Made by a program: the position numbers and the translations under genes. The notes under the pieces were generated by a model, which saw only the letters and a program-made list of their open reading frames with translations, was not told the DNA's origin and made no database searches. A DNA stretch of 64,000 bases from Streptomyces sp. 1222.5 (GTDB taxonomy: Bacteria; Actinomycetota; Actinomycetes; Streptomycetales; Streptomycetaceae): assembly GCF_900105245.1 (NCBI RefSeq), contig NZ_FNSZ01000001.1, forward strand, positions 7,500,001-7,564,000, read 5' to 3'. Of this stretch, positions 1 through 64,000 are shown in pieces; positions within the stretch are counted from its first letter, which is position 1, and the number at the start of each line of letters is the position of its first letter.

Positions 1-282
1 GTCCTCGGCGTCGGCCAGCACGGGAAGGCGCGGATCGTGGTCGCGCACCGAGACCGTGAGCCGGTCCGGCAGCAGCTCCAGCTCGACGGTGCACGACTTG
101 TCGGGCCTGGCGTGCCGGTGGACATTGCTCAACAGCTCGGTCACACCGAGCGCGGCCCGGTCTATCAACGGGTCCATATGCCAGTAGCGCAACTGCGCAG
201 ATACGATTCTGCGGACCTGGCCGATCCGCGACGGCAGGGCTTGGAGCTCCACCGTGCAGTGCCTGCTTGGGTGACTGATCAC
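1..282 (-). CDS. Partial anti-sigma-type ATP-binding protein (HATPase_c_2 family)
   Basis: This is the N-terminal 94 residues of a gene that runs off the left edge. The GTG start at 282 follows a GGGGAG ribosome site eight bases upstream. The peptide contains the N-box of small GHKL ATPases (TELLSNVHRHA) and then the strand typical of the Streptomyces single-domain ATP-binding proteins related to SpoIIAB/RsbW. Members of that family bind ATP and often act as anti-sigma factor kinases or anti-anti-sigma kinases in partner switching. Which sigma factor it serves cannot be seen here. The G1 and G2 boxes lie outside the window, so activity cannot be judged. Two SpoIIE-type phosphatases further along the window are possible but unlinked partners. 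Confidence 0.8.
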   Translation of the reverse strand, partial: MISHPSRHCTVELQALPSRIGQVRRIVSAQLRYWHMDPLIDRAALGVTELLSNVHRHARPDKSCTVELELLPDRLTVSVRDHDPRLPVLADAED

Positions 283-525
283 GGCTGCGACTCCCCGATG
301 TGAGGTCCGGAAGGAACCGAAATCCGGAGGACCGGAAGAACACGGAGAACAACGGATCCAGCAGGGTGCTTGCGTCCAAACGTCCGCCTGCTGTCGTGGC
401 CGGCGGGCTGGTTCGCAGCGTTATCGCCGGTAAACCCAGAGTGACGTGGGACCAGCGTGACGCAGCGGAGGAACTCCCGCAACTCGCCGCGACCGACCGC
501 TGCTCCGCGTACCCGCCCCGGCCTT

Positions 526-849
526 TCAGCCGCCGCGGCCGGCCGCCCGGCGCACCGCCTCGATGAACCGCCACGCGGCCGGCGGACCCGCCTGGCCCGG
601 CGCCGGATCGTGCTCGCCCAGCGTCAGCAGGTACCGGTTGCCGTTGAGGTCGGCCAGTGCCCGGTCGTCCGGCGCGAACCACGGCTTGGACGCACGCACC
701 GCCTGCACGGGCGCGCTGTCTATCTCGCTGCCGTAGCTGGTGAGCAGCTCCAGCCTGCCGTCGTTGATCCGGACCTGTCCGGCCCGGGTGAGCGAACGCA
801 GCCGTTTGCCGATCCGCACGCCCGTGGCCGTGAATTCCGGCTCCGCCAT
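526..849 (-). CDS. Small conserved-looking protein of unknown function
   Basis: A 107-residue soluble protein starting with MAEPEFTATG. The ATG at 849 is preceded by GGCGAAGG, a fair ribosome site. A longer reading frame to 999 exists, but its added residues look like non-coding translation. There is no signal peptide, membrane segment or recognisable catalytic motif. The centre (residues about 10-60) reads like beta strands (VRIGKRLRSL, QVRINDGRLELL) and may form a small barrel. It is divergent from the PLP enzyme at 1154 and downstream of the ATPase gene with a 243-bp gap. I do not recognise a family. Confidence 0.65.
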   Translation of the reverse strand: MAEPEFTATGVRIGKRLRSLTRAGQVRINDGRLELLTSYGSEIDSAPVQAVRASKPWFAPDDRALADLNGNRYLLTLGEHDPAPGQAGPPAAWRFIEAVRRAAGRGG

Positions 850-1153
850 CCTTCGCCGCCCCCTTGCGCGTGTCTTGGTGGTTCCGTGCGCGCCCCTGTT
901 CGGGGCGATCGTCCCGACGCGTGCAGTCTGCCCCGATGCGGCGTGGAGCACCAGTACGCACGGGGCCCGTGCGACGACCCGCCGGAGCACTCGCGCCAAT
1001 GCGCCCCCGTAATCCTCGTACGTCTGTGCCTCAGGGCGTCTTTGAGTGGCTCAAAGATGCGTTTATGCAGGTGGGAAGCGGTATGAAAGATGCCTATGCT
1101 CGAAGGGTCGGGCGCGTGAAGCGCCGTCGGCGCCCAGCGTAAGGAGCACCGTC
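850..1153. other. Divergent intergenic region, no gene seen
   Basis: This 304-bp stretch lies between two divergent genes. Open frames cross it, but none has a ribosome site or convincing protein. Its right half drops in G+C and holds the palindrome at 1036-1060, the repeated octamer AAAGATGC at about 1053 and 1085, and a possible -10 box TATGCT near 1095. I take it as the control region of the PLP enzyme gene. Confidence 0.6.
1036..1060. promoter_or_regulatory. Palindrome upstream of the cysteine desulfhydrase-like gene (putative operator)
   Basis: TCTTTGAG and CTCAAAGA form perfect 8-bp arms around a 3-bp TGG centre. The symmetry extends three more bases on each side with one G-T wobble. 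It lies about 95 bp before the GTG start of the PLP enzyme in an AT-richer pocket, which fits a dimeric repressor or activator site. The regulator is unknown. Confidence 0.5.
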
Positions 1154-2278
1154 GTGAGCACCATCCCCCAGGCCCGGACCGGCGCCACCCTCGACGTCGA
1201 CTGCAGTGACGCCGCCTACCGTGTGTGGCTGAAAGAAGCCGTCCGCAAGGTACAGGCGGACGCCAACCGGTCGGCGGACACGCACCTGCTGCGCTTTCCG
1301 CTGCCGGAGCGGTGGGGCATCGACCTGTACCTCAAGGACGAGTCGACCCACCCCACCGGCAGTCTCAAGCACCGGCTCGCCCGCTCCCTGTTCCTCTACG
1401 GCCTGTGCAATGGCTGGATCCGTCCGGACCGGCCGGTGATCGAGGCGTCCAGCGGCTCCACGGCCGTCTCCGAGGCCTACTTCGCGAAGTTGATCGGCGT
1501 GCCCTTCATCGCCGTCATGCCGCGCACGACGAGCGCCGAGAAGTGCCGTCTCATCGAGTTCCACGGCGGTCGATGTCACTTCGTCGACGACTCACGGAAG
1601 ATGTACGAGGAGTCCGCCCGTCTCGCGGTGGAGACCGGCGGCCACTACATGGACCAGTTCACCTACGCCGAGCGGGCCACCGACTGGCGCGGCAACAACA
1701 ACATCGCCGAATCGATCTTCCGGCAGCTGGAGTTGGAGCGGTTCCCGGAGCCGGCGTGGATCGTCGCCACCGCGGGCACCGGCGGCACGTCCGCGACCCT
1801 CGCGCGCTATGTGCACTACATGCAGCACGACACCCGCGTCTGCGTCGCCGACCCGGAGAACTCCTGCTTCTTCGAGGGCTGGACCACCGGCGATCCGGAC
1901 GTCACGTGCGACTGCGGCTCCCGGATCGAGGGCATCGGCAGACCGCGCATGGAGCCGAGCTTCGTGCCCGGCGCGATCGACCGGATGATGAAGGTCCCCG
2001 ACGCGGCGAGCGTCGCCGCGGTACGGGCCCTGGAGCGGGCCATCGGCCGCAAGGCGGGCGGTTCGACCGGCACCGGACTGTGGAGCGCGCTGAAGATCGT
2101 CTCGGAGATGGTGGCCGAGGGGCGCCGGGGCAGCGTGGTGACGCTGCTGTGCGATCCGGGCGACCGGTACCTCGACAAGTACTACTCGGACGCGTGGCTC
2201 GCCGGTCAGGGCCTGGACATCACCCCGTACTCGACGGCCATCGAGACCCTGCTCGCCACGGGCGTCTGGCCCGGCTGA
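1154..2278 (+). CDS. PLP-dependent cysteine synthase-like enzyme, probable L-cysteine desulfhydrase (Cds1-like)
   Basis: A 374-residue fold-type II PLP enzyme. Lys in HPTGSLKHR (about residue 72) is the expected Schiff-base lysine. [11 protein letters not shown] is the substrate or phosphate-side loop, and the glycine-rich [11 protein letters not shown] loop (about residue 207) would hold the PLP phosphate. The length and the DESTHPTGS motif resemble the actinobacterial Cds1 group, which in Mycobacterium degrades cysteine to pyruvate, ammonia and sulfide. Cysteine synthase or another beta-elimination activity cannot be excluded. The GTG start at 1154 has a strong AAGGAG site eight bases upstream; a longer frame from 1046 runs through the promoter palindrome and is rejected. 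The gene is monocistronic and followed by a hairpin. Confidence 0.85.
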
Positions 2279-2311
2279 GGCCGGCCGGGGACCGGGCACC
2301 CCGAGCGGCCT
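2278..2311 (+). terminator. Hairpin after the PLP enzyme gene
   Basis: AGGCCGGCCGGGG and CCCCGAGCGGCCT form 13-bp arms with two mismatches around an 8-base loop, starting on the last base of the stop codon. There is no U tract, as is common in Streptomyces. It may serve both convergent genes. Confidence 0.6.
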
Positions 2312-2341
2312 GAGTCCGTGCGCGCCCAAAGGGGAGCGGGG

Positions 2342-2803
2342 CTACCGCAGTCGCCGGTCCAGTGCCGTCATCGCGTTGCGGAACGCGCGGCCGACGCCCG
2401 GCCGGATCAGGCGGCAGACCAGGCGGAACGTGGCCGTGCCGTCGAGCGCGAAGGTCATCCGGACCCGGGTCCCGGTGCCCGCCGGGGCGAGCCGCCACTC
2501 CTCGACCCAGGCGCGGGCTCCCGGCGTGTTGGTCACGTCGACCCGGTAGGCGTACAGCTCGGGCGCCTTCGCCGCGAGGATCGTCTCCTCGAAGCGGGTG
2601 CCGCCGCGCAGCCGGACCTCACGCCCGCCCTCGGTCGGCCGGGCCGAGGACACGGCCGAGAACCACTCGGGCCAGCCGGCCAGGTCCTCGGCGAGGGCCC
2701 GGTGGACGGCGCCGGGGGCGGCGGCCAAGTCCCGGGTGAACACCAGCCGCACCGGCGCGGTCTCGACGAACTCCGGACCGACCGGGCGCAGACGCCGAGC
2801 CAT
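2342..2803 (-). CDS. SRPBCC (START/Bet v1-like) family protein
   Basis: A 153-residue protein with the pattern of polyketide cyclase/dehydrase or CoxG-like SRPBCC proteins. It opens with a strand ending in AAAPGAVHRALAEDLAGWPEWFS, then alternates short beta strands with charged turns, and ends in a long amphipathic helix (LIRPGVGRAFRNAMTALDRRL). Such proteins form a hydrophobic pocket and bind lipids or aromatic compounds; the ligand is unknown. The ATG at 2803 is chosen because AGGGGTGG stands seven bases before it; a frame up to 2854 runs into a palindrome. It lies 67 bp downstream of the DeoR gene on the same strand. Confidence 0.8.
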   Translation of the reverse strand: MARRLRPVGPEFVETAPVRLVFTRDLAAAPGAVHRALAEDLAGWPEWFSAVSSARPTEGGREVRLRGGTRFEETILAAKAPELYAYRVDVTNTPGARAWVEEWRLAPAGTGTRVRMTFALDGTATFRLVCRLIRPGVGRAFRNAMTALDRRLR

Positions 2804-2823
2804 GACGACCCACCCCTCATGAA

Positions 2824-2873
2824 GTCCCGTACGGGACAACGAATTGACGGCCACTATAATTGACGAGCCGTCA
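2824..2873. promoter_or_regulatory. Palindrome and repeats in the DeoR-SRPBCC gap
   Basis: GTCCCGTACGGGAC (2824-2837) is a perfect 14-bp palindrome close to the SRPBCC start. Next to it are two direct copies of ATTGACG, 16 bp apart (2843 and 2859), and inverted arms TGACGGC (2845-2851) and GCCGTCA (2867-2873) that end on the DeoR stop codon. The gap is A+T-rich for this genome. It looks like an operator or promoter for the SRPBCC gene. Confidence 0.5.
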
Positions 2874-3719
2874 GATGTCGTCGTCGCCCTCGTCGGTGCC
2901 CTCGTCGTCCTGCTCGCCCGCCACGATCAGCCGCGGCAGATGCTCGGAGATCTCCGCGCGCGCGTCCCCCGGCAGGCCCGCGTCGGTGACGAGCGTGTCC
3001 ACCTGATCCAGCGTCGCGAAGGAACTCAGGCCCACCGTCCCCCACTTGGTGTGGTCGGCGACCACCACGACCCGGCGCGCGGAGTGCACCAGCCGCCGGT
3101 TGGTCTCGGCTTCGGCGAGGTTCGGTGTGGACAGGCCGGCCTCCACCGATATGCCGTGCACACCGAGGAAGAGCACGTCGAAGTGGAGCGCGGCGATCGC
3201 CTGGTCGGCGACCGGTCCCACCAGCGAGTCCGACGGGGTGCGCACACCGCCGGTCAGCACCACCGTGGCCGCGCCCTGCCGCTGGCCCGAGGTCCGCTGC
3301 GCCGCATGGAAGACGTCGGCGACCCGCACCGAGTTCGTCACCACGGTCAGATCGGGCACCTCCAGCAGGTGCTGCGCGAGGGCGTACGTGGTCGTACCGC
3401 CGGACAGGGCGATCGCCGTACCCGGCGCGACCAGCCGCGCGGCGGAACGCGCGATGTCCTCCTTGGCGGTCAGCTCCAGCCCCGACTTCGCCTCGAACCC
3501 CGGCTCGTGGGTGCTGGCCTCGACCACCGGCACCGCGCCGCCGTGCACCTTCTCCAGCACACCCTGGCGGGCGAGCGCGTCGAGATCACGGCGCACGGTC
3601 ATGTCCGACACGCCGAGCTTGCGGGTCAGTTCGTTCACCCGCACACCGCCCCGGCGCCGGACCTCGTCCAGGATCAGGGCGCGGCGCTGCTCCGCGAGGA
3701 GGTTCTGATTCTCGCTCAC
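2871..3719 (-). CDS. DeoR/GlpR family transcriptional regulator
   Basis: A 282-residue repressor with the standard DeoR layout. Residues about 5-60 form the winged helix (RVNELTRKLGVSDMTVRRDLDALARQGVLEKVHGGAV), including the family signature DMTVRRDL. The rest is the sugar-phosphate-sensing DeoRC domain, with SGGTTT and a TNSVRVADV strand that contact phosphorylated sugars in characterised members. The acidic tail (DDEGTDEGDDD) is dispensable-looking. GTG at 3719 is chosen over an upstream ATG at 3767 because GGACCGGAG precedes it. No sugar gene is adjacent, so the target is unknown; the palindromes just downstream may be one of its sites. Confidence 0.9.
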   Translation of the reverse strand: MSENQNLLAEQRRALILDEVRRRGGVRVNELTRKLGVSDMTVRRDLDALARQGVLEKVHGGAVPVVEASTHEPGFEAKSGLELTAKEDIARSAARLVAPGTAIALSGGTTTYALAQHLLEVPDLTVVTNSVRVADVFHAAQRTSGQRQGAATVVLTGGVRTPSDSLVGPVADQAIAALHFDVLFLGVHGISVEAGLSTPNLAEAETNRRLVHSARRVVVVADHTKWGTVGLSSFATLDQVDTLVTDAGLPGDARAEISEHLPRLIVAGEQDDEGTDEGDDDI

Positions 3720-4011
3720 GTACGCTCCGGTCCTTTCGCCGACAACCGTCCGACACGACCCCGGCACCAGCTCCGACCAGGACCTTCCCGCCGCCCGGAA
3801 AGGCGCGGGCGTCCCATCTTTTCACGGGTCGGTACCGGTTGCGCCACCGCCTGACGCGACGCGCACATGCCAATCCGGTGGCTCCCGCCCCGCTTGCCCT
3901 TCACCCGGATCGGGGAGATTCCCTGACAACCGCTGTGCGCCGCCGGGCGACCCGAGATCCTGGAGCGCGCACGGACAGGCCTTCAGGTGTCACGGGGGAA
4001 GTGCGAGAACA

Positions 4012-6561
4012 GTGGAACGCGCGCGGGAAAGGACCACCGGGCAGCCGACGACCGGGACACCGGACGGACCCGTCCCCACCGGGCACCCGGCCGCCACGGC
4101 GCCGGGCGGGCCGGAGACCGATCTGGAACTCCTGGTGCACGGGGTCGGTGGCACGACCCCCGGGAAGATGCTCGGTGACCCGCGCACGGTCCGGATCACC
4201 GGCGACGACACGGCCGCCGTCTTCCGCCGCGCCGAGGACGCCGAGCCCGGGACGCGCCCTCGGCAGGGGCCCGTCCAGGAGGCGTACGTCTGGTGCAACC
4301 TCACCTCCGGCGACGGCAGCCGTGCCCTGTGGCTGTTGCTGCTGCCCTTCATGGTGGTGAACCTCGCCCACTGGATGCGTCCCGCCGCACCGGGCCGGCC
4401 ACGCGTCGTCCGGCTCTACGGCCTCCTCGTGCGCCTGGCCGCCCTCACCCTCACCGTGCTGCTGGTCGCCGCCGCCTGCGAGGTGGCCCTGGACCTGGTG
4501 GCCTGGCAGTGCGCCGGTGTCCGCGCCTGCGCCCGCCGCCACTCCTGGCTGGGCTTCCTCGCGCCCGGCCCGGTGAGCGCCGCCTGGTGGACCGCCCCCG
4601 GCCGCCGGCTCGCCCTCGCCGCCACGATCCCGGCCACGCTCGTCGCCCTGCTCTGGTACCTCTCCCACCGCACCTGGCACGCGTACGAGTCCCACCAGCC
4701 GATGTCCCCGGCCCCGCTTCCGGCCGCCGAGGACATCGGCCCCGGCGGCACGGTGACACCCCCGCCCGGAGCGGCCCCGGGCGCAGGCCCCGTCCCGGGC
4801 CCCGAGGACGCTCAAGGGGGCGGCGCGAGCGAGGCGATCGGCGCCGAGCCCGCCGGTGACGGGAGCGCCCTGGCCCGGCCCGGGTTCTGGTACGGCCGGC
4901 GGCTGGTGGCACGGCTGCGGGCCGCGCACACCGCGGCCGGGCTGCTCACGGTGGCCTCCGCCGTGGCCACACCCGCCGTCCGCTTCGACCACCGGCCCGG
5001 TGGCCCCGCCGTCCCGGGCGTCCTGGGAGGGCTGCTCACCGTCGCGCTGGTGGCCTGGGCGGCGGCCGTGGTGGGCGTGGTCTGCGGACGGGGCCGCAGC
5101 GAGAACCGTCTCGACCGGCGCATCGACCGGCACCTCGTACGAGGCCTGCCGCTCGGCGCCCTCGGCCTGCTGCTGCTCACCCTGGTGTACGCCGGCTGGA
5201 CCCGCCCCGGCTGGCAGTCCGCGGGCCGGCTGCCCGGGGACCCGGCCTTCGGCGCCCTGATGTCGGTCCAGGGGCTGCTCGTGGTCGCCCTCGCCGTCGT
5301 CGCCGGATACCTCCACCGGCGCCGTCCCGATCCGCGCGCCGGGATGCGCGGTCTCGGCGGCCCGGCCGTCACGCTGCTCGCCTGCGCCCTGGGGGGCGTG
5401 ATGGCCGGCGGGGTCGCGCAACGTGTCGCCGACTGGCTGGACGGCACCCGCGCTTTGCTGCCCGGGCCGCCCGTCCTGCTCACCTGGCAGGCGTCCACGA
5501 TCCCCGCCCTGCTCGCCGTCCTGCTGCTCCTGGCCGCCCGGCTCGCCGTGAGCACCGCCCGGCACGCCCGCGCCGAACGCGCCCGGGTCCGCCACGAGCA
5601 CCCCGGCGAACCCGAGGACCCCGCCCGCACCCGCGCCATCGCCCACGCCCGGGCCATGGCGGGCCTCACCGACCGGGCGCCGCTCGTCCTCGCCGTGCTC
5701 ACCGCCACCACCCTGCTGCTGGGCGCCTCGGCCCTGGCCGGCGCCCTGCTCACCGGCCGGACGCCCGACGGCGCGGCCCACCGCGCCCACCACGCCGTCC
5801 AGGCCGTCGCGCAGACCTCGCAGGCCCTCGGGTCCTGGCTGGTCGGGCTCGGCTTCCTGCTGTTCGTCACCTGGGGCAGACGCGCCTACAAGGACGCCGC
5901 CGCCCGGCGCACCATAGGCATCCTCTGGGACGTCGGCACCTTCTGGCCGCGCGCCGCCCACCCCTTCGCACCCCCCTGCTACGCCGAACGCGCGGTGCCT
6001 GACCTGACCTGGCGGATGGCGACCTGGACCCGGCGCACGGGAGGACGCCTGGTGCTCTCCGGGCACTCCCAGGGCAGCGTCCTCGCCGCCGCCGCGGCCT
6101 GGCAGCTGACCCCGCCGGCACGCGGCCTGGTCGCGCTGCTCACCTACGGCTCCCCGCTGGAGCGCCTGTACGGCCGTTGGTTCCCGGCCCACTTCGGCCC
6201 GCCGGCACTCGCCGCCCTGCACCGCGACGTGGCCTGCTGGCGCAACCTGCACCGACGCACCGATCCCATCGGCGGACCCGTCCGCGTCCCCGACGACAGC
6301 ACCCCGGAGGTGGACCTCGAACCCCTGGCGGACCCCCTCGCCTACGGCCGGACCCCCGACCACCCGCTGCCGGCCCCGATCCTCGGTCACTCCGACTACC
6401 AGGCGGACCCGGTGTTCACCCGGGAACGCGCCCGGCTGCTCGTCCGGCTGCGCCCCGGACTGCCGGGTCAGCGCCCGGAGCCGGCCGCGCCGGACCCGGG
6501 CAGCGCGAACATGCCGACGGGCCAGGACGTTCAGGACAGCTCGGGCAGGTCCTCCGCGTAG
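4012..6561 (+). CDS. Large multi-spanning membrane protein with a split alpha/beta-hydrolase triad
   Basis: An 849-residue protein. An N-terminal cytoplasmic stretch contains LLVHGVGG (His43), which reads like the oxyanion-hole strand of alpha/beta hydrolases. About ten hydrophobic segments follow between residues about 110 and 630, broken by Pro/Gly/Ala-rich loops. The C-terminal part then supplies a nucleophile elbow GHSQG (Ser686), an acidic residue in RRTDPIGG (Asp751) and a histidine in ILGHSDYQ (His793), in the correct order for a catalytic triad. I infer a membrane-anchored lipase- or esterase-like enzyme with a membrane domain inserted into the fold; the substrate is unknown. The GTG start has GGGGGAA ten bases upstream. 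Its end overlaps the convergent neighbour by 31 bp. Confidence 0.75.
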   Translation: MERARERTTGQPTTGTPDGPVPTGHPAATAPGGPETDLELLVHGVGGTTPGKMLGDPRTVRITGDDTAAVFRRAEDAEPGTRPRQGPVQEAYVWCNLTSGDGSRALWLLLLPFMVVNLAHWMRPAAPGRPRVVRLYGLLVRLAALTLTVLLVAAACEVALDLVAWQCAGVRACARRHSWLGFLAPGPVSAAWWTAPGRRLALAATIPATLVALLWYLSHRTWHAYESHQPMSPAPLPAAEDIGPGGTVTPPPGAAPGAGPVPGPEDAQGGGASEAIGAEPAGDGSALARPGFWYGRRLVARLRAAHTAAGLLTVASAVATPAVRFDHRPGGPAVPGVLGGLLTVALVAWAAAVVGVVCGRGRSENRLDRRIDRHLVRGLPLGALGLLLLTLVYAGWTRPGWQSAGRLPGDPAFGALMSVQGLLVVALAVVAGYLHRRRPDPRAGMRGLGGPAVTLLACALGGVMAGGVAQRVADWLDGTRALLPGPPVLLTWQASTIPALLAVLLLLAARLAVSTARHARAERARVRHEHPGEPEDPARTRAIAHARAMAGLTDRAPLVLAVLTATTLLLGASALAGALLTGRTPDGAAHRAHHAVQAVAQTSQALGSWLVGLGFLLFVTWGRRAYKDAAARRTIGILWDVGTFWPRAAHPFAPPCYAERAVPDLTWRMATWTRRTGGRLVLSGHSQGSVLAAAAAWQLTPPARGLVALLTYGSPLERLYGRWFPAHFGPPALAALHRDVACWRNLHRRTDPIGGPVRVPDDSTPEVDLEPLADPLAYGRTPDHPLPAPILGHSDYQADPVFTRERARLLVRLRPGLPGQRPEPAAPDPGSANMPTGQDVQDSSGRSSA

Positions 6562-8966
6562 AGCAGGGTCAGGTCGTCGGTGGTGGGGTCGGAGACCTGC
6601 GCGACACGGCTCGCGTGCCGTTCCACCATCGCCTCGAACGTCTGCCGGGCGGTACGGCCGTTGCCGAACGCCGGGCCCTTGGGAATCGCCGTGAAGTACT
6701 TCAGCAACGCCTCGGACGCGGCCGGCGTCAGCCGGTACTCGTGCTCGTCCGCCTGCTGGCCGACGATGCGCAGCAGCTCGTCCGGGCCGTAGTCGCCGAA
6801 GGTGATGGTGCGCGAGAAACGGGAGGCCACGCCCGGGTTGACGGACAGGAAACGGTCCATCTCCGCGGTGTAGCCGGCGACGATCACCACCACGGCGTCC
6901 CGGTGGTCCTCCATCAGCTTCACCAGCGTGTCGATGGCCTCCTTGCCGAAGTCCCGGCCGGCGTCCTCCGGCGAGAGCGCGTACGCCTCGTCGATGAACA
7001 GCACACCGCCGCGTGCCCGTTCGAACGCCTCCTGCGTGCGGATCGCCGTGGAACCGATGTGCTCGCCGACCAGGTCCACCCGGGAGACCTCGACCAGGTG
7101 TCCCTTCTCCAGCACCCCGAGCGAGGCGAGGATCTCGCCGTAGAGCCGGGCGACCGTCGTCTTGCCGGTGCCGGGGGAGCCGGTGAAGACCAGGTGCCGT
7201 TTGACCGAGGCCGCCTTCAGCCCGGCCTGCCGGCGGCGCCGGCCCACCTCGATCATGTCGGTCAGCGCCCGCACCTCGCGCTTGACGCTCTCCAGGCCCA
7301 CCAGCGCGTCGAGTTCCCCGAGCACGTCCGTGGAGGTCCGGACCGGCTGCGCCGGCTCGGCGGTGGCCGCCGGCTCCTGTTCGGTGCTGCGCTGTCCCGG
7401 GATCGAGCCGAGCAGGCCGGGGGACTCCGTCACCGTCTGCACGGCCGTCTCGCGGGCCGCCGACGGCCGCAGGCTGCCGCTCTCGTCGCTGGTGCAGTCC
7501 TCCACGACCGGACCCGTACCGCTCCCGCCGCCGGAGCCTCCGTCGGCGAACTCGTAGCCACCGCGCGCACACCGCTCCGTACGGCACTTGCGCAGCGTCG
7601 TACGGCAACCGTCGATCACATGGAAGCCGTAGCCCCCGCTGCCGCTGACCCGGCAGTTCAGGAAACTGCCACGGCCGCCCGCCGACACGTAGAAGCCCGC
7701 CTCGGAGGGCGAGTCGACCGTGCAGCGCTCGATGGTCGGGTCGGCGCCCTTGGTCACGATCACACCGGTCTGCGTGCCGTCCACGGTGCAGTTGTTGAGC
7801 GTGCCGCCGCTGCCGTGGTCGCGGAACCACGCGCCGGTGGCGGCCTCCCTGATCCGGCAGTCGTCGAGCTGCGCGGTCGCTCCGTCACTGACCGACACCG
7901 CCGTGTTGCGCACCTGGGACAGATCGCTGTCCACGACGTCCGCGCGGGACCCCCGGTCCAGCACGAACAGCGCGTCGGGGACGTCGTGGACCCGGCAGGA
8001 GTCGAGCACGACCGTGGCGCCGTCGCTCACCCACACCGCCGGGTAGTCGCCGGTGCTGTCGAAGATCTCGCACTGGTTGGCGTCCACGCGGGTCCCCGGG
8101 TCCCACACCGAGAGGCCGTTGCGCCCGAACTGACGGACCGTCGTCCGCGTCAGGGTGAGCACCGACCGGGAACGCAGGTCGACCGCGTTCTCCGGGATGT
8201 CGTGGATGCGGCAGTCCGCGAGCGTGAGCACCGCGTCCGTGTCCAGCGTGACACCGTCGGCGGTGGTGCGGTGCACATCGCAGTCCGTCAGATGCGCGGT
8301 GGCCCGCTGGGTGACCTGCACCCCCGAGCCGCGGACCTCGTAGATCTCGCAGCCGACGGCCTCCAGGGCGGAGTTCTCGCCGGTCGCGGTCAGCCCGGTG
8401 CCCGAGGCGTGGTGCACCCGGCAGCGCTCCAGGCGCGGGTGGGCGCCGCCGCGGACCGCCACGCCCGCCTGGCCGGCGGCGACGACCTCGCACTCCTCGA
8501 ACACCCCGCCACCGCCGTCGAGCACGGCGATGCCGATGCCGGCCGGGTTGTCGACGGTGCAGCGCCGCACGGTCGGACGGGCGCCGCCGCGCACCTCGAT
8601 GCCCGCGGCGGAACGCGTGACGATCCGCACGTCCATCAGCTCGGGCGTGCCCTCCTCGACCAGCAGCGCGGGCGCGGCCGAGTCCTGGCCCTCCACGTGC
8701 AGGTCCTGCACCACCGCGGAAGCCCGCACGGTCAGCGGCACCCCGTCGGCGGGCGCGATCCGCACGGAGCCCGGGGACCCCTCGGGGCCACGGAGCGTCA
8801 CCGCCCGCTGGACGACGAGGTTCTCCCGGTAGGTGCCGGGGGCGATGGTGAGGACGTCACCGTCGGCGGCGGCCTCCAGGGCGGCGGCGAGCGATGCGTA
8901 CTCACCCGTGCGGCGCCGCCACCGCGAAGTACCGGTGTGCGTCACCTGGACCGTGCCCTGTGCCAT
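6531..8966 (-). CDS. Right-handed beta-helix protein fused to a CbxX/CfqX-type AAA+ ATPase
   Basis: An 811-residue protein in two parts. Residues about 20-480 are a long series of short beta-helix rungs of the pectate-lyase type, with recurring patterns such as LxDCxIH and VxxGAxPTxxRC. The last 270 residues are one AAA+ module. It has Walker A GSPGTGKTTVARLYG, Walker B GVLFIDEAYAL, and a sensor region with SRFSRTITFGDYGPDELLRI typical of the CbxX/CfqX group that includes Rubisco activase CbbX and EccA of type VII secretion. No signal peptide is seen, so the helix is probably cytosolic. The start is uncertain: ATG 8966 begins where homology-like sequence starts but has a weak ribosome site, whereas GTG 9110 has GGCGAGGA and would add 48 residues. 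Confidence 0.8.
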   Translation of the reverse strand: MAQGTVQVTHTGTSRWRRRTGEYASLAAALEAAADGDVLTIAPGTYRENLVVQRAVTLRGPEGSPGSVRIAPADGVPLTVRASAVVQDLHVEGQDSAAPALLVEEGTPELMDVRIVTRSAAGIEVRGGARPTVRRCTVDNPAGIGIAVLDGGGGVFEECEVVAAGQAGVAVRGGAHPRLERCRVHHASGTGLTATGENSALEAVGCEIYEVRGSGVQVTQRATAHLTDCDVHRTTADGVTLDTDAVLTLADCRIHDIPENAVDLRSRSVLTLTRTTVRQFGRNGLSVWDPGTRVDANQCEIFDSTGDYPAVWVSDGATVVLDSCRVHDVPDALFVLDRGSRADVVDSDLSQVRNTAVSVSDGATAQLDDCRIREAATGAWFRDHGSGGTLNNCTVDGTQTGVIVTKGADPTIERCTVDSPSEAGFYVSAGGRGSFLNCRVSGSGGYGFHVIDGCRTTLRKCRTERCARGGYEFADGGSGGGSGTGPVVEDCTSDESGSLRPSAARETAVQTVTESPGLLGSIPGQRSTEQEPAATAEPAQPVRTSTDVLGELDALVGLESVKREVRALTDMIEVGRRRRQAGLKAASVKRHLVFTGSPGTGKTTVARLYGEILASLGVLEKGHLVEVSRVDLVGEHIGSTAIRTQEAFERARGGVLFIDEAYALSPEDAGRDFGKEAIDTLVKLMEDHRDAVVVIVAGYTAEMDRFLSVNPGVASRFSRTITFGDYGPDELLRIVGQQADEHEYRLTPAASEALLKYFTAIPKGPAFGNGRTARQTFEAMVERHASRVAQVSDPTTDDLTLLYAEDLPELS

Positions 8967-9192
8967 GGCGTTGCCGTGCCCCCACTTGTCGTACTGATGG
9001 CTCGCTCCCGGCGGGGCGTCGCCGCCGGTGCCGGGACCGCGGGCGTGCCCGGCCCTCGGCCCGAACGCGTCCGTGCTCCCGCATACCTGCACGCCCCTGG
9101 GTTCGCTCACCCGCGGGTCCTCGCCGAAAGCGCTTCGGCCGGTCCACCGTAGCGTGTGCGTGCACGGTGGGTTGACCAGAGCCGGAAGGCCG

Positions 9193-9798
9193 TCAACTGC
9201 CGGTGCCCGCCTTGCCCCAGTCCGGACCCGCGCGGTCCCAGGCCTGGTCCCAGCGTGTGTACCGGCGGCGGACCATGCGCCAGACGGCCATGCGCCGACC
9301 GCATTCGACCAGGGCCGCGGTCACCAGGGCGGCGCCGATTCCGGCGAGCACCGCATGCGTCGTCGCCGTCGGGGAGTCCATCGGGCGGGTCGTCATCCGG
9401 CCGTGCCGGTCCGTCCAGAGCCGGAAGTGCTCCCCGGCGTGCGGGGACTTGAGGTCCACCAGGACCGGGCCGTGTCTGCGGGTGCCGTCCGGTGCGGTCC
9501 AGCCGGCGACGACGCGGCTGCGCGCCTCGTGGGCCGGTGTGGTGTCGGGGTCGGTGTCCAGCGGGGCCTCGCCCAGGTCCCGTATGACGGTGGCCGTGAC
9601 GAGATGGCGGTCGTGCCGCTGCTCGCGCACGGACCGCTGCAAGGAGTCCTGGGCGGCGACGCCGACCAGACAGCCGAGCACGGGCGCGGCCACGGCGATC
9701 AGCACCAGTGCCACGAGGGCCACCCATGACTCGGCCAGATCGGTCGCACGGCGCAGCGGATTGTGCCGCCAGCGCCACAGCCCCCTCAGTGCACGCAT
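9193..9798 (-). CDS. Rv1733c-like membrane protein
   Basis: A 201-residue protein with a hydrophobic helix at residues about 24-47 (SWVALVALVLIAVAAPVLGCLVG) and a second near 145-165. About 100 residues lie between them and probably face outside. That loop carries the ARSRVVAGWTAPDGTRRHGPV and GEHFRLWTDRHG motifs typical of the actinobacterial Rv1733c family. The C-terminus is basic and cytoplasmic. The function of the family is not established. The ATG at 9798 follows AAAGGGGG and GGGGAG. It is upstream of, and on the same strand as, the beta-helix/AAA+ gene, with about 226 bp between them if that gene starts at 8966. Confidence 0.75.
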   Translation of the reverse strand: MRALRGLWRWRHNPLRRATDLAESWVALVALVLIAVAAPVLGCLVGVAAQDSLQRSVREQRHDRHLVTATVIRDLGEAPLDTDPDTTPAHEARSRVVAGWTAPDGTRRHGPVLVDLKSPHAGEHFRLWTDRHGRMTTRPMDSPTATTHAVLAGIGAALVTAALVECGRRMAVWRMVRRRYTRWDQAWDRAGPDWGKAGTGS

Positions 9799-10008
9799 CT
9801 CCCCAACCCCCTTTTCACGCCGTCAGGACACCCGGCGCAGGCGGTCGTCCCCGGTCCGGGCCGGGGGGTGAGCGGTCGATCCCGGCCGGGACCCGCGACG
9901 AACGCGGTCTCTCAAGAATCTCTCATGCCCTCCCAACGACCGGGGGCCGTTCCCGGGTTCCCGGTCGCGGGACCGACCGGCGGGCGGCCGGGGAGGCGCG
10001 GCCGTCCG

Positions 10009-10833
10009 TCACCCCAGGACCCTGACGGGGTCCCCGATCCTGATCGTGCCGGTGGAGAGGGGAACGAGGTTCTGGCCGAAGACCAGCCTGCCGTCGACCC
10101 TGCGGTGACGTGCCAGGGTGCGCAGCGGTTCCCGGCCGCGGACGCCGGTGTCCTGGTCGGTGGTGGTCACCACGCAGCGCGCGCTGGTCTTGGCGGCCCG
10201 CAGGACCACCTCGCCGATGGAGATCCGCGACCAGTGGTCCTCGGCCCAGGGCTCGGTGCCGGCCACGACGACGTTGGGCCGGAAACGGTTCATGGGCAGG
10301 GGCCCCTCGTGGGCGTGGTCGCCCTCGGCCACCAGAGAGTTCAGGGCGTCGAGGGAGGCCGTCGTGGTGACCAGCAGGGGGTAGCCGTCGGCGAAGCTCA
10401 CCGTCTCGCCGGGCAGCGCGAACCCGGGGTCGACCGGGCGGCGGGTGGCCGGATCGTCCAGGTGGACGAGGCGGACCTCCGCCTCCAGATAGGCGCTGCA
10501 CCAGGCGTGCGCGGCCGCCGCCGCGGGGACCGCCTCGACCTTCGTGCCGAAGATGTTCACCGGCACGGTCGCTACCGGTTCCGGGACCATGACGGTCAGC
10601 GGGGCGCGGCCGGGCGCGGACAGACGAACGCCGCCGCCGGCCAGAGGCTCGGCGGCGGCAAGCGCCAGGCGCGGCTGCTCGCGCTGCGTGACGACCTTTC
10701 CCCCGTCGTCGATCAGTGTCCAGCGCCGGTCGCCGGCCAACCCCCAGGGCTCCACCACGGCCTCGCGGGGCGACAGGCCCCGGAACGCTTTGACCGGATG
10801 GACGTGGATCGACTGCACTTCGGCGTTTCCCAT
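10009..10833 (-). CDS. MOSC domain protein (molybdenum-cofactor-binding type)
   Basis: A 274-residue protein with an N-terminal MOSC beta-barrel (residues about 5-110; IHVHPVKAFRGLS, GLAGDRRWTLID) followed by the MOSC domain. The conserved cysteine in KTSARCVVTTTDQDTG (about residue 220) corresponds to the Mo-coordinating cysteine of mARC and YcbX enzymes. NRFRPNVVV is another family signature. By analogy it would reduce N-hydroxylated compounds or transfer cofactor sulfur; the substrate is unknown. The ATG at 10833 has no clear ribosome site but has CACGAT six bases upstream, so transcription may be leaderless. It follows the small Gln/Pro-rich gene by 42 bp. Confidence 0.85.
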   Translation of the reverse strand: MGNAEVQSIHVHPVKAFRGLSPREAVVEPWGLAGDRRWTLIDDGGKVVTQREQPRLALAAAEPLAGGGVRLSAPGRAPLTVMVPEPVATVPVNIFGTKVEAVPAAAAAHAWCSAYLEAEVRLVHLDDPATRRPVDPGFALPGETVSFADGYPLLVTTTASLDALNSLVAEGDHAHEGPLPMNRFRPNVVVAGTEPWAEDHWSRISIGEVVLRAAKTSARCVVTTTDQDTGVRGREPLRTLARHRRVDGRLVFGQNLVPLSTGTIRIGDPVRVLG

Positions 10834-10875
10834 GCCGTCATCGTGCCAGGCGGCACCGACGGCACGGGGCGCCGG

Positions 10876-11313
10876 TCAGTAGCCGCGGTACTGCTGGTTG
10901 TTGTACGGGTCCTGGTAGGGAGCCGGCGCGGGCCGCGGCGCTGCCGGGCGCATCGCCTCGTACCCCGTGCCCGCCGCCATCGGGCGCTGCTGCTGCGGGG
11001 CCTGCGGACCGGGGTAGCCCCGCGGCGCGCTCGCCTGCTGCGGGATGTACGCCGTGGGCGCCTGCTGGAAGGGAGCGGGCTGCTGCATGTGCGGGTAGCC
11101 GTAGCCCTGGGGCTGCGGGGAGGGGGCAGCCGGCAGGGCGGGCAGGGCCGACGGCAGGGCCGGAAGGTTATTGCCCGTGTCGTAGGCGGCGGGGACCCGG
11201 ATCGGGGCGATCTGCGGGGTGCCCCGCTCGGCCACGAGGGAGTCGTAGATCGGGGTGTCCGGGAAGGAGGCGGAGTAGTAGCCGCCACCATAAGTGGAGC
11301 GGGGGGAGGTCAT
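10876..11313 (-). CDS. Small Gln/Pro/Ala-rich protein (resembles DUF6643)
   Basis: A 145-residue protein with a distinctive N-terminus (residues 1-45: MTSPRSTYGGGYYSAS, then PDTPIYDSLVAERGTPQIAPIRVP). A long disordered tail of Pro, Gln, Ala, Gly and Tyr follows and ends NNQQYRGY. There are no membrane segments. I recall this N-terminus as a Streptomyces family named DUF6643, but I cannot verify that here. No function is known to me. The start is the ATG at 11313, which has TAACTT seven bases upstream and no ribosome site, fitting a leaderless mRNA. Confidence 0.75.
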   Translation of the reverse strand: MTSPRSTYGGGYYSASFPDTPIYDSLVAERGTPQIAPIRVPAAYDTGNNLPALPSALPALPAAPSPQPQGYGYPHMQQPAPFQQAPTAYIPQQASAPRGYPGPQAPQQQRPMAAGTGYEAMRPAAPRPAPAPYQDPYNNQQYRGY

Positions 11314-11320
11314 GGCACAT

Positions 11321-11326
11321 AAGTTA
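11321..11326 (-). promoter_or_regulatory. -10 box for the small Gln/Pro-rich gene (leaderless)
   Basis: On the minus strand this reads TAACTT, seven bases before the ATG at 11313. With no ribosome site present, the start codon would be the 5' end of the transcript. Confidence 0.4.
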
Positions 11327-11409
11327 AGCCCACGATGTGCTGGTTGGGGAGACCGATAAGAGGGTTGTTTTCCGTGTCGGCAGTGACCCGGGATCCCCAA
11401 TCCGAGCGA

Positions 11410-11461
11410 ACTTGGCAAAAAGGGACGGCGACCGGCCTTCAGATCGTATAAAAGGCCAAGT
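11410..11461 (+). promoter_or_regulatory. Mutually exclusive inverted repeats in the terD upstream region
   Basis: GGCCTT (11434-11439) pairs with AAGGCC (11452-11457). ACTTGGC (11410-11416) pairs with GCCAAGT (11455-11461). The two right arms share three bases, so only one hairpin can form at a time. TATAAA (11447-11452) sits inside. It may be a promoter/operator or an RNA switch; the transcription start is not known. Confidence 0.35.
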
Positions 11462-11603
11462 CTCAGCCGGGTTACCGGCGGTTGACCGGCGATCTTTCCT
11501 GTGCGGGCCGTGGGAGTTCCGGGTGCCGAGGAATACGTTGTGCGGGTAGGGATGCCCCGGACCGCCGGGGTGGCCCGGAAGCCGATCTGTGATGGGGGCG
11601 GAC

Positions 11604-12890
11604 ATGACCATGTCGAAGGGATCGAACGTGCCGGTGCCGACCACGGCCCTGCGCGTGGAACTGGGCTGGCGCCCCGGACCCGGCGTGCCCGACGCCGACG
11701 CGTCGGCGCTCCTGCTCGCCGGGGGAAAGGTCCGCTCCGACGGAGACTTCGTCTTCTACAACCAGCCCGCCCACTCCTCCGGCGCGGTCCGCCACGAGGG
11801 CAAGCGCACGGCCGGGGGGAAGGTCACCGACACGCTCACGGCCGACCTCGCGCGCGTGGAGGGCACCGTCGAGCGGATCGTCCTCGCCGCCTCCGCGGAC
11901 GGCGGCTCGTTCGGGCAGGTGCCGGGCCTCTACATCGAGGTGGCCGAGGCCGCGACCGGCCAGGTGGTCGCCCGCTTCGACAACCCCGGCGCGACCGTGG
12001 AGACGGCCTTCGTGCTCGGCGAGTTCTACCGCCGCCAGGGCAGCTGGAAGTTCCGCGCCGTCGGACAGGGCTACAGCAGCGGACTCGAAGGCCTCGCAAC
12101 GGACTTCGGTATCACCGTGGACGAACCGCAGCACACCGCGCCGCCCACGGCGACCGCCCCGCGGACCGCCCCGCCGGTCTCGCCGCCCCCGCCGGTCGCG
12201 CTCCCCAGGACCGTCCCGCCACCGCCCGCCGCCCCGCCGGCCGCTCCACCGTCGCCGCCGGTCCGCCTCTCGAAGGTCACCCTCACCAAGGCGGCCCCCT
12301 CCGTCTCGCTGGCCAAGCAGGGCGGCACGTCCGGAAACATGCGGGTGAACCTCAACTGGCAGACGCGCAAACAGACTCAGAGCCGGGGCGGCCGATGGGG
12401 CGCCCGGCAGAGCGACATCGACCTCGACCTGTGCGCCCTCTACGAACTCACCGACGGCCGCAAGGGGGTCGTACAGGCCCTCGGCAACGCCTTCGGCTCG
12501 CTGCACCGGCCGCCGTACATCCACCTCGACGGCGACGACCGCACCGGCGCCGTGACGAGCGGCGAGAACCTCACCGTCAACCTCGACCGCACCGGGGACT
12601 TCCGGCGCATCCTCGTCTTCGTCACCATCTACGAGGGCGCCAGCTCCTTCGCCGACCTGCACGCCACCGTCACCCTCCAGCCGCAGCACGGCGCGCCCAT
12701 CGACTTCTCGCTCGACGAGTGCACCGTCCCCTCCACGGTGTGCGCGCTCGCCCTGATCACGAACACCGGCGGCGATCTCGTCGTCCAGCGCGAGGCGCGG
12801 TACCTGGTGCCGGACCGCGGCGTGAGCCCGCAGCGGACCGTGGACCGCGCCTACGGCTGGGGCATGAACTGGACGCCCGGCCGCAAGTAG
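11604..12890 (+). CDS. Double TerD-domain tellurium resistance/stress protein
   Basis: A 428-residue protein with two TerD-type domains. The first (about residues 3-165) begins [20 protein letters not shown] and contains DFVFYNQP. The second (about 225-425) begins [14 protein letters not shown] and contains [13 protein letters not shown] and VHLDGDD-like calcium-binding segments ([10 protein letters not shown]). A Pro/Ala linker of about 50 residues (170-220) separates them. TerD proteins bind Ca2+ and associate with membrane stress complexes and differentiation in Streptomyces. In the first domain some acidic Ca2+ ligands look reduced (DASALLL), so only the second may bind metal well. The start may be ATG 11604 or 11610; GGGGGCGG is two or eight bases upstream respectively. 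It converges on the glycosyltransferase gene with only six bases between stops. Confidence 0.85.
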
Positions 12891-12896
12891 CCGGGC

Positions 12897-14072
12897 TCAG
12901 CCCTCGTCGGGCACGGCGCCCGGGCGGGCGTAGGTGCGGCCCTTCCAGGCGGCGCCACGCCCGCGGTAGTGCTGCACGGCGGAGTCGACCGTCATCAGCA
13001 GATACAAGAGCGCGGTGAACGGCAGCAGCGGGGCGAGCCACGGCGGCTGCCGGTAGTAACGCAGCATCGGCAGGTAGGTGCCCGCCATCACCGCCCATGC
13101 CGACGCACCCAGCACCGCCGTCGCCGTGTCCCCGCCGGCCGCGCCCACGACCGCCGCGGCCGGCGGCACCAGGTACACCAGCGCCAGTCCGGCCACCGTG
13201 CCGAGGAGCAGCAGCGGGTGGTGCCGCAGCTGCGCGTAGGCGCTGCGCGAGACCATCCGCCACAGGTCGCCCAGCCGCGGGTACGGCCGCACGCTGTCCA
13301 CCCCTTCGGCGAGGCCCAGCCACACGCGGCCGCCGGCGCCCTTGACCGCGCGCGCGAGCGCCACGTCGTCGATGACGGCGTGCCGGATCGAGTCGGGGAT
13401 GCGCGCCGCCTCCGCCATTCCGGCGCGCAGCAGGACGCAGCCGCCCGCCGCCGCGGCCGTACGCGACCCCTTCCGGCCGATCCGGCGGAAGGGGTAGAGC
13501 TGCGCGAAGAAGTAGACGAACGCGGGGACCACGAGCCGTTCCCACGGACTCTCCACCCGCAGCCGCGCCATCTGGGACACCACGTCGTAGTCCCCGGTCC
13601 CGGCCGCCGCGACCAGGGCGCGCAGACTGTCCGGCGCGTGCGCGATGTCGGCGTCCGTCAGCAGCAGGAACTCGGGATCACGCGCGCGTGCCAGTCCGAT
13701 GCCGTACCGCACCGCCCACAGCTTGCCCGTCCAGCCCGCCGGCGGCTCACCGGGCGTGCCCACCGTCAGCGGCAGTCCGCCGGACCGCCGGGACAGTTCA
13801 CGGGCCAGCTCCCCGGTGCCGTCCGTGCTCCCGTCGTCCACCAGGAAGACCTCCGCCCGCCCCGGATAGTCCTGCGCCAGCAGCGACGGCAGGCTCGCGG
13901 GCAGCACGGCGGCCTCGTCCCGGGCCGGTACGACCACGCACACGGACGGCCACTCCCGTGGTTCCCGGCGCGGAGGCAGCCGGACGTCGGTGCGCCAGAA
14001 GAAGCCCTGGCACAGCAGCAGCCAGCACCAGGCGGCAAGCGAGACAGCGGTGATCCACATCAGGGCGCTCAC
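12897..14072 (-). CDS. HpnB-like family 2 glycosyltransferase (membrane)
   Basis: A 391-residue membrane glycosyltransferase. One helix (residues about 5-22) anchors the N-terminus. The GT-A domain follows, with VVVPARDEA, the nucleotide-binding VDDGSTDGT, and acidic DADIA and DDVALA that would bind the metal and the acceptor. Three or four C-terminal helices complete it. The segment PPAGWTGKLWAVRYG is typical of the hopene-associated HpnB group and related enzymes. Its product here is unknown; no hopanoid gene is adjacent. GTG 14072 has CAGACT six bases upstream and no ribosome site, so the message is probably leaderless. It is divergent from the racemase-like gene with 57 bp between starts. 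Confidence 0.85.
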   Translation of the reverse strand: MSALMWITAVSLAAWCWLLLCQGFFWRTDVRLPPRREPREWPSVCVVVPARDEAAVLPASLPSLLAQDYPGRAEVFLVDDGSTDGTGELARELSRRSGGLPLTVGTPGEPPAGWTGKLWAVRYGIGLARARDPEFLLLTDADIAHAPDSLRALVAAAGTGDYDVVSQMARLRVESPWERLVVPAFVYFFAQLYPFRRIGRKGSRTAAAAGGCVLLRAGMAEAARIPDSIRHAVIDDVALARAVKGAGGRVWLGLAEGVDSVRPYPRLGDLWRMVSRSAYAQLRHHPLLLLGTVAGLALVYLVPPAAAVVGAAGGDTATAVLGASAWAVMAGTYLPMLRYYRQPPWLAPLLPFTALLYLLMTVDSAVQHYRGRGAAWKGRTYARPGAVPDEG

Positions 14073-14078
14073 GGCCGC

Positions 14079-14123
14079 AGTCTGCCCCACCGGACCGGCC
14101 CGCGGCGGCGCATCGTCTATCGT
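14079..14123. promoter_or_regulatory. Face-to-face leaderless promoters
   Basis: The minus strand has CAGACT at 14079-14084, six bases before the glycosyltransferase GTG. The plus strand has TATCGT at 14118-14123, six bases before the racemase GTG at 14130. Their -35 regions must overlap. Confidence 0.45.
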
Positions 14124-14129
14124 GACCGG

Positions 14130-14924
14130 GTGAAGATCGCGCTCATGGACTCCGGAATCGGCCTGCTGGCGGCCACCGCCGCGGTACGGCGACTGCGGCC
14201 CGACGCCGATCTCGTGCTCTCCCTCGACCCCGAGGGCATGCCCTGGGGGCCGCGTAGCCCGGAGGACCTCACCCGGCGCGCCCTGGCCGTCGCCGAGGCC
14301 GCCGCGGCCCGCCGGCCGGAGGCCCTGATCGTCGGCTGCAACACGGCCACCGTGCACGCCCTGCCCGCGCTGCGCGCCCGGTTGGAGCCCGGTATCCCGG
14401 TCATCGGCACCGTCCCCGCGATCAAGCCGGCCGCGGCCGGCGGCGGCCCCTTCGCCATCTGGGCGACCCCGGCCACCACCGGCAGCGCCTACCAGCGCAA
14501 TCTCATCGAGAACTTCGCCGACGGGGTGCGGGTGACCGAGGTGCCCTGCTGGGGGCTCGCCGAGGCCGTCGAGCACGCGGACGAGGCGGCGATCGACGCG
14601 GCCGTCGCCGCGGCGGCGGAACTGACCCCGGACGACGTGACGACCGTCGTCCTCGGCTGCACCCACTACGAACTGGTGGCGGAACGTATCCGCACCGCCG
14701 TGCAGCGCCCCGGCGCCGCCCCGCTCGTCCTGCACGGCTCGGCGGGAGCGGTCGCCGCCCAGGCCCTGCGCCGCCTGGGTGAGCAGCCGGCCCCGGACGC
14801 CTCCGCGGACGGCACGCTGACCGTGCTGCTGAGCGGCCGCGAGGGCGTGCTCCCCGAGCCCGCGCTGCACTACGCCGAGGGCCGGCTGCTGCCCTCCGCG
14901 GTCCGGGTCGCCGACCGCGGCTGA
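14130..14924 (+). CDS. Glutamate racemase-like protein (MurI/Asp-Glu racemase family)
   Basis: A 264-residue protein of the aspartate/glutamate racemase fold. It keeps both catalytic cysteines, in GCNTAT (about residue 72) and GCTHYE (about residue 174). The N-terminal motif is DSGIGLLAA rather than the DSGVGG of true MurI, so substrate preference may differ. The family interconverts L- and D-glutamate for peptidoglycan. Streptomyces usually have a separate housekeeping murI, so this may be a paralogue with another role. The GTG at 14130 has no ribosome site but has TATCGT six bases upstream, which suggests a leaderless transcript. Confidence 0.8.
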   Translation: MKIALMDSGIGLLAATAAVRRLRPDADLVLSLDPEGMPWGPRSPEDLTRRALAVAEAAAARRPEALIVGCNTATVHALPALRARLEPGIPVIGTVPAIKPAAAGGGPFAIWATPATTGSAYQRNLIENFADGVRVTEVPCWGLAEAVEHADEAAIDAAVAAAAELTPDDVTTVVLGCTHYELVAERIRTAVQRPGAAPLVLHGSAGAVAAQALRRLGEQPAPDASADGTLTVLLSGREGVLPEPALHYAEGRLLPSAVRVADRG

Positions 14925-15040
14925 CAGCTCCGCCGTCCTTGTCCACCGGCCCGCCCCGGGTGGCCCGGCGGAGCGCTTCCGGCTGGGCCGCATGGAGCAG
15001 TCACCCTCCGCGAGCGGCTACCGGCGCAGCGAAACCTGAG

Positions 15041-15046
15041 TAACCT
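15041..15046 (+). promoter_or_regulatory. -10 box of a probable leaderless transcript
   Basis: TAACCT lies seven bases before the ATG at 15054 and no ribosome site intervenes. Confidence 0.4.
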
Positions 15047-15053
15047 CATAGAC

Positions 15054-15599
15054 ATGAGGGACGACCCCCACGCCGGCGACACCCCGCATCCGGACGTCTG
15101 GACCGGTCGTGCGACCAACCGGGTCCAGTGGCTGCTCGCGCTGGTCGGCGCGGCCTGCATGGCGCTCGGCATCGAGCTGGCCGTCGAGTCGGCCTGGACC
15201 TCGGGCATCGCGCCCCTGGTGATGTCCGTCGTGGGCTGCATCGCGGCCGGCCTGCTGGTCCTGTTCGGCACGCTCGCCTTCGTGCACGTGGATCTCAGAC
15301 TCGACAAGGAGTCCCTCGAAGTGCGCTGCGGCCACATCGGCGTGCCGCGGCGCCGCATCCCGCTGTCGCACGTGGCGGGAGCCGAGTTCGCCGCCTACGT
15401 CACCCCGCGGCAGTGGGGCGGGTGGGGTTACCGCTGGCGTCCCGAGAAGGGCACCGCCGTCGTCGTACGCTGCGGCGAGGGGATCGTGCTGAGCCTGTGG
15501 GACGGCCACACTTTCACGATCACCGTGGACAACGCGGAATCGGCGGTGCGGGCCATCAGGGAACGGCTGCGCACCATCACACCCGGCTCGGCCCGCTGA
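15054..15599 (+). CDS. Two-TM membrane protein with a PH-like C-terminal region
   Basis: A 181-residue protein with two adjacent hydrophobic helices (residues about 24-42 and 52-74). A beta-rich tail follows (LEVRCGHIGVPRRRIPLSHVAGAEF, then WGGWGYRWRPEKGTAVVVRCGEG and ESAVRAIRERL). The tail resembles bacterial PH or DUF3093 domains, in which a WGGWGYR-type strand recurs. The function is unknown. The leaderless-type promoter at 15041 supports the ATG at 15054. It converges on the O-antigen ligase-like gene. Confidence 0.7.
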   Translation: MRDDPHAGDTPHPDVWTGRATNRVQWLLALVGAACMALGIELAVESAWTSGIAPLVMSVVGCIAAGLLVLFGTLAFVHVDLRLDKESLEVRCGHIGVPRRRIPLSHVAGAEFAAYVTPRQWGGWGYRWRPEKGTAVVVRCGEGIVLSLWDGHTFTITVDNAESAVRAIRERLRTITPGSAR

Positions 15600-15639
15600 G
15601 GTCACCTCCGCGTGACGGCGCCGGCACCCGCCCGCACCG

Positions 15640-16674
15640 TCAGAGCGGGGGCTCCACGCTCTCACCGGTCCACGGCCGGGCCGTCGCCCATCCGGCCAGC
15701 AGCCCCGCGCCCACGGTCACCGTGGTGAAACTCAGCGCGTTGCCCGCCGAGGCCAGCCCGGCCAGAGCCGTCAGGGCCGCGCCGGCGGTGAGCGCGACCG
15801 GGGTGGAGCGCGGGCTGCGCCACAGTGCGTGGAGCACCCAGAAGAACGGGGCCATCAGCAGCAGGACCCCGATGAAGCCCTGCTCCGCCGCCTGCTGCAA
15901 CAGGGCCGAGTGCGGCTTCCCGTCGGACAGCGGGGTGTGCGCGGCCGTGTCGCTCACCTCGCCGAACCGGCCCGGGCCCACGCCCAGGCCGTCGTCGCGC
16001 CCGGCCAGCCGCACGGCGTCCCGCCACAACAGGCTCCGGTGCGGGGCGAGACGGTCCGTGACCAGCGCGGAGACGCCGCCGGGCAGCCAACCGGCGGCGA
16101 CCGCCCAGACGGTGCCCGCCGCAAGGGCCGCCACCACGGCCAGCGCCACCAGACACGGACCCCGGCCGTGCACCCGGCCCGCGGCGAGCGAGCAGAGCAG
16201 GACGGCCGCGCCGGCGCAGCACCCCGCCATCGATCCCAGGGCCGCGCCGCTCAGCACGATCACCACGGCCAGCACCCGCAGCACCAGACGCAGCGCCGGT
16301 ACGGACGTCGCCCAGGCGGCACCGCACGCGGCTCCGGTGGCCAGCACCAGCAACGCGGCGGTGGCCCCGGCCTGCCCGAGCGGCGCGGCGTACCGGGGGC
16401 CCGGGGAGAGGGCGGGGAGGGCGACGGCGAGCGCGAGTCCGGCCGCCGCGCCGGCGCCCGGCGCGGCCACGGGCAGCAGCGCTCCCGAGACACGGCCCGC
16501 CGCGTAGCCGGCGGCCACGGCGAGTACGGCGAGGAGCACACCCTCGGGCCGGCCGCCCCGCGCGGCAGCCATGATCAGCGACCAACCGGCGCAGACCCCG
16601 AGCAGGATCATGCCCACACCGTCAGAAACGTTTCGTCTCGCGTTCGCCGCGTCCGTACCGGCCGCGGATCTCAT
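15640..16674 (-). CDS. O-antigen ligase/polymerase-like (Wzy/WaaL) membrane protein
   Basis: A 344-residue protein with about ten hydrophobic helices. The largest loop (about residues 205-260) contains RSLLWRDAVRLAGRDDGLGVGPGRFGEV and HSALLQQAAEQGFIGVLLL, the pattern of O-antigen ligase and polymerase periplasmic loops that join or transfer glycan chains. The glycan acceptor is not evident. ATG 16674 follows GGGGGCGACGGAG directly; an internal ATG at 16611 lacks a site. The neighbouring glycosyltransferase (12.9 kb) could belong to the same surface-glycan function, but they are not in one operon. Confidence 0.75.
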   Translation of the reverse strand: MRSAAGTDAANARRNVSDGVGMILLGVCAGWSLIMAAARGGRPEGVLLAVLAVAAGYAAGRVSGALLPVAAPGAGAAAGLALAVALPALSPGPRYAAPLGQAGATAALLVLATGAACGAAWATSVPALRLVLRVLAVVIVLSGAALGSMAGCCAGAAVLLCSLAAGRVHGRGPCLVALAVVAALAAGTVWAVAAGWLPGGVSALVTDRLAPHRSLLWRDAVRLAGRDDGLGVGPGRFGEVSDTAAHTPLSDGKPHSALLQQAAEQGFIGVLLLMAPFFWVLHALWRSPRSTPVALTAGAALTALAGLASAGNALSFTTVTVGAGLLAGWATARPWTGESVEPPL

Positions 16675-17065
16675 CTCCGTCGCCCCCACCGTCGCCCCTC
16701 GTACACACGGTCCCCCGACCTGTGGCAGGCCAAGGCCGCGCGCCGGGTCCGGCCGCACCGCCGAGGCTGGGCACACCGTAACGGCTGTTGACCCGTTTGT
16801 GGACGAGGTGCGGAGGATCGTCGTGGTTTCCCCCGGGTCCGAGGGAGGCGGGTGGCCACCGGTGGTCCCGGCCGGCGGCCAGGCGGAGCGCGTACGTCCG
16901 GGGACGGCCGCGAGCGCGGTGCCGACCGGGCCTGCGCCGCGCGCCCCAAGCGCGTCATCGGGCCCGGAACGGGCGTCCACCAGTGGGAATCCCGGCCGCT
17001 CGGGGCCGGCTCCGGAGCCCGGCCGCGCTGTCGGCGGCCGGGCCGCCCGCCGTACACTCACCCGG
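16675..17065. other. 391-bp divergent intergenic region
   Basis: It separates the O-antigen ligase-like gene from lnt. Frames across it lack ribosome sites and read as Arg/Gly/Pro-rich shadows. TTGACC near 16789 is a possible -35 element, but I see no matching -10 17-18 bases on. The lnt -10 box is at its right end. Confidence 0.5.
17053..17058 (+). promoter_or_regulatory. -10 box of lnt (leaderless)
   Basis: TACACT stands seven bases before the GTG at 17066, with no ribosome site, so the start codon is probably +1. Confidence 0.5.
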
Positions 17066-18676
17066 GTGACCGTCACCGCAACTTCCGTCGACCAGCCGGA
17101 ACAGCTCCAGCCGTCCCACGCGCCCGCCGCGCTCCGCGGCCGGCTCATGCGCCTGGTTCCGGCCGTCGTCTCCGCGCTCTGCGGGGTGCTGCTCTACGTC
17201 AGCTTCCCGCCGCGCGTCCTGTGGTGGCTGGCCCTGCCCGCCTTCGCCGGCTTCGGCTGGGTGCTGCGCGGCCGCAGCTGGAAGGCGGCCCTGGGGCTCG
17301 GCTACCTCTTCGGGCTCGGCTTCCTGCTGCCGCTGCTGGTGTGGACCGGCGTGGAGGTCGGTCCGGGCCCGTGGATCGCGCTGGTCGCCATCGAGGCGGT
17401 GTTCGTCGCGCTGGTCGGCGTGGGGGTCGCCGCCGTCTCCCGGCTGCCGGCCTGGCCGGTGTGGGCCGCCGCCCTCTGGATCGCGGGCGAGGCGGTACGC
17501 GCGCGTGTGCCCTTCCGGGGCTTCCCCTGGGGCAAGATCGCGTTCGGTCAGGCGGACGGCGTCTTCCTGCCGCTCGCCGCGCTGGGCGGCACCCCGGTGC
17601 TCGGCTTCGCGGTGGTCCTGTGCGGATTCGGCCTCTACGAGGCGGCGCGGCTGATCGTCGAGGGACGCCGCACCCGGGCCGTGCGGCGCGGCGCGGCGGC
17701 CGCCGCGCTGCTGAGCGTGGCCGTGCCGGTGGTGGGCGCGGTCGCGGCCCGCGCGCTGGTCAGCGACAAGGCCGAGGACGGTACGGCGACCGTGGCGGTC
17801 ATCCAGGGCAACGTGCCGCGTGCGGGCCTGGAGTTCAGCGCGCAGCGCCGGGCCGTTCTCGACCACCACGTGCGCGAGACCCTGAGGCTCGCGGCCGACA
17901 TCAAGGCGGGCAAGGTCGAGAAGCCGGACTACGTGCTGTGGCCGGAGAACTCCTCCGACATCGACCCCTTCACCAACCCCGATGCGGCCGACGTCATCGA
18001 CGGCGCCGCCAAGGCGGTCGGCGTGCCCGTATCGGTCGGCGCGGTCGTCGAGCGGGACGGCAAGCTGCTCAACGAGCAGGTGCTGTGGGACCCGGTCAAG
18101 GGCCCGACGCAGACCTACGACAAGCGGCAGATCCAGCCCTTCGGCGAGTACCTTCCGCTGCGCGGGCTCGTCGGCGCGATCAACGAGGACTGGACCGGCA
18201 TGGTCCGCCAGGACTTCAGCCGGGGCGCCACGCCGGGCGTGTTCGACTTCGACGGCGTCAAGGTCGGCCTCGCCACCTGCTACGAGGCCGCCTTCGACTG
18301 GGCGGTGCGCGACACGGTCACGCACGGCGCGGAGATGATCTCCGTGCCCAGCAACAACGCGACCTTCGACCGCAGCGAGATGACCTACCAGCAGCTCGCC
18401 ATGTCCCGGATCCGCGCCGTCGAGCACAGCCGCACCGTCACCGTGCCGGTGACCAGCGGGGTCAGCGCGTTCATCATGCCGGACGGGCGGATCACCCAGA
18501 AGACCGGCATGTTCGTGCCCGCCTACCTCGTCCAGCAGGTGCCGCTGCGCACCTCCGAGACGCCGGCGACGAAGCTGGGCATCCTGCCGGAGATCGCCCT
18601 GGTGCTGGTCGCGGCGGGCGGCGTCGGCTGGGCAGTCGGCTCGGGTCTGCGCGGCCGGCGCACCGGTGGCGTGTAG
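17066..18676 (+). CDS. lnt: Apolipoprotein N-acyltransferase
   Basis: A 536-residue membrane enzyme that N-acylates the lipid-modified cysteine of lipoproteins. Six hydrophobic helices span residues about 25-225. The nitrilase-like domain then carries the full catalytic triad: Glu294 in WPENSS, Lys353 in YDKRQIQPFGEYLP, and Cys405 in ATCYEAAF. A last helix (about 505-525) returns to the membrane. N-acylation by Lnt is established in mycobacteria and Streptomyces. The GTG start is supported by the leaderless-type -10 box. It is transcribed toward the Nudix gene 66 bp downstream, which has its own promoter. Confidence 0.93.
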   Translation: MTVTATSVDQPEQLQPSHAPAALRGRLMRLVPAVVSALCGVLLYVSFPPRVLWWLALPAFAGFGWVLRGRSWKAALGLGYLFGLGFLLPLLVWTGVEVGPGPWIALVAIEAVFVALVGVGVAAVSRLPAWPVWAAALWIAGEAVRARVPFRGFPWGKIAFGQADGVFLPLAALGGTPVLGFAVVLCGFGLYEAARLIVEGRRTRAVRRGAAAAALLSVAVPVVGAVAARALVSDKAEDGTATVAVIQGNVPRAGLEFSAQRRAVLDHHVRETLRLAADIKAGKVEKPDYVLWPENSSDIDPFTNPDAADVIDGAAKAVGVPVSVGAVVERDGKLLNEQVLWDPVKGPTQTYDKRQIQPFGEYLPLRGLVGAINEDWTGMVRQDFSRGATPGVFDFDGVKVGLATCYEAAFDWAVRDTVTHGAEMISVPSNNATFDRSEMTYQQLAMSRIRAVEHSRTVTVPVTSGVSAFIMPDGRITQKTGMFVPAYLVQQVPLRTSETPATKLGILPEIALVLVAAGGVGWAVGSGLRGRRTGGV

Positions 18677-18730
18677 CCGTACGAGCGCGTACGCCGACCG
18701 AACCTGCGGGGGAGCCGTGCACCGGCCCGT

Positions 18731-18736
18731 TAGGGT
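18731..18736 (+). promoter_or_regulatory. -10 box of the Nudix gene (leaderless)
   Basis: TAGGGT six bases before the ATG at 18743; no ribosome site. The same hexamer and spacing recur before the next gene. Confidence 0.5.
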
Positions 18737-18742
18737 CGGGAC

Positions 18743-19222
18743 ATGGCTACCCCCGACTTCATCCGCACCCTGCGGGCCTCCATCGCCCACCAGCCGCTCT
18801 GGCTGCCCGGGATCACCGCGATCGTCTTCGACGACGAGGGCAGAGTGCTCCTCGGCCGGCGGTCCGACACCCGCAAGTGGGCGGTCGTCGGAGGCATTCC
18901 GGAGCCGGGGGAGCAGCCGGCCGCCTGCGCCGTGCGTGAGGTCTACGAGGAGACCGCGGTGCGCTGCGTCGCCGAGCGGGTCGTCCTCGTCCAGGCGCTG
19001 GAGCCGGTGACCTACCCCAACGGCGACGTCTGCCAGTACATGGACATCACCATCCGCTGCCGCGCGGTGGGCGGCGAGGCCCGGGTCAACGACGACGAAT
19101 CGCTCGAGGTGGGCTGGTTCACCGTGGACGCGCTGCCGCCTCTGAACGAGTTCGGCCTCTTCCGGATCAAGCAGGCCATGTCCGAGGCACCCACATGGTT
19201 CGACCCTATGACTGCCGGCTGA
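18743..19222 (+). CDS. Nudix hydrolase
   Basis: A 159-residue single-domain Nudix enzyme. The Nudix box is GGIPEPGEQPAACAVREV followed by YEETAV (about residues 52-75), which meets the GX5EX7REUXEEXGU pattern except that the penultimate Gly is Ala. All metal-binding Glu residues are present. A conserved QYMDI strand follows. Members cleave nucleoside diphosphates linked to various groups; the substrate is not predictable here. The C-terminal residues (RIKQAMSEAPTWF) are common in actinobacterial MutT-like proteins. Confidence 0.9.
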   Translation: MATPDFIRTLRASIAHQPLWLPGITAIVFDDEGRVLLGRRSDTRKWAVVGGIPEPGEQPAACAVREVYEETAVRCVAERVVLVQALEPVTYPNGDVCQYMDITIRCRAVGGEARVNDDESLEVGWFTVDALPPLNEFGLFRIKQAMSEAPTWFDPMTAG

Positions 19223-19264
19223 AGTATGGGTGGTCACCACATGTGGGGAGGAGTGGGCTCCGCC

Positions 19265-19270
19265 TAGGGT
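19265..19270 (+). promoter_or_regulatory. -10 box of the SDR gene (leaderless)
   Basis: TAGGGT six bases before the ATG at 19277, identical in sequence and spacing to the box of the preceding gene. Confidence 0.5.
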
Positions 19271-19276
19271 CGCCCC

Positions 19277-20098
19277 ATGACCTCGCCCACCCCCCTGCCC
19301 GGCCCGGGCCCCCACGTACAGCCCCTCAGTCTCGACCTCGGTGGCCGCACCGCGCTCGTCACGGGTGCCGCCAGCGGGATCGGCCGCGCCTGCGCGCTGC
19401 GTCTCGCCGCCGCGGGGGCCGAGGTGCGGGCCGTGGACCGGGACGAGGCGGGCCTCGCCGAACTCGCGCAGCAGGCGGAGAGGGCCGGAGAGCTCGCGGG
19501 CACCGTCCTCCCGCACGCCGTGGACCTCACCGACCTCGACGCCGCCGAGCGGGCCGCCGCCGGTGCCGACGTGCTGGTCAACAACGCGGGTCTGCAACTC
19601 GTACGGCCCCTGGAGGAGTTCCCGCCGGAGGTCTTCCACACCGTGCTGACCGTGATGCTGGAGGCACCGTTCCGGCTGATCCGCGGCGCCCTCCCGCACA
19701 TGTACGCACAGGGGTGGGGCCGGATCGTCAACGTGTCCTCCGTCCACGGTCTGCGGGCCTCCGCCTTCAAGTCCGCCTATGTGGCCGCCAAACACGGCCT
19801 GGAGGGCCTGTCCAAGACCGCGGCCCTCGAAGGCGCCCCCCACGGGGTGACCTCGAACTGTGTGAACCCCGCCTATGTGCGCACCCCCCTGGTCGAGAAG
19901 CAGATCGCCGACCAGGCGCAGGCGCACGGCATCCCCGAGGAGCGGGTGCTGTCCGAGGTCCTGCTGAAGGACAGCGCGGTGCGGCGGCTCATCGAACCCG
20001 AGGAGGTCGCGGAGGCCGTGGCCTACCTGTGCAGCCCGCAGGCGTCCTTCGTCACCGGCACCTCCCTGGTGCTCGACGGCGGATGGACGGCCCACTGA
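19277..20098 (+). CDS. Probable 3-hydroxybutyrate dehydrogenase (SDR family)
   Basis: A 273-residue short-chain dehydrogenase. The NAD site TGAASGIG is at about residues 30-37, NNAG near 102, and the Ser-Tyr-Lys triad lies in NVSSVHGLRASAFKSAYVAAKHG. NAGLQLVRPLEEFP together with HGLRASAFKSAYVAAKHG is characteristic of 3-hydroxybutyrate dehydrogenases, which oxidise 3-hydroxybutyrate to acetoacetate with NAD+. VNPAYVRTPLVEKQI also fits that group. The neighbours, a PucR/CdaR regulator and an organic-acid-type MHS transporter, fit an uptake and oxidation locus. Confidence 0.87.
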   Translation: MTSPTPLPGPGPHVQPLSLDLGGRTALVTGAASGIGRACALRLAAAGAEVRAVDRDEAGLAELAQQAERAGELAGTVLPHAVDLTDLDAAERAAAGADVLVNNAGLQLVRPLEEFPPEVFHTVLTVMLEAPFRLIRGALPHMYAQGWGRIVNVSSVHGLRASAFKSAYVAAKHGLEGLSKTAALEGAPHGVTSNCVNPAYVRTPLVEKQIADQAQAHGIPEERVLSEVLLKDSAVRRLIEPEEVAEAVAYLCSPQASFVTGTSLVLDGGWTAH

Positions 20099-20174
20099 GC
20101 GGTACGTCCGCGCCGGGACCGGGAGTTTTCCACAGGCCCGGCCGGCCGGGCGGCCGATGCGTAATCCTTTGACC

Positions 20175-22094
20175 ATGTCCCGCGATCACGTTCAGCCGGC
20201 ACCGAACGGCAGCGCCGAGGCCGAGTACCTCGAGCTGCTGACCCGTGACGCCTCCGTGGAGGCCTATGAGCGGCCGGTGCTGGTGGCCCGCGCCGAGGGC
20301 CGGTCCGCCGATCGCATCGCCGCGCTGGAGCAGGCGAAGCGGCTCGCCCTGCGCGTCCGGGCGGAGCTGGAAGGCCGCCGGCGCCGTGAGGCGGAGCTGT
20401 CTGCGCTCTTCGAGACGGCCCACGACCTCGCGGGCCTGCGGGACCTGGACGCGGTGCTGCAGGCGATCGTGCAGCGCGCCCGTTCCCTGCTCGGCACGGA
20501 CGTCGCCTACCTCACGCTGCACGACCCGGCGCGCGGCGACACCTACATGCGGGTGACGGAAGGGTCCGTCTCCGCCCGCTTCCAGCAACTGCGCCTCGGC
20601 ATGGGCGAGGGGCTCGGCGGGCTGGTGGCGCAGACCACCCGGCCCTACGTCACCGACGACTACTTCGAGGACGCCCGTTTCCAGCACACCCTCACCATCG
20701 ACTCGGGCGTCAGCGACGAGGGCCTGGTCGCCATCCTCGGGGTCCCCCTGATGCTCGGCCCGCACGTGATCGGCGTCCTCTTCGCCGCCGACCGCAGGGC
20801 CCGCGTCTTCGAGCGCGAGCAGATCGCGGTGCTCGGGTCGTTCGCCGCGCTCGCCGCGGCCGCCATCGACACCGCCAACCTGCTCACCGAGACCCGGGCG
20901 GCGCTCGCCGAGCTGGAGCGCGCCAACCAGATCATCCGGGACGGCAGCGCGGTCATCGAGCGGGCCTCCGACGTCCACGACCGGCTCGCCGAACTCGTCC
21001 TGCGCGGCGGCGGGGTGCACGACGTGGCGGCCGCCGTCTCCGAAGTCCTCGACGGCACGGTGTGGTTCACCGAGGCCGGCGCGGCACCGGCCGAAGCCCT
21101 GGAGGCGTCCCGCGCCGAGGGCCATGCGGTACGGCACGGCGGCGAGTGGATCGCGGCGGTGGCCGCCGGCGGTGAACTGCTCGGCGCGCTCGTGCTGCGC
21201 GGGCAGCGGGCGCTGGACCCGGTCGACCAGCGCACGCTGGAGCGGGCGGCCATGGTCACCTCGCTGCTCCTGCTGGCCCGCCGTTCCGCCGCCGAGGCCG
21301 AGCACCGGGTGCGGGGCGAGCTGCTGGACGACCTTCTGGACGCCCGCGACCGGGACCCCCGGCTGCTGCGGGAGCGTGCCGTCCGGCTCCACGCCGACCT
21401 GGACGCCACCCATGTGGTGCTCGCCGCCCGTCTGGACGGCCCCGCGGCCGACGCCGACGAGGAGGCCGCGGCCCGCCGACGGCTGTGGTCCGCCGCGTCC
21501 CACCTCGCCGCCACCCGGCACGGCCTGGCCGCCGCACGCGACGGCGGCACCGTCCTGCTGCTGCCCCTCGGTGCCGGCGACACCGCCACGGAGCTGGCCG
21601 GCCGTACCGCCCGCCACCTGGGCACGGCCGTGCACCAGCCGGTCACGGTCGGCGCCTCCGCCCCCGTCACCGGCCTCGCCGCGCACCCGGAGACGGTGGC
21701 CGCGGCCTATGCCGAGGGCCGCCGCTGCCTCGACGCGCTGCACCTGCTGGGCCGGGCCGGGGACGGAGCCGCGGCGGAGGACTTCGGTTTCCTCGGCCTG
21801 CTCCTCGCGGGCGAACGGGACGTGGCCGGTTTCGTCGGCCGCACCATCGGCCCGGTCGCGTCGTACGACGAGCGGCGGGGCACCGATCTGCTGCGCACCA
21901 TGGACGCGTACTTCGCCTGCGGGATGAGTCCGGCCCGTACCAAGGACGCGCTGCACGTCCATGTGAACACGGTCGCGCAGCGGCTGGAGCGGGTGGGCCG
22001 GCTGCTCGGCGAGGACTGGCAGACCCCGGCCCGCGCCCTGGAGATCCAACTCGCGCTGCGGCTGCACCGGCTGGCGGTCCCGGACAGACGGTGA
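20175..22094 (+). CDS. GAF-domain PucR/CdaR family transcriptional regulator
   Basis: A 639-residue regulator. A coiled N-terminal region (residues about 40-85) leads into a GAF domain (about 85-245; LLGTDVAYLTLHDP, GEGLGGLVAQTTRPYVTDDY). A helical linker, a CdaR/GGDEF-like middle domain and the C-terminal PucR helix-turn-helix follow (LLRTMDAYFACGMSPARTKDALHVHVNTVAQRLERVGRLLG). GAF domains sense small molecules. The close position behind the hydroxybutyrate dehydrogenase suggests it controls that gene and the convergent transporter. ATG 20175 is chosen with TAATCC seven bases upstream; an in-frame ATG at 20157 lies before that box. Confidence 0.87.
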   Translation: MSRDHVQPAPNGSAEAEYLELLTRDASVEAYERPVLVARAEGRSADRIAALEQAKRLALRVRAELEGRRRREAELSALFETAHDLAGLRDLDAVLQAIVQRARSLLGTDVAYLTLHDPARGDTYMRVTEGSVSARFQQLRLGMGEGLGGLVAQTTRPYVTDDYFEDARFQHTLTIDSGVSDEGLVAILGVPLMLGPHVIGVLFAADRRARVFEREQIAVLGSFAALAAAAIDTANLLTETRAALAELERANQIIRDGSAVIERASDVHDRLAELVLRGGGVHDVAAAVSEVLDGTVWFTEAGAAPAEALEASRAEGHAVRHGGEWIAAVAAGGELLGALVLRGQRALDPVDQRTLERAAMVTSLLLLARRSAAEAEHRVRGELLDDLLDARDRDPRLLRERAVRLHADLDATHVVLAARLDGPAADADEEAAARRRLWSAASHLAATRHGLAAARDGGTVLLLPLGAGDTATELAGRTARHLGTAVHQPVTVGASAPVTGLAAHPETVAAAYAEGRRCLDALHLLGRAGDGAAAEDFGFLGLLLAGERDVAGFVGRTIGPVASYDERRGTDLLRTMDAYFACGMSPARTKDALHVHVNTVAQRLERVGRLLGEDWQTPARALEIQLALRLHRLAVPDRR

Positions 22095-22121
22095 CCCCCG
22101 TACGGGCGTGCCGTACGGGGG
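22095..22121. terminator. Perfect 11-bp hairpin between convergent genes
   Basis: CCCCCGTACGG and CCGTACGGGGG enclose a 5-base loop and start directly after the regulator's stop codon. It should act for both the regulator and the convergent transporter. Confidence 0.8.
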
Positions 22122-22155
22122 CCGGGTCGCGCGCGGCCCGTGGGGGCCGCGTCGC

Positions 22156-23541
22156 TCAGACCGTCCGTGCCTTCCGTGCCTCGGCGGCCGGAGCAGCGTC
22201 GGCTGTTCCGTCCCGGCCCGTCGTGACCTCCGCCAGGTCCCGGTGCCGCGTCTCCCGCGAGACACCCACCGCGATCAGGGTCAGCACCACGGCGCCGATC
22301 ACGTACAGGGAGATCGGGGTGGAGGTGCCGTAGCTCTCCAGCAGCGCGGTGGCGATGAGAGGGGCGGGCGCACCGGCCGCGACGGAGGCGAACTGGGCGC
22401 CGATGGAGGCGCCCGAGTAGCGCATCCTGGTGGCGAACATCTCGGCGAAGTAGGCCGCCTGGGGCGCGTACATGGCGCCGTGCAGCACCAGCCCGACGGT
22501 CACGGCCAGGATCAGGTAGCCGAACGAACCGGTGTCCACGAGCGAGAAGAACGGGAACATCCACAGGCCGACACCGGCCGCGCCGAGCAGGTACACCGGC
22601 CGGCGCCCGACCCGGTCGGACAGCGCGCCCCAGGCCGGGATGACGGCGAAGTGCACGGCGGAGCCGATGAGGACGGCGTTGAGCGCGGTCTGCTTGGAGA
22701 CGCCGGCCGAGGTGGTGGCGTAGACGAGGATGAAGGCCGTGATGACGTAGTAGCTGATGTTCTCCGCCATGCGGGCGCCCATCGCCACGAGCACGTCCCG
22801 CCAGTGGTCCCGGAGCACGGAGACGAGCGGCAGCTTCTCCGGTTCGGTGGCCCGCCGGGACTCGGCGCGCTCCAACGCCTCCTTGAAGACCGGCGATTCA
22901 TCGACAGAGAGACGAATCCACAAGCCGACCATCACCAGTACCCCGGAGAGCAGGAACGGTATGCGCCAGCCCCAGGTTCCGAAGGCTTCGTCGGAGAGCA
23001 GGGCGGTCAGCAGCGACAGCACTCCGGTGGCGAGCAACTGGCCCGCCGGTGCGCCGGTCTGCGGCCAGGAGGCCCAGAAGCCGCGCCGCCGGGCGTCCCC
23101 GTGCTCCGACACCAGCAGGACTGCGCCGCCCCACTCGCCGCCGAGCGCGAACCCCTGGATCAGCCGCAGCGTGGTGAGCAGCACGGGGGCGGCGGACCCG
23201 ACGGTCGCGTGCGTGGGGAGCAGGCCGATGGCGAAGGTCGCTCCGCCCATCATCACCAGGCTGAGCACCAGGAGTTTCTTGCGTCCCAGCCGGTCACCGT
23301 AATGGCCGAACACGAGCGCCCCCAGCGGGCGGGCCGCGAATCCGACGGCGTACGTCAGGAACGAGAGCAGGGTTCCGACGAGCGGGTCCGAGTCAGGGAA
23401 GAACAGCTTGTTGAACACGAGCGCGGCCGCGGAGCCGTAGAGGAAGAAGTCGTACCACTCGATGGTGGTGCCGATGAGGCTGGCGGCGACGATGCGGGGG
23501 AGGCTGGCGGGGGGTGGGGGAGCGGTGGTTCCGGATGCCAT
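22156..23541 (-). CDS. MFS transporter of the metabolite:H+ symporter (MHS/ShiA) family
   Basis: A 461-residue transporter with twelve hydrophobic helices. The signature loop GHYGDRLGRKKLLV lies between helices 2 and 3. GTTIEWYDFFLYG at the start of helix 1 is diagnostic of the MHS subfamily, which imports organic acids, shikimate or betaines with protons. LGGEWGGAVLLVSEH is in the family-typical fourth helix. I infer 3-hydroxybutyrate or a related acid from the neighbouring dehydrogenase; this is not proven. The ATG at 23541 has GAGGAAG eight bases upstream. It is convergent to the PucR-type gene and separated by a strong hairpin. Confidence 0.85.
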   Translation of the reverse strand: MASGTTAPPPPASLPRIVAASLIGTTIEWYDFFLYGSAAALVFNKLFFPDSDPLVGTLLSFLTYAVGFAARPLGALVFGHYGDRLGRKKLLVLSLVMMGGATFAIGLLPTHATVGSAAPVLLTTLRLIQGFALGGEWGGAVLLVSEHGDARRRGFWASWPQTGAPAGQLLATGVLSLLTALLSDEAFGTWGWRIPFLLSGVLVMVGLWIRLSVDESPVFKEALERAESRRATEPEKLPLVSVLRDHWRDVLVAMGARMAENISYYVITAFILVYATTSAGVSKQTALNAVLIGSAVHFAVIPAWGALSDRVGRRPVYLLGAAGVGLWMFPFFSLVDTGSFGYLILAVTVGLVLHGAMYAPQAAYFAEMFATRMRYSGASIGAQFASVAAGAPAPLIATALLESYGTSTPISLYVIGAVVLTLIAVGVSRETRHRDLAEVTTGRDGTADAAPAAEARKARTV

Positions 23542-23743
23542 GTGCGCCACTTCCTCGTGTGCGGTGGGGACGGGTACGTGTCGGCACACCGTAAGAAGAC
23601 GCACGTCGGGCGCACATGTGGCGGGACAACATAGTTCGGGGGGTGGTTGTGCGTGTGGCCACCATGCCGACTCGCGAAGAGTGGGTCACGGGCGGGAAAG
23701 CGGCGCGTGGAAGGGCCTGGCGGATGCCTCGGCCCACCCAGGG

Positions 23744-24964
23744 CTACGGCGAGGTGGGCAGGTGCGGGGAGCGGAGCACGAGCAGGGTGATCTCGCTGGG
23801 GGCGAAGACGCGGAACGGCGGGCCCCAGAAGCCGGTGCCGCGGCTGGTGTAGAGGAGGGTGCGGGTGCCGTGGCGGCTGAGGCCGGCAAGGGCGGGCTGG
23901 TCGAGGCGGACCAGGTGGTGGAAGGGCCAGATCTGGCCGCCGTGGGTGTGGCCGGAGAGCTGGAGGTCGATGCCCTCGGCCGCCGCCCGGTCGACGAACT
24001 TCGGCTGGTGCGCCAGGAGCAGGACGGGCAGGTCGGGGTCGGCTCCGTCCAGGGCACCGGCGAGGTGGGCGCGGTGGCCTGCCAGGCCGGAGGACTCGGC
24101 GGTGACGTCGTCCACGCCCGCGACCACGAGGGTGTCGCCCCCGCGTTCGAGCAGCAGATGGCGGTTGCGCAGCGGCTCCCAGCCCAGCTCGTCCATCAGG
24201 TCGACCCAGCCCTGCGCCTCGCTGTAGTACTCGTGGTTGCCGGTGACGTACACACGGGCCCGGGTGGCCCGCACGGTGCCGAGTGGGAGGGCCTGGGCGC
24301 GGCGGCGTTCGGCCGTGCCGTCCGCGATGTCGCCCGTGTGGCACACCAGATCGGCTTCCAGCGTGTTCACCGTCTCGCACACCCGCTCCGACCAGCGAGC
24401 GCGATCGAGCGGACCGTAGTGGGTGTCGGTGACGAGGACGACGCGCAGGCCGTCCAACCCCGCTCCCAGCCGCGGGAGTCGCACGTCGAGTCGGCGCACG
24501 CGCGGCACGCGGCGTGCCTCGGCGTACCCCCAGGCGAGCAGTACGGCGCTCCCGCCGAGGACGGCCCAGGTGACGATGCGGGCACGGTCCTCGCTCCCGC
24601 CGACGCCGGCGACGGTCAGGGCGAGCCGCAAGAGGACGCCGAGCAGCACGGACCAGGTGAACAGGACCCAACTGGCGCCCAGCAGGGTGTCACCGACGAT
24701 CGCCGCCCGGTCCCGCTGGCGCCGGCCGTGTCCGCGCACCATCGCGAGCGGCATGGCGACGAGGCCGAGGGCGAACAGGGCGGTGCCGGCCGACGTGACG
24801 GGCAGCGGCCAGCGCTGGCCGGTGTACAGGAGCACCCCGCAGGGCACGGCCCACAGCAGGACGGGGGCGATCAGGGGGACGTACCGCATCAGGCGGTGCA
24901 GCCGGCTCGGCCGCGGCGCTCGCGCCTCACTGCCGGTGGGCCGGATGTTGTCGGTGTCGGTCAC
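23744..24964 (-). CDS. Membrane-anchored metallophosphoesterase
   Basis: A 406-residue protein with four or five N-terminal helices (residues about 25-150) and a calcineurin-like phosphoesterase domain. Metal ligands are visible in order: DTHYG (D-x-H), GDIADG (GD), GNHEYY (GNHE), AHQP (H) and GHTHGGQ (GH-x-H). The set is complete for a dinuclear centre. Such YkuE/YaeI-like proteins hydrolyse phosphodiesters at the membrane, for example lipid intermediates; the substrate is unknown. GTG 24964 has GGAGG six bases upstream, favoured over GTG/ATG further up. Confidence 0.87.
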   Translation of the reverse strand: MTDTDNIRPTGSEARAPRPSRLHRLMRYVPLIAPVLLWAVPCGVLLYTGQRWPLPVTSAGTALFALGLVAMPLAMVRGHGRRQRDRAAIVGDTLLGASWVLFTWSVLLGVLLRLALTVAGVGGSEDRARIVTWAVLGGSAVLLAWGYAEARRVPRVRRLDVRLPRLGAGLDGLRVVLVTDTHYGPLDRARWSERVCETVNTLEADLVCHTGDIADGTAERRRAQALPLGTVRATRARVYVTGNHEYYSEAQGWVDLMDELGWEPLRNRHLLLERGGDTLVVAGVDDVTAESSGLAGHRAHLAGALDGADPDLPVLLLAHQPKFVDRAAAEGIDLQLSGHTHGGQIWPFHHLVRLDQPALAGLSRHGTRTLLYTSRGTGFWGPPFRVFAPSEITLLVLRSPHLPTSP

Positions 24965-25246
24965 GCTCGTCCTCCCTGACCAGGCTGCCGTCCCGCGCAC
25001 TGTGTCCGGTGGTTCCCGGGCCGGCCGGACGGGCGTTCAAGGGTACGGCCCCCGGGGCGCGGGGTTCTCCGCGACGCATGGCACGGCCTTCGGGCGCCAC
25101 GGCCCGGGACACCCGCGCAGGTTTTGCCGTTCCGTGGTTGCCGCCTTCAACGGTCCGTCGGATTCTTGGTCACCATGCCGTAGGGGCAGCTGGTTCTGCT
25201 GGTCACGGGGGTGCACGGACACCTCCGCGCTGAGCGGGGATGGTTC

Positions 25247-26227
25247 ATGCACCTCGAGTTCCGGCACCTGCGTGTCCTGCTCACCGTCGCCGAGGCCGGC
25301 AGCATCCGCAAGGCCGCCGCACGGCTGCAACTGTCGCAGCCGGCCACGAGCGCCCAGCTGAAGCGGATCGAACAGGAACTGGGCGGCCCGCTCTTCGCCC
25401 GCGGCGCCGACGGGGTGCAACCCACCGAGAACGGGCAGTACGTCCTGCGCTGCGCCCGTGACCTGGTCGACGGCTTCGACCGGCTGCGCGAGCACGCGCG
25501 CTCGGCGGCGGAGGCGGACCGGCAGGCCACGGCCCCACTGAGGGCGGGCGGAACCGCCGGCCCCCTGGTCTCCCTGCTGGTCTCCGCGCTCTTCGAACTC
25601 GTCCCGGAACGACGGCTCACCATAGACGCCCGCCGGTCGGTGCACACCCTGGTGAAGTCGCTGAGCCTGGCGAAGTGCGACATCGCGGTGCTCGCCGAGT
25701 TCCCGGGCTTCCCCCTTCCGGTCGGCGAGTCGGTAGCGACCCGCACACTGCTCCGCGAGCCGGTCTTCGTGCTGCTCGCCGAGGATCATCCGCTGGCGCG
25801 TCAGGAGAGCGTCCGCCTGCATGAACTGGCCGGCGAGGACTGGGTGATGCCGGAGGCCGACGAGAGCGGGGTGCACGCGTACCTCCATCTCACCTGCCAG
25901 TCGGCGGGATTCACCCCGCGCATCGCCCATGTGACGCCGGACCTGTCCGTGGCGCAGCTCCTGGTCGCCGGCCGGCACGCGGTCTGCGGGGTGTGGCCGA
26001 CCGCCGACGTCTCCGCCCGCGGCACCGTGCAGCGGCCGCTCGTGGACGTCCCGTTCCACCGGCGGCTGCTGCTGGCCTGGAACACGGAATCGGTTCCGCC
26101 GGAACTCGCCGACGCGGCGAGCGAGCGTCTGCTGGCCGCCTATCTGTCCCTGGTGCGGGAGCGGCCCCGGTATCTGGCCTGGTGGGAGGACGGGGGACGG
26201 GAGTTCGCCCTCGGCGAGGGCGGGTGA
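25247..26227 (+). CDS. LysR family transcriptional regulator
   Basis: A 326-residue LysR regulator. The N-terminal winged helix is clear: FRHLRVLLTVAEAGSIRKAAARLQLSQ continues to ATSAQLKRIEQELGGPLFARG. The remainder is the two-lobe substrate-binding domain (ALFELVPERRLTIDA, PVFVLLAEDHPLA). It lies directly upstream of the secreted M4 protease on the same strand, and a palindrome of LysR type occupies the gap. Streptomyces often pair secreted neutral proteases with a LysR activator, as in the snpA/snpR and SSMP loci; here the two genes are tandem rather than divergent. ATG 25247 has a GGGGA site; an upstream start at 25211 lacks one. Confidence 0.9.
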   Translation: MHLEFRHLRVLLTVAEAGSIRKAAARLQLSQPATSAQLKRIEQELGGPLFARGADGVQPTENGQYVLRCARDLVDGFDRLREHARSAAEADRQATAPLRAGGTAGPLVSLLVSALFELVPERRLTIDARRSVHTLVKSLSLAKCDIAVLAEFPGFPLPVGESVATRTLLREPVFVLLAEDHPLARQESVRLHELAGEDWVMPEADESGVHAYLHLTCQSAGFTPRIAHVTPDLSVAQLLVAGRHAVCGVWPTADVSARGTVQRPLVDVPFHRRLLLAWNTESVPPELADAASERLLAAYLSLVRERPRYLAWWEDGGREFALGEGG

Positions 26228-26253
26228 CCGGCCGGGCCGGGGATCCGTGCGCC

Positions 26254-26273
26254 CTATAACTCCGCGGTTATAG
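26254..26273. promoter_or_regulatory. Palindrome CTATAAC-N6-GTTATAG, candidate LysR operator
   Basis: Perfect 7-bp arms around TCCGCG, containing the T-N11-A pattern of LysR sites. It is one of the most AT-rich spots in the window, 26 bp after the lysR stop and 100 bp before the protease start. Confidence 0.6.
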
Positions 26274-26372
26274 TCCAGATGAAGTCACGTCAGGGGCATG
26301 TCACCTGTTGAACACTTCGCGTCAACGTCCAAGGACGTCGTCACCCCACGACGAGCGAAGGAACTCCCCCTC

Positions 26373-27974
26373 ATGTCCCGTCCTCTTCTCGCCCTTTCCG
26401 CGATGGTCGCAGCCGGTGTCATCACCACGGGTGCGACGGCGATACCCGCGCACTCGCAGACGGACACGGCGCGGCACGCCGGCTCCCTCCACGACACGGC
26501 GATATCCAGAGCCAAGGCCAACGTGACCCGGCACGCAGGCACCTTCGGGTTCGGCGCGGGCCAGAAGCTCCAGGCGAAGGACGTCGTCATCGACGCCGAC
26601 GGCACCCAGCACGTGCGCTTCGCGCGGACCTACCACGACCTCCCCGTCGTCGGCGGCGACTTCGTCGTCCACCAGAAGGCCGACGGCTCGCTCAAGGGAT
26701 CGACCCGCGCCAAGGCCCACGGGATCGCACTCGGATCCCTTACCCCCGCCGTCGGCGCCAAGGGGACCGCGGCCGGCGCCCTGAAGCGCGCGCACGGGTC
26801 GGTGCGCAACGCCAAGTCCACCCCGCAGCTGATCGTGTGGGCCGCCGACGGCCACCCCCGCCTGGCCTGGCGCACCACCGTGCAGGGAGTGGGCGACAAG
26901 GGCCAGCCGCACGGCGAGGTCTTCGTCACCGACGCCTCCACCGGCGCCGCGATCGAGCACTACGACGCCGAGCGAGAGGCGACCGGCACCGGCCACTCCG
27001 AGTACACCGGTGACATCGGCATCGACACCACCCAGCAGGCCGACGGTACGTTCGCGCTGATCGACCCGGTGCGCGGCCACATCACCAAGGACGCCCACAA
27101 CCTCTCGTCCTCCTCCGTGAAGAGCTCCTCCGGCACTCTGTTCACCGACGCCGACAACACCTGGGGCGACGGCCGGAAGTTTTCCACCGACCGCGCCACC
27201 GCCGCCGTCGACGCGCACGCCAACACCGCGAAGACCTTCGACTACTACAAGACCACCTTCGGCCGCAACGGCATCAAGAACGACGGCCGCGGCGCCACCG
27301 TCTTCGTCCACGTCGGCACCAACTGGGACAACGCCCAGTGGTCGGACACCTGCTTCTGCATGCTGACCGGCGACGGCGACGGCACCACCGACCCCGAGCA
27401 GGTCGACCTCGACACCATGGGCCACGAGATGACCCACGGCGTCACCTCCGCCACCGCCAACCTGCGCTACAGCGGCGAGTCCGGCGGCCTGAACGAGGCG
27501 ACCAGCGACATCCTCGGCACCATGGTCGAGTGGTACGCGGCCAACCCGGTCGACACCCCCGACTACCTCTTCAGCGACCAGTCCACCCCGCCGTGGCTGC
27601 GCCGCTTCGACAAGCCGTCCCTGGACGGCCGTTCCGCCGACTGCTGGTCGAAGTCGGTCGGCCGGCTCGACGTGCACTACTCCTCGGGCGTCGGCAACCA
27701 CTGGTTCTACCTGGCGAGCGAGGGCAGCGGCGCCAAGACCGTCAACGGCGTCTCGTACAACAGCCCCACCTGCAACGGCTCCACCGTCACCGGCATCGGC
27801 AACAAGAAGGCCTCCGCCATCTGGTACCGGGCACTGACCGTCTACATGACCTCCACCACGGACTACAAGGGCGCCCGCACGGCCACGCTGAACGCGGCCA
27901 AGGACCTCTACGGCGCCACCAGCCCCGAGTACGCCACCGTGGCCGCGGCATGGAGCGCGGTCAACGTCTCCTGA
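26373..27974 (+). CDS. Secreted M4 (thermolysin-type) neutral metalloprotease
   Basis: A 533-residue preproenzyme. A Sec signal covers residues 1-29 or so (ALSAMVAAGVITTGATAIPAHS). An FTP/PepSY propeptide spans about 40-205 (LPVVGGDFVVHQKADGSLKG). In the mature domain the zinc site is complete: HEMTH at residues 351-355 and the third ligand Glu375 in GGLNEATSD, exactly 20 residues on as in thermolysin. DVHYSSGVGNHWFYL carries the transition-state histidine. Three or more Cys residues near CWSK, CFC and CNG could form disulfides. It should be secreted, self-activate by propeptide removal and degrade proteins. GAAGGAA lies upstream of ATG 26373; the LysR gene just ahead is the likely regulator. 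Confidence 0.93.
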   Translation: MSRPLLALSAMVAAGVITTGATAIPAHSQTDTARHAGSLHDTAISRAKANVTRHAGTFGFGAGQKLQAKDVVIDADGTQHVRFARTYHDLPVVGGDFVVHQKADGSLKGSTRAKAHGIALGSLTPAVGAKGTAAGALKRAHGSVRNAKSTPQLIVWAADGHPRLAWRTTVQGVGDKGQPHGEVFVTDASTGAAIEHYDAEREATGTGHSEYTGDIGIDTTQQADGTFALIDPVRGHITKDAHNLSSSSVKSSSGTLFTDADNTWGDGRKFSTDRATAAVDAHANTAKTFDYYKTTFGRNGIKNDGRGATVFVHVGTNWDNAQWSDTCFCMLTGDGDGTTDPEQVDLDTMGHEMTHGVTSATANLRYSGESGGLNEATSDILGTMVEWYAANPVDTPDYLFSDQSTPPWLRRFDKPSLDGRSADCWSKSVGRLDVHYSSGVGNHWFYLASEGSGAKTVNGVSYNSPTCNGSTVTGIGNKKASAIWYRALTVYMTSTTDYKGARTATLNAAKDLYGATSPEYATVAAAWSAVNVS

Positions 27975-28047
27975 CACACCGCGCCCACGCCGCGGGGACC
28001 GCCTCGCCCGCCGGTGACGGCGCAAGCGTCTGCCGCCGAACCGGCCG

Positions 28048-30420
28048 TCAGGGAACGGCCAGTTCGGCCCAGATCGTCTTCCCGGACGAGGTGTACCGCG
28101 TGCCCCAGCGCTGCGACATCTGGGCGACGAGGAACAGGCCGCGGCCTCCCTCGTCGTCCCGGCGCGCGCGCCGCAGATGGGGGGCCGTGTGCGCGTTGTC
28201 GGACACCTCGCACAGCAGACAGCGGTCCCTGATCAGCCGCAGCATCACGGGCCCGGTGGCGTACCGGATGCCGTTGGTGACCAGCTCGCTCACCACGAGT
28301 TCGGCGGTGAACGACAGTTCGGACAGGCCCCAGTCCGCCAGCTGGCGCCCGGCGAGCGTGCGGGCGCGCGCCACCATCGCCGGGTCGGGGGGCAGCTCCA
28401 GGTCCGTCACCCGGTCGGGGCCGAGCCGCCGGGTACGGACCAGCAACAGGGTGGCGTCGTCCGCCTGCGGTCCGGGGGGCAGCGCCGCCAGCGCCCGGTC
28501 GCACAGCTCCTCCACCGGGCAGCGCTGCCAGGCGAGGATCTGCGCCAGGTGGTCGATGCCGCTGTCGATGTCGGTGCGCCGGTCCTCCACGACACCGTCC
28601 GTGAACAACGCCACCACGCTGCCGCCGGACAGGCTCAGCTCGACGTTCTCGTACGGCAGCCCGCCCAGCCCCAGGGGCGGTCCGGGCGCCAGCGCGGACA
28701 GGGCCACCGCTCCGTTCGCGTCGGCCACGATCGGCGGCGGGTGGCCCGCGCTCGCCCAGACGCACCGGCCGCTGACCGGGTCGTAGATCGCGTAGAGACA
28801 GGTCACCCCGAGTGCCTCGGCGCTCATCCCGTCGTCCGCGCCGGACTCCGAGTCCTGCGCGACCAGGTCGTCCAGCCGGGTCAGCAGCTCGGCCGGATCC
28901 AGGTCCAGCAGGGCCAGCGTCCGTACGGTGGCCCGCAACCGGCCCATGGCCGCGGCCGCGTGTACGCCGTGGCCCACCACGTCGCCGACGGTCAGACCCA
29001 CGCGGGCACCGGACAGCGGGATCACGTCGAACCAGTCGCCGCCCACGCCCACACGGCTGTCCGCCGGCAGATAGCGGTACGCCACGTCGACCGCGCTCTG
29101 CTCGGGCAGGCGCTGCGGCAGCAGGCTGCGCTGCAGTACCAGGGCCGCGGCGTGCTGGCTGGTGTAGCGGCGGGCGTTGTCGATGCCGACGGCGGCCCGC
29201 TCGGCCAGTTCCACGGCCAGCGCCTGCTCCTCGGCGCCGAAGGGGTCGGGATTGCTGCTGCGCCGGAAGGTGGCGAGACCCAGGACCGCGTCGCGGGTGA
29301 TCAGCGGGACGAAGAGGCAGGAGTACGAGCCGTCCGATTCCGGACCGCCCAGCGAGCCGGGCGGGCCGACGTCGACGACGGGACGGCTGGTGGCCAGACT
29401 CGTGGCCTGCAGGGACGACGGGGGATAGGAGACGGGACTGGTCCGGAACTCCTCCGGGGTCCGGCCGTGCATCCGGAGCAGACTGTGCCCCGGGGCCGAG
29501 CCGGTGGGCGGCTGCCGTCCCTCGATGACCGCCGGCGGCAGGTCCACCAGCACCTCGTCGGCCAGCTGCGGCACGGCCACGTCGGCGAGTTCCGCGGCGG
29601 TGCGCCGGACGTCCAGCGAGGCCCCGATGCGTTTTCCGGCCCGCACGAGCAGGGACAGGCGCTCCTGGGCGCGGTAGCGGTCGGTGATGTCCAGGGACTC
29701 CTCGAACAGACCCAGCGGTTCGCCCCGGGCGTCCACCAGCCGGTGGTAGGAGCAGGACCACACGTGCTCACGCACCGGGTCGGCGGGGGCGCGGCCGCGA
29801 TAGTGCATGCCCATGATCGGCTCCCCCGTCGTCATCACGTGCTCCATGATCTGGTCCTCGTCCGGAGGGTGGTGGCGGGAGATGAACTCGCCCTCGGGGA
29901 AGAGATCCGCCGCCGGCCGGCCGATGTACTGGGCGATCCCCGCGAGTTCCAGATCGGTGGAGACGTTCCCCCAGACGACGCGCATGTCGTTGTCGAAGAT
30001 CGTCAGGCCCACGGGGGACTCGGTCGCCAGTCCCTGCAGCATGGCCAGCTGCACCTCCCAGCCGCGCAGCGTCTCCAGGCCGGCCGCGACGACGACGGTC
30101 GCGGCCTCGCCCCGGTGCGAGAGCGGGCAGAAGGTCACGGCCGCGCGCAGGGTGCCCCCGTCGACGCAGCGGAGGTCCAGGACCGCGCTGCGGGTACTGG
30201 GCGCCTTGCAGAGGGTGGACAGCCGAGGCGTGGGGGCCGCCGCCAGCAGCCGGGCGGCGGGCCGGCCGAGCACGTCCTCGGCCGCGTGTCCCAGGAGGCG
30301 CTGGGCCGAGGAGCCCCATCCGGAAACGCGGCCTTCGGCGTCCAGTACCGCCGTGGCGGCCTTGGAGAGGTCCAGCGGACTGCGGAAATCCACGTTGGCC
30401 GCATGCGGAAAACGATCCAT
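28048..30420 (-). CDS. PAS-GAF-SpoIIE phosphatase-HATPase hybrid signalling protein
   Basis: A 790-residue soluble protein with four parts. Two PAS-like domains cover about residues 15-250 (GLTIFDNDMRVVWGN; ESLDITDRYRAQE). A GAF domain covers 255-425. The PP2C/SpoIIE phosphatase covers 440-660, with VGVGGDWFDVIPL, VGDVVGHGVHAAAAMG and ALFTDGVVE, so its metal-binding Asp residues are intact. A C-terminal GHKL ATPase follows (about 670-790; ELVVSELVTNGIRYA as N-box, GGRGLFLVAQMSQRWG as G2). This arrangement joins an anti-sigma-type kinase and the opposing phosphatase in one chain, to act on STAS anti-anti-sigma factors. AGGGAAGCGG stands before the ATG. Its input signals and partner are unknown. 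Confidence 0.9.
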   Translation of the reverse strand: MDRFPHAANVDFRSPLDLSKAATAVLDAEGRVSGWGSSAQRLLGHAAEDVLGRPAARLLAAAPTPRLSTLCKAPSTRSAVLDLRCVDGGTLRAAVTFCPLSHRGEAATVVVAAGLETLRGWEVQLAMLQGLATESPVGLTIFDNDMRVVWGNVSTDLELAGIAQYIGRPAADLFPEGEFISRHHPPDEDQIMEHVMTTGEPIMGMHYRGRAPADPVREHVWSCSYHRLVDARGEPLGLFEESLDITDRYRAQERLSLLVRAGKRIGASLDVRRTAAELADVAVPQLADEVLVDLPPAVIEGRQPPTGSAPGHSLLRMHGRTPEEFRTSPVSYPPSSLQATSLATSRPVVDVGPPGSLGGPESDGSYSCLFVPLITRDAVLGLATFRRSSNPDPFGAEEQALAVELAERAAVGIDNARRYTSQHAAALVLQRSLLPQRLPEQSAVDVAYRYLPADSRVGVGGDWFDVIPLSGARVGLTVGDVVGHGVHAAAAMGRLRATVRTLALLDLDPAELLTRLDDLVAQDSESGADDGMSAEALGVTCLYAIYDPVSGRCVWASAGHPPPIVADANGAVALSALAPGPPLGLGGLPYENVELSLSGGSVVALFTDGVVEDRRTDIDSGIDHLAQILAWQRCPVEELCDRALAALPPGPQADDATLLLVRTRRLGPDRVTDLELPPDPAMVARARTLAGRQLADWGLSELSFTAELVVSELVTNGIRYATGPVMLRLIRDRCLLCEVSDNAHTAPHLRRARRDDEGGRGLFLVAQMSQRWGTRYTSSGKTIWAELAVP

Positions 30421-30582
30421 GGCACCGCTTCCCTCCGTGCTCCCTCAGCATCCCGTGCCGCACGACGGACGACAACCGCACACGTGATCACCCCCGGGCC
30501 CGGCGGTCACCGGTCGGGGGACCGCCACCGCGAGGGGGCCGTGGCGGGGTGAGCCGCGTCGCATCGGGGCGGGCGACGCTTG

Positions 30583-30602
30583 CTATGCAACGAGTTGCAT
30601 AG
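30583..30602. promoter_or_regulatory. Perfect palindrome CTATGCAAC-GA-GTTGCATAG, PadR-type operator
   Basis: Nine-base arms with a 2-bp centre end 13 bp before the PadR start. The ATGCAAC/GTTGCAT half-site is the usual form bound by PadR-family repressors. It must overlap the promoter, implying autorepression and control of the downstream acyl-CoA dehydrogenase. Confidence 0.75.
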
Positions 30603-30615
30603 AAGTATCGGTGTC

Positions 30616-31188
30616 ATGGCGCTCGAACACGCGATCCTGGTGTCGCTCCTGGAGAAGCCGGGATCCGGCTATGAGCTCGCGCGGCGGTTCGGCCGGTCCA
30701 TCGGCTACTTCTGGACCGCGACCCACCAGCAGATCTACCGCGTGCTCAAGCGCATGCAGGACGACGGCTGGGTCGACGTCCGGGACGTCGCGCAGCAGGG
30801 CCGGCCGGACAAGAAGGAGTACTCCGTCGCCGATCTCGGCCGGGCCGCGCTGTCCTCCTGGCTGCACGATCCGATCGAGCCGGAGAGCGTCCGCCACGAC
30901 CTGGCCGTGAAGATCCGGGGCGCCGCCTTCGACGACCCGGCCGCCCTGATCCGCGAGGTGGAGCGGCACCGGCAGGCGCACCGGGACCAACTGGCGCACT
31001 ACCTCGCCGGTGAGGCGCGCGACTTCCCGGCGCCGGAGCCGGGCTCCGCCGCCGCGAAGGCGCCGCTCGACGCGGAACGCGAGCTCCAGCACGTCGTGCT
31101 GCGCGGCGGCATCGCCTACGAACGCATGATGATCGACTGGCTGGACGACGTGCTCGCCACGCTGGCCGGGTTCGGGCCCGGCCGCTGA
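30616..31188 (+). CDS. PadR family transcriptional regulator
   Basis: A 190-residue regulator. The PadR winged helix occupies residues 1-80 (LEHAILVSLLEKPGSGYELARRF, QIYRVLKRMQDDGWVDV), followed by the helical C-terminal dimerisation domain (LAVKIRGAAFDDPAALIREVERHRQAH). These are repressors released by small aromatic or hydrophobic ligands. It precedes the acyl-CoA dehydrogenase by 93 bp on the same strand and has a perfect palindrome at its own promoter. The ATG at 30616 is the first start after the palindrome; an ORF from 30580 would read through it. Confidence 0.9.
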   Translation: MALEHAILVSLLEKPGSGYELARRFGRSIGYFWTATHQQIYRVLKRMQDDGWVDVRDVAQQGRPDKKEYSVADLGRAALSSWLHDPIEPESVRHDLAVKIRGAAFDDPAALIREVERHRQAHRDQLAHYLAGEARDFPAPEPGSAAAKAPLDAERELQHVVLRGGIAYERMMIDWLDDVLATLAGFGPGR

Positions 31189-31281
31189 CCGCCGCACCCC
31201 CCGACCGCCGCGCCGGTCCGGCACCCGCGCCGCCGGACCTCCCCCTTCCCATCCGCCCACCGGCCGAAAGGCGTTACACCC

Positions 31282-33006
31282 ATGGCTGACCAGCTGCTGT
31301 TCAACCCGCGCACGTACGACCCCGCGCACTTCGACCCCGAGACGCGCCGCCTGCTGCGGGCCACCGTCGACTGGTTCGAGGAGCGCGGGAAGCGGCGGCT
31401 GATCGAGGACTACCGCAGCCGCGCCTGGCTCGGCGACTTCCTCGCCTTCGCGGCGAAGGAGAACCTCTTCGCCACCTTCCTGACGCCGTCCTCCACCGCG
31501 GCGGAGGCGGAGCCGGACAAGCGGTGGGACACCGCCCGGATCGCCGCGCTCAACGAGATCCTCGGCTTCTACGGCCTCGATTACTGGTACGCCTGGCAGG
31601 TCACCATCCTCGGCCTCGGCCCGGTCTGGCAGAGCGACAACGCCGCCGCCCGCGCCCGCGCCGCCGAACTCCTCGCCGAGGGCGAGGTGTTCGCGTTCGG
31701 ACTGTCCGAGAAGACCCACGGTGCCGACATCTACTCCACCGACATGCTGCTGGAGCCCGACGGCGACGGCGGCTTCCGCGCCACCGGCTCCAAGTACTAC
31801 ATCGGCAACGGCAACGCCGCGGGACTCGTCTCGGTCTTCGGCCGCCGTACCGACGTCGAGGGTCCCGACGGCTACGTGTTCTTCGCCGCCGACAGCCGCC
31901 ACCCGGCCTACCACCTGGTCAAGAACGTCGTCGACTCCTCGAAGTTCGTCAGCGAGTTCCGCCTGGAGGACTACCCCGTGGCGGCCGGGGACGTGCTGCA
32001 CACCGGCCGCGCCGCCTTCGACGCCGCCCTCAACACCGTCAACGTCGGCAAGTTCAACCTGTGCACCGCGTCGATAGGCATCTGCGAGCACGCGATGTAC
32101 GAGGCCGTCACCCACGCCCACAACCGGGTCCTGTACGGCCGTCCCGTCACCGCCTTCCCGCACGTGCGGCGCGAGTTGACCGACGCGTACGTCCGGCTCG
32201 TCGGCATGAAGTCCTTCAGCGACCGCGCCGTCGACTACTTCCGCTCCGCCGGCCCGGACGACCGCCGCTACCTGCTCTTCAACCCGATGACGAAGATGAA
32301 GGTGACCACGGAGGGCGAGAAGGTCATCGACCTGATGTGGGACGTCATCGCGGCCAAGGGCTTCGAGAAGGACAACTACTTCGGCCAGGCCGCCGTGGAG
32401 ATCCGCGGTCTGCCGAAGCTGGAGGGCACGGTCCACGTCAACCTGGCGCTGATCCTGAAGTTCATGCGCAGCCACCTCCTCGACCCGGCCGACTACCCCG
32501 CCGTACCGACGCGTCTCGACGCGGCCGACGACGACTTCCTGTTCCGGCAGGGGCCGGCCCGCGGTCTCGGCTCGGTGCGCTTCCACGACTGGCGGCCCGC
32601 GTTCGACGCCTACCGGCACCTGCCCAACGTGGTCCGCTTCCGCGAACAGGCGGACGCGCTGTGCGAGTTCACGACCACGGCCGCTCCCGACGCGGAGCAG
32701 AGCCGCGACCTCGACCTGCTCCTCGCGGTCGGACAGCTCTTCGCGCTCGTCGTGCACGGGCAACTCGTCCTGGAGCAGGCCGCCCTGACCGGACTGGACG
32801 AGGACGTCCTCGACGAGCTCTTCGCCGTCCTCGTGCGGGACTTCTCCGCGCACGCCGTCGAACTGCACGGCAAGGACTCGGCGACCGAGCCGCAGCAGGC
32901 CTGGGCGCTGGCCTCGGTCCGGCGGCCGGTCGTCGACGAGGCGCGCACGGAGCGGGTCTGGCAGCGGGTCGAGGCGCTGTCCGGCGCCTACGAGATGGCC
33001 CCGTGA
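31282..33006 (+). CDS. Acyl-CoA dehydrogenase family protein
   Basis: A 574-residue flavoprotein of the acyl-CoA dehydrogenase superfamily. The middle beta domain has AFGLSEKTHGADIYSTDM and GSKYYIGNGNAAGLVSVFG in the FAD-contacting positions. The C-terminal helical domain has HAHNRVLYGRPVTAFPHVR. It is longer than the usual 380-400 residues, with about 150 extra C-terminal residues. It probably oxidises an acyl-CoA or a related thioester in the cytosol; chain length is unknown. AAAGGCG precedes the ATG. The upstream PadR gene and the operator suggest induction by a ligand. Confidence 0.85.
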   Translation: MADQLLFNPRTYDPAHFDPETRRLLRATVDWFEERGKRRLIEDYRSRAWLGDFLAFAAKENLFATFLTPSSTAAEAEPDKRWDTARIAALNEILGFYGLDYWYAWQVTILGLGPVWQSDNAAARARAAELLAEGEVFAFGLSEKTHGADIYSTDMLLEPDGDGGFRATGSKYYIGNGNAAGLVSVFGRRTDVEGPDGYVFFAADSRHPAYHLVKNVVDSSKFVSEFRLEDYPVAAGDVLHTGRAAFDAALNTVNVGKFNLCTASIGICEHAMYEAVTHAHNRVLYGRPVTAFPHVRRELTDAYVRLVGMKSFSDRAVDYFRSAGPDDRRYLLFNPMTKMKVTTEGEKVIDLMWDVIAAKGFEKDNYFGQAAVEIRGLPKLEGTVHVNLALILKFMRSHLLDPADYPAVPTRLDAADDDFLFRQGPARGLGSVRFHDWRPAFDAYRHLPNVVRFREQADALCEFTTTAAPDAEQSRDLDLLLAVGQLFALVVHGQLVLEQAALTGLDEDVLDELFAVLVRDFSAHAVELHGKDSATEPQQAWALASVRRPVVDEARTERVWQRVEALSGAYEMAP

Positions 33007-33019
33007 CCCGGTGAGGCGT

Positions 33020-33046
33020 CGGCCGGCGTGATCAGCACGCCGGCCG
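33020..33046. terminator. Perfect 11-bp hairpin after the acyl-CoA dehydrogenase gene
   Basis: CGGCCGGCGTG and CACGCCGGCCG enclose the loop ATCAG. It lies between two convergent stops and likely serves both. Confidence 0.75.
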
Positions 33047-33091
33047 CCGCGAAGTACCCCTGCCCTCACCGCCGTTCGGGAGGCGGACGGG

Positions 33092-33913
33092 TCAGCGGAA
33101 CTTGAGCAGGCCGGCGTCGACCACGGTGCGGCCGTAGGGGCGCGCGAGTTCCGCGAGGCGCTCACAGCCGGCGTCCCCGAGGGCGGCGTAGGCGGGCAGG
33201 GCCAGGCGGTCGGTGCGGTCCTCGATGTACGCGCGTAGGCGTTCGCCCTCCGGGCTGAGGCCGTCGCCGTCGAGGAGGCCGCGCTCGCGCAGCCGCTCCC
33301 GGGTGCCGGTCCACTCCTCCTCGGGCCAGGCGCGGGTCGCCTTGAGCGCGCTGACGGACATCTCCCCGGTCGCGGCGTGCAGGAGCAGCGCCTCCAGGCC
33401 GCCGACGCCCTCGCTCAGCAGGGACGCGACATGGCCGTCGCCACGGAACTCCCGGAGCAGCGTCTGGGCGTGCCACAGCTGCAGGAGCGGCTCCTCGGGC
33501 CAGGGCAGCGCGGCGTGCGCGGCGAACAGCGGGCGGCCCTGCGGGTGTTCGCTGGCCGCCTCGGCGGCGCGGCGGGCCAGCGCCACGACCTCGTCCAGGT
33601 GGGGCAGCTCGTGGACCCCCGCACGCCGCAGGGCCTCGTCCGCCGCCGCGTACCGCGCGTCCAGCACCTGCCGCGGTGTCGTCGTGTCCCAGACCCCGTC
33701 AAGGGCACCGCGCACCAGGCCGGGGTGGAAGTTGTAGAAGGCCGAGACGACCAGCTCGGCGGGCGCCGACCCGAACGCGGCGCTGCGCGAGGCGAAGTAC
33801 CCGGCGGGTCCGCTCAGTCCGAGGTCCGCGTACCGCCGCCTCCCCTCGGGGACGAAGTAGATCATGGCGTGCACGGGCTCGAGGCGGCGCCAGGCGGCAC
33901 GCGCTGTCTTCAT
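33092..33913 (-). CDS. SCO6745-like protein of unknown function
   Basis: A 273-residue helical protein starting AWRRLEPVHAMIYFVPEG, a signature I associate with the Streptomyces SCO6745-type family. It continues with GYFASRSAAFGSAPAELVVSAFYNFHPGLV and a winged-helix-like C-terminal part (LKATRAWPEEEWTGTRERLRERGLLDGDGLSPEG). The latter resembles a MarR-like domain, so a DNA- or ligand-binding role is possible. The function is not established. GAAGAGG precedes the ATG. It follows the hydrolase gene by 45 bp in one likely operon under the TetR-type site at 34813. Confidence 0.75.
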   Translation of the reverse strand: MKTARAAWRRLEPVHAMIYFVPEGRRRYADLGLSGPAGYFASRSAAFGSAPAELVVSAFYNFHPGLVRGALDGVWDTTTPRQVLDARYAAADEALRRAGVHELPHLDEVVALARRAAEAASEHPQGRPLFAAHAALPWPEEPLLQLWHAQTLLREFRGDGHVASLLSEGVGGLEALLLHAATGEMSVSALKATRAWPEEEWTGTRERLRERGLLDGDGLSPEGERLRAYIEDRTDRLALPAYAALGDAGCERLAELARPYGRTVVDAGLLKFR

Positions 33914-33958
33914 GGGGTACCTCTTCGGTCGGTGGGCGAACAGGTCGGTGGCCGCGGA

Positions 33959-34798
33959 TCAGTGCGCGTCGTGGGCGCGCAGGTGGTCGAGCAGCAGGCG
34001 GCTCAGCGCCTCGGGTGCCTCCTCGGGGACCCAGTGGCTGACGTCCCGTAGGGTTTCGAACCGGTACGGCCCCTCGACCCACCGCTCGGTCTCCCGGGCC
34101 GCCGCCGGGCCGAAGGCGATGTCCCCGGTGCTCCAGACGTACAGGGTGGGCACCTCGACGGCGCCGATCGCGGCGCCCTGGCGGCCGGCCCGGTACCAGT
34201 TCAGCGCCGCGGTGAGCGCACCCGGCCGGGACAGCCGGCGCAGGTAGGTCTCGGCGTGCTCGGGCGGGACCTTCCCGGCGTAGAGGCCGCGCAGCACCCG
34301 GGCGGCATGGGCGAGCATGCGCTCCTCGGTCGCGGGCGTCTCGCGCCAGTCGATCATGTACCGGGAGCGTTCGCGCTGGTCCTCGTCGGTGCGCAGGGCG
34401 GTGGCCAGAGCGCCGGGATGCGGGGTGGAGACGACCGTCAGGGTGCGGACGCGGCCGGGGTGTGCGTGCGCGGTCCACCAGGCCACCGCGCCTCCCCAGT
34501 CGTGGCCGACCAGGTCGAACGACGCCCAGCCGAGCGCGTCGGCGATCGCGGTGACGTCGTCGACGAGGAGGTCCATGCGGTAGTCCTCGGGCCGCTCCGG
34601 GCGGGCGCCGGGGGAGTACCCGCGCTGGTCGGGTGCCACGGCCCGGTGCCCCCGCGCGGCCAGTGCCTCGAGCTGCCGCCGCCACACCAGCCCGGTCTGC
34701 GGGAAGCCGTGCAGCAGCAGCACCGGGCGCCCCTCGGGCGGACCCACCGCGACCGCGTCGAAGACGCCCGTGCCGGTGGCGATGCTCAGCTCGGTCAC
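33959..34798 (-). CDS. Alpha/beta hydrolase, epoxide hydrolase-like
   Basis: A 279-residue alpha/beta hydrolase. HGFPQTGLVW forms the oxyanion region and GHDWGG supplies an aspartate nucleophile. HWVPEEAPE near the C-terminus gives the catalytic histidine. An Asp nucleophile with HGFPQ is typical of soluble epoxide hydrolases rather than esterases or lipases. The pair of cap-domain tyrosines cannot be assigned firmly; RRLSRPGALTAALNWYRA is the usual cap end. GTG 34798 with GGAGAGG just upstream is preferred to the ATG at 34813, which lies in the operator. It heads a two-gene operon with the SCO6745-like gene. Confidence 0.85.
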   Translation of the reverse strand: MTELSIATGTGVFDAVAVGPPEGRPVLLLHGFPQTGLVWRRQLEALAARGHRAVAPDQRGYSPGARPERPEDYRMDLLVDDVTAIADALGWASFDLVGHDWGGAVAWWTAHAHPGRVRTLTVVSTPHPGALATALRTDEDQRERSRYMIDWRETPATEERMLAHAARVLRGLYAGKVPPEHAETYLRRLSRPGALTAALNWYRAGRQGAAIGAVEVPTLYVWSTGDIAFGPAAARETERWVEGPYRFETLRDVSHWVPEEAPEALSRLLLDHLRAHDAH

Positions 34799-34812
34799 GA
34801 TCCACCTCTCCA

Positions 34813-34828
34813 TACCTACTGGTCGGTA
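34813..34828. promoter_or_regulatory. TetR-type operator TACCTACTGGTCGGTA
   Basis: Imperfect 16-bp palindrome with TACC/GGTA ends and AC..GT inner bases, the classic TetR-family form TACCNACNNGTNGGTA. It lies across the promoter and leader of the hydrolase operon. No tetR gene is near, so the repressor acts in trans. Confidence 0.6.
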
Positions 34829-34981
34829 GCCTCCAGGTGCGGGGAGCGGCTGTCAAGGCGGCGGGCGCGTGCCGGGTCCAGATGTGTGCTGCCGGGTGTC
34901 CGGTACGACGATGGAGAGCGGCGGGCGAACCGTCGACGCGCACGAGCCGGGTGAGCCGGGCGAGCGGGAGGACAATGAGGC

Positions 34982-37051
34982 ATGGGCACGACGGAGTCCT
35001 CCCTGACAGGTGACGGCCGGTCGGCGGCCCGGCCCGCCGCGCCGCCCAGCGGCCTGCTGGACCTGCTCAGCGTCGCCGCGGTGGTCCTGAACGCGGACGG
35101 GCAGGTGGTGTTCTGGAGTCCGAAGGCCGAGGAGCTGTTCGGCTACACCGCCGCGGAGGCGCTCGGGCAGCACGCCGCCGCCCTGACGGTCCACGAGGAG
35201 GACCGGGAGCGGGTGATCAGGCTGTTCGCCGAGGTCATGGAATCCGGCACCGACTGGGCCGGTGTCTTCCCCGTCCGGCACAAGGACGGCACGACGCGGC
35301 TGGTCGAGTTCCGCAACATGCGGCTGCTGGACGACCTCGGTGAGGCCTACACCCTGGGTCTCGCCGCGGACCGGGCCAGTGTGGCGCGGGTCGAGCGCGA
35401 CGCGGCCCTGGCCATGCGCCTGGTTTCCCAGTCCCCGGTGGGGTTGGCCATCCTGGACCCCGACCTGCGGTACGTGGCCGTGAACCCCGCTCTCGAACGC
35501 ATCACCGGCCAGTCCGCCGCCGACCGCCTCGGCCGGTCCGCCGGGGAGATCCTGACCTTCCTGAACACCGACCCCGAGGCACGTCTGCGCCGCGTCCTGG
35601 AGACGGGCGAGTCGGTGGTGAACCGGGAGATCGTCTGCCGTCCGCCCAACGACCCGGACCACGAGCACGCCTGGTCCGTCTCCTACTACCGGCTGGAGGA
35701 CTCCGCCGGCAAGGTGCTGGGCCTCGCCTACTCGGTGATCGACGTCACCGAGCGTCACCGGGCCACCGTGGAGGCGGCCCGGGCACGGCAGCGGCTGGCG
35801 CTGATCGCCGAGGCCTCGGCCTGCGTGGGGAGCACCCTCGACGTGGTGGCGACGGCGCGTGAACTCGCCGAGATCGTCGTGCCGGTCCTCGCCGACGTCG
35901 CCGCGGTGGACGTGCTCGACAGCGCGCTCGACGGCCGGGCCGAGCCGGGCGAGGGGCCCGCCGTCTTCCGCGCCCTCGCCGTCAGCTCCGCCTGCACCTC
36001 CGACGCGGCCCGTGCTGCCGACCCGCCCGGAGGACTGGCCGGCTACGACAGCGACCGCCTGATCACCCAGTGCGTGCGGACCCGCAAACCGGTGCTGGTG
36101 CCCCGGACCACGCGCGGGGACCTGGAGCGCATCGCCCGGCACGGCGAGGCCGCCGCCCTGCTGGAGTCGGCTGGCGTGCACTCCTACCTTGCCGTACCCC
36201 TCATGGCCCGGGGCGAGGTGCTGGGCGCCCTCGACCTCGTACGCACCCGCACTCCCGCGCCGTTCGACGACGACGACGCCTTCCTCGCCTGGGAACTGGC
36301 CGCGAGGGCCGCGGTCTGCATCGACAACGCCCGTGGATACCAGGCACAGCGCCATGCGGCCCTCACCCTCCAGCGCAGTCTGCTGCCCGAACTCCCCTCG
36401 CACCTGCCGGGCCTGGAGGTCGCCTGCCGCTACCAGCCCGCCGGTGCGACGAGCGAGATCGGCGGTGACTGGTACGACGCCATACCGCTGCGGGGCGACA
36501 AGACCGCCCTGGTCGTCGGGGACGTCATGGGCAGCGGCATCAACGCCGCCGCCGCGATGGGGCAACTGCGCAGCGCCGCACGGGCCTTCGCCGAACTCGA
36601 TCTCGCCCCCGCGGAGGCCCTGCACCACCTGGACCATCTGACCGAGGGCATCGAGCAGACCATCGCCACCTGCATCTACTGCGTCTGCGATCCGCACCGC
36701 GCCCAGTGCGACATCTGTCTCGCCGGCCATCTGCCCCCGGTCCTGAGACGCGCCGGCGGCGCGGCCCGGCTGCTCGAGCTGCCCACCGGAGCCCCGCTCG
36801 GCGTCGGTGGAGTGCCCTTCGAGGCCGCCACCGTCGCCTTCCACCCGGGAGACGAACTCGTCCTCTACACCGACGGCCTGGTCGAGACCCGGAGCGAACC
36901 CATCGACGCCCGCCTGGACGTCCTCCTCGACGCCTTCACCACCACCCGTGGCCACGAGCTGGAGGACACCTGCGACCGCGTCCTGGAGATCCTGCGCAGG
37001 CCCGGCGGCGAGGACGACGTGGCGCTGCTCATCGCCCGCGCGCGGCCCTGA
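34982..37051 (+). CDS. PAS-GAF-SpoIIE-type protein phosphatase
   Basis: A 689-residue cytosolic protein. Two PAS domains (about residues 20-125 and 135-255; VVLNADGQVVFWSPKAEELFGYT; GLAILDPDLRYVAVNPALERITG) precede a GAF domain (about 260-450). A PP2C/SpoIIE phosphatase ends it (about 470-689; IGGDWYDAIPL, VGDVMGSGINAAAAMGQLR, LVLYTDGLVETR). Metal-binding acidic residues are present. Unlike the protein at 28048 it lacks a C-terminal ATPase. Such enzymes dephosphorylate STAS anti-anti-sigma factors in response to signals sensed by PAS/GAF. GGGAGGAC precedes the ATG. Divergent from the hydrolase operon. Confidence 0.9.
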   Translation: MGTTESSLTGDGRSAARPAAPPSGLLDLLSVAAVVLNADGQVVFWSPKAEELFGYTAAEALGQHAAALTVHEEDRERVIRLFAEVMESGTDWAGVFPVRHKDGTTRLVEFRNMRLLDDLGEAYTLGLAADRASVARVERDAALAMRLVSQSPVGLAILDPDLRYVAVNPALERITGQSAADRLGRSAGEILTFLNTDPEARLRRVLETGESVVNREIVCRPPNDPDHEHAWSVSYYRLEDSAGKVLGLAYSVIDVTERHRATVEAARARQRLALIAEASACVGSTLDVVATARELAEIVVPVLADVAAVDVLDSALDGRAEPGEGPAVFRALAVSSACTSDAARAADPPGGLAGYDSDRLITQCVRTRKPVLVPRTTRGDLERIARHGEAAALLESAGVHSYLAVPLMARGEVLGALDLVRTRTPAPFDDDDAFLAWELAARAAVCIDNARGYQAQRHAALTLQRSLLPELPSHLPGLEVACRYQPAGATSEIGGDWYDAIPLRGDKTALVVGDVMGSGINAAAAMGQLRSAARAFAELDLAPAEALHHLDHLTEGIEQTIATCIYCVCDPHRAQCDICLAGHLPPVLRRAGGAARLLELPTGAPLGVGGVPFEAATVAFHPGDELVLYTDGLVETRSEPIDARLDVLLDAFTTTRGHELEDTCDRVLEILRRPGGEDDVALLIARARP

Positions 37052-37063
37052 GCGCGCGCGGGC
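37034..37063. terminator. Perfect 11-bp hairpin over the phosphatase stop codon
   Basis: GCCCGCGCGCG and CGCGCGCGGGC around an 8-base loop containing the TGA. It separates the phosphatase gene from convergent paaK. Confidence 0.7.
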
Positions 37064-37082
37064 TTCCGTGACGGACCGGCCG

Positions 37083-38429
37083 TCACTCCCCGCGGAGGTC
37101 CTTCACCCGGCGGAGCTTGCCGAGCGAGCGCTCCAGGGTCTCCGGCTCGACGATCGCCACGTCCACGGTGACGCCGACGCCGTCCTTGACCCCCTTGGCG
37201 ATCAGCCCCGCGGCGGCCTCGCGCCGCTCGGGCGGGCAGTCGACGCGGGCCTCCACACGGACCGTCATGTGGTCCATGCGGCCGCGCCGGCCCAGCTGGA
37301 TCTGGAAGTGGGGCGCGACGCCCGGCGTGCGCAGGACGATCTCCTCGATCTGGCTGGGGAAGACGTTCACCCCGCGCAGGATGATCATGTCGTCGCAGCG
37401 GCCGGTGATCTTCTCTACGCGGCGGAAGGCCGGGCGTGCCGTCCCGGGCAGCAGCCGGGTCAGATCGCGCGTGCGGTAACGGATGACGGGCAGCGCCTCC
37501 TTGGTGAGCGAGGTGAAGACGAGCTCTCCCGCCTCGCCGTCGGGCAGGACCTCGTCCGTGACGGGGTCGACGACCTCCGGGCGGAAGTGGTCCTCCCACA
37601 CGTGCAGACCGTCCTTGGTCTCCACGCACTCCTGGGCCACGCCCGGCCCCATCACCTCGGAGAGGCCGTAGATGTCGACGGCGTGGATGTCCATGCGCTC
37701 CTCGATCTCGCGGCGCATCTCCTCCGTCCACGGCTCCGCGCCGAAGATGCCGATCCGCAGGGACGTGGAGCGGGGGTCCACGCCCTGACGCTCGAACTCG
37801 TCGAGCAGCGTGAGCATGTAGGACGGGGTGACCATGATGATCTCGGGCTGGAAGTCCTGGATGATCTGCACCTGGCGGGCCGTCATACCGCCCGAGGCGG
37901 GGATGACGGTGCAGCCGGCGCGCTCGGCGCCGTAGTGGGCTCCCAGTCCGCCGGTGAACAGGCCGTAGCCGTAGCTGATGTGCACCTTGTGGCCGGGGCG
38001 GCCGCCCGCGGCGCGGATCGAGCGGGCGATCAGGTCGGCCCAGGTGGAGATGTCGTTCTCGGTGTACCCGACGACGGTGGGACGCCCGGTCGTGCCGCTG
38101 GACGCGTGGATGCGGCGGACCTCGGACATGGGGACGGCGAACATGCCGAAGGGGTACGTCTCCCGCAGGTCGGCCTTCGTGGTGAAGGGGAAGCGGGCCA
38201 GGTCCTCCAGCGTCCGGCAGTCGTCGGGGCCGACGCCGGCGTCGTCGAACTTCTTGCGGTACAGCTCCACGTTGTCGTAGGCGTGCCTCAGCGTCGACCT
38301 CAGCCGGCGCAGCTGGAGATCCCGCAGCTCGTCCTGCGTCAGGTTCTCCGCGGCGTCCAGCAGTTCCGGGGGACAGGGCTCGCCGCGGCGCCCACCGGCG
38401 GCCGGGGTGGTCTTCAGCTCGATACTCAT
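37083..38429 (-). CDS. paaK: Phenylacetate-CoA ligase
   Basis: A 448-residue adenylating ligase that activates phenylacetate to phenylacetyl-CoA with ATP and CoA. The P-loop-like IHASSGTTGRPTVVGYT (about residues 105-120) binds ATP. YGLFTGGLG, YGLSEVMGPG and YRTRDLTRLL are the later core motifs, and the C-terminal lid includes MIILRGVNVFPSQIEE. Length and motifs match PaaK. GAGGAG lies five bases before the ATG, and the start overlaps the end of paaI by four bases (ATGA), so the two are coupled. This is the first step of the pathway whose epoxidase lies 3 kb to the right. Confidence 0.93.
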   Translation of the reverse strand: MSIELKTTPAAGGRRGEPCPPELLDAAENLTQDELRDLQLRRLRSTLRHAYDNVELYRKKFDDAGVGPDDCRTLEDLARFPFTTKADLRETYPFGMFAVPMSEVRRIHASSGTTGRPTVVGYTENDISTWADLIARSIRAAGGRPGHKVHISYGYGLFTGGLGAHYGAERAGCTVIPASGGMTARQVQIIQDFQPEIIMVTPSYMLTLLDEFERQGVDPRSTSLRIGIFGAEPWTEEMRREIEERMDIHAVDIYGLSEVMGPGVAQECVETKDGLHVWEDHFRPEVVDPVTDEVLPDGEAGELVFTSLTKEALPVIRYRTRDLTRLLPGTARPAFRRVEKITGRCDDMIILRGVNVFPSQIEEIVLRTPGVAPHFQIQLGRRGRMDHMTVRVEARVDCPPERREAAAGLIAKGVKDGVGVTVDVAIVEPETLERSLGKLRRVKDLRGE

Positions 38430-38869
38430 CGCGACTCCTCGGAAGTGCTGCCCCTCAGGACGCGGCTGCGGCCACGGAACTCCGCGACCACCTCGTCACC
38501 GCGCCTCACCGTCACGTCGTAGATGCCGCTGCGGCCGAACCGGGTGCGCTCCTCGGCGGTGGCCTCCAGGACATCACCCTCGTACACCGGGGCCACGAAG
38601 TCGATGCCGGCTCCCGCCGCCACCGTCACCGGGCCGTGGCTGTTGCAGGCGCAGGCGAAGGCGCTGTCGGCGAGGAGGAACACGTACCCGCCATGGGCGA
38701 TCCTGTGGCCGTTGACCATGGCGGCAGTCACGGTCATGCGCAGCACGGCGGTCCCCGGGCCGTGCCGCACGAGTTCGATTCCCAGTCGCCGGGAGGCTTC
38801 GTCCGCGAAGAACATCGCCTCGACCGGTCCGTCTGCACTGCCGGCGGCCTGCGTCACTGTATCCACCAT
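38426..38869 (-). CDS. paaI: Hydroxyphenylacetyl-CoA/phenylacetyl-CoA thioesterase
   Basis: A 147-residue hotdog-fold thioesterase. NGHRIAHGGYVFLLADSAFACACNSHG (about residues 53-80) matches the PaaI signature with its catalytic Asp in ADSAFA. PaaI hydrolyses dead-end ring-hydroxylated phenylacetyl-CoA thioesters to save CoA. It is the promoter-proximal gene of the leftward paaIK unit, and a PaaR-like palindrome lies 12 bp upstream of its start. Confidence 0.92.
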   Translation of the reverse strand: MVDTVTQAAGSADGPVEAMFFADEASRRLGIELVRHGPGTAVLRMTVTAAMVNGHRIAHGGYVFLLADSAFACACNSHGPVTVAAGAGIDFVAPVYEGDVLEATAEERTRFGRSGIYDVTVRRGDEVVAEFRGRSRVLRGSTSEESR

Positions 38870-38880
38870 CTTGTGTCCCG

Positions 38881-38894
38881 ACCGAACATTCGGT
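38881..38894. promoter_or_regulatory. PaaR-like operator ACCGAACATTCGGT
   Basis: ACCGAA and TTCGGT are perfect 6-bp arms around CA. It fits the ACCGNNCGNNCGGT core known for the TetR-family PaaR of Corynebacterium, with CA instead of CG in the centre. It lies in the gap between paaI and paaJ and is only 12 bp from the paaI start. Confidence 0.65.
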
Positions 38895-39032
38895 TAGCGT
38901 GCGGCACGGCCAAGTAATCCAGCAACATCCGGGCATGTCAAGAGGTGGCCGCAGGGCGCGGGGATCCGCTCCCGGCCCCGCTCCACGCGTCATCCACACC
39001 CACGTTCAGCACGTCTTCCGAGGAGGCCGTCC

Positions 39033-40256
39033 GTGTCCGACGAGGTATTCCTGATCGACGGTGCCCGCACTCCGCAGGGGCGCTACGGCGGCGCCCTCGC
39101 CACCGTGCGCCCCGACGACCTCGCGGCCCTGGTCGTCGGCGAGGCCGTACGACGCTCCGGCATCCCCGGGGAGGCCGTGGACGAGGTGATCCTCGGCGCC
39201 GCCAACCAGGCCGGCGAGGACAACCGCGACGTGGCCAGGATGGCGGTGCTGCTGGCCGGCCTCCCGCACACCGTGCCCGGCTACACCGTGAACCGGCTGT
39301 GCGCCTCCGGTCTGACGGCGGTGGCCTCGGCGGCCCAGGCGATCCGGGCGGGTGAGGCCGACCTGGTCGTCGCCGGGGGAGTGGAGTCGATGACCCGGGC
39401 GCCCTGGGTCATGGAGAAGCCGGGCACCCCGTGGGCCAAGCCGGGCGCGGTCCACGACACCGCCCTGGGCTGGCGCTTCACCAATCCCCGGTTCGCCGCG
39501 GCGGACCGCGAGGTGCCCCGCGGCGCGGGCCCGGAGACGGTCAAGGTCACCCTGTCCATGGGCGAGACGGCCGAGGAGATCGCGGCCCTGGACGGCATCG
39601 GCCGCGCCGAGTCCGACGCCTTCGCACTGCGCAGCCACCAGCGCGCCGTCGCGGCACAGCGGGCCGGGCACTTCGACCGGGAGATCGTCCCGGTCGCCGT
39701 CAAGGACGGCGAGGTCACGCGCGACGAGGGGCCGCGCCCCGGCACGACCCTGGAGAAGCTGGGCACGCTGCGCACCATCTTCCGGCCGGACGGCATCGTG
39801 ACCGCGGGGTCGTCCTCGCCGCTCTCCGACGGGGCCTCCGCGCTGGTCGTGGCCGGTGCCGCGGCCGTGCGGCGGTACGGCCTCACCCCCCGGGCCCGCA
39901 TCGTCACCTCGGCCTCCGCCGGTGTCCAGCCGAACGTCATGGGACTCGGCCCGGTGCCCGCCACCCAGAAGGCACTGGCCCGCGCGGGCTGGGAGACGGC
40001 GGACCTGGGCGCCGTCGAACTGAACGAGGCGTTCGCCGTCCAGGCCCTGGCCGTCGTCCGCCGGCTCAAGCTCGACGAGGAGAAGGTCAACGCCGACGGC
40101 GGTGCGATCGCCCTCGGCCACCCGCTGGGCTGCTCCGGCTCCCGCATCCTGCTGACCCTGCTCGGCCGCATGGAGCGGGAGGACGCCCGCCGGGGCCTGG
40201 CCACCCTCTGCGTGGGCGTGGGGCAGGGCGTGGCCATGCTCGTGGAGCGCCCGTGA
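39033..40256 (+). CDS. paaJ: Acetyl-CoA acyltransferase (3-oxoadipyl-CoA thiolase type)
   Basis: A 407-residue thiolase. The acylated cysteine is in NRLCASGLTA (about residue 90). NEAFA and GGAIALGHPLGCSGSR supply the other catalytic His and Cys. Its closest family is the PaaJ/PcaF thiolases that split 3-oxoadipyl-CoA into succinyl- and acetyl-CoA, the last step of phenylacetate degradation. A generic fadA-type enzyme cannot be excluded by sequence alone, but the position in the cluster supports PaaJ. GAGGAGG precedes the GTG. Its TGA overlaps the GTG of the remnant ORF at 40253. Confidence 0.88.
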   Translation: MSDEVFLIDGARTPQGRYGGALATVRPDDLAALVVGEAVRRSGIPGEAVDEVILGAANQAGEDNRDVARMAVLLAGLPHTVPGYTVNRLCASGLTAVASAAQAIRAGEADLVVAGGVESMTRAPWVMEKPGTPWAKPGAVHDTALGWRFTNPRFAAADREVPRGAGPETVKVTLSMGETAEEIAALDGIGRAESDAFALRSHQRAVAAQRAGHFDREIVPVAVKDGEVTRDEGPRPGTTLEKLGTLRTIFRPDGIVTAGSSSPLSDGASALVVAGAAAVRRYGLTPRARIVTSASAGVQPNVMGLGPVPATQKALARAGWETADLGAVELNEAFAVQALAVVRRLKLDEEKVNADGGAIALGHPLGCSGSRILLTLLGRMEREDARRGLATLCVGVGQGVAMLVERP

Positions 40257-40393
40257 CCCCCGCCGGGTACGACACCGTCCTGCCGGCGGAGTCCGGGGAC
40301 CGGCTCGTCGTCTCGCCGTGCCGTCCGGACGCCCGCAACGCCGTCGACGCGCGGCGCACGACCCGATTCCTGGAGAAGGGGACTGGAACATGA
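40253..40393 (+). pseudogene. Remnant of an enoyl-CoA hydratase gene (paaG/paaF type)
   Basis: This 46-codon frame starts with GTG overlapping the paaJ stop (GTGA) and ends on a TGA that overlaps the paaH start (ATGA). Its first 33 residues read like the N-terminus of the crotonase superfamily: YDTVL near residue 6, GDRLVV at 16-21, and [11 protein letters not shown] at 23-33, where RPxARNA is the hallmark of that strand. Then the sequence ends in [11 protein letters not shown]. About 220 residues, including both oxyanion-hole segments, are absent. I infer an internal in-frame deletion of an enoyl-CoA hydratase/isomerase gene that once linked paaJ to paaH. A functional small peptide is less likely. 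Confidence 0.65.
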
Positions 40394-41244
40394 CCGCAGC
40401 ACCGGCAGTCGTGGGAGTGATCGGCGGCGGCCGTATGGGCGCCGGCATCGCCCAGTCCTTCGCGACGGCGGGATCGGCCGTCACGATCGTCGAGAGCGAC
40501 GCGCGCTCGGCGGCCCAGGCGCTCGAACGGGTGGCCACCGGGCTGAAGCGGGCCGCCGAACGCGACCGGCTCACCGAACCCGCGGACCGGGTGCTCGGCC
40601 GCGTCACGACCGTCGCCTCGGTCGCGGACCTGCCCGCGCACGCCGATCTCGTCGTCGAAGCCGTTTTCGAGGACGCCGCCCTCAAGGCGGGCCTGCTGGC
40701 GGCGGCGGAGCAGGTCGTGGCCACGCGGACCGTCCTGGCCAGCAACACCAGCTCCCTCTCGGTCGCCGAACTCGGTGCCGCGCTCACCACGCCCGGCCGA
40801 TTCCTCGGCATGCACTTCTTCAACCCGGTGCCGGCCTCCGAACTCGTCGAGATCGTCGTCGCCCCCGCCACCGGCGACGACACCCTGCGCAGCGCCCTCG
40901 ACTGGACCCGCTGCCTGGGCAAGAAGGACGTCGTGGTCAAGGACTCCCCGGGCTTCGCCAGCAGCCGGCTGGGCGTGGCCCTGGGCCTGGAGGCGATCCG
41001 CATGGTCGAGTCCGGGGTCGCCGAGCCCGAGGCCATCGACGACGCCATGCAACTGGGTTACAAGCACCCGATGGGCCCCCTCCGGCTCACCGACCTGGTC
41101 GGACTGGACGTGCGCCTCGCCATCGCCGAGCACCTGCACGCCACCCTCGGCGAGCGCTTCGCCCCGCCGCGGCTGCTCCGCGACAAGGTGGCCCGCGGGG
41201 ACCTCGGGAGGAAGACCGGGCAGGGCTTCTACACCTGGGAGTGA
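40390..41244 (+). CDS. paaH: 3-hydroxyacyl-CoA dehydrogenase
   Basis: A 284-residue NAD-dependent dehydrogenase. [11 protein letters not shown] near the N-terminus is the dinucleotide site. The catalytic His is in GMHFFNPVP, with Glu in the VEIVVAP segment downstream, and SNTSSLSV and KDSPGF are standard family motifs. It would oxidise 3-hydroxyadipyl-CoA to 3-oxoadipyl-CoA in this pathway. It starts inside the remnant's stop codon (ATGA), with GAAGGGG about ten bases upstream, so it still is translated in an operon with paaJ. The next gene, paaA, follows after 167 bp and its own operator. Confidence 0.92.
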
Positions 41245-41375
41245 CCGCCGGCCCGGCGGGCACGGCCCCGGCCGAACGGAACCCCTCCGGCCCGGCCGAC
41301 GGGAACCTCTCCGGTCCCGCGGCCGGGTTGCGGGCGGTCACCACTTCCAAAATCGCGGGAACTCGTCATATCATG

Positions 41376-41395
41376 AACCGAACGAACGGTCGGTT
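41376..41395. promoter_or_regulatory. PaaR-like operator AACCGAACGAACGGTCGGTT
   Basis: Contains ACCG-AA-CG-AA-CGGT, a full match to the ACCGNNCGNNCGGT core of the PaaR motif, within a longer palindrome with arms AACCGA and TCGGTT. It lies 16 bp before the paaA start, between paaH and paaA. Confidence 0.7.
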
Positions 41396-41411
41396 GGGAT
41401 TGGTGGTAGGG

Positions 41412-42398
41412 ATGACTGCACGGCAGGCCGGGTCCCCGACGGCGGACGGAGCGCCGCCCGAACTCCAGGAGCGGTTCGAGGACACGATCGCCCGCGACCA
41501 GCGGATCGAGCCCCGGGACTGGATGCCGGACGGCTACCGCAAGACGCTGGTCCGGCAGGTGGCGCAGCACGCCCACTCGGAGATCATCGGCATGCAGCCC
41601 GAGGGCGAGTGGATCACCCGTGCGCCGTCCCTGCGCCGCAAGGCGATCCTGTTCGCCAAGGTCCAGGACGAGGCCGGCCACGGGCTGTACCTGTACTCGG
41701 CGGCCGAGACCCTCGGTGTCGACCGCGCCGACCTGACCGAGCGGCTGCTCGAAGGCCGTCAGAAGTACTCCTCGATCTTCAACTACCCGACCCGCACCTT
41801 CGCCGACGTCGGCGTCATCGGCTGGTTCGTCGACGGCGCCGCCATCTGCAACCAGGTGCCGCTGTGCCGCAGCTCCTACGGGCCCTACGCCCGCGCGATG
41901 GTCCGCATCTGCAAGGAGGAGTCCTTCCACCAGCGGCAGGGCTTCGAACTGCTGATGACGATGATGCGCGGCACCGACGCCCAGCGCGAGATGGTCCAGG
42001 ACGCCGTGGACCGCTGGTGGTGGCCGTCCCTGATGATGTTCGGCCCGCCCGACGACGACTCGCCCAACTCGGCGCGGTCCATGGCCTGGAAGATCAAGCG
42101 GCACAGCAACGACGAGCTGCGCCAGCGGTTCGTGGACATGACCGTGCCGCAGGCCGAGAAGCTCGGCGTGACCCTGCCCGACCCGGAACTGCGCTGGAAC
42201 GAGGACCGCGGCCGGTACGACTTCGGCACCCCCGACTGGTCCGAACTCAAGCGGGTGATCACGGGCGACGGGCCGTGCAACGAGGAGCGGATGGCGCGGC
42301 GCCGGGCCGCGCACGAGGAGGGTGCCTGGGTGCGCGAGGCGGCAGCCGCGCACGCCGCCAAGCAGGCCGCCAGGACGCAGAACGGAGCAGTGGCATGA
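41412..42398 (+). CDS. paaA: 1,2-phenylacetyl-CoA epoxidase, catalytic subunit A
   Basis: A 328-residue four-helix-bundle di-iron protein. Two E-x-x-H motifs supply the iron ligands: DEAGH in [11 protein letters not shown] and EESFH in [13 protein letters not shown]. The complex PaaABCE inserts one oxygen atom of O2 into the ring of phenylacetyl-CoA, using electrons from PaaE. The protein ends with Ala-rich residues. The ATG at 41412 lies after the operator; longer frames upstream would read through the operator. GGTAGGG lies close to the start. It heads a five-gene coupled operon paaABCDE, and its TGA overlaps the paaB ATG. Confidence 0.95.
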
Positions 42399-42697
42399 GC
42401 GACACGCAGGCGAAGAAGGACGGGTGGCCGCTGTACGAGGTCTTCGTACGGGGCAAGCGGGGACTCAACCACGTCCACGTCGGCTCCCTGCACGCGGCCG
42501 ACGACCGCATGGCTCTCACCCACGCCCGCGACCTGTACACCCGGCGCAACGAAGGCGTGAGCATCTGGGTGGTGCGCTCCGAGCACATCACGGCCTCCAC
42601 CCGCGACGAGAAGGACCCCTTCTTCGACCCGAGCGCCGACAAGGTCTACCGGCACCCCACCTTCTACGACATCCCCGACGACGTCCCGCACATCTAG
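42395..42697 (+). CDS. paaB: 1,2-phenylacetyl-CoA epoxidase, subunit B
   Basis: A 100-residue small subunit of the epoxidase. [26 protein letters not shown] and the acidic [25 protein letters not shown] are the family signatures. It has no catalytic motif of its own and helps assemble PaaABC; it is the usual length of the family. It overlaps paaA by four bases and precedes paaC by nine bases. Confidence 0.95.
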
Positions 42698-42706
42698 GAG
42701 CAGGTC

Positions 42707-43540
42707 ATGAGCGACGATCACGTCTACCTGTCCCTGGCCGAGGGACACGAGGACAGCGACGCCCGCTGGGCCTTCGGCACGGGGTTCGAGGACCCGCTGT
42801 ACGGCGTGAGCACGGACGTCCCCGAGGGCGTCGACCGGGCCGAACTGGCCGCGTGCTGCCTCGCTCTCGGCGACGACGCGCTCGTCACCGCCCAGCGGCT
42901 CGCCGAGTGGACCACCCGGGCCCCGGAGCTGGAGGAGGAGGTCGCCCTCGCCAACATCGGGCTCGACCTCCTCGGCCAGGCCCGGCTGCTGTACGCCCGC
43001 TGCGGCCAGGTCGACGGCACCGGCCGGAGCGAGGACGCCTACGCCTACTTCCGCGACGCGGACGACTTCCGCAACGTGGCCCTGGCCGAACTGCCCAACG
43101 GCGACTTCGCGTTCTCCATGGCCCGGCTGCTGGTCCTCGCCACCTCGCGGCTGGCCCGCTTCGAGCGCCTCGCCGGCTCCGCCGACCCGGTGCTCGCCGC
43201 CATCGCCGCCAAGGGTGTGAAGGAGCTGACGTACCACCGGCAGTACGCGGCCGAGTGGGTCGTCCGGCTCGGCGACGGCACCGCGGAGTCGCACCGGCGC
43301 ATGCAGGCCGGACTCGACGCGGTGGCGCCGTACCTGCGCGAGGTGTTCGCGGCCCACGACGCCGAGGAGAGCGTCCTCGGCGTGCTGCACCAGGTCATCG
43401 AGGCCGCCACGCTGTCCCTGCCGGAGGTGCCGGAGGCGGCGGCCGGTTCCGGGCGCGACGGCGAGCACACCGCGCACCTCGCCCCGCTGCTGACGGAACT
43501 GCAGAGCGTGGCCCGCGCGCACCCGGAGGCGACATGGTGA
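42707..43540 (+). CDS. paaC: 1,2-phenylacetyl-CoA epoxidase, structural subunit C
   Basis: A 277-residue ferritin-like helical subunit that pairs with PaaA. ALANIGLDLLGQARLLYARCGQV and KELTYHRQYAAEWVVRLGDGT are family segments. As in other PaaC proteins, part of the iron-ligand pattern is lost, so it is structural and holds the substrate-binding PaaA. GGAGCAGG precedes the ATG. It ends in a frame overlapping the paaD start. Confidence 0.94.
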   Translation: MSDDHVYLSLAEGHEDSDARWAFGTGFEDPLYGVSTDVPEGVDRAELAACCLALGDDALVTAQRLAEWTTRAPELEEEVALANIGLDLLGQARLLYARCGQVDGTGRSEDAYAYFRDADDFRNVALAELPNGDFAFSMARLLVLATSRLARFERLAGSADPVLAAIAAKGVKELTYHRQYAAEWVVRLGDGTAESHRRMQAGLDAVAPYLREVFAAHDAEESVLGVLHQVIEAATLSLPEVPEAAAGSGRDGEHTAHLAPLLTELQSVARAHPEATW

Positions 43541-44049
43541 CCGTCCTCACCGACGTCCGGCGCGCCCGGCACATCGCCGAGCAGGTGCCCGACCCCGAGC
43601 TGCCCATGCTCACCCTCGCCGACCTCGGCGTGCTGCGTGAGGTGCGGGTGACGCCCGAGGGCACGGTCGTCGCCGACCTCACCCCCACCTACTCCGGCTG
43701 CCCCGCCATGTCCGAGATGCGGGCCGAGGTGTCCGCGCGGCTGAAGGGCGCCGGATACGAGCGCGTGGAGGTGCGCACGGTCCTGGACCCGCCGTGGACC
43801 ACCGACTGGATCACCTCCGAGGGCCGCCGCAAGCTCGCCGAGCACGGCATCGCCCCGCCCGGGCCGGCGCCCCGCCCGGCGGCGGGCCCCGTGCCGCTGG
43901 TGCTGTCGGCCACCCGCAAGGCGGTGACCTGCCCGCGCTGCGGCGCCACGGACACGGAGGAGACCTCCCGGTTCGGCGCCACCTCCTGCAAGGCGCTGTG
44001 GCGCTGCCGCGCCTGCCGCGAACCGTTCGAGTACGTCAAGGAGATCTGA
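43534..44049 (+). CDS. paaD: Phenylacetate catabolism protein D (iron-sulfur maturation-like)
   Basis: A 171-residue protein with an N-terminal MIP18/DUF59 domain (about residues 15-100; DPELPMLTLADLGVLREV, PTYSGCPAM) and a C-terminal four-cysteine zinc or iron motif (CPRCGATDTEE, then SCKALWRCRACREPF). PaaD is needed for epoxidase activity and probably helps to load or repair a metal cluster. It could start at ATG 43534 or GTG 43537; GGAGG stands four or seven bases before these, and the latter would overlap paaC by four bases. Confidence 0.92.
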   Translation: MVTVLTDVRRARHIAEQVPDPELPMLTLADLGVLREVRVTPEGTVVADLTPTYSGCPAMSEMRAEVSARLKGAGYERVEVRTVLDPPWTTDWITSEGRRKLAEHGIAPPGPAPRPAAGPVPLVLSATRKAVTCPRCGATDTEETSRFGATSCKALWRCRACREPFEYVKEI

Positions 44050-45167
44050 TGGAGGACCTGTTGGCCCCCGCCGACGCGGCCCCCGCCCCGGTGCGGCGCA
44101 CCCGTCGCCGCCCGGCGTTCCACACCTTGCGGGTCGCGGCGATCGAGCGGCTGTGCGAGGACGCGGTCGCGGTGAGCTTCGACATCCCCGACGAGCTGGC
44201 GCAGGAGTTCGCCTTCGAGCCCGGCCAGTCGCTCACCCTGCGCCGCGAGGTCGAGGGGCGCGACGAGCGGCGCTCGTACTCGATCTGCTCCGCGGCCGGT
44301 TCCCGGCCCCGGATCGGCGTCCGGGTGGTCCCCGGCGGCCTGTTCTCCTCCTGGCTGGTGAACGAGGTCGAGCCCGGTGACACCGTCGAGGTGATGGGCC
44401 CGGTCGGTGCCTTCACCCCCGACCTCACCACCCCCGGACACCACGTGCTCGTCGCGGCCGGCTCGGGCATCACGCCCATGGTCTCCATCGCCGAGTCGGT
44501 CCTCGCCGCCGACGAGTCCTCCCGGGTCACCCTGTTCTACGGCAACCGCCGCACCGGCTCGGTGATGTTCGCCGACGAGCTCGCCGACCTGAAGGACCTC
44601 CACCCGGCCCGGTTCCAGCTCGCCCACGTGCTGTCCCGCGAGCCGCGCGAGGCCGAACTGCTCACCGGCCGGCTGGACGCCGAGCGGCTGGCCGCCCTCA
44701 TCGACGGCCTGGTCGACGTCTCCGAGGCGGACCACTGGTGGCTGTGCGGCCCCCACGGCATGGTCCTCGACGCCCAGCGGGTCCTGGCCGAGCTGGGCGT
44801 GCCGGACGACCGGATCCACCAGGAGCTCTTCTTCGCCGGGGACGAGCCGGTGGTGACGGCCCGCCACGAGGAGCCCCGCGCGGACGGCCCGGTCAGCCAG
44901 GTCACCGTCGTCCTGGACGGCCGCTCCACCACCTCCGCGCTCTCCCGCGAGTCCACCATCCTCGACGCCGCGGCCCGGGTCCGCCCCGACCTGCCCTTCG
45001 CCTGCAAGGGCGGCGTCTGCGGCACCTGCCGCGCCCACATCGCCGACGGCAAGGCGGACATGCGCCGCAACTACGCGCTGGAACCGGCCGAGGTGGACGC
45101 CGGATACGTCCTGACCTGCCAGACCTACCCGGTCTCCGAGACCCTGACCGTCGACTACGACAGCTGA
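44049..45167 (+). CDS. paaE: Phenylacetyl-CoA epoxidase reductase subunit
   Basis: A 372-residue electron-transfer protein. The FAD domain has RSYSICS, the NAD(P)H domain has AAGSGITPMVSI and CGPHGMV, and the C-terminal plant-type [2Fe-2S] domain has FACKGGVCGTCRAHI and a last Cys in YVLTCQTYP, completing four cluster ligands. It passes electrons from NADPH to PaaA. Its start overlaps the paaD stop by one base (TGATG), so the five genes are coupled. It ends the cluster; a weak hairpin follows. Confidence 0.95.
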   Translation: MEDLLAPADAAPAPVRRTRRRPAFHTLRVAAIERLCEDAVAVSFDIPDELAQEFAFEPGQSLTLRREVEGRDERRSYSICSAAGSRPRIGVRVVPGGLFSSWLVNEVEPGDTVEVMGPVGAFTPDLTTPGHHVLVAAGSGITPMVSIAESVLAADESSRVTLFYGNRRTGSVMFADELADLKDLHPARFQLAHVLSREPREAELLTGRLDAERLAALIDGLVDVSEADHWWLCGPHGMVLDAQRVLAELGVPDDRIHQELFFAGDEPVVTARHEEPRADGPVSQVTVVLDGRSTTSALSRESTILDAAARVRPDLPFACKGGVCGTCRAHIADGKADMRRNYALEPAEVDAGYVLTCQTYPVSETLTVDYDS

Positions 45168-45202
45168 AGGGCGGGGAGTCCGGGAGCGACGGCGCCCGTC
45201 AG
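45164..45202. terminator. Hairpin spanning both convergent stops after paaE
   Basis: CTGAAGGGCG and CGCCCGTCAG pair over ten bases with one mismatch and a 19-base loop, overlapping both stop codons. It is weaker than the other hairpins. Confidence 0.4.
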
Positions 45203-46332
45203 TCCTCCCACGGCCGCCAGTCGTCGGCCTCGTCGTCCCTCCGCCACAGGCTGATGTCGCGGTCGCGCAGCGCCGTGCGTAGTTCGGGCGGTGTCAGCCA
45301 GGATCGGAGCGGGACGAGGCCGGCGGTGTGCAGCCGGCCCGTCAGCAGGTGCTCGACGGCGATACCGGCGAGCAGCGAGGGGATGCGGCCGCCGTCCTGC
45401 CGGGCCGTCATCCCCATCCGCCGGGTGACCGCACGCCCGTCCCGCCACCCGCTCACGGAGACCGTGAAGCCGCCCGCCTCGTCGCCGACCCGGCCGACGA
45501 GCCACGACAGCGCGCGCACCAGCGGGGTCCAGCGCCGGGCGGCGCGGGGCCGCCCGGTGCGCGCCCGCACCGCGGCGAAGAGCCCCAACGCCCGGTTGAC
45601 GGCGGTGAATTCGGTGCCGGCCTTGAAGGCGATCGTACGGGCACCGTACAGCCCGGCCAGGACGTCCAGGTCCGCCATCTCGTACACCTGGTGGACCAGG
45701 CGGCGGCCGACCGGCGGCGGGAACAGCGTCCACTCGGGTTCCGACCAGCCGTGCACCACCGTGGGCACGCCCCCGCGGGGAGCGGTGAAGGGGAGTCCCG
45801 CGCCGTGCATCATCGCCTCGAACATCGCCGGCCCCCGGTGCCGGCGGGTGTCGGGGGCGGCACAGCACAGGACACCGTCGACGCGGTCCATGCCCCGGGC
45901 GAGGTCGTCGACGATCAGTGCCTGCAGGCCCGGTACGACGGACGCCCCGGTCAGGACGGGAGCCGTCGCCGGACCGGCAGCCGTGGCGGCCGCGCGCAGG
46001 AAGCCGCGGTCCTCACTGATGTCGACGTAGGGGACGCCCGCGGCCACCGCCGCGCGCAGCGGCCCGAGCGGATGGGTGCCGGGGCCGTCGAGGGCCTGGA
46101 ACGGCCCCGCGCAGTGCACCACCGCGGCCGCGTCCCCCAGGAGGCCGGCCAGCCGCTCGGGCGCGTCGCGGTCCCCGGCGACCCAGTGGACCCGCTGGGA
46201 GGGGAAGGGAGGCCGCGGCGGTGTGCGGGAGACGACGGTGACGCGGACGTCGGGCCTGCGCAGCAAGTCGGCGACGACGTAACGGCCGTAGAAGCCGCTG
46301 CCCCCGACCACCACGATGTTCGATTCCCCCAT
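45199..46332 (-). CDS. Saccharopine dehydrogenase-like NAD(P)-binding protein
   Basis: A 377-residue protein. Residues 1-120 form a Rossmann domain (NIVVVGGSGFYGRYVVADLLRR; AAVVHCAGPFQ; GVPYVDISEDRGFL), the pattern of saccharopine dehydrogenase NADP-binding proteins that often act on unknown substrates. The C-terminal half (WSEPEWTLFPPPVGRRLVHQ; GMTARQDGGRIPSLLA) is less conserved. The catalytic role is unknown. ATG 46332 has TAGCAT seven bases upstream and no ribosome site, so leaderless. Divergent from the small membrane protein with 40 bp between starts. Confidence 0.78.
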   Translation of the reverse strand: MGESNIVVVGGSGFYGRYVVADLLRRPDVRVTVVSRTPPRPPFPSQRVHWVAGDRDAPERLAGLLGDAAAVVHCAGPFQALDGPGTHPLGPLRAAVAAGVPYVDISEDRGFLRAAATAAGPATAPVLTGASVVPGLQALIVDDLARGMDRVDGVLCCAAPDTRRHRGPAMFEAMMHGAGLPFTAPRGGVPTVVHGWSEPEWTLFPPPVGRRLVHQVYEMADLDVLAGLYGARTIAFKAGTEFTAVNRALGLFAAVRARTGRPRAARRWTPLVRALSWLVGRVGDEAGGFTVSVSGWRDGRAVTRRMGMTARQDGGRIPSLLAGIAVEHLLTGRLHTAGLVPLRSWLTPPELRTALRDRDISLWRRDDEADDWRPWED

Positions 46333-46339
46333 GCGGCGG

Positions 46340-46366
46340 ATGCTATCGGCGCGTGGACACGACAAT
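46340..46366. promoter_or_regulatory. Compact divergent leaderless promoters
   Basis: TAGCAT on the minus strand (46340-46345) serves the gene starting at 46332. GACAAT on the plus strand (46361-46366) lies six bases before GTG 46373. Only 40 bp separate the two start codons, so the -35 zones must overlap or compete. Confidence 0.45.
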
Positions 46367-46372
46367 AAGGCC

Positions 46373-46816
46373 GTGTTCACCTCATGTGAGACTTCTCCCG
46401 TTCCCCGCGAACGGCTGCACCGGCGGGTCTTCGCCGTGGCCGGCGTCTACAACGTCCTGTGGGGCTGCTACGCGGTCGTCGACCCGCAATGGGTGTTCCG
46501 CGTCGCCGGGATGACCCCGCAGAACCACCCGCAGATCTTCGTGACCCTCGGCATGGTGCTCGGCCTGTACGGGCTGCTCTACCTGGACGTGGCCCTGCGG
46601 CCAGCCGAAGGCCTCACCGTCGCCGCGGTCGGCCTGGCCGGCAAGGTCCTGGGGCCGCTCGGCTGGCTGTGGCTGTACCTCACCGGCCAGTGGCCCCTCG
46701 CCTCCGGACTCCTCCTCGTCACCAACGACCTGATCTGGTGGCTCCCCTTCACGCTGTACCTTCACGACTGCCTGCCGGGGTGGCGGGCCAGGTACCTGAC
46801 CTCGAGGCGGGGGTAG
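46373..46816 (+). CDS. Four-TM small membrane protein
   Basis: A 147-residue integral membrane protein with four predicted helices (about residues 20-35, 50-68, 78-100 and 105-125). Motifs include YNVLWGCYAVVDPQWVFR and LGWLWLYLTGQWP. I do not recognise a family with known function. GTG 46373 is supported by the leaderless-type -10 GACAAT; an earlier in-frame ATG at 46316 lies inside the divergent gene. It is followed by the zinc-ribbon membrane gene after 36 bp. Confidence 0.65.
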   Translation: MFTSCETSPVPRERLHRRVFAVAGVYNVLWGCYAVVDPQWVFRVAGMTPQNHPQIFVTLGMVLGLYGLLYLDVALRPAEGLTVAAVGLAGKVLGPLGWLWLYLTGQWPLASGLLLVTNDLIWWLPFTLYLHDCLPGWRARYLTSRRG

Positions 46817-46852
46817 TACCCGGGAGTCGGGGGAGCGAAGGGGGGCGGAGCC

Positions 46853-47356
46853 ATGGCCGCACAGGTGTCGGGGACCTTCGAGTACCGGATCACGCACATC
46901 GTCGGCAAGGAGGCGCCGAACCGGGGGACCCGGACGGTCGCCGTCACCAATGCCGACGTCAGCCGGATCCGGCGGTCGGACGAGCGCGGCAGCGAACGCG
47001 CCGAGACGTGCGACCACTGTGGCGCGCGACTCCGGGTCGTCCTCCCGTCGTTCGCGGAGGTACGGCGCCGGCGGCGGCTGCACGCCGTGCTGTGGAAGGT
47101 GTGGGCCCTGCTGACCCTCGCCGGCCTCTACGCCTTCGTGCACGTGCTCCGCACCGCCGCCGGCACCGGGTACGGCCCCGGGATCGCCTTCGCCGTGACC
47201 GTGGCCGCGACCCTCTTCTTCGCCTACCGCACACTGGTCAGCGCACTGCTCTCGCGCAGCGACGGGGGGCCGGGCATCGCTCGCGTCGACGGCCGGGACC
47301 GCACGGGCGTGCGGCACGGCTGGACCGTCGTGGTGGAGGCCGCCGAGGAGTCGTGA
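46853..47356 (+). CDS. Two-TM membrane protein with a single CxxC motif
   Basis: A 167-residue protein. An N-terminal soluble part of about 70 residues has CDHCGARL, one half of a zinc or redox site. Basic RRRRRLHAVLWK precedes two membrane helices (about residues 82-100 and 107-130). The function is unknown. AAGGGGGGCGGAG precedes the ATG. It converges on the kinase operon. Confidence 0.65.
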   Translation: MAAQVSGTFEYRITHIVGKEAPNRGTRTVAVTNADVSRIRRSDERGSERAETCDHCGARLRVVLPSFAEVRRRRRLHAVLWKVWALLTLAGLYAFVHVLRTAAGTGYGPGIAFAVTVAATLFFAYRTLVSALLSRSDGGPGIARVDGRDRTGVRHGWTVVVEAAEES

Positions 47357-47379
47357 CACGCGGGGGCCCGCCGCACGGA

Positions 47380-49575
47380 TCAGGCCGTGGCGGCCTCGTA
47401 CTGGCCGAGGAAGCGGAAGCGGCCGCCGGACGCCCGGAAGAGGTAGAGCGCCTTCGTGGTGTACCCGGTGCTCGACGACGTGTAGCGCAACCGTTTGGTG
47501 ATGCCCCGGTAGTCCGTCTCGCGCAGCCGTGCCACGAGTGCCCCCCGCTCCGCCCGGGCGGCCCCGAGCGTCGCCATCGCCCGGCCCACGAAGAGCATCG
47601 CGTCGTACGCCTCGGCGGAGTACCAGGGCGGGTCGGTCCCGAAGCGCTCGCGGTACGCGGCGACGAAGGACCTGGCGGCCGGCACACCGGACGGATCGAG
47701 GAAGGCGGCGGCGAAGACCCACCCTTCGGCGGCGTCACCGGCCGCCTGCAGGAAGGCCGGATCCAGGGCGCGTTGGGTGGCCAGCCGCGCACCGGACCAG
47801 CCGGCCGCGCGCAGCGCATGCGCCAGTCGCGCCGCGCGGGCGGGTCCGCCGGCGAACAGCACGGCGTCCGCGTGCGCGTCCGTCACCGACTCGGCGAGGG
47901 CACGGAAGGCCCCGGCCCCGTCCGCCCGGGCGGCGAGGGTGCGCCGGATCGTGGTGCGCCGTGCCGAGCCGACCGCCTCGGCGACGGCCGCGCAGATCCC
48001 CCAGCTGAAATCGCCCTCGGCCGCGTCGTCGATCAGCACGGTCCGCCGGGCCCGGACGGTGCGGACGAGGTGGGTCGCCAGGGGTGCGGCCAGGTTGCGA
48101 TCGGGGGGCCGGGTGGCCGCGTACGCGCGATAGCTGCCGGCCGCCTTCGCGCCGAGCTCGTCGAGCCCGACCGACACGGACACCAGGGGCAGCAGCGCCC
48201 GCTGGTACTGCGCGCACACGGCCTCGGCGCAGGCATCGGTGGTCGGCCCGATCACCGCGCGCACCCGGCCGTCGGCCGCGAGCCGCCGCGCCACCTGCCG
48301 CGCCCGGGACGGGCTGCCCGCGTCGTCGTGCACCTGGAGGGTGAGGCCGAAGCCGCGCCCGGGACGGGAGTTGAGGTGCTCGACGGCCAGCCGGACCCCG
48401 TTCTCCTGCGCCAGCCCGGCCGCCTTCCGGTCACCCGTCAGATCCCCCTGCAGGGCGACCGTCAGACGCGGAAGCGGCCTGCCGCCGCGCGGCGAGGCGC
48501 GGCCGGGGCGATCAGCCGTCCACCAGGCCGCCGTGGCTCCCGCGGCCACCACCCCGGCGGCCGGGCCCAGCACCAGGAAACGGCGTCGTGTGGTGCCCGT
48601 CGGCCGTCCCGCGGCCACCGGCAGCGTGTCGGCGCCCGCCGGAGCGCCGGACCCTTCTGTCGCCCCGGCCGTCACCTGGGTCGCCTCGACGGCGGGCAGC
48701 GCGAGGACGGCGGCGGAACGCCGCGCGATCAGCCGGGTGACCGAGTCCGGGAGCCAGTTCCCGGCCCCGCTCCCGGCCTCCAGCGCCGCACGCACCTCGG
48801 ACACGGCGGGGCGCGCGGCGGGCTCCTTCGCCAGACAGCCCCGCAGCAGCGGCACCAGCGACGCCGGCACGCCGTCCAGGTCCGGTTCGTCGTGGACGGT
48901 CCGTACCAGCACCTCGGCGGCCGAGCCCCGGCCGAAAGGGCGTTCGCCCGTCGCCGCGTACGCCAGCAGACAGCCGAACGAGAAGACGTCGCTCGCCGGT
49001 CCGATCTCCCGGCCCCGCCCCCGGGCCTGCTCGGGGGAGAGGAAGCCGGGGGAGCCGACCACCATCCCGGTGGCGGTGAGCGCGTTGTCCTCGGGCATCC
49101 GGGCGATACCGAAGTCGATCATCCGTGGGCCGTCGACGGCGAGCAGCACGTTGTCCGGCTTGACGTCCCGGTGCACCAGGCCCGCCCCGTGCACGGTGCC
49201 CAGCGCCTCGGCGAGCCGGTCGCCCAGGAACCGCACCGACGCCTCGGGGAGCGGTCCGCACTCCTCGACCGCCGCCGCCAGCGAGGGGCCCGGCACGAAC
49301 GCGGTGGCGAGCCACGGCGGCGAGGCGTCCGGCTCCGCGTCGAGCAGGGCTACGACCCAGGGGCTGACGACCCGGCCCGCGGTCTCCACCTCCCGCCGGA
49401 ACCGCGCCCGGAAACCCGGATCGTCCGCGTACGCGGCGCGGATGACCTTCACCGCGGCGAGCGAACCCGCACCCGACCGGGCCAGGTACACCACTCCCAT
49501 GCCGCCCGCGCCGAGCCGGCGCAGCAGCCGGTACCCCCCGATCCCCGCCGGGTCGGCTCCGCGCAACGGTTCCAT
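47380..49575 (-). CDS. Receptor-type Ser/Thr kinase with extracytoplasmic periplasmic-binding-protein domain (distal copy)
   Basis: A 731-residue membrane kinase. The kinase domain (about residues 14-270) has LGAGGMGVVY, AVKVI, HRDVKPDN and IDFGIA, so all catalytic residues are present. A linker leads to one membrane helix (about 335-355; LVLGPAAGVVAAGATAAWW). The outer part (about 370-731) is a leucine-binding-protein-like sensor: LQGDLTGDRKAAGLAQENGVRLAVEHLNS, VIGPTTDACAEAV and SAEAYDAMLFVGRAM. It should bind an extracellular small molecule and signal through phosphorylation; the ligand is unknown. It lies ten bases beyond the stop of the upstream, paralogous kinase gene. There is no good ribosome site, so it may rely on coupling. 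Confidence 0.88.
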   Translation of the reverse strand: MEPLRGADPAGIGGYRLLRRLGAGGMGVVYLARSGAGSLAAVKVIRAAYADDPGFRARFRREVETAGRVVSPWVVALLDAEPDASPPWLATAFVPGPSLAAAVEECGPLPEASVRFLGDRLAEALGTVHGAGLVHRDVKPDNVLLAVDGPRMIDFGIARMPEDNALTATGMVVGSPGFLSPEQARGRGREIGPASDVFSFGCLLAYAATGERPFGRGSAAEVLVRTVHDEPDLDGVPASLVPLLRGCLAKEPAARPAVSEVRAALEAGSGAGNWLPDSVTRLIARRSAAVLALPAVEATQVTAGATEGSGAPAGADTLPVAAGRPTGTTRRRFLVLGPAAGVVAAGATAAWWTADRPGRASPRGGRPLPRLTVALQGDLTGDRKAAGLAQENGVRLAVEHLNSRPGRGFGLTLQVHDDAGSPSRARQVARRLAADGRVRAVIGPTTDACAEAVCAQYQRALLPLVSVSVGLDELGAKAAGSYRAYAATRPPDRNLAAPLATHLVRTVRARRTVLIDDAAEGDFSWGICAAVAEAVGSARRTTIRRTLAARADGAGAFRALAESVTDAHADAVLFAGGPARAARLAHALRAAGWSGARLATQRALDPAFLQAAGDAAEGWVFAAAFLDPSGVPAARSFVAAYRERFGTDPPWYSAEAYDAMLFVGRAMATLGAARAERGALVARLRETDYRGITKRLRYTSSSTGYTTKALYLFRASGGRFRFLGQYEAATA

Positions 49576-49585
49576 CAGCGGGCTC

Positions 49586-51883
49586 TCAGGTGGACACCTG
49601 GAAGGGCGCCACGCCCCGGTACCCGAACCGGCCGTCGACGACCTGCCACAGGTGGACGCCGGTGCCGTCGACGACGAGCGCTCCCGTCTTCGCGTCGAAC
49701 GCCAGGTTCCGGCTGATCCCCCGGTACTTGGCCGAGCGCAGGGCCGTCGTCAGGTTCCCCCGGGTGCGGTGCCGCGCGGACAGCGAGCGCAGGCTCCCGA
49801 GGACGAGCTGCGCCACGTCGTACGCCTCGACCGCGTACCGTTCCGGCTCCGCGTCGAACCGCCCGCGGTACGCGGCCGCGAACGCCTTCGCGCCCGGCGC
49901 CACGGCGGCGTCCATGACGGGCGCGACGATCGTCCAGCCCTCGGCCGCGTCCCCGGCGGCGGCGAGGAACCGGTCGTCGAGCAGCCCCTGAGCGGCGGCC
50001 CGCGCGCCCGGGAAGTCACGGCGGCTCAGTTCCCGGGCCAGCAGCGCGGCCCGCTCGTGGTACCCGGCGAAGACGACGGAGTCGGCGCCCCCTTCCAGCA
50101 GGGCGTCCAGGGTCGGTGCGAAGTCGGTCCGCAGCACGCTGACCACCTTCGGCACGACGGGCCGCCGGTTGTTCCGCAGGATCTTGCCCAGGGTGCTGGC
50201 GATCTCCCAGCCGTAGGTGTCCGCCGCCCGGTCGTCGACGATCCCGACGGTGCGCGACTTGGCGGTGCCCCGCAGATACGCGTCGAGGTAGAACGGCAGG
50301 ACGGTGTCGGTCACCCGGGCGTGCAGGAAGGAGCGGCTGCCCGTCACCGTCAGCACGGTGGCGCCCGGAGAGACCGCGATGAGGGGCAGCGACGCGGCGT
50401 CGTACGTGGCGAGCGACGCCAGTGCGGTGGCGTCCGTGGTGGGTCCGACCACCGCGAGGACGGCCGGGTCGGCGACCAGCCGCTTGGCCGCGGCCGCTGA
50501 CCGAGTCCGGTCGCCGCCGTCGTCCACGGTCTTCACGGCGAGCGTGAAGGGCTTGTCCCTACGGGAGTTGAACTCCTCGACCGCCAGCCGGAGCCCGCGC
50601 TCCTGAGCCCGGCCGACCGCCTCCTGGTCCCCGCTGAGGTCCGCGTGCAGGCCGATGGTGTGCACGTGCCCGGTGCCCGTCCCGGCGGCACCGGCGCCCT
50701 TGCCGTCCCGGTCACCGGAGAACGCAGCCCAGGCGGCCGCACCGCCGCCGGCCGCCACCACGGCCGCGCCGCCTGCCAGGAGCAGCAACCGCCGTCTGCC
50801 GACGGCGCGGTCGGGCGGTGCCACCGCCTCCGTGTCCGCCGCGGCGGTGTCCCCGGCCACGACGTCCGCGGCCGCCGGGTCGACCTCCGTGTCGTCGACT
50901 CCGGGCAGCGCGATGCCGAGGGCGGCCCGTTCGGCGATCAGCCGCACCAGCGACTCGGGCAACCAGGCGCCGTCGGCCGGTACGTCGCCCGCGGTCACGG
51001 CGCCGGACGCGCCTGTCCCCTCCTGACTCGCGGGAGGCCCCGCGCGCAGGGCCTCCCGCGGGTCGGCAGGCGCGTCCGGCGCGGGAGCCGTGAGCGTGTC
51101 CCACAGCGCCGCAGCCGTGGGCCGCAGCCGCGGCTCCTTCTCCAGGCAGCCGCTCACCACCCCGGCGAGTTCCCGGGGCACCCCTTCCAGATCCGCCGCG
51201 TCGTGCACCGTGCGGTACAGCAGCGCGTCCAGCGAGCCGGTGCCGAACGGCGGACGCCCGGTCGCCGCGTGGGCGAGCACACAGCCCAGCGCGAAGACGT
51301 CCGCGGCCGGCCCCGGCTCCTCGCCGCCCCCGGCCTGTTCCGGTGCCATGAAGCCCGGGGTGCCCACCACCACGCCGGTCGACGTCAGCGCGGTGTCCCG
51401 CGGATCTCGGGCCACACCGAAGTCGATCAGCCGCGGCCCGTCGAGGGCGAGCAGCACGTTGCCCGGCTTGACGTCCCGGTGCACCAGACCCGCCGCGTGC
51501 AAATCCCGCAGCGCCCGGGCGAGCCGCGCCCCCAGCACGCGCAGGGTCCGTACGGGCAGGGGACCGTGCGCCGCGACGGCCTCGCCCAGCGAGGGCCCCG
51601 GCACGTACTCGGTGGCCAGCCACGGCTGCGGAGCCTCGGGGTCCGCGTCCACGAGGGCCGCCACCCAGGGACTCGTCATCCGGCGCGCCGTCTCCGCCTC
51701 CCGCCGGAACCGCTCCCGGAATCCCGCGTCCTCGGCGAACTCGGCCTGGATCACCTTCAGCGCGACCAGCGAACCACCGGACGAGCGGGCCAGGTACACC
51801 ACACCCATGCCGCCCGCGCCGAGCCGGCCGAGCAGCCGGTGGCCCGCCAGCCGGGACGGGTCGGACGTACGCAGCGGCTCCAT
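49586..51883 (-). CDS. Receptor-type Ser/Thr kinase with extracytoplasmic periplasmic-binding-protein domain (proximal copy)
   Basis: A 765-residue paralogue of the next gene, with the same order of parts. The kinase domain has LGRLGAGGMGVVY, LKVIQAEF, HRDVKPGNVLL and IDFGVAR. A membrane helix (about 365-385) and a leucine-binding-like domain follow (GLHADLSGDQEAVGRAQERGLRLAVEEFNSR; VVGPTTDATALAS; YAVEAYDVAQLVLGSL). The ligand-binding half differs more than the kinase half, so the pair may sense different molecules. The ATG overlaps the TGA of the lipoprotein gene by one base, giving coupling. A longer in-frame extension to 52825 lies in the lipoprotein gene and is rejected. Confidence 0.88.
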   Translation of the reverse strand: MEPLRTSDPSRLAGHRLLGRLGAGGMGVVYLARSSGGSLVALKVIQAEFAEDAGFRERFRREAETARRMTSPWVAALVDADPEAPQPWLATEYVPGPSLGEAVAAHGPLPVRTLRVLGARLARALRDLHAAGLVHRDVKPGNVLLALDGPRLIDFGVARDPRDTALTSTGVVVGTPGFMAPEQAGGGEEPGPAADVFALGCVLAHAATGRPPFGTGSLDALLYRTVHDAADLEGVPRELAGVVSGCLEKEPRLRPTAAALWDTLTAPAPDAPADPREALRAGPPASQEGTGASGAVTAGDVPADGAWLPESLVRLIAERAALGIALPGVDDTEVDPAAADVVAGDTAAADTEAVAPPDRAVGRRRLLLLAGGAAVVAAGGGAAAWAAFSGDRDGKGAGAAGTGTGHVHTIGLHADLSGDQEAVGRAQERGLRLAVEEFNSRRDKPFTLAVKTVDDGGDRTRSAAAAKRLVADPAVLAVVGPTTDATALASLATYDAASLPLIAVSPGATVLTVTGSRSFLHARVTDTVLPFYLDAYLRGTAKSRTVGIVDDRAADTYGWEIASTLGKILRNNRRPVVPKVVSVLRTDFAPTLDALLEGGADSVVFAGYHERAALLARELSRRDFPGARAAAQGLLDDRFLAAAGDAAEGWTIVAPVMDAAVAPGAKAFAAAYRGRFDAEPERYAVEAYDVAQLVLGSLRSLSARHRTRGNLTTALRSAKYRGISRNLAFDAKTGALVVDGTGVHLWQVVDGRFGYRGVAPFQVST

Positions 51884-52713
51884 CACTTGCCTCCCAGCTG
51901 CTGCTTGGCGCGTGCCAGCATCCGGCCCAGGGTGTCGGCGCCCAGGGCCTGGAGCTCCTGCTCGCTGTGCCCCTTCCCGCCCGTCACCGAGACGGCCGCG
52001 ACGATCGTGCCCAGCCGGGCGACCATCCACCGGTACGACTGCGCCTTGCCGCCCTTCTCGACGTACGTGCCGGCCTCCAGCACGGAGTCGTCGGCGTAGT
52101 CCTGCTCGCGGGCGCCGAAGGGGGTGCCGAGGGAGTTCAGGCCCGTGATCCGCTCGCCGTCCCGCGGCTGCTGCTCCGGGCAGCGCAGCACCTCCTCCAG
52201 GGTGGTGCTGAGCTGTTCGTCGGCGCCGAGAGCGGAGGAGTGCGCGGTGGCCGCCGCCGTCACCTTGACGGCACCGCGGCCCTTGCGGGCGGGCAGCACG
52301 CTGTACCGGGACAGACTGGTCAGCACCCCCTCGGGCGTCTTCCGCCGGGTCCAGCGGCAGTCGCCGTCCAGCACGGCCCAGGTGCCCGGGGTGCTCTCGG
52401 CCGGGTCCTGTGCGACGAACCCCCGGCCCCAGTCGTCCGCTGCGAACACGACCGAGTCCAGCAGCCTCCGCCCCTCCCCGGCCGTCCTGGGGACGAGGGC
52501 GGTGTCGGGCGTGAAGGCGGCCGTGGCGCTCGGGCCGCCCGACGGGGTCGCGTCCCCGGTGACCGCGGCCTCCCGGGGGACGGCGTGCGCGGATGCCCCG
52601 GCCCGTCCGGCCGGCCCGCCGTCGGCCCCCGCTGCCGTACACCCGGCCAGCAGACCCCCCGCCACCAGCAGTGGCATCCAACTTCCCCGCGCACTCCGGG
52701 CGTTGCCGCTCAC
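51883..52713 (-). CDS. Secreted lipoprotein of the kinase operon
   Basis: A 276-residue lipoprotein. The signal peptide ends in the lipobox LLAGC (about residue 25), giving a lipid-anchored protein after cleavage. The mature part (about 55-276) has no family I recognise; it contains FVAQDPAESTPGTWAVLDGDCRWTRRKTPEGVLTSLSRYSVLPAR, and two Cys (about 118 and 181) could form a disulfide. GTG 52713 has AGGGGA in front. It is the first gene of a three-gene operon with the two receptor kinases, so I infer an accessory or co-receptor role. Confidence 0.8.
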   Translation of the reverse strand: MSGNARSARGSWMPLLVAGGLLAGCTAAGADGGPAGRAGASAHAVPREAAVTGDATPSGGPSATAAFTPDTALVPRTAGEGRRLLDSVVFAADDWGRGFVAQDPAESTPGTWAVLDGDCRWTRRKTPEGVLTSLSRYSVLPARKGRGAVKVTAAATAHSSALGADEQLSTTLEEVLRCPEQQPRDGERITGLNSLGTPFGAREQDYADDSVLEAGTYVEKGGKAQSYRWMVARLGTIVAAVSVTGGKGHSEQELQALGADTLGRMLARAKQQLGGK

Positions 52714-52841
52714 ACAGTCCCCTCTGAACCGCTCCGAATCCGTCCGACCGACCGAACGTAGACGCCGGCGGGGGAGCCGGCCTCCGGGGAAACACGTATC
52801 CGCCTACGTGTTCCGCGTGGCGCACCGGGCGGGGGCGGCGC

Positions 52842-55757
52842 TCAGGATCCGGTTCCCAGCCCGACGCGGGTCATGAGCCCGGCCAGGGCCGCACGCGACG
52901 GCACCGACGCCTTGCGGTAGATCGAGGACAGATGGGTCTCGACGGTGCGGCGGCTGAGGTGGAGCCGCGCGGCGATGTCCTGGTTGGCGAGCCCTTCCGC
53001 CACCAGCCGGGCCACCTCCAGCTCACGGGCCGTCAGCTCCGCGAGCTGCGGGGGTACCTGGGGTGTCTCCGCCAGCACCTGGGGACGGACGAGTTCGGCG
53101 AGGTCCACCAGCAGGCGGGCGCCGCCGCCGACGGCGATCCGGTGGGCCCGGTGCCACATCGCGGCGGCGCGCGCTCCCTGCCCCGCCCGCCGCACCAGGG
53201 GCGCCGCCCGCAGCAGGGTGTACGCCTCCCACAGGGCCTGACCGCAGGTGACGTACTCGCCTGCCGCCGCGTCGAGGAGCCGTACGGCACGGTCGGTCTC
53301 CCCGTGGTGCTCCGCCAGACCGGCCTCGGCGCGCAGGGCGGCCGCGCGCTGCCCGTCGAGGCCCAGCCGTTCGGCCTCGTCCGCCGCCTGGGCGACCCGG
53401 CGGGCGGCCTCCGCCACATCGCCGGCGGCGAGGGCCGCGGCCGCGAGGGTGTCGAGCTGGCCGGGACGGATCGACGGTTGCAGCGAGGGCAGTTCCGGAC
53501 CGCCCCCGGCCCGGACGATGGCCTGCTGGGCGCCGTAGGGATCGCCGATCGCGTACGTCGCGTGCCCGAGCATGCACGAGGCCAGCGACGACCACCAGCC
53601 CTTGCCGCCGCCCGCCGCGGTGACGGCCTCCTCGCCGGTGGCCAGGGCGCTGCCGTCGCCCAGGGGACGGGCCAGCAGCAGCACCAGTGTCTTGACGGCC
53701 AGGGTGAATCCGAGCAGGCCGTCGCTGCCGGCCGCCCGGGCGATGGACTCCGCCTCCTCGGCGGCCTCCAGCGCGGACGGCAACCGGCAGGTGGTGACGT
53801 GGATGAACGCCCGGCACGTCAACAGGTGCGGCAGCACGTGCAGTTGCCCGGTTCGGCGGGCTATCCCGAGCCCCCGTGCGAGATGGCGCTCGGCGTCGCC
53901 GTACCGCTCCAGCAGGGTCTCCGCCCAGGCGAGCCACACCAGCGCGTCGCACGGATCGGTGAGACCGGGATCGGTCAGCGCGTCCGTGAGCGATGCGGCA
54001 TCGTCGGCGAACCGGGCCGCCGTCCCCGTCTCGCCCTCGTACGCCTCGCCCAGCGCGGCAAGGGCCAGTGCCGCCGCCTCGCCGGCGGGATCGTCGTCGG
54101 CGCGGGCGAGCGCGAGGGCGTGCGCGACGTCCGCGCGTGCCTGCGGATAGGACGCGGTCAGCAGGGCGGACATGCCGAGGGCCAGCCGCAGCGACACCGC
54201 CTGGGCGGGGGACGGCCCCGGATCGCGGGACAGCTCCCGCCGCAGCAGTGCGCCGGCCTCGGGGGAGTGGCCGAGGTACCGCTCCATCACGGCGCACTGG
54301 GCGACGGCCCGGGTGCGCAGTTCGGGATGGTCCTTGCCGGACGTCTCGATCAGCGTGTGCAGCAGGTCCCGGCTCTCCCGGAGGTTCCCGCCGACGCCGA
54401 GCGCACGGGCGCGCGCCAGGACCAGCTCGCCGCGCCGGGCGAAGCGGTCGGGGGTGTCCGGCATGTGGGTCAGGACGACGCCCAGCAGATGGGCGGCGGT
54501 GGCGGGGGCGGTCGGCGCGAACCGTGCGGCGGCCTCGACGAGCACCTCGGCGGCCCGGGGGTCCCAGCCGGTCAGCGACGCCTCGACGTGGCGCGCCCGT
54601 TCGGTGGCGGGAGCGCCGCGCCGGGCCAGTTCCCGGGCGGCGCGGCGGTGGAGTTCGGCACGCAGCGCGGGTGCGGTCCGCTCGTGGACCAGGGCGCGGA
54701 CCAGGGGATGGCGCAGGGCCCATCCGCCGCCCGGTCCGGCACGGAGCACGTCCAGCACCGCCAGGGCAGCGGTCTCGCCCTCCAGGTCCCCCGGGGAGAG
54801 CCCGGTCACCGAGCTCAGCAGGTCGGGTGTGGCGTGGTCGCCGAGTGCCGCCGCCGCCTCGACGACCCGGAGCTGCGGCTCGCTGAGCGTGGCCAGTTCC
54901 TCCAGCAGCAGCGCCGCGAGGCCGCCGGGCAGGCCGGCCGGGTCCAGGGCGGCGCGGTCCGGCCCTGCCGGGTACGGGTCGGCGGGGTGGGTGCCGGGGG
55001 TGAGGCCGCGCGGTGACGTCCCGGTGCGGTGCGCGTGCACCAGGGCGAAGAGATAGAGCGGGTTCCCCTCGCTCGCGGCGTGCAACTGCCTGGCCCGGTC
55101 CTCCGGGACGTCCGGCCCGAGCGCCTCGGCGGACTCCCGCTCGGAGAACGGCTCCAGGGCCAGGTGGAGCACGGTTCCGCTGTCGGCGGCGCGCGTCAGG
55201 GCCGCGGTCAGCGCCGTCGGTGTCTGCCGCTCCCGCCGGGCCACCACCAGCAGGACCTTTCCGCGGGCGGGGTGCCGGACGAGGTGGTCCACGAGCTCGC
55301 GGGACGCGGGATCCGCCCAGTGCAGATCGTCCAGGGCCAGCACCAGGCCGGGTCCGCCCAGGTCCGTCAGGAGTTCGGCGATCCTCCGGTGCAGCCCGAA
55401 CCGCGCGGCGGCCCCGGCGGCGGACGGATCGCCCGGCGCGTGCCGGCCTCCGCCGTGCAGCAGCGAGCGCGCCCCGGCGAGGGCCGGTCCGGCGGCCGGG
55501 GTGCCGGGCCCGGTGTCGGCGAAGGCATCGCTGAACAGCTGGAAGGGGACGTGCTGTTCGTACTGCGTGGCCCGGCCGCGCAGTACGGTGAGCCCGGTCC
55601 GGCGGGCCCGCGCGCACACCTCGTCCAGCAACCTGCTCTTCCCGATGCCGGGTTCACCGACGACGTCGACGACCCGGGGCAGTTCGGGCCGCCCGGGCTC
55701 CGCGAGGAGGGCGTCCAGCCGCGCGAGTTCCGCCGATCTGCCCACCAGTTCCGCCAC
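52842..55757 (-). CDS. LAL-type LuxR regulator (large ATP-binding)
   Basis: A 971-residue regulator with an AAA/NACHT-like ATPase near the N-terminus (VGRSAELARLDALL; Walker A VVGEPGIGKSRLL at about 30-40; VLALDDLHWADPAS Walker B), a long TPR-like helical region (about 370-880), and a C-terminal LuxR helix-turn-helix (LTARELEVARLVAEGLANQDIAARLHLSRRTVETHLSSIYRK). LAL proteins often activate secondary-metabolism or catabolic genes. The target is not evident. GTG 55757 has GGGGGGACGAGG upstream. It follows the lipoprotein-kinase operon promoter region by 128 bp. Confidence 0.9.
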   Translation of the reverse strand: MAELVGRSAELARLDALLAEPGRPELPRVVDVVGEPGIGKSRLLDEVCARARRTGLTVLRGRATQYEQHVPFQLFSDAFADTGPGTPAAGPALAGARSLLHGGGRHAPGDPSAAGAAARFGLHRRIAELLTDLGGPGLVLALDDLHWADPASRELVDHLVRHPARGKVLLVVARRERQTPTALTAALTRAADSGTVLHLALEPFSERESAEALGPDVPEDRARQLHAASEGNPLYLFALVHAHRTGTSPRGLTPGTHPADPYPAGPDRAALDPAGLPGGLAALLLEELATLSEPQLRVVEAAAALGDHATPDLLSSVTGLSPGDLEGETAALAVLDVLRAGPGGGWALRHPLVRALVHERTAPALRAELHRRAARELARRGAPATERARHVEASLTGWDPRAAEVLVEAAARFAPTAPATAAHLLGVVLTHMPDTPDRFARRGELVLARARALGVGGNLRESRDLLHTLIETSGKDHPELRTRAVAQCAVMERYLGHSPEAGALLRRELSRDPGPSPAQAVSLRLALGMSALLTASYPQARADVAHALALARADDDPAGEAAALALAALGEAYEGETGTAARFADDAASLTDALTDPGLTDPCDALVWLAWAETLLERYGDAERHLARGLGIARRTGQLHVLPHLLTCRAFIHVTTCRLPSALEAAEEAESIARAAGSDGLLGFTLAVKTLVLLLARPLGDGSALATGEEAVTAAGGGKGWWSSLASCMLGHATYAIGDPYGAQQAIVRAGGGPELPSLQPSIRPGQLDTLAAAALAAGDVAEAARRVAQAADEAERLGLDGQRAAALRAEAGLAEHHGETDRAVRLLDAAAGEYVTCGQALWEAYTLLRAAPLVRRAGQGARAAAMWHRAHRIAVGGGARLLVDLAELVRPQVLAETPQVPPQLAELTARELEVARLVAEGLANQDIAARLHLSRRTVETHLSSIYRKASVPSRAALAGLMTRVGLGTGS

Positions 55758-55858
55758 GCCCTCGTCCCCCCAGCCGGTGACCGACCCGCTTGCCCGCTTC
55801 GGTCTTCGTTCCCCCAGCTCACCTTATGGGGCACGGCGGTCGGCACCGTCGGGAACCG

Positions 55859-55898
55859 GACGGCCCGGCAGCACCTGGGGAGGAGCCGCCGGGCCGTC
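55859..55898. terminator. Hairpin between the exporter gene and the LuxR gene
   Basis: GACGGCCCGGC and GCCGGGCCGTC are perfect 11-bp arms with an 18-base loop. It follows the exporter stop (55945) on the minus strand by about 47 bp. A shorter palindrome lies on the stop codon itself (55940-55956). Confidence 0.6.
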
Positions 55899-55944
55899 GC
55901 GGTCGCCGAAGCGGTGCCGGTGCCGATTCCGGTGCGGGCGGGGC

Positions 55945-57657
55945 TCAGTGAGCCCCGGCCCCCTCGGGACGGGCGTGGCGGGGCAGGAGGAAGGCGAGCA
56001 GGAAGGTGAGGGCGAGCATGCCGTCGACGATCCACAGCACCGTCTTCATGACCGATCCGAAGCCGCTCTGGAAGGCCGACGAGGCGGTGGACTTCAGCGC
56101 GCCGGGTATCCGGGCGGCGGCCTGCGGCGAGGTCACGGCCGACCGGGTGTCCTTCTCCAGGCGCACACAGGACGCCGGGGTCGCGGCGGGGTCCTTGGCG
56201 ACGGCGCGGTCCGAGGCGCAGGTGCGCAGGTCCGCGACGAGGCGGTCCTGGGTGGCGGGCGCCACGTGCGCGGCGGCCAACTGCCCCCGCAGACCGGCCG
56301 AGTGGTGGTCCACGGCGGTCGCGATGCCGCCGCCGAGCAGGCCGAAGAAGGCGGTGCCGAGGACGGCCACGCCGAAGGCGCCGCCGAGCTGCTGCATCGC
56401 GGTCATCGTGCCCGAGGCCGAGCCCGTCTCGTGCTGCTCGACACTGGCGAGCACGATGTCGAAGAACGGCGCCATGAGCAGGCCCATCCCGATGCCGGTG
56501 AGGAGCAGGGACGGCAGGAGCTGCCAGGGCCCGACGCCCGAACCCACCATGTCGAGGGTCAGCCACAGGCCGAACACGCCGACCGCCATGACCAGCGCGC
56601 CCGCCTGGAGCACGGCCCGGCCGAAGCGGGCCACGCCCTGGGCGATCCCGAAGCCGACGATCATGCCGCCCGACCAGGGCACCATCACCAGTCCCGCCTT
56701 CAGCGGCGAGTAGCCGAGGCCGAGCTGGGTGTACAGGTTGAAGACCAGCATGAAGCCCTGCATGGTCGAGAAGAAGACGAGTCCGAGCGTCATACCGCCG
56801 CTGAAGCCGCGCTTGCGGAACAGGCTGGGGACGACCAGCGGATCCCGGCCGGCCCTGCTGCGGCGCGCCTCGTACCAGGCGAAGACGGCGAAGACGGCCA
56901 CCGACGCGGCCATCATCGCGAACGTCCACCCGGGCCAGTCGTACTCACGGCCCTGGACCAGCGGGAAGATGATGAGCAGGGCGGCCAGCGAGACCAGCAG
57001 CATGCCGGGGATGTCGAGGCGCGGACGGTGCTCGGAGCGGCCCCTCGGCAGATAACGCAGGGCACCGAGGAAGGCCGCGGCACCCAGCGGCAGGTTGATC
57101 AGGAAGATCATCCGCCAGCCCGTGCCGAAGTAGTCGGCGTCGACCAGCCAGCCGGCCAGGATGGGCCCGCACACCGCCGACAGTCCCATGACGGGGCCGA
57201 ACAGCCCGAAGGCCTTCTGCGACTCCTGCGGCGGGAACATCTCCTTGATCATGCCGAGGCCCTGAGGCAGCATCACCGCGCCGAACAGCCCCTGGACGAC
57301 GCGTGCGCCGATCAGCATCTCGGGCGACGCGGATATCGCGCACAGCAGCGAGCCCACGGTGAAGCCGGCGGCACCCACCAGGAACATCCTGCGGCGACCG
57401 TGGATGTCCCCGAGCCGGCCGCCGGTGACGAGGCCGACGGCCATCGAGAGGGTGTACGCGGCCGCCAGCCACTGGAGGGTGGAGGCGCCGCCGCCCAGGT
57501 CGGCCCGCATCGAGGGACCGGCGATGTTCGTGACCACGGCGTCGAGGAGATCCATGACCTCGGCCGCGAGGATCACGAAGAGCGCGGCCCAGCGCCACCG
57601 GTAGGGCGCCGGGGAGTCGGTGGGCGCCTCGGCGGACGCGACACCGGTGGTGGACAT
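55945..57657 (-). CDS. DHA2-family MFS multidrug exporter
   Basis: A 570-residue transporter with fourteen hydrophobic helices. LDAVVTNIAGPSMRADLG, the loop GRLGDIHGRRRMFLVG (motif A) and GPILAGWLVD (motif C) are the antiporter signatures of the EmrB/QacA group. A soluble loop of about 90 residues near 430-520 between the last helices carries two Cys (CASDRAVAKDPAATPASC). Such pumps export drugs or dyes with protons. GAGGAG is before the ATG. It is divergent from a TetR gene and the gap carries three copies of the same operator on its side, so it is very likely repressed by that TetR and induced by its ligand. Confidence 0.9.
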   Translation of the reverse strand: MSTTGVASAEAPTDSPAPYRWRWAALFVILAAEVMDLLDAVVTNIAGPSMRADLGGGASTLQWLAAAYTLSMAVGLVTGGRLGDIHGRRRMFLVGAAGFTVGSLLCAISASPEMLIGARVVQGLFGAVMLPQGLGMIKEMFPPQESQKAFGLFGPVMGLSAVCGPILAGWLVDADYFGTGWRMIFLINLPLGAAAFLGALRYLPRGRSEHRPRLDIPGMLLVSLAALLIIFPLVQGREYDWPGWTFAMMAASVAVFAVFAWYEARRSRAGRDPLVVPSLFRKRGFSGGMTLGLVFFSTMQGFMLVFNLYTQLGLGYSPLKAGLVMVPWSGGMIVGFGIAQGVARFGRAVLQAGALVMAVGVFGLWLTLDMVGSGVGPWQLLPSLLLTGIGMGLLMAPFFDIVLASVEQHETGSASGTMTAMQQLGGAFGVAVLGTAFFGLLGGGIATAVDHHSAGLRGQLAAAHVAPATQDRLVADLRTCASDRAVAKDPAATPASCVRLEKDTRSAVTSPQAAARIPGALKSTASSAFQSGFGSVMKTVLWIVDGMLALTFLLAFLLPRHARPEGAGAH

Positions 57658-57724
57658 CGGAACTCCTCGCGGAAGGGCCGCGCGCCGCGAGGGTGCGGGC
57701 GCGGGAATGGACGGAACGTGGCTC

Positions 57725-57775
57725 AGAACACTGTTCACCTTAACAGAACAGTGCTCACCCAGAGAACGCTGTTCA
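57725..57775. promoter_or_regulatory. Three tandem TetR operators in the exporter promoter
   Basis: Sites read GAACACTGTTC (57726-57736), GAACAGTGCTC (57746-57756) and GAACGCTGTTC (57764-57774), centred 20 and 18 bp apart, about two helical turns. The first is perfect; the others have one mismatch. They match the operator at 57865. Confidence 0.8.
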
Positions 57776-57776
57776 T

Positions 57777-57820
57777 CAAGATATAGCGCGCACCGTGGAA
57801 GCGAACAAGATATATCGCGT
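57777..57820. repeat. Two direct repeats of CAAGATATANCGCG
   Basis: CAAGATATAGCGCG (about 57777-57790) and CAAGATATATCGCG (about 57805-57818) lie 28 bp apart, AT-rich against a GC-rich background. On the minus strand they precede the exporter gene and could be a second regulator's site or promoter parts. Confidence 0.45.
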
Positions 57821-57864
57821 GTCGAGGGGCGGGTCGGGGTCCGGGTCGTACGCCGCTCACCGGC

Positions 57865-57881
57865 GGAGAACACTGTTCTCC
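57865..57881. promoter_or_regulatory. Perfect 17-bp TetR operator in the tetR promoter
   Basis: GGAGAACACTGTTCTCC is a perfect palindrome about the central C. It lies between the -35 zone and the -10 box TAGACT (57889-57894), so binding should block the tetR promoter. Confidence 0.85.
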
Positions 57882-57888
57882 CGGCGCC

Positions 57889-57894
57889 TAGACT
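57889..57894 (+). promoter_or_regulatory. -10 box of tetR (leaderless)
   Basis: TAGACT six bases before the ATG at 57901, no ribosome site. The promoter is only seven bases from the operator. Confidence 0.55.
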
Positions 57895-57900
57895 GAACGC

Positions 57901-58722
57901 ATGACCGACGCGGACGCCGCCACCCCCGCACCCCTTCCGCCGTCCCCCTGGGAGCGCGAGCGGCCCACTCGCGAGCGCACCGCCCCGGCGCGCGCACCGC
58001 TGTCGCGCGAACGGGTCGTGGAGGCGGCCTTCACCGTGCTGGACCGGCAGGGACTCGACGGTCTGTCGATGCGCCAGGTGGCCGCCGAACTGGGCGTCAC
58101 GGTCTCCGCGCTCTACGCCCACGTCAGCTCGAAGGACGACCTCCTGGAGCTGATGTACACCCGGCTCTTCGACGGCTTCAAGCTGCCCGAACCCGACCCC
58201 GAGCGGTGGCGCGAGCAGCTGCGGGACTTCGCCCGCTCCGTCCGGCGGCGCCTGCTGTCCCACCGGGACATGGCCAGGATCTCCATGGCCCACGTCCCCT
58301 TCACCGCCGAACTGCTGCCGCACGTCGAGTCGTTGCTCGCCGTCTTCCGCACCGCCGGACTGCCCGACCGCATCGCCGCCGAGGCCGGCGACCTCATCTC
58401 CACCTACATCGACGGGTTCGTCCTGGAGGAGGGGATGTGGCAGGACCGCGCCGCCCAGCAGCACACCGGCGCCTCCTCCCTGGCCCGCCCCGACTGGCGC
58501 GAGATGGCCGACGAGATGCAGAACTACTTCGCGTCCCTGCCCCCCGACGACTTCCCCCACCTGCGCGCCCTGTCCGGGCTGATGGTGACGGACTCCTCCG
58601 ACGAGAGGTTCGACATCGGCCTGGAGATCATCCTGCGCGGCCTGGCGAGCTACCTGCCGGAGACGGGGGCCGAGGGCGGCCACCCGTCGGAGACGGGGGG
58701 CGAGGAGGGCCCGGACGCGTGA
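57901..58722 (+). CDS. TetR family repressor of the divergent exporter
   Basis: A 273-residue TetR regulator. A Pro/Arg-rich N-terminal extension (residues 1-35) precedes the helix-turn-helix (SRERVVEAAFTVLDRQGLDGLSMRQVAAELGVTVSALYAHVSSKDDLLELMYTRLF, about 35-90). The rest is a TetR_C-like ligand-binding domain of about 150 residues. The acidic Glu/Gly tail is dispensable-looking. Its own promoter has a perfect operator and the exporter promoter three more. It should bind a drug-like inducer. The start is supported by the leaderless-type promoter. Confidence 0.92.
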   Translation: MTDADAATPAPLPPSPWERERPTRERTAPARAPLSRERVVEAAFTVLDRQGLDGLSMRQVAAELGVTVSALYAHVSSKDDLLELMYTRLFDGFKLPEPDPERWREQLRDFARSVRRRLLSHRDMARISMAHVPFTAELLPHVESLLAVFRTAGLPDRIAAEAGDLISTYIDGFVLEEGMWQDRAAQQHTGASSLARPDWREMADEMQNYFASLPPDDFPHLRALSGLMVTDSSDERFDIGLEIILRGLASYLPETGAEGGHPSETGGEEGPDA

Positions 58723-58839
58723 GGCGCCGCCCGCGAGCGCGGGCACGGGCGCGGGATCGCGGGCGGGAGCCGGGCGGGACGGGGACGGGAACGGGAGGCC
58801 CCAGGGTGCTGGAGTAGTTCTCTCCAGGAGGAGTCTCCA

Positions 58840-59271
58840 ATGAAGCATCCCCCGGACCGGATCGACGTCGCCGTGGGGCTACGCCGCGTCCTTCAGGACC
58901 TGTCCGCCGTGGAACGGTGGGCCGAGGGTGACGCCGGGGCCGCGCCACCCGAGCCGTACGCGGACGAAGAACCGTGGGACGGGCCGGAGTTCAGTGTCGA
59001 GACCGTCAGTGACAGCAGCATGCACACCGTCGTGGACATCACTCTCCGGTGCGGCCACGACCGGTCGCTGCCCGGCCCGGACCGGCCGGGCGAGGACGAG
59101 GTCGCGGCGCTGCGCTCCACCGTGCGGGCGCTGCTGGATCTCGCGGGCGTCGGCTCCGGCCGTGCCTGGACCACCGTCGTGCTGACCGACCGAGGTCCAC
59201 GGGTCGTCAGTTGCCGCCTCGACGCCGGCGAGACCGTGTTCGCCCGCGAGCCCGTACCCGGACGGGACTGA
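58840..59271 (+). CDS. Small acidic protein of unknown function
   Basis: A 143-residue soluble acidic protein with a perfect ribosome site (AGGAGGAG) before the ATG. A helical start (RIDVAVGLRRVLQDLSAVERWAE) is followed by alternating strands (VVDITLRCGHDRSLP, AWTTVVLTDRGPRVVSC). No motif or family is recognised. It lies 117 bp after tetR and the same strand, but an own promoter seems likely. Confidence 0.65.
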   Translation: MKHPPDRIDVAVGLRRVLQDLSAVERWAEGDAGAAPPEPYADEEPWDGPEFSVETVSDSSMHTVVDITLRCGHDRSLPGPDRPGEDEVAALRSTVRALLDLAGVGSGRAWTTVVLTDRGPRVVSCRLDAGETVFAREPVPGRD

Positions 59272-59816
59272 AGGGAGGGACAGGTCAGGTCGGGAGGAAG
59301 GTGGGCCGCGGGAGCCGGGGCGGGTGCCCGCCGACCCACGCGGGCCGAGCGGCTGTCCTGCCCCGGCCGTGGACTCCGCCGGACACCTCACCGGGATCAC
59401 GTGCGCGTCCCCCCCCCGCACCGGTGCTGGGTCGGCGGGCATCGGCGCGGTGAGCCCGTCGGCCGAGGGCCGCAAGCAAGGCGGGCTGCCGGAGCGCGGG
59501 CGAGTGCCCGGCGACGGGTGCCGTCCGGCGAGCGGGAACGCGCGTGCGGCACCGCCGGCCCGTCATGGCCCCGGTACCGGCCGCTCGGTACCGGCACCGG
59601 CGTCAGCGTGCGCCGCCCCGCGCGCAAGGGCCGCCCAAGTGCGTGGTGCCCGCTGTCGATACCGGGCCTGACCTGCCGTTACCGTCCGCCTTCCCGGACC
59701 GGTCCGGCGGGCGGTATCGACGTGGGAACGGTCCGGGAACGGGCCCCGGGAGAGTTCGTGGTGTCGGGAAGAGGAACCGGGAGAAACCCGGGGACACCAC
59801 GTAAAGGGGATACATC
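59272..59816. other. Structured 545-bp non-coding region
   Basis: No convincing gene. It holds a run of nine C (59409-59417), two CGGTACCGG repeats (59572 and 59586), a 14-bp perfect palindrome CCGGACCGGTCCGG (59694-59707), 10-bp arms GTCGATACCG/CGGTATCGAC (59655-59664, 59712-59721) and the leader hairpin at 59757-59801. It is the likely control region of the small secreted peptide gene. Confidence 0.5.
59757..59801 (+). promoter_or_regulatory. Nested hairpin in the leader of the secreted peptide gene
   Basis: CGTGGTGTC pairs perfectly with GACACCACG over nine bases; inside, CCGGG and CCCGG pair around AGAAA. The structure ends a base or two before the ribosome site AAAGGGG, so it could modulate translation or be an operator. 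Confidence 0.5.
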
Positions 59817-60023
59817 ATGGGACGCAAGTCGGCCGGTCTCGTCGGAATCGTCGCCGCTGTCCTCACCCTCGGCCTGGGAGCCTCGATCGAGGCGGGTCAC
59901 TCGCAGGACCGCCCCGCCGGTGCGCGGGTCGTCGCCGACGACCGCGGCCCCACCGTGATCACGCAGGGTTCCCCCACCGCCACCCCCGCCGACGACCGCG
60001 AACCGACCGGCACCGGCGCCTGA
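59817..60023 (+). CDS. Small secreted peptide of unknown function
   Basis: A 68-residue precursor. Residues 4-24 are a hydrophobic Sec signal (KSAGLVGIVAAVLTLGLGASI); cleavage after AxA-type residues near 25 would leave about 43 residues rich in Asp, Thr, Pro and Arg, with no cysteine. AAAGGGG lies in front of the ATG. The mature part reads like a disordered secreted peptide. Neither a receptor nor a processing enzyme is adjacent except the SARP and NB-ARC regulators that follow. No family is recognised. Confidence 0.6.
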   Translation: MGRKSAGLVGIVAAVLTLGLGASIEAGHSQDRPAGARVVADDRGPTVITQGSPTATPADDREPTGTGA

Positions 60024-60038
60024 TCCCCGGCACACACC

Positions 60039-60082
60039 ACCGCGCCCCGCACCAGGACCCCGAGTCCGGTGCGGGGCGCGGT
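60039..60082. terminator. Strong 15-bp hairpin between the peptide gene and the SARP gene
   Basis: ACCGCGCCCCGCACC pairs perfectly with GGTGCGGGGCGCGGT; inside, GGAC pairs with GTCC after one bulged A. It lies between two convergent stops and serves both. Confidence 0.85.
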
Positions 60083-60107
60083 CGTACGCGCACGGCGCGA
60101 TCGCGCG

Positions 60108-63100
60108 TCAGCGGCGCCGGTCCGCCGGTACGCCCATCGCGGTGAACAGCTCCTCCGCGGACCGCTCGTGCCCGGCCGCCACCTCGGTGCGGCCGAGCGC
60201 CGCCTGCGCCCGGGCCATGCCGGACAGCGCGTAGGCCACCTCGATCCGGAAGTCCAGTGAGGACGCCACCTCGTGCGCCCGCTCGTGCAGACCCAGTGCC
60301 GTCGTGTGGTCGCCCCGCCGGCACAGATACCGGCCGACCGTGTTCTCGACCTTGGCCCGACGCAGCGGAGAAACGTTTGCGCTGACGGTGTGCAGCGCCC
60401 GGTCCCCGTACTCGACGGCCTGCTCGGTACGGCCCAGCCGGTGGCAGACCTCCGCCGAGAGCGCGAGGGCGAGCGCCACCTGACCGGGATCCCGGTTCTC
60501 CTCGCACAGGGTCCGCGCCTGCTTGAGGCTCACCTCGGCCGACTCGTCGTCCCCGAGGCAGGCCTGGGCGAACGCCAGGTCCGTCAGCGCGACCACCTTG
60601 TTCTCGTGCCGCCCGAGTTCGTCGCAGAGCACGATCGCCCTGCGGGCCGCCGCCGCGGCCTCCTCGTGCCGTCCCCACTGCTCGTACAGCGTGCTGAGCA
60701 GCGTCAGACTCTCCGCCTCCGCGCGGCTCGCGCCCAGCTTCCGCTCGTGGGCGATCGACTGCTCCAGGTGCGACAGCGCCTGCGGGAAGTCCCCCAGCAG
60801 ACTCTTGAGCTGCCCCAGCGTGCTCTCGCTGTGCGCCAGGGTCTGGAGGTCGCCGAGCCGCTCGGCGACGTCCCGGCCCTCCGTGGCGATCTCGACGGCC
60901 TCCGTGAACCGCCCCAGTTTCCAGCAGGCGACACCCAGGTTGGACAGGCTGACCCCGAGCAGCGGCAGTTCACCCAGCCGCCGCGCGGCGGACACCGCCT
61001 CCAGGCCCATCGAGCGGAACTCCTCCAACTGCCCACGGGCACTGAGCTGGAACGCCAGATTGCGGGTCAGGAGCACGGTGTGCCGGTCCCGCCCGAGCCG
61101 CCGGGAGAGGCCGACCATGCCCAGCAGCGCCCCCTGCTCCCGTGCGAACCAGTGCTCGGCCGGTCCGCGCCCGTCGAACCGCGGTGCCTGCGCCGGCCCT
61201 TCGTCCGTGCCGGTCGCAATCCGGCGCCGTCCCGGGAACATCACCTGGCACGCCGACTCCGTCGCCGTCAGGTAGTAGTCGAGCAACCGGTGCACCGACG
61301 CCTCGTCGTCGTCCTCCGTGGCCACCGACCGCAGGCTGTGCGCGAAGCTGCGCACCAGGTCGTGGAAGGTGTAGAGACCGATCTCCGGCTGCTGCAACAG
61401 ATGCACGTCCAGCAGGATCTCCAGGATGTCCTCGGCATCGCGGGGGTCCGTGCCGAGCAGCGCCGCGGCGGCATGCACGTCGATCTCGCCGCCCGGGTGG
61501 AGCGCCAGGATGCGGAACGCGGTCCGGCACTCCTGGTCCAGGGCCTGGTACGACAGACGAAGAGTGGCTGCGACACTGCGCTGCCCCGAACTCAGCTCGT
61601 CCAGCCGCCGCGCCTCGTCGCGCAGCCTGTCGGCCAGGTAACGCAGCGTCCACCGCGGCCGGTTGCGCAGCCGCGCGGTGGCGATCCGCAGGGCCAGCGG
61701 CAGATGTCCGCAGAGGCGGGCCAGCTCGGCGGCGGCGTCCGGCTCGGCCGCGTACCGCTGCTCGCCCAGTGTCTCCGCGACCAGCTTCGCGCACTCCTCG
61801 GGCGACATCACGTCGACCGAGATCCACTGGGCCGAATCCAGGTCCACCAGCCGGGCCCGGCTGGTGACCAGCACCAGGCAGCCCGGCGCGGTCGGCAGCA
61901 ACGGCCGTACACCGTCCGCGTCGGCGGCGTTGTCCAGCAGGAGCAGCAGCCGTCTGCCGGTGATCGTCGCCCGCCACAGCGCCGTACGCCCCGCGAGGTC
62001 CTCCGGGATCCGCTCGCCCGGCACCCCCAGCGCACGCAGCAGGCTGTCGAGCGCCCCGCCCGGGGTGACCGGCTGCTCGCCCGGGGTGTATCCGCGCAGG
62101 TCGATGTAGAGCTGGCCGTCGGGGAAGTCGCCCGCCAGACTGTGCGCCGCGTGCACGGCGAGCGAGGTCTTGCCGCTGCCGCCCATGCCGTCCAGCGCCA
62201 CGATCCGCGAGTGACGCGCGTAGTCCCGTCCGGCGCAGTCGAGGAGTTCGCGCAGCTCGCGCTCGCGGCCGGTGAAGTCCGCCAGATCGTACGGCAGGGT
62301 GCACGGAGCGTCGGCGGGCGCGCTCACCACCGGCGCGGGGACGGGCACGGGGGCCGGCGGGGGAGCGGGCGCGGCCAGCTCCGGACTCTCGCGCAGGATC
62401 CCCTCGTACACCTTGGTCAGGCCGGGGCCCGGGTCGACGCCCAGTTCCTCCACCAGGAGTTCACGGACCCGGCTGTACTCCTCCAGCGCCTCCGCCTGCC
62501 GACCCGAGCGGTACAGCGCCAGCATCAGCTGGGCGCGCAGCGTCTCGCGCAGCGGGTGGCTCTGCACGAAGTCCCGCAGATCGACGACGAGTTCACCGCT
62601 CTCGCCGAGGCCGAGCCGCAGGTCGAAGAGGTGCTCGGCGGCGGCGAGCCGGCGCTCCTCGAACGAGGTGGCCGCCGCCTCGATCACGGGACCGCCCGCC
62701 CCGGACAGGATCGGGCCGCGCCACAGGCCGAGCGCCCGGCGCAGCGCCTCGACGGCCTCGGCGGGCCGGCCCTCTCCCGCGGCCCCCCGGGCGGCCTGCA
62801 CCAGCATCCCGAACTCGGTCAGGTCCAGCTGTTCCTGATCGAGCGTCACCCGGTAGCCGGGGCCGTCGGTGACGATGACCTCGCCGCCCGCCGGGATACG
62901 CCGCCGCAGGTCGGCGACGGCCTTGCGTACCTGGTGGGACGCGGTCGCGGGCGGATCCTCGGCCCACGCCGACTCCACGAGCCGGCCGATCGGCAGCACC
63001 CGGCCGGTCTCCAGCAACAGCGTGCCGAGTACACGTTCCTGGATCAGTCCGCCCAGCCGGAGCCGGGAACCGTCCGCCCAACCCTCCAGCGGCCCGAGCA

Positions 63101-63137
63101 CATTGAAACGCAGTGAACCCGCTTCGGCATCGGTCAT
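60108..63137 (-). CDS. AfsR-like SARP regulator (BTAD, NB-ARC, TPR)
   Basis: A 1009-residue regulator in AfsR order. An OmpR-type winged helix occupies about 5-100 (RFNVLGPLEGWADGSRLRLGG, DLRRRIPAGGEVIV). The BTAD domain extends to about 250 (YRSGRQAEALEEYSRVRELLVEELGVDPGPGL). The NB-ARC ATPase (about 285-590) has Walker A DGMGGSGKTSLAVH and LLLLDNAAD Walker B. A TPR array (about 650-1000) has repeats like LGVSLSNLGVACWKLGRFTEAVEIA. SARPs activate antibiotic biosynthesis. ATG 63137 is chosen with GGGAGG upstream; a start at 63170 lacks one. The adjacent XRE/NB-ARC gene is divergent. Confidence 0.9.
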   Translation of the reverse strand: MTDAEAGSLRFNVLGPLEGWADGSRLRLGGLIQERVLGTLLLETGRVLPIGRLVESAWAEDPPATASHQVRKAVADLRRRIPAGGEVIVTDGPGYRVTLDQEQLDLTEFGMLVQAARGAAGEGRPAEAVEALRRALGLWRGPILSGAGGPVIEAAATSFEERRLAAAEHLFDLRLGLGESGELVVDLRDFVQSHPLRETLRAQLMLALYRSGRQAEALEEYSRVRELLVEELGVDPGPGLTKVYEGILRESPELAAPAPPPAPVPVPAPVVSAPADAPCTLPYDLADFTGRERELRELLDCAGRDYARHSRIVALDGMGGSGKTSLAVHAAHSLAGDFPDGQLYIDLRGYTPGEQPVTPGGALDSLLRALGVPGERIPEDLAGRTALWRATITGRRLLLLLDNAADADGVRPLLPTAPGCLVLVTSRARLVDLDSAQWISVDVMSPEECAKLVAETLGEQRYAAEPDAAAELARLCGHLPLALRIATARLRNRPRWTLRYLADRLRDEARRLDELSSGQRSVAATLRLSYQALDQECRTAFRILALHPGGEIDVHAAAALLGTDPRDAEDILEILLDVHLLQQPEIGLYTFHDLVRSFAHSLRSVATEDDDEASVHRLLDYYLTATESACQVMFPGRRRIATGTDEGPAQAPRFDGRGPAEHWFAREQGALLGMVGLSRRLGRDRHTVLLTRNLAFQLSARGQLEEFRSMGLEAVSAARRLGELPLLGVSLSNLGVACWKLGRFTEAVEIATEGRDVAERLGDLQTLAHSESTLGQLKSLLGDFPQALSHLEQSIAHERKLGASRAEAESLTLLSTLYEQWGRHEEAAAAARRAIVLCDELGRHENKVVALTDLAFAQACLGDDESAEVSLKQARTLCEENRDPGQVALALALSAEVCHRLGRTEQAVEYGDRALHTVSANVSPLRRAKVENTVGRYLCRRGDHTTALGLHERAHEVASSLDFRIEVAYALSGMARAQAALGRTEVAAGHERSAEELFTAMGVPADRRR

Positions 63138-63343
63138 GCCGGTGAGCCTCCCCCAGGTCACGAACTCCACCGATTCCGTCCGCGTCCCGGATCATAGCCC
63201 GTTCCCTGGCTCTCGGTAACGAGCCGGTACGCGTTCGGTAAGCACCGCCGCCACCTTGGGATCCAGCAGGCGGCACCGGATGCAAGGCACCGCCTCCAGG
63301 CCCTCGCCGTGCGGGCCCCACACGCAAGCCAAGGAGAGTGGTC

Positions 63344-64000
63344 ATGACCGAGCAGGCAGCGACGGACGGACTCGCGAAACAGTTGCGGGCGGCACGCCGG
63401 TGGGCGGGAATCACCCAGGAACAGCTCGCCGGCCTGTCGACCGTCAGCGTGCGGGCCATCCGCGACCTGGAGCAGGGGCGGGTGCGGCACCCGCGCCGCG
63501 AGACGCTCCGGCTGCTCGCCGACGCCATGCGACTGGGCGACGCCCGCCGCGCGGCGCTGGAACTCGCCGTCGAGGGCGCCCCCGCCGACACCGTGATGCG
63601 TGAGGCGTTCGGAGCCGAACTGGCGCCCCCGCCGAAGCCGTTGCGCCGCCTGGTCGGCCGTACCGAGGAACTGCGCGCCCTGACCGGACTGCTGGCCACC
63701 GAGCACGAGCGGCTGCTGACCGTGGTCGGCCTGCCGGGCGTGGGCAAGACCCGGCTCGCCCAGGAGGCCGCCCTGCTGCTGCACACCCGCGACCGGATAC
63801 CCGTCCTCTGGGCCGACATGAGCCAGACCGCGAGCGCACCGGCGGCCGGCGACGCCCGCAGCCCGCGCGCGGCACTGACCGGCTGGGCCCGTTCCCTCGC
63901 CACCGGCGGGCCGGGACTGGAGGAGCTGGCGTCCGTCGTACGGGGCCGCGCCGCCCTCCTGGTCCTCGACGGCCACGACGCCGTGCCCGGTCTCGTACCG
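63344..64000 (+). CDS. XRE/NB-ARC regulator, N-terminal part
   Basis: The first 219 residues of a gene cut by the window edge. An N-terminal XRE helix-turn-helix (about 10-65; LAKQLRAARRWAGITQEQLAGLSTVSVRAIRDLEQGRVRHP) precedes an NB-ARC or AAA ATPase (VGRTEELRALTGLL; Walker A VVGLPGVGKTRLAQEA). Streptomyces have many such BcpB/NB-ARC transcription factors; the target is unknown. AAGGAG lies eight bases before the ATG at 63344. Divergent from the SARP gene with about 206 bp between. Confidence 0.85.
   Translation, partial: MTEQAATDGLAKQLRAARRWAGITQEQLAGLSTVSVRAIRDLEQGRVRHPRRETLRLLADAMRLGDARRAALELAVEGAPADTVMREAFGAELAPPPKPLRRLVGRTEELRALTGLLATEHERLLTVVGLPGVGKTRLAQEAALLLHTRDRIPVLWADMSQTASAPAAGDARSPRAALTGWARSLATGGPGLEELASVVRGRAALLVLDGHDAVPGLVP

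Follow-up and report, generated by a model that had tools for sequence, protein, structure and literature searches.

Streptomyces sp. 1222.5 probably carries an in-frame remnant of a PaaF-like enoyl-CoA hydratase gene between paaJ and paaH

Introduction

Between paaJ and paaH in the phenylacetate (paa) cluster of Streptomyces sp. 1222.5 lies an open reading frame (ORF) of only 46 codons that overlaps both of its neighbors. Is this ORF what is left of an enoyl-CoA hydratase gene, and if it is, which gene was it, how was it lost, and what might carry out its step now? We addressed these questions in a stretch of 64,000 nucleotides, called the window below (contig NZ_FNSZ01000001.1, positions 7,500,001 to 7,564,000), and in paa loci of related bacteria.

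Results

The 46-codon ORF and its junctions

The ORF at 40253-40393 starts with GTG and ends with TGA in the translation of the window. Its coordinates and its four-base overlaps with paaJ (GTGA) and paaH (ATGA) are as an earlier note, made from the sequence alone, had described them. The features of this part of the cluster, read against the hydratase gene of Streptomyces carpinensis, are as follows:

39033..40256, plus strand: paaJ-type thiolase (ORF list, Pfam and NCBIfam models)
40253..40256, plus strand: GTGA, the paaJ stop codon (TGA, ending at 40256) over the start codon of the short ORF; inherited (sequence and relatives)
40253..40354, plus strand: probable relic of the hydratase N-terminus, 34 codons matching residues 1-34 of the S. 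carpinensis protein (alignment, BLASTP)
40354..40355, plus strand: probable deletion junction, 203 codons (609 bp) gone relative to the S. carpinensis gene (alignment)
40355..40393, plus strand: probable relic of the hydratase C-terminus, 12 codons matching residues 238-249, and the stop codon (alignment, BLASTP)
40372..40389, plus strand: GGAG / AAGGGGA stretch in the kept C-terminus, a possible ribosome binding site of paaH (sequence)
40390..40393, plus strand: ATGA, the stop codon of the short ORF over the paaH start codon; inherited (sequence and relatives)
40390..41244, plus strand: paaH, 3-hydroxyacyl-CoA dehydrogenase, full length (Pfam, dN/dS)

According to their Pfam domains, the thiolase and the 3-hydroxyacyl-CoA dehydrogenase flanking the ORF are both full length. 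The thiolase scored best with 3-oxoadipyl-CoA thiolase models, yet under their cut-offs, and it exceeded the cut-off of the general acetyl-CoA C-acyltransferase model. Purine-rich stretches similar to that at 40372..40389 precede paaH in relatives. Judging by its stop/start overlaps (ATGA/GTGA), the ORF would belong to a translationally coupled gene series.

The surrounding genes and operator-like sites are:

37083..38429, minus strand: ORF that we take to be a paaK-like phenylacetate-CoA ligase (ORF list)
38426..38869, minus strand: ORF, presumably a paaI-like thioesterase (ORF list)
38877..38894, minus strand: palindrome between the divergent paaI and paaJ, PaaR/TetR-operator-like by its pattern, with two mismatches to the pattern of the paaA site (pattern search)
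41377..41394, plus strand: palindrome ACCGAACGAACGGTCGGT immediately upstream of paaA, exact, with a putative PaaR-operator role (pattern search)
41412..42398, plus strand: paaA, first gene of the paaABCDE ring epoxidase (ORF list, gene order)

The genes after paaA are presumably genes B to E of the same epoxidase, and we assume that both palindromes are linked to a PaaR regulator. By chance alone, 2.5 occurrences of the loose palindrome pattern would be expected per window; the site at paaA matches exactly, and similar palindromes stand before paaA in several relatives. The palindrome upstream of paaA suggests a separate regulated promoter for paaABCDE. Because the palindrome lies immediately upstream of paaA, the genes before paaA may be able to erode without harm to the epoxidase.

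Both ends of a hydratase are found in the short ORF

At the same place in the S. carpinensis locus L050 stands a hydratase of 249 amino acids, which begins MNATAYDTILVDELEDRLVVSLHRPDARNAINAR and ends HRMTRFLEKRTRA. The short ORF corresponds to codons 1-34 and the last 12 codons of this gene, in the same order and in frame, and the lengths agree: 249 - 203 = 46 codons, so that the missing 609 bp are in frame. BLASTP matched the two pieces to the S. carpinensis hydratase separately, with 21/36 identities (E 2e-11) for the N-terminal piece and 8/11 identities (E 0.003) for the C-terminal one. None of 2000 shuffles was as good in either case; the N-terminal piece scored 92 and its best shuffle 47, and the C-terminal piece scored 37 and its best shuffle 36, a narrow margin of one unit. 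The stretch RTTRFLEK in the tail of the ORF is itself found in one of 46 intact relatives, 25 of which have RMTRFLEK, and the solved hydratase 5z7r carries a comparable C-terminus, MTAFIEKR. The 46 residues alone gave no match in Pfam or NCBIfam, including the PF00378 crotonase profile; the HMM libraries overlook the ORF, and it is pairwise comparison that relates its two ends to a member of the crotonase / enoyl-CoA hydratase family.

The earlier note had proposed that a full-length hydratase gene was deleted in frame at this place. Its observation of a crotonase-like beginning is supported by BLASTP and by the shuffles, and the alignment with crotonases that it had called for places both ends in order and in frame. 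The two ends remain joined, as expected from such a deletion. The note was mistaken on one point, as it had considered the tail foreign to the family, when this tail is the C-terminus of the hydratase.

Like the PaaF-like hydratase of Streptomyces paa operons, the short ORF has the N- and C-terminal pieces, the position between paaJ and paaH, and both four-base overlaps. Unlike it, the ORF lacks the interior (~203 codons) with the active site and thus cannot be an enzyme. The regions GGGAEL and GNPEPGLG of the S. carpinensis protein, which we take to hold the oxyanion hole and the catalytic glutamates, lie within the missing residues 35-237, so that the oxyanion hole and both catalytic glutamates are absent. 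Microhomology was considered as a mechanism for the loss: CGCATG is present at each of the two breakpoints in S. carpinensis, but 45 codons and not 46 would remain after recombination between these copies, and we draw no mechanism from it.

Intact hydratases and overlaps in relatives

Loci related to the dehydrogenase were gathered from named genomes (80 loci kept) and from 150 further genomes of the genus, for which 30 loci were requested. The junction in related Streptomyces, which the earlier note had suggested comparing, does hold a full-length enoyl-CoA hydratase gene, including in the sister locus L050. The distance between thiolase and dehydrogenase is 739 to 913 bp in Streptomyces loci with the hydratase, versus 133 bp in the window, and the intact hydratases have about 242 to 298 residues; those of L063, L067, L068, and L199 measure 286-298 residues.

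Four-base overlaps were surveyed by taking the first start codon near the preceding stop; for the window, S. phaeofaciens, and G263, the sequence itself was inspected by eye. Among 49 loci holding the hydratase, 48 have the overlap between paaJ and the hydratase (exception L061) and 48 that between the hydratase and paaH (exception L057, where the hydratase frame is broken). For the samples of overlaps, tree, residues, and dN/dS, named loci with a thiolase under 79% identity and repeats of a locus were dropped. L057 and the two loci from other genera, L086 and L096, were left out of the tree, the residue comparison, and the dN/dS sample, and L223 was left out of the tree.

Several loci showed features of their own. 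In L057 (Streptomyces sp. P3), the hydratase matches as two overlapping pieces, suggesting a frameshift or a sequencing error. S. carpinensis NRRL B-16921 carries a pair of paa loci, L050 and L053; the hydratase is intact in each, and they are placed in different parts of the paaJ tree. Between paaH and paaA of S. hygroscopicus ATCC 21589 (L055 / L235), only residues 214-274 of a PaaG-like protein are found, possibly another deletion relic.

Losses of the hydratase across the genus

Searching 392 genomes of the genus for the thiolase at E <= 1e-150 gave 41 genomes with a paaJ-type thiolase, one locus each, and 351 genomes without such a thiolase at this threshold. A second thiolase of G336 (L223), with no match to the hydratase, paaH, or paaA nearby, was excluded from this count. 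The hydratase is intact in 30 of the 41 loci and missing or reduced in 11. The genomes of the window (G000), G263, G120, and G236 have lost the hydratase and kept paaH; in the other seven (G028, G084, G087, G157, G222, G336, and G373), both genes are gone.

These loci differ in what remains. S. phaeofaciens (L051), from outside the 392-genome sample, has another stump at 2876-3004 of its locus, with different breakpoints, hydratase residues 231-248, and the four-base overlaps with paaJ and paaH still present. In G157 (L232), the sequence from the paaJ stop to paaA holds a chimeric relic, in which hydratase residues 4-16 are followed by PaaG-like residues 80-105, and paaH is gone. G263 (L233) has a repetitive ORF of low complexity between paaJ and paaH, with no match to the catalytic part of the hydratase; its likeness to the C-terminal extension of the S. 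violens hydratase (42% across residues 248-297) is a match between low-complexity sequences obtained with the filter off and so weaker than its E-value says. In G120 and G236, paaH follows directly on the paaJ stop. All five loci without the hydratase but with paaH (the window, S. phaeofaciens, G263, G120, and G236, from four clades) keep the four-base overlaps into paaH.

Four further matches were regarded as chance or low complexity: the weak ones of L206 to the hydratase, of L233 to PaaG on the other strand, and of L051 to PaaG, and that of the paaH-paaA gap of the window to the hydratase (E 0.002).

The thiolase DNA tree, a gene tree whose bootstrap had not settled, comprised 58 loci (46 intact and 12 not), and its two Embleya outgroup rows do not form one side of any branch. 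The window locus is the sister of the intact S. carpinensis L050 in this paaJ tree (100/100). The states intact and not intact require 8 changes on the tree, and well-supported branches force 7 of these; with shuffled labels, 11.1 changes were needed on average and as few as 8 in 4 of 500 cases, so that the losses show some clustering. S. phaeofaciens, G120, and G222 fall together in a single clade (92/92), and their losses may have had one common beginning. Changes on a tree cannot by themselves separate gain from loss; it is the remnants with hydratase pieces that indicate loss in the cases where they occur. Taken together, it looks as if several related bacteria eroded this gene separately. 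The exact junction of the window was not found in any other genome among 392 of the genus, 61 of relatives, and 394 of the family, sets that overlap and in which few candidates were scored per genome.

Selection on the short ORF and its neighbors

Compared with S. carpinensis over 41 codons, the short ORF differs by ~16.5 non-synonymous and ~5.5 synonymous changes (dN/dS about 1.16), an estimate from few codons that counts changes on both branches and includes the time before the deletion. The S. carpinensis hydratase is among the faster intact copies, and part of the divergence lies on that branch. In the same comparison, paaH shows 34.5 non-synonymous and 64.5 synonymous changes (dN/dS 0.167), and paaJ 24.7 and 91.3 (dN/dS 0.087). 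The ORF differs from paaH with a Fisher p of 0.0006 or 0.0017, depending on the rounding, and from paaJ with a p of 9e-7. Moreover, 6 of 37 of its residues are unseen among the 46 intact copies, the highest number for an intact copy being five when each is left out in turn. Two of these residues are prolines, one at a Val/Ile column and one at a column that is Leu in 46/46.

The peptide thus seems to drift freely beside a maintained paaH, which argues against a conserved small protein. With a full-length homolog at this place in relatives and apparently relaxed selection, the ORF classifies as a gene remnant (deletion pseudogene). The earlier note had offered the reuse of a small ORF as its alternative, and this finds no support at the protein level, as no protein constraint is visible and no other genome with the junction was found among those searched. 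Of the two observations that the note had named as speaking against a deletion, a short ORF common to the relatives under purifying selection or a lack of crotonase similarity, neither was made.

Identity of the lost gene and candidates for its step

The S. carpinensis protein scored 171 bits with EchA19, 155 with PaaF, and 119 with PaaG, all under the curated cut-offs, that of the PaaF model being 371 bits. Its solved relatives are mostly hydratases, including 4fzw_A, named 2,3-dehydroadipyl-CoA hydratase. Many relatives have a distinct PaaG-like gene 3' of paaH; the window has none between paaH and paaA. The lost gene is therefore best called PaaF-like and not PaaG, on the strength of these comparisons, and only PaaF-like because the PaaF cut-off is not reached. 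Of the two names put forward in the earlier note, this keeps PaaF, in the weaker form, as the hydratase models are closest, and drops PaaG, which is a separate gene after paaH.

To look for substitutes, the S. carpinensis hydratase was used as a query over ten genomes, among which three intact controls returned copies of 85-87%. No relocated or close second copy of the lost hydratase was found in the genome of the window, where the best match has 39% identity (G000:C1:2933312-2934016) and nothing exceeds 40%. This best match, in a gene at 2933306-2934031, has the stretches CELALCAD and GQPEILLG and reads by eye as a general enoyl-CoA hydratase; on these sequence grounds, it would be the most likely substitute. 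For the compensation elsewhere that the earlier note had considered, the genome thus offers distant crotonases and no close copy. The genome has 19 crotonase-domain loci, of which ten proteins were read by eye. It also has a PaaG-like gene (46%, G000:C1:3305334-3306119).

No match over the cut-off was found for PaaZ (TIGR02278) in any of the ten genomes searched, and all ten have one for PaaN_2 (TIGR02288). In the genome of the window, the PaaN gene over this cut-off lies outside the cluster, at G000:C1:4415407-4417074, and may act as the ring-opening counterpart. PaaN lies directly upstream of paaJ in 4 of the 10 genomes and far away in that of the window. The four upstream genes (TIGR02288) are:

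G350:C1:9798896-9800563: PaaN upstream of paaJ
G286:C79:59408-61066: PaaN upstream of paaJ
G120:C4:5875-7530: PaaN upstream of paaJ
G263:C116:12183-13841: PaaN upstream of paaJ

Discussion

We consider it very likely (a probability of roughly 0.9) that the small ORF is the relic of a PaaF-like enoyl-CoA hydratase gene that was dispensable and eroded neutrally by an in-frame loss, with translation of paaH kept. The ancestral order would have been paaJ, the PaaF-like hydratase, paaH (with paaG too in many relatives), and paaABCDE, with four-base overlaps linking paaJ, the hydratase, and paaH. After the split from the S. carpinensis L050 locus, ~609 bp would have been lost in frame, comprising the hydratase interior with the active site; a single deletion event is the simplest reading. 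To judge from the junctions, a ribosome ending paaJ would restart at GTGA, cross the 46 codons, and restart at ATGA on paaH. Out-of-frame deletions would uncouple paaH and were probably purged by selection, which would explain why the relic is in frame. The general enoyl-CoA hydratase elsewhere in the genome presumably does the lost step. More generally, and quite tentatively, four-base overlaps may filter the erosion of operons, a dispensable middle gene being lost only via deletions that keep the translation chain open. If so, lineages would repeatedly and separately reach frame-keeping stumps or direct fusions bridging to the next gene.

The remnant might instead have been retained as a coupling bridge, with its length, frame, overlaps, and internal ribosome-binding stretch under selection and its protein unused. 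The overlaps into paaH retained in all five loci of four clades that lack the hydratase and keep paaH would agree with this, as would the position of the purine-rich stretch before paaH in the retained C-terminal codons and the constraint remaining on paaH. However, no bridge exists in G120 and G236 (2 of the 5), which means that it is not needed, and in these two paaH has an alternative start, an ATG lying a few codons further in. The same pattern would also arise if in-frame deletions simply survived passively, and the stump was found in a single genome, which gives no measure of constraint on its length. We regard selection for a bridge as possible and rather doubtful.

That the 46-amino-acid peptide is reused as a functional small protein would fit an open, properly started ORF within a coupled operon, and it is made highly improbable by the dN/dS of about 1.16, by the prolines at positions conserved in relatives, and by the failure to find a family match (Pfam, NCBIfam) or a second genome with the stump. 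This occurrence in a single genome could also point to an error of assembly or sequencing, with the full gene really there; the genome of 8.85 Mb is in 2 contigs and listed as 100% complete, the stump shows an excess of amino-acid changes of its own next to neighbors under constraint, and similar losses are found in other genomes, so that we hold such an error to be extremely improbable. A chance ORF unrelated to crotonases, for which one could invoke the silence of the HMM libraries and the one-unit margin of the short C-terminal piece, is barely conceivable when pieces match both ends of the hydratase at this very place and 0 of 2000 shuffles are as good for each.

In-frame internal-deletion pseudogenes and gene remnants occur within bacterial operons. 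The stump resembles them in its residual ends at the ancestral place, its relaxed constraint, and its intact neighbors; unlike typical operon remnants, it overlaps both neighbors and could serve the translation of the downstream gene. It is a genuine in-frame gene remnant, ordinary as an object, and one of several separate losses that kept the overlaps. Among the literature titles searched, with most subscription papers outside the scope, none dealt with this remnant or with a rule tying overlaps to frame-keeping loss.

A 2026 survey calls the epoxidation-module ('EM') arrangement ubiquitous in Streptomyces and describes PaaF and PaaG homologs as often lying outside the cluster (PMC13186573), and the S. 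coelicolor cluster is given as paaK, I, and A-E in a 2009 study (PMC2653477). Compared with the reduced Streptomyces paa clusters as these papers present them, the window shares the absence of lower-pathway genes and differs in that its loss has gone half-way: the remnant can still be read, and paaH is retained.

The locus would thus have caught one step of a process that has repeatedly eroded the lower phenylacetate pathway in Streptomyces. An annotation would call a meaningless small protein at the stump or overlook the missing hydratase step. The loci form a natural series of stages, with the gene intact, as a stump, as a fusion, and with both genes gone, which lets the effect of coupling on which deletions survive be tested.
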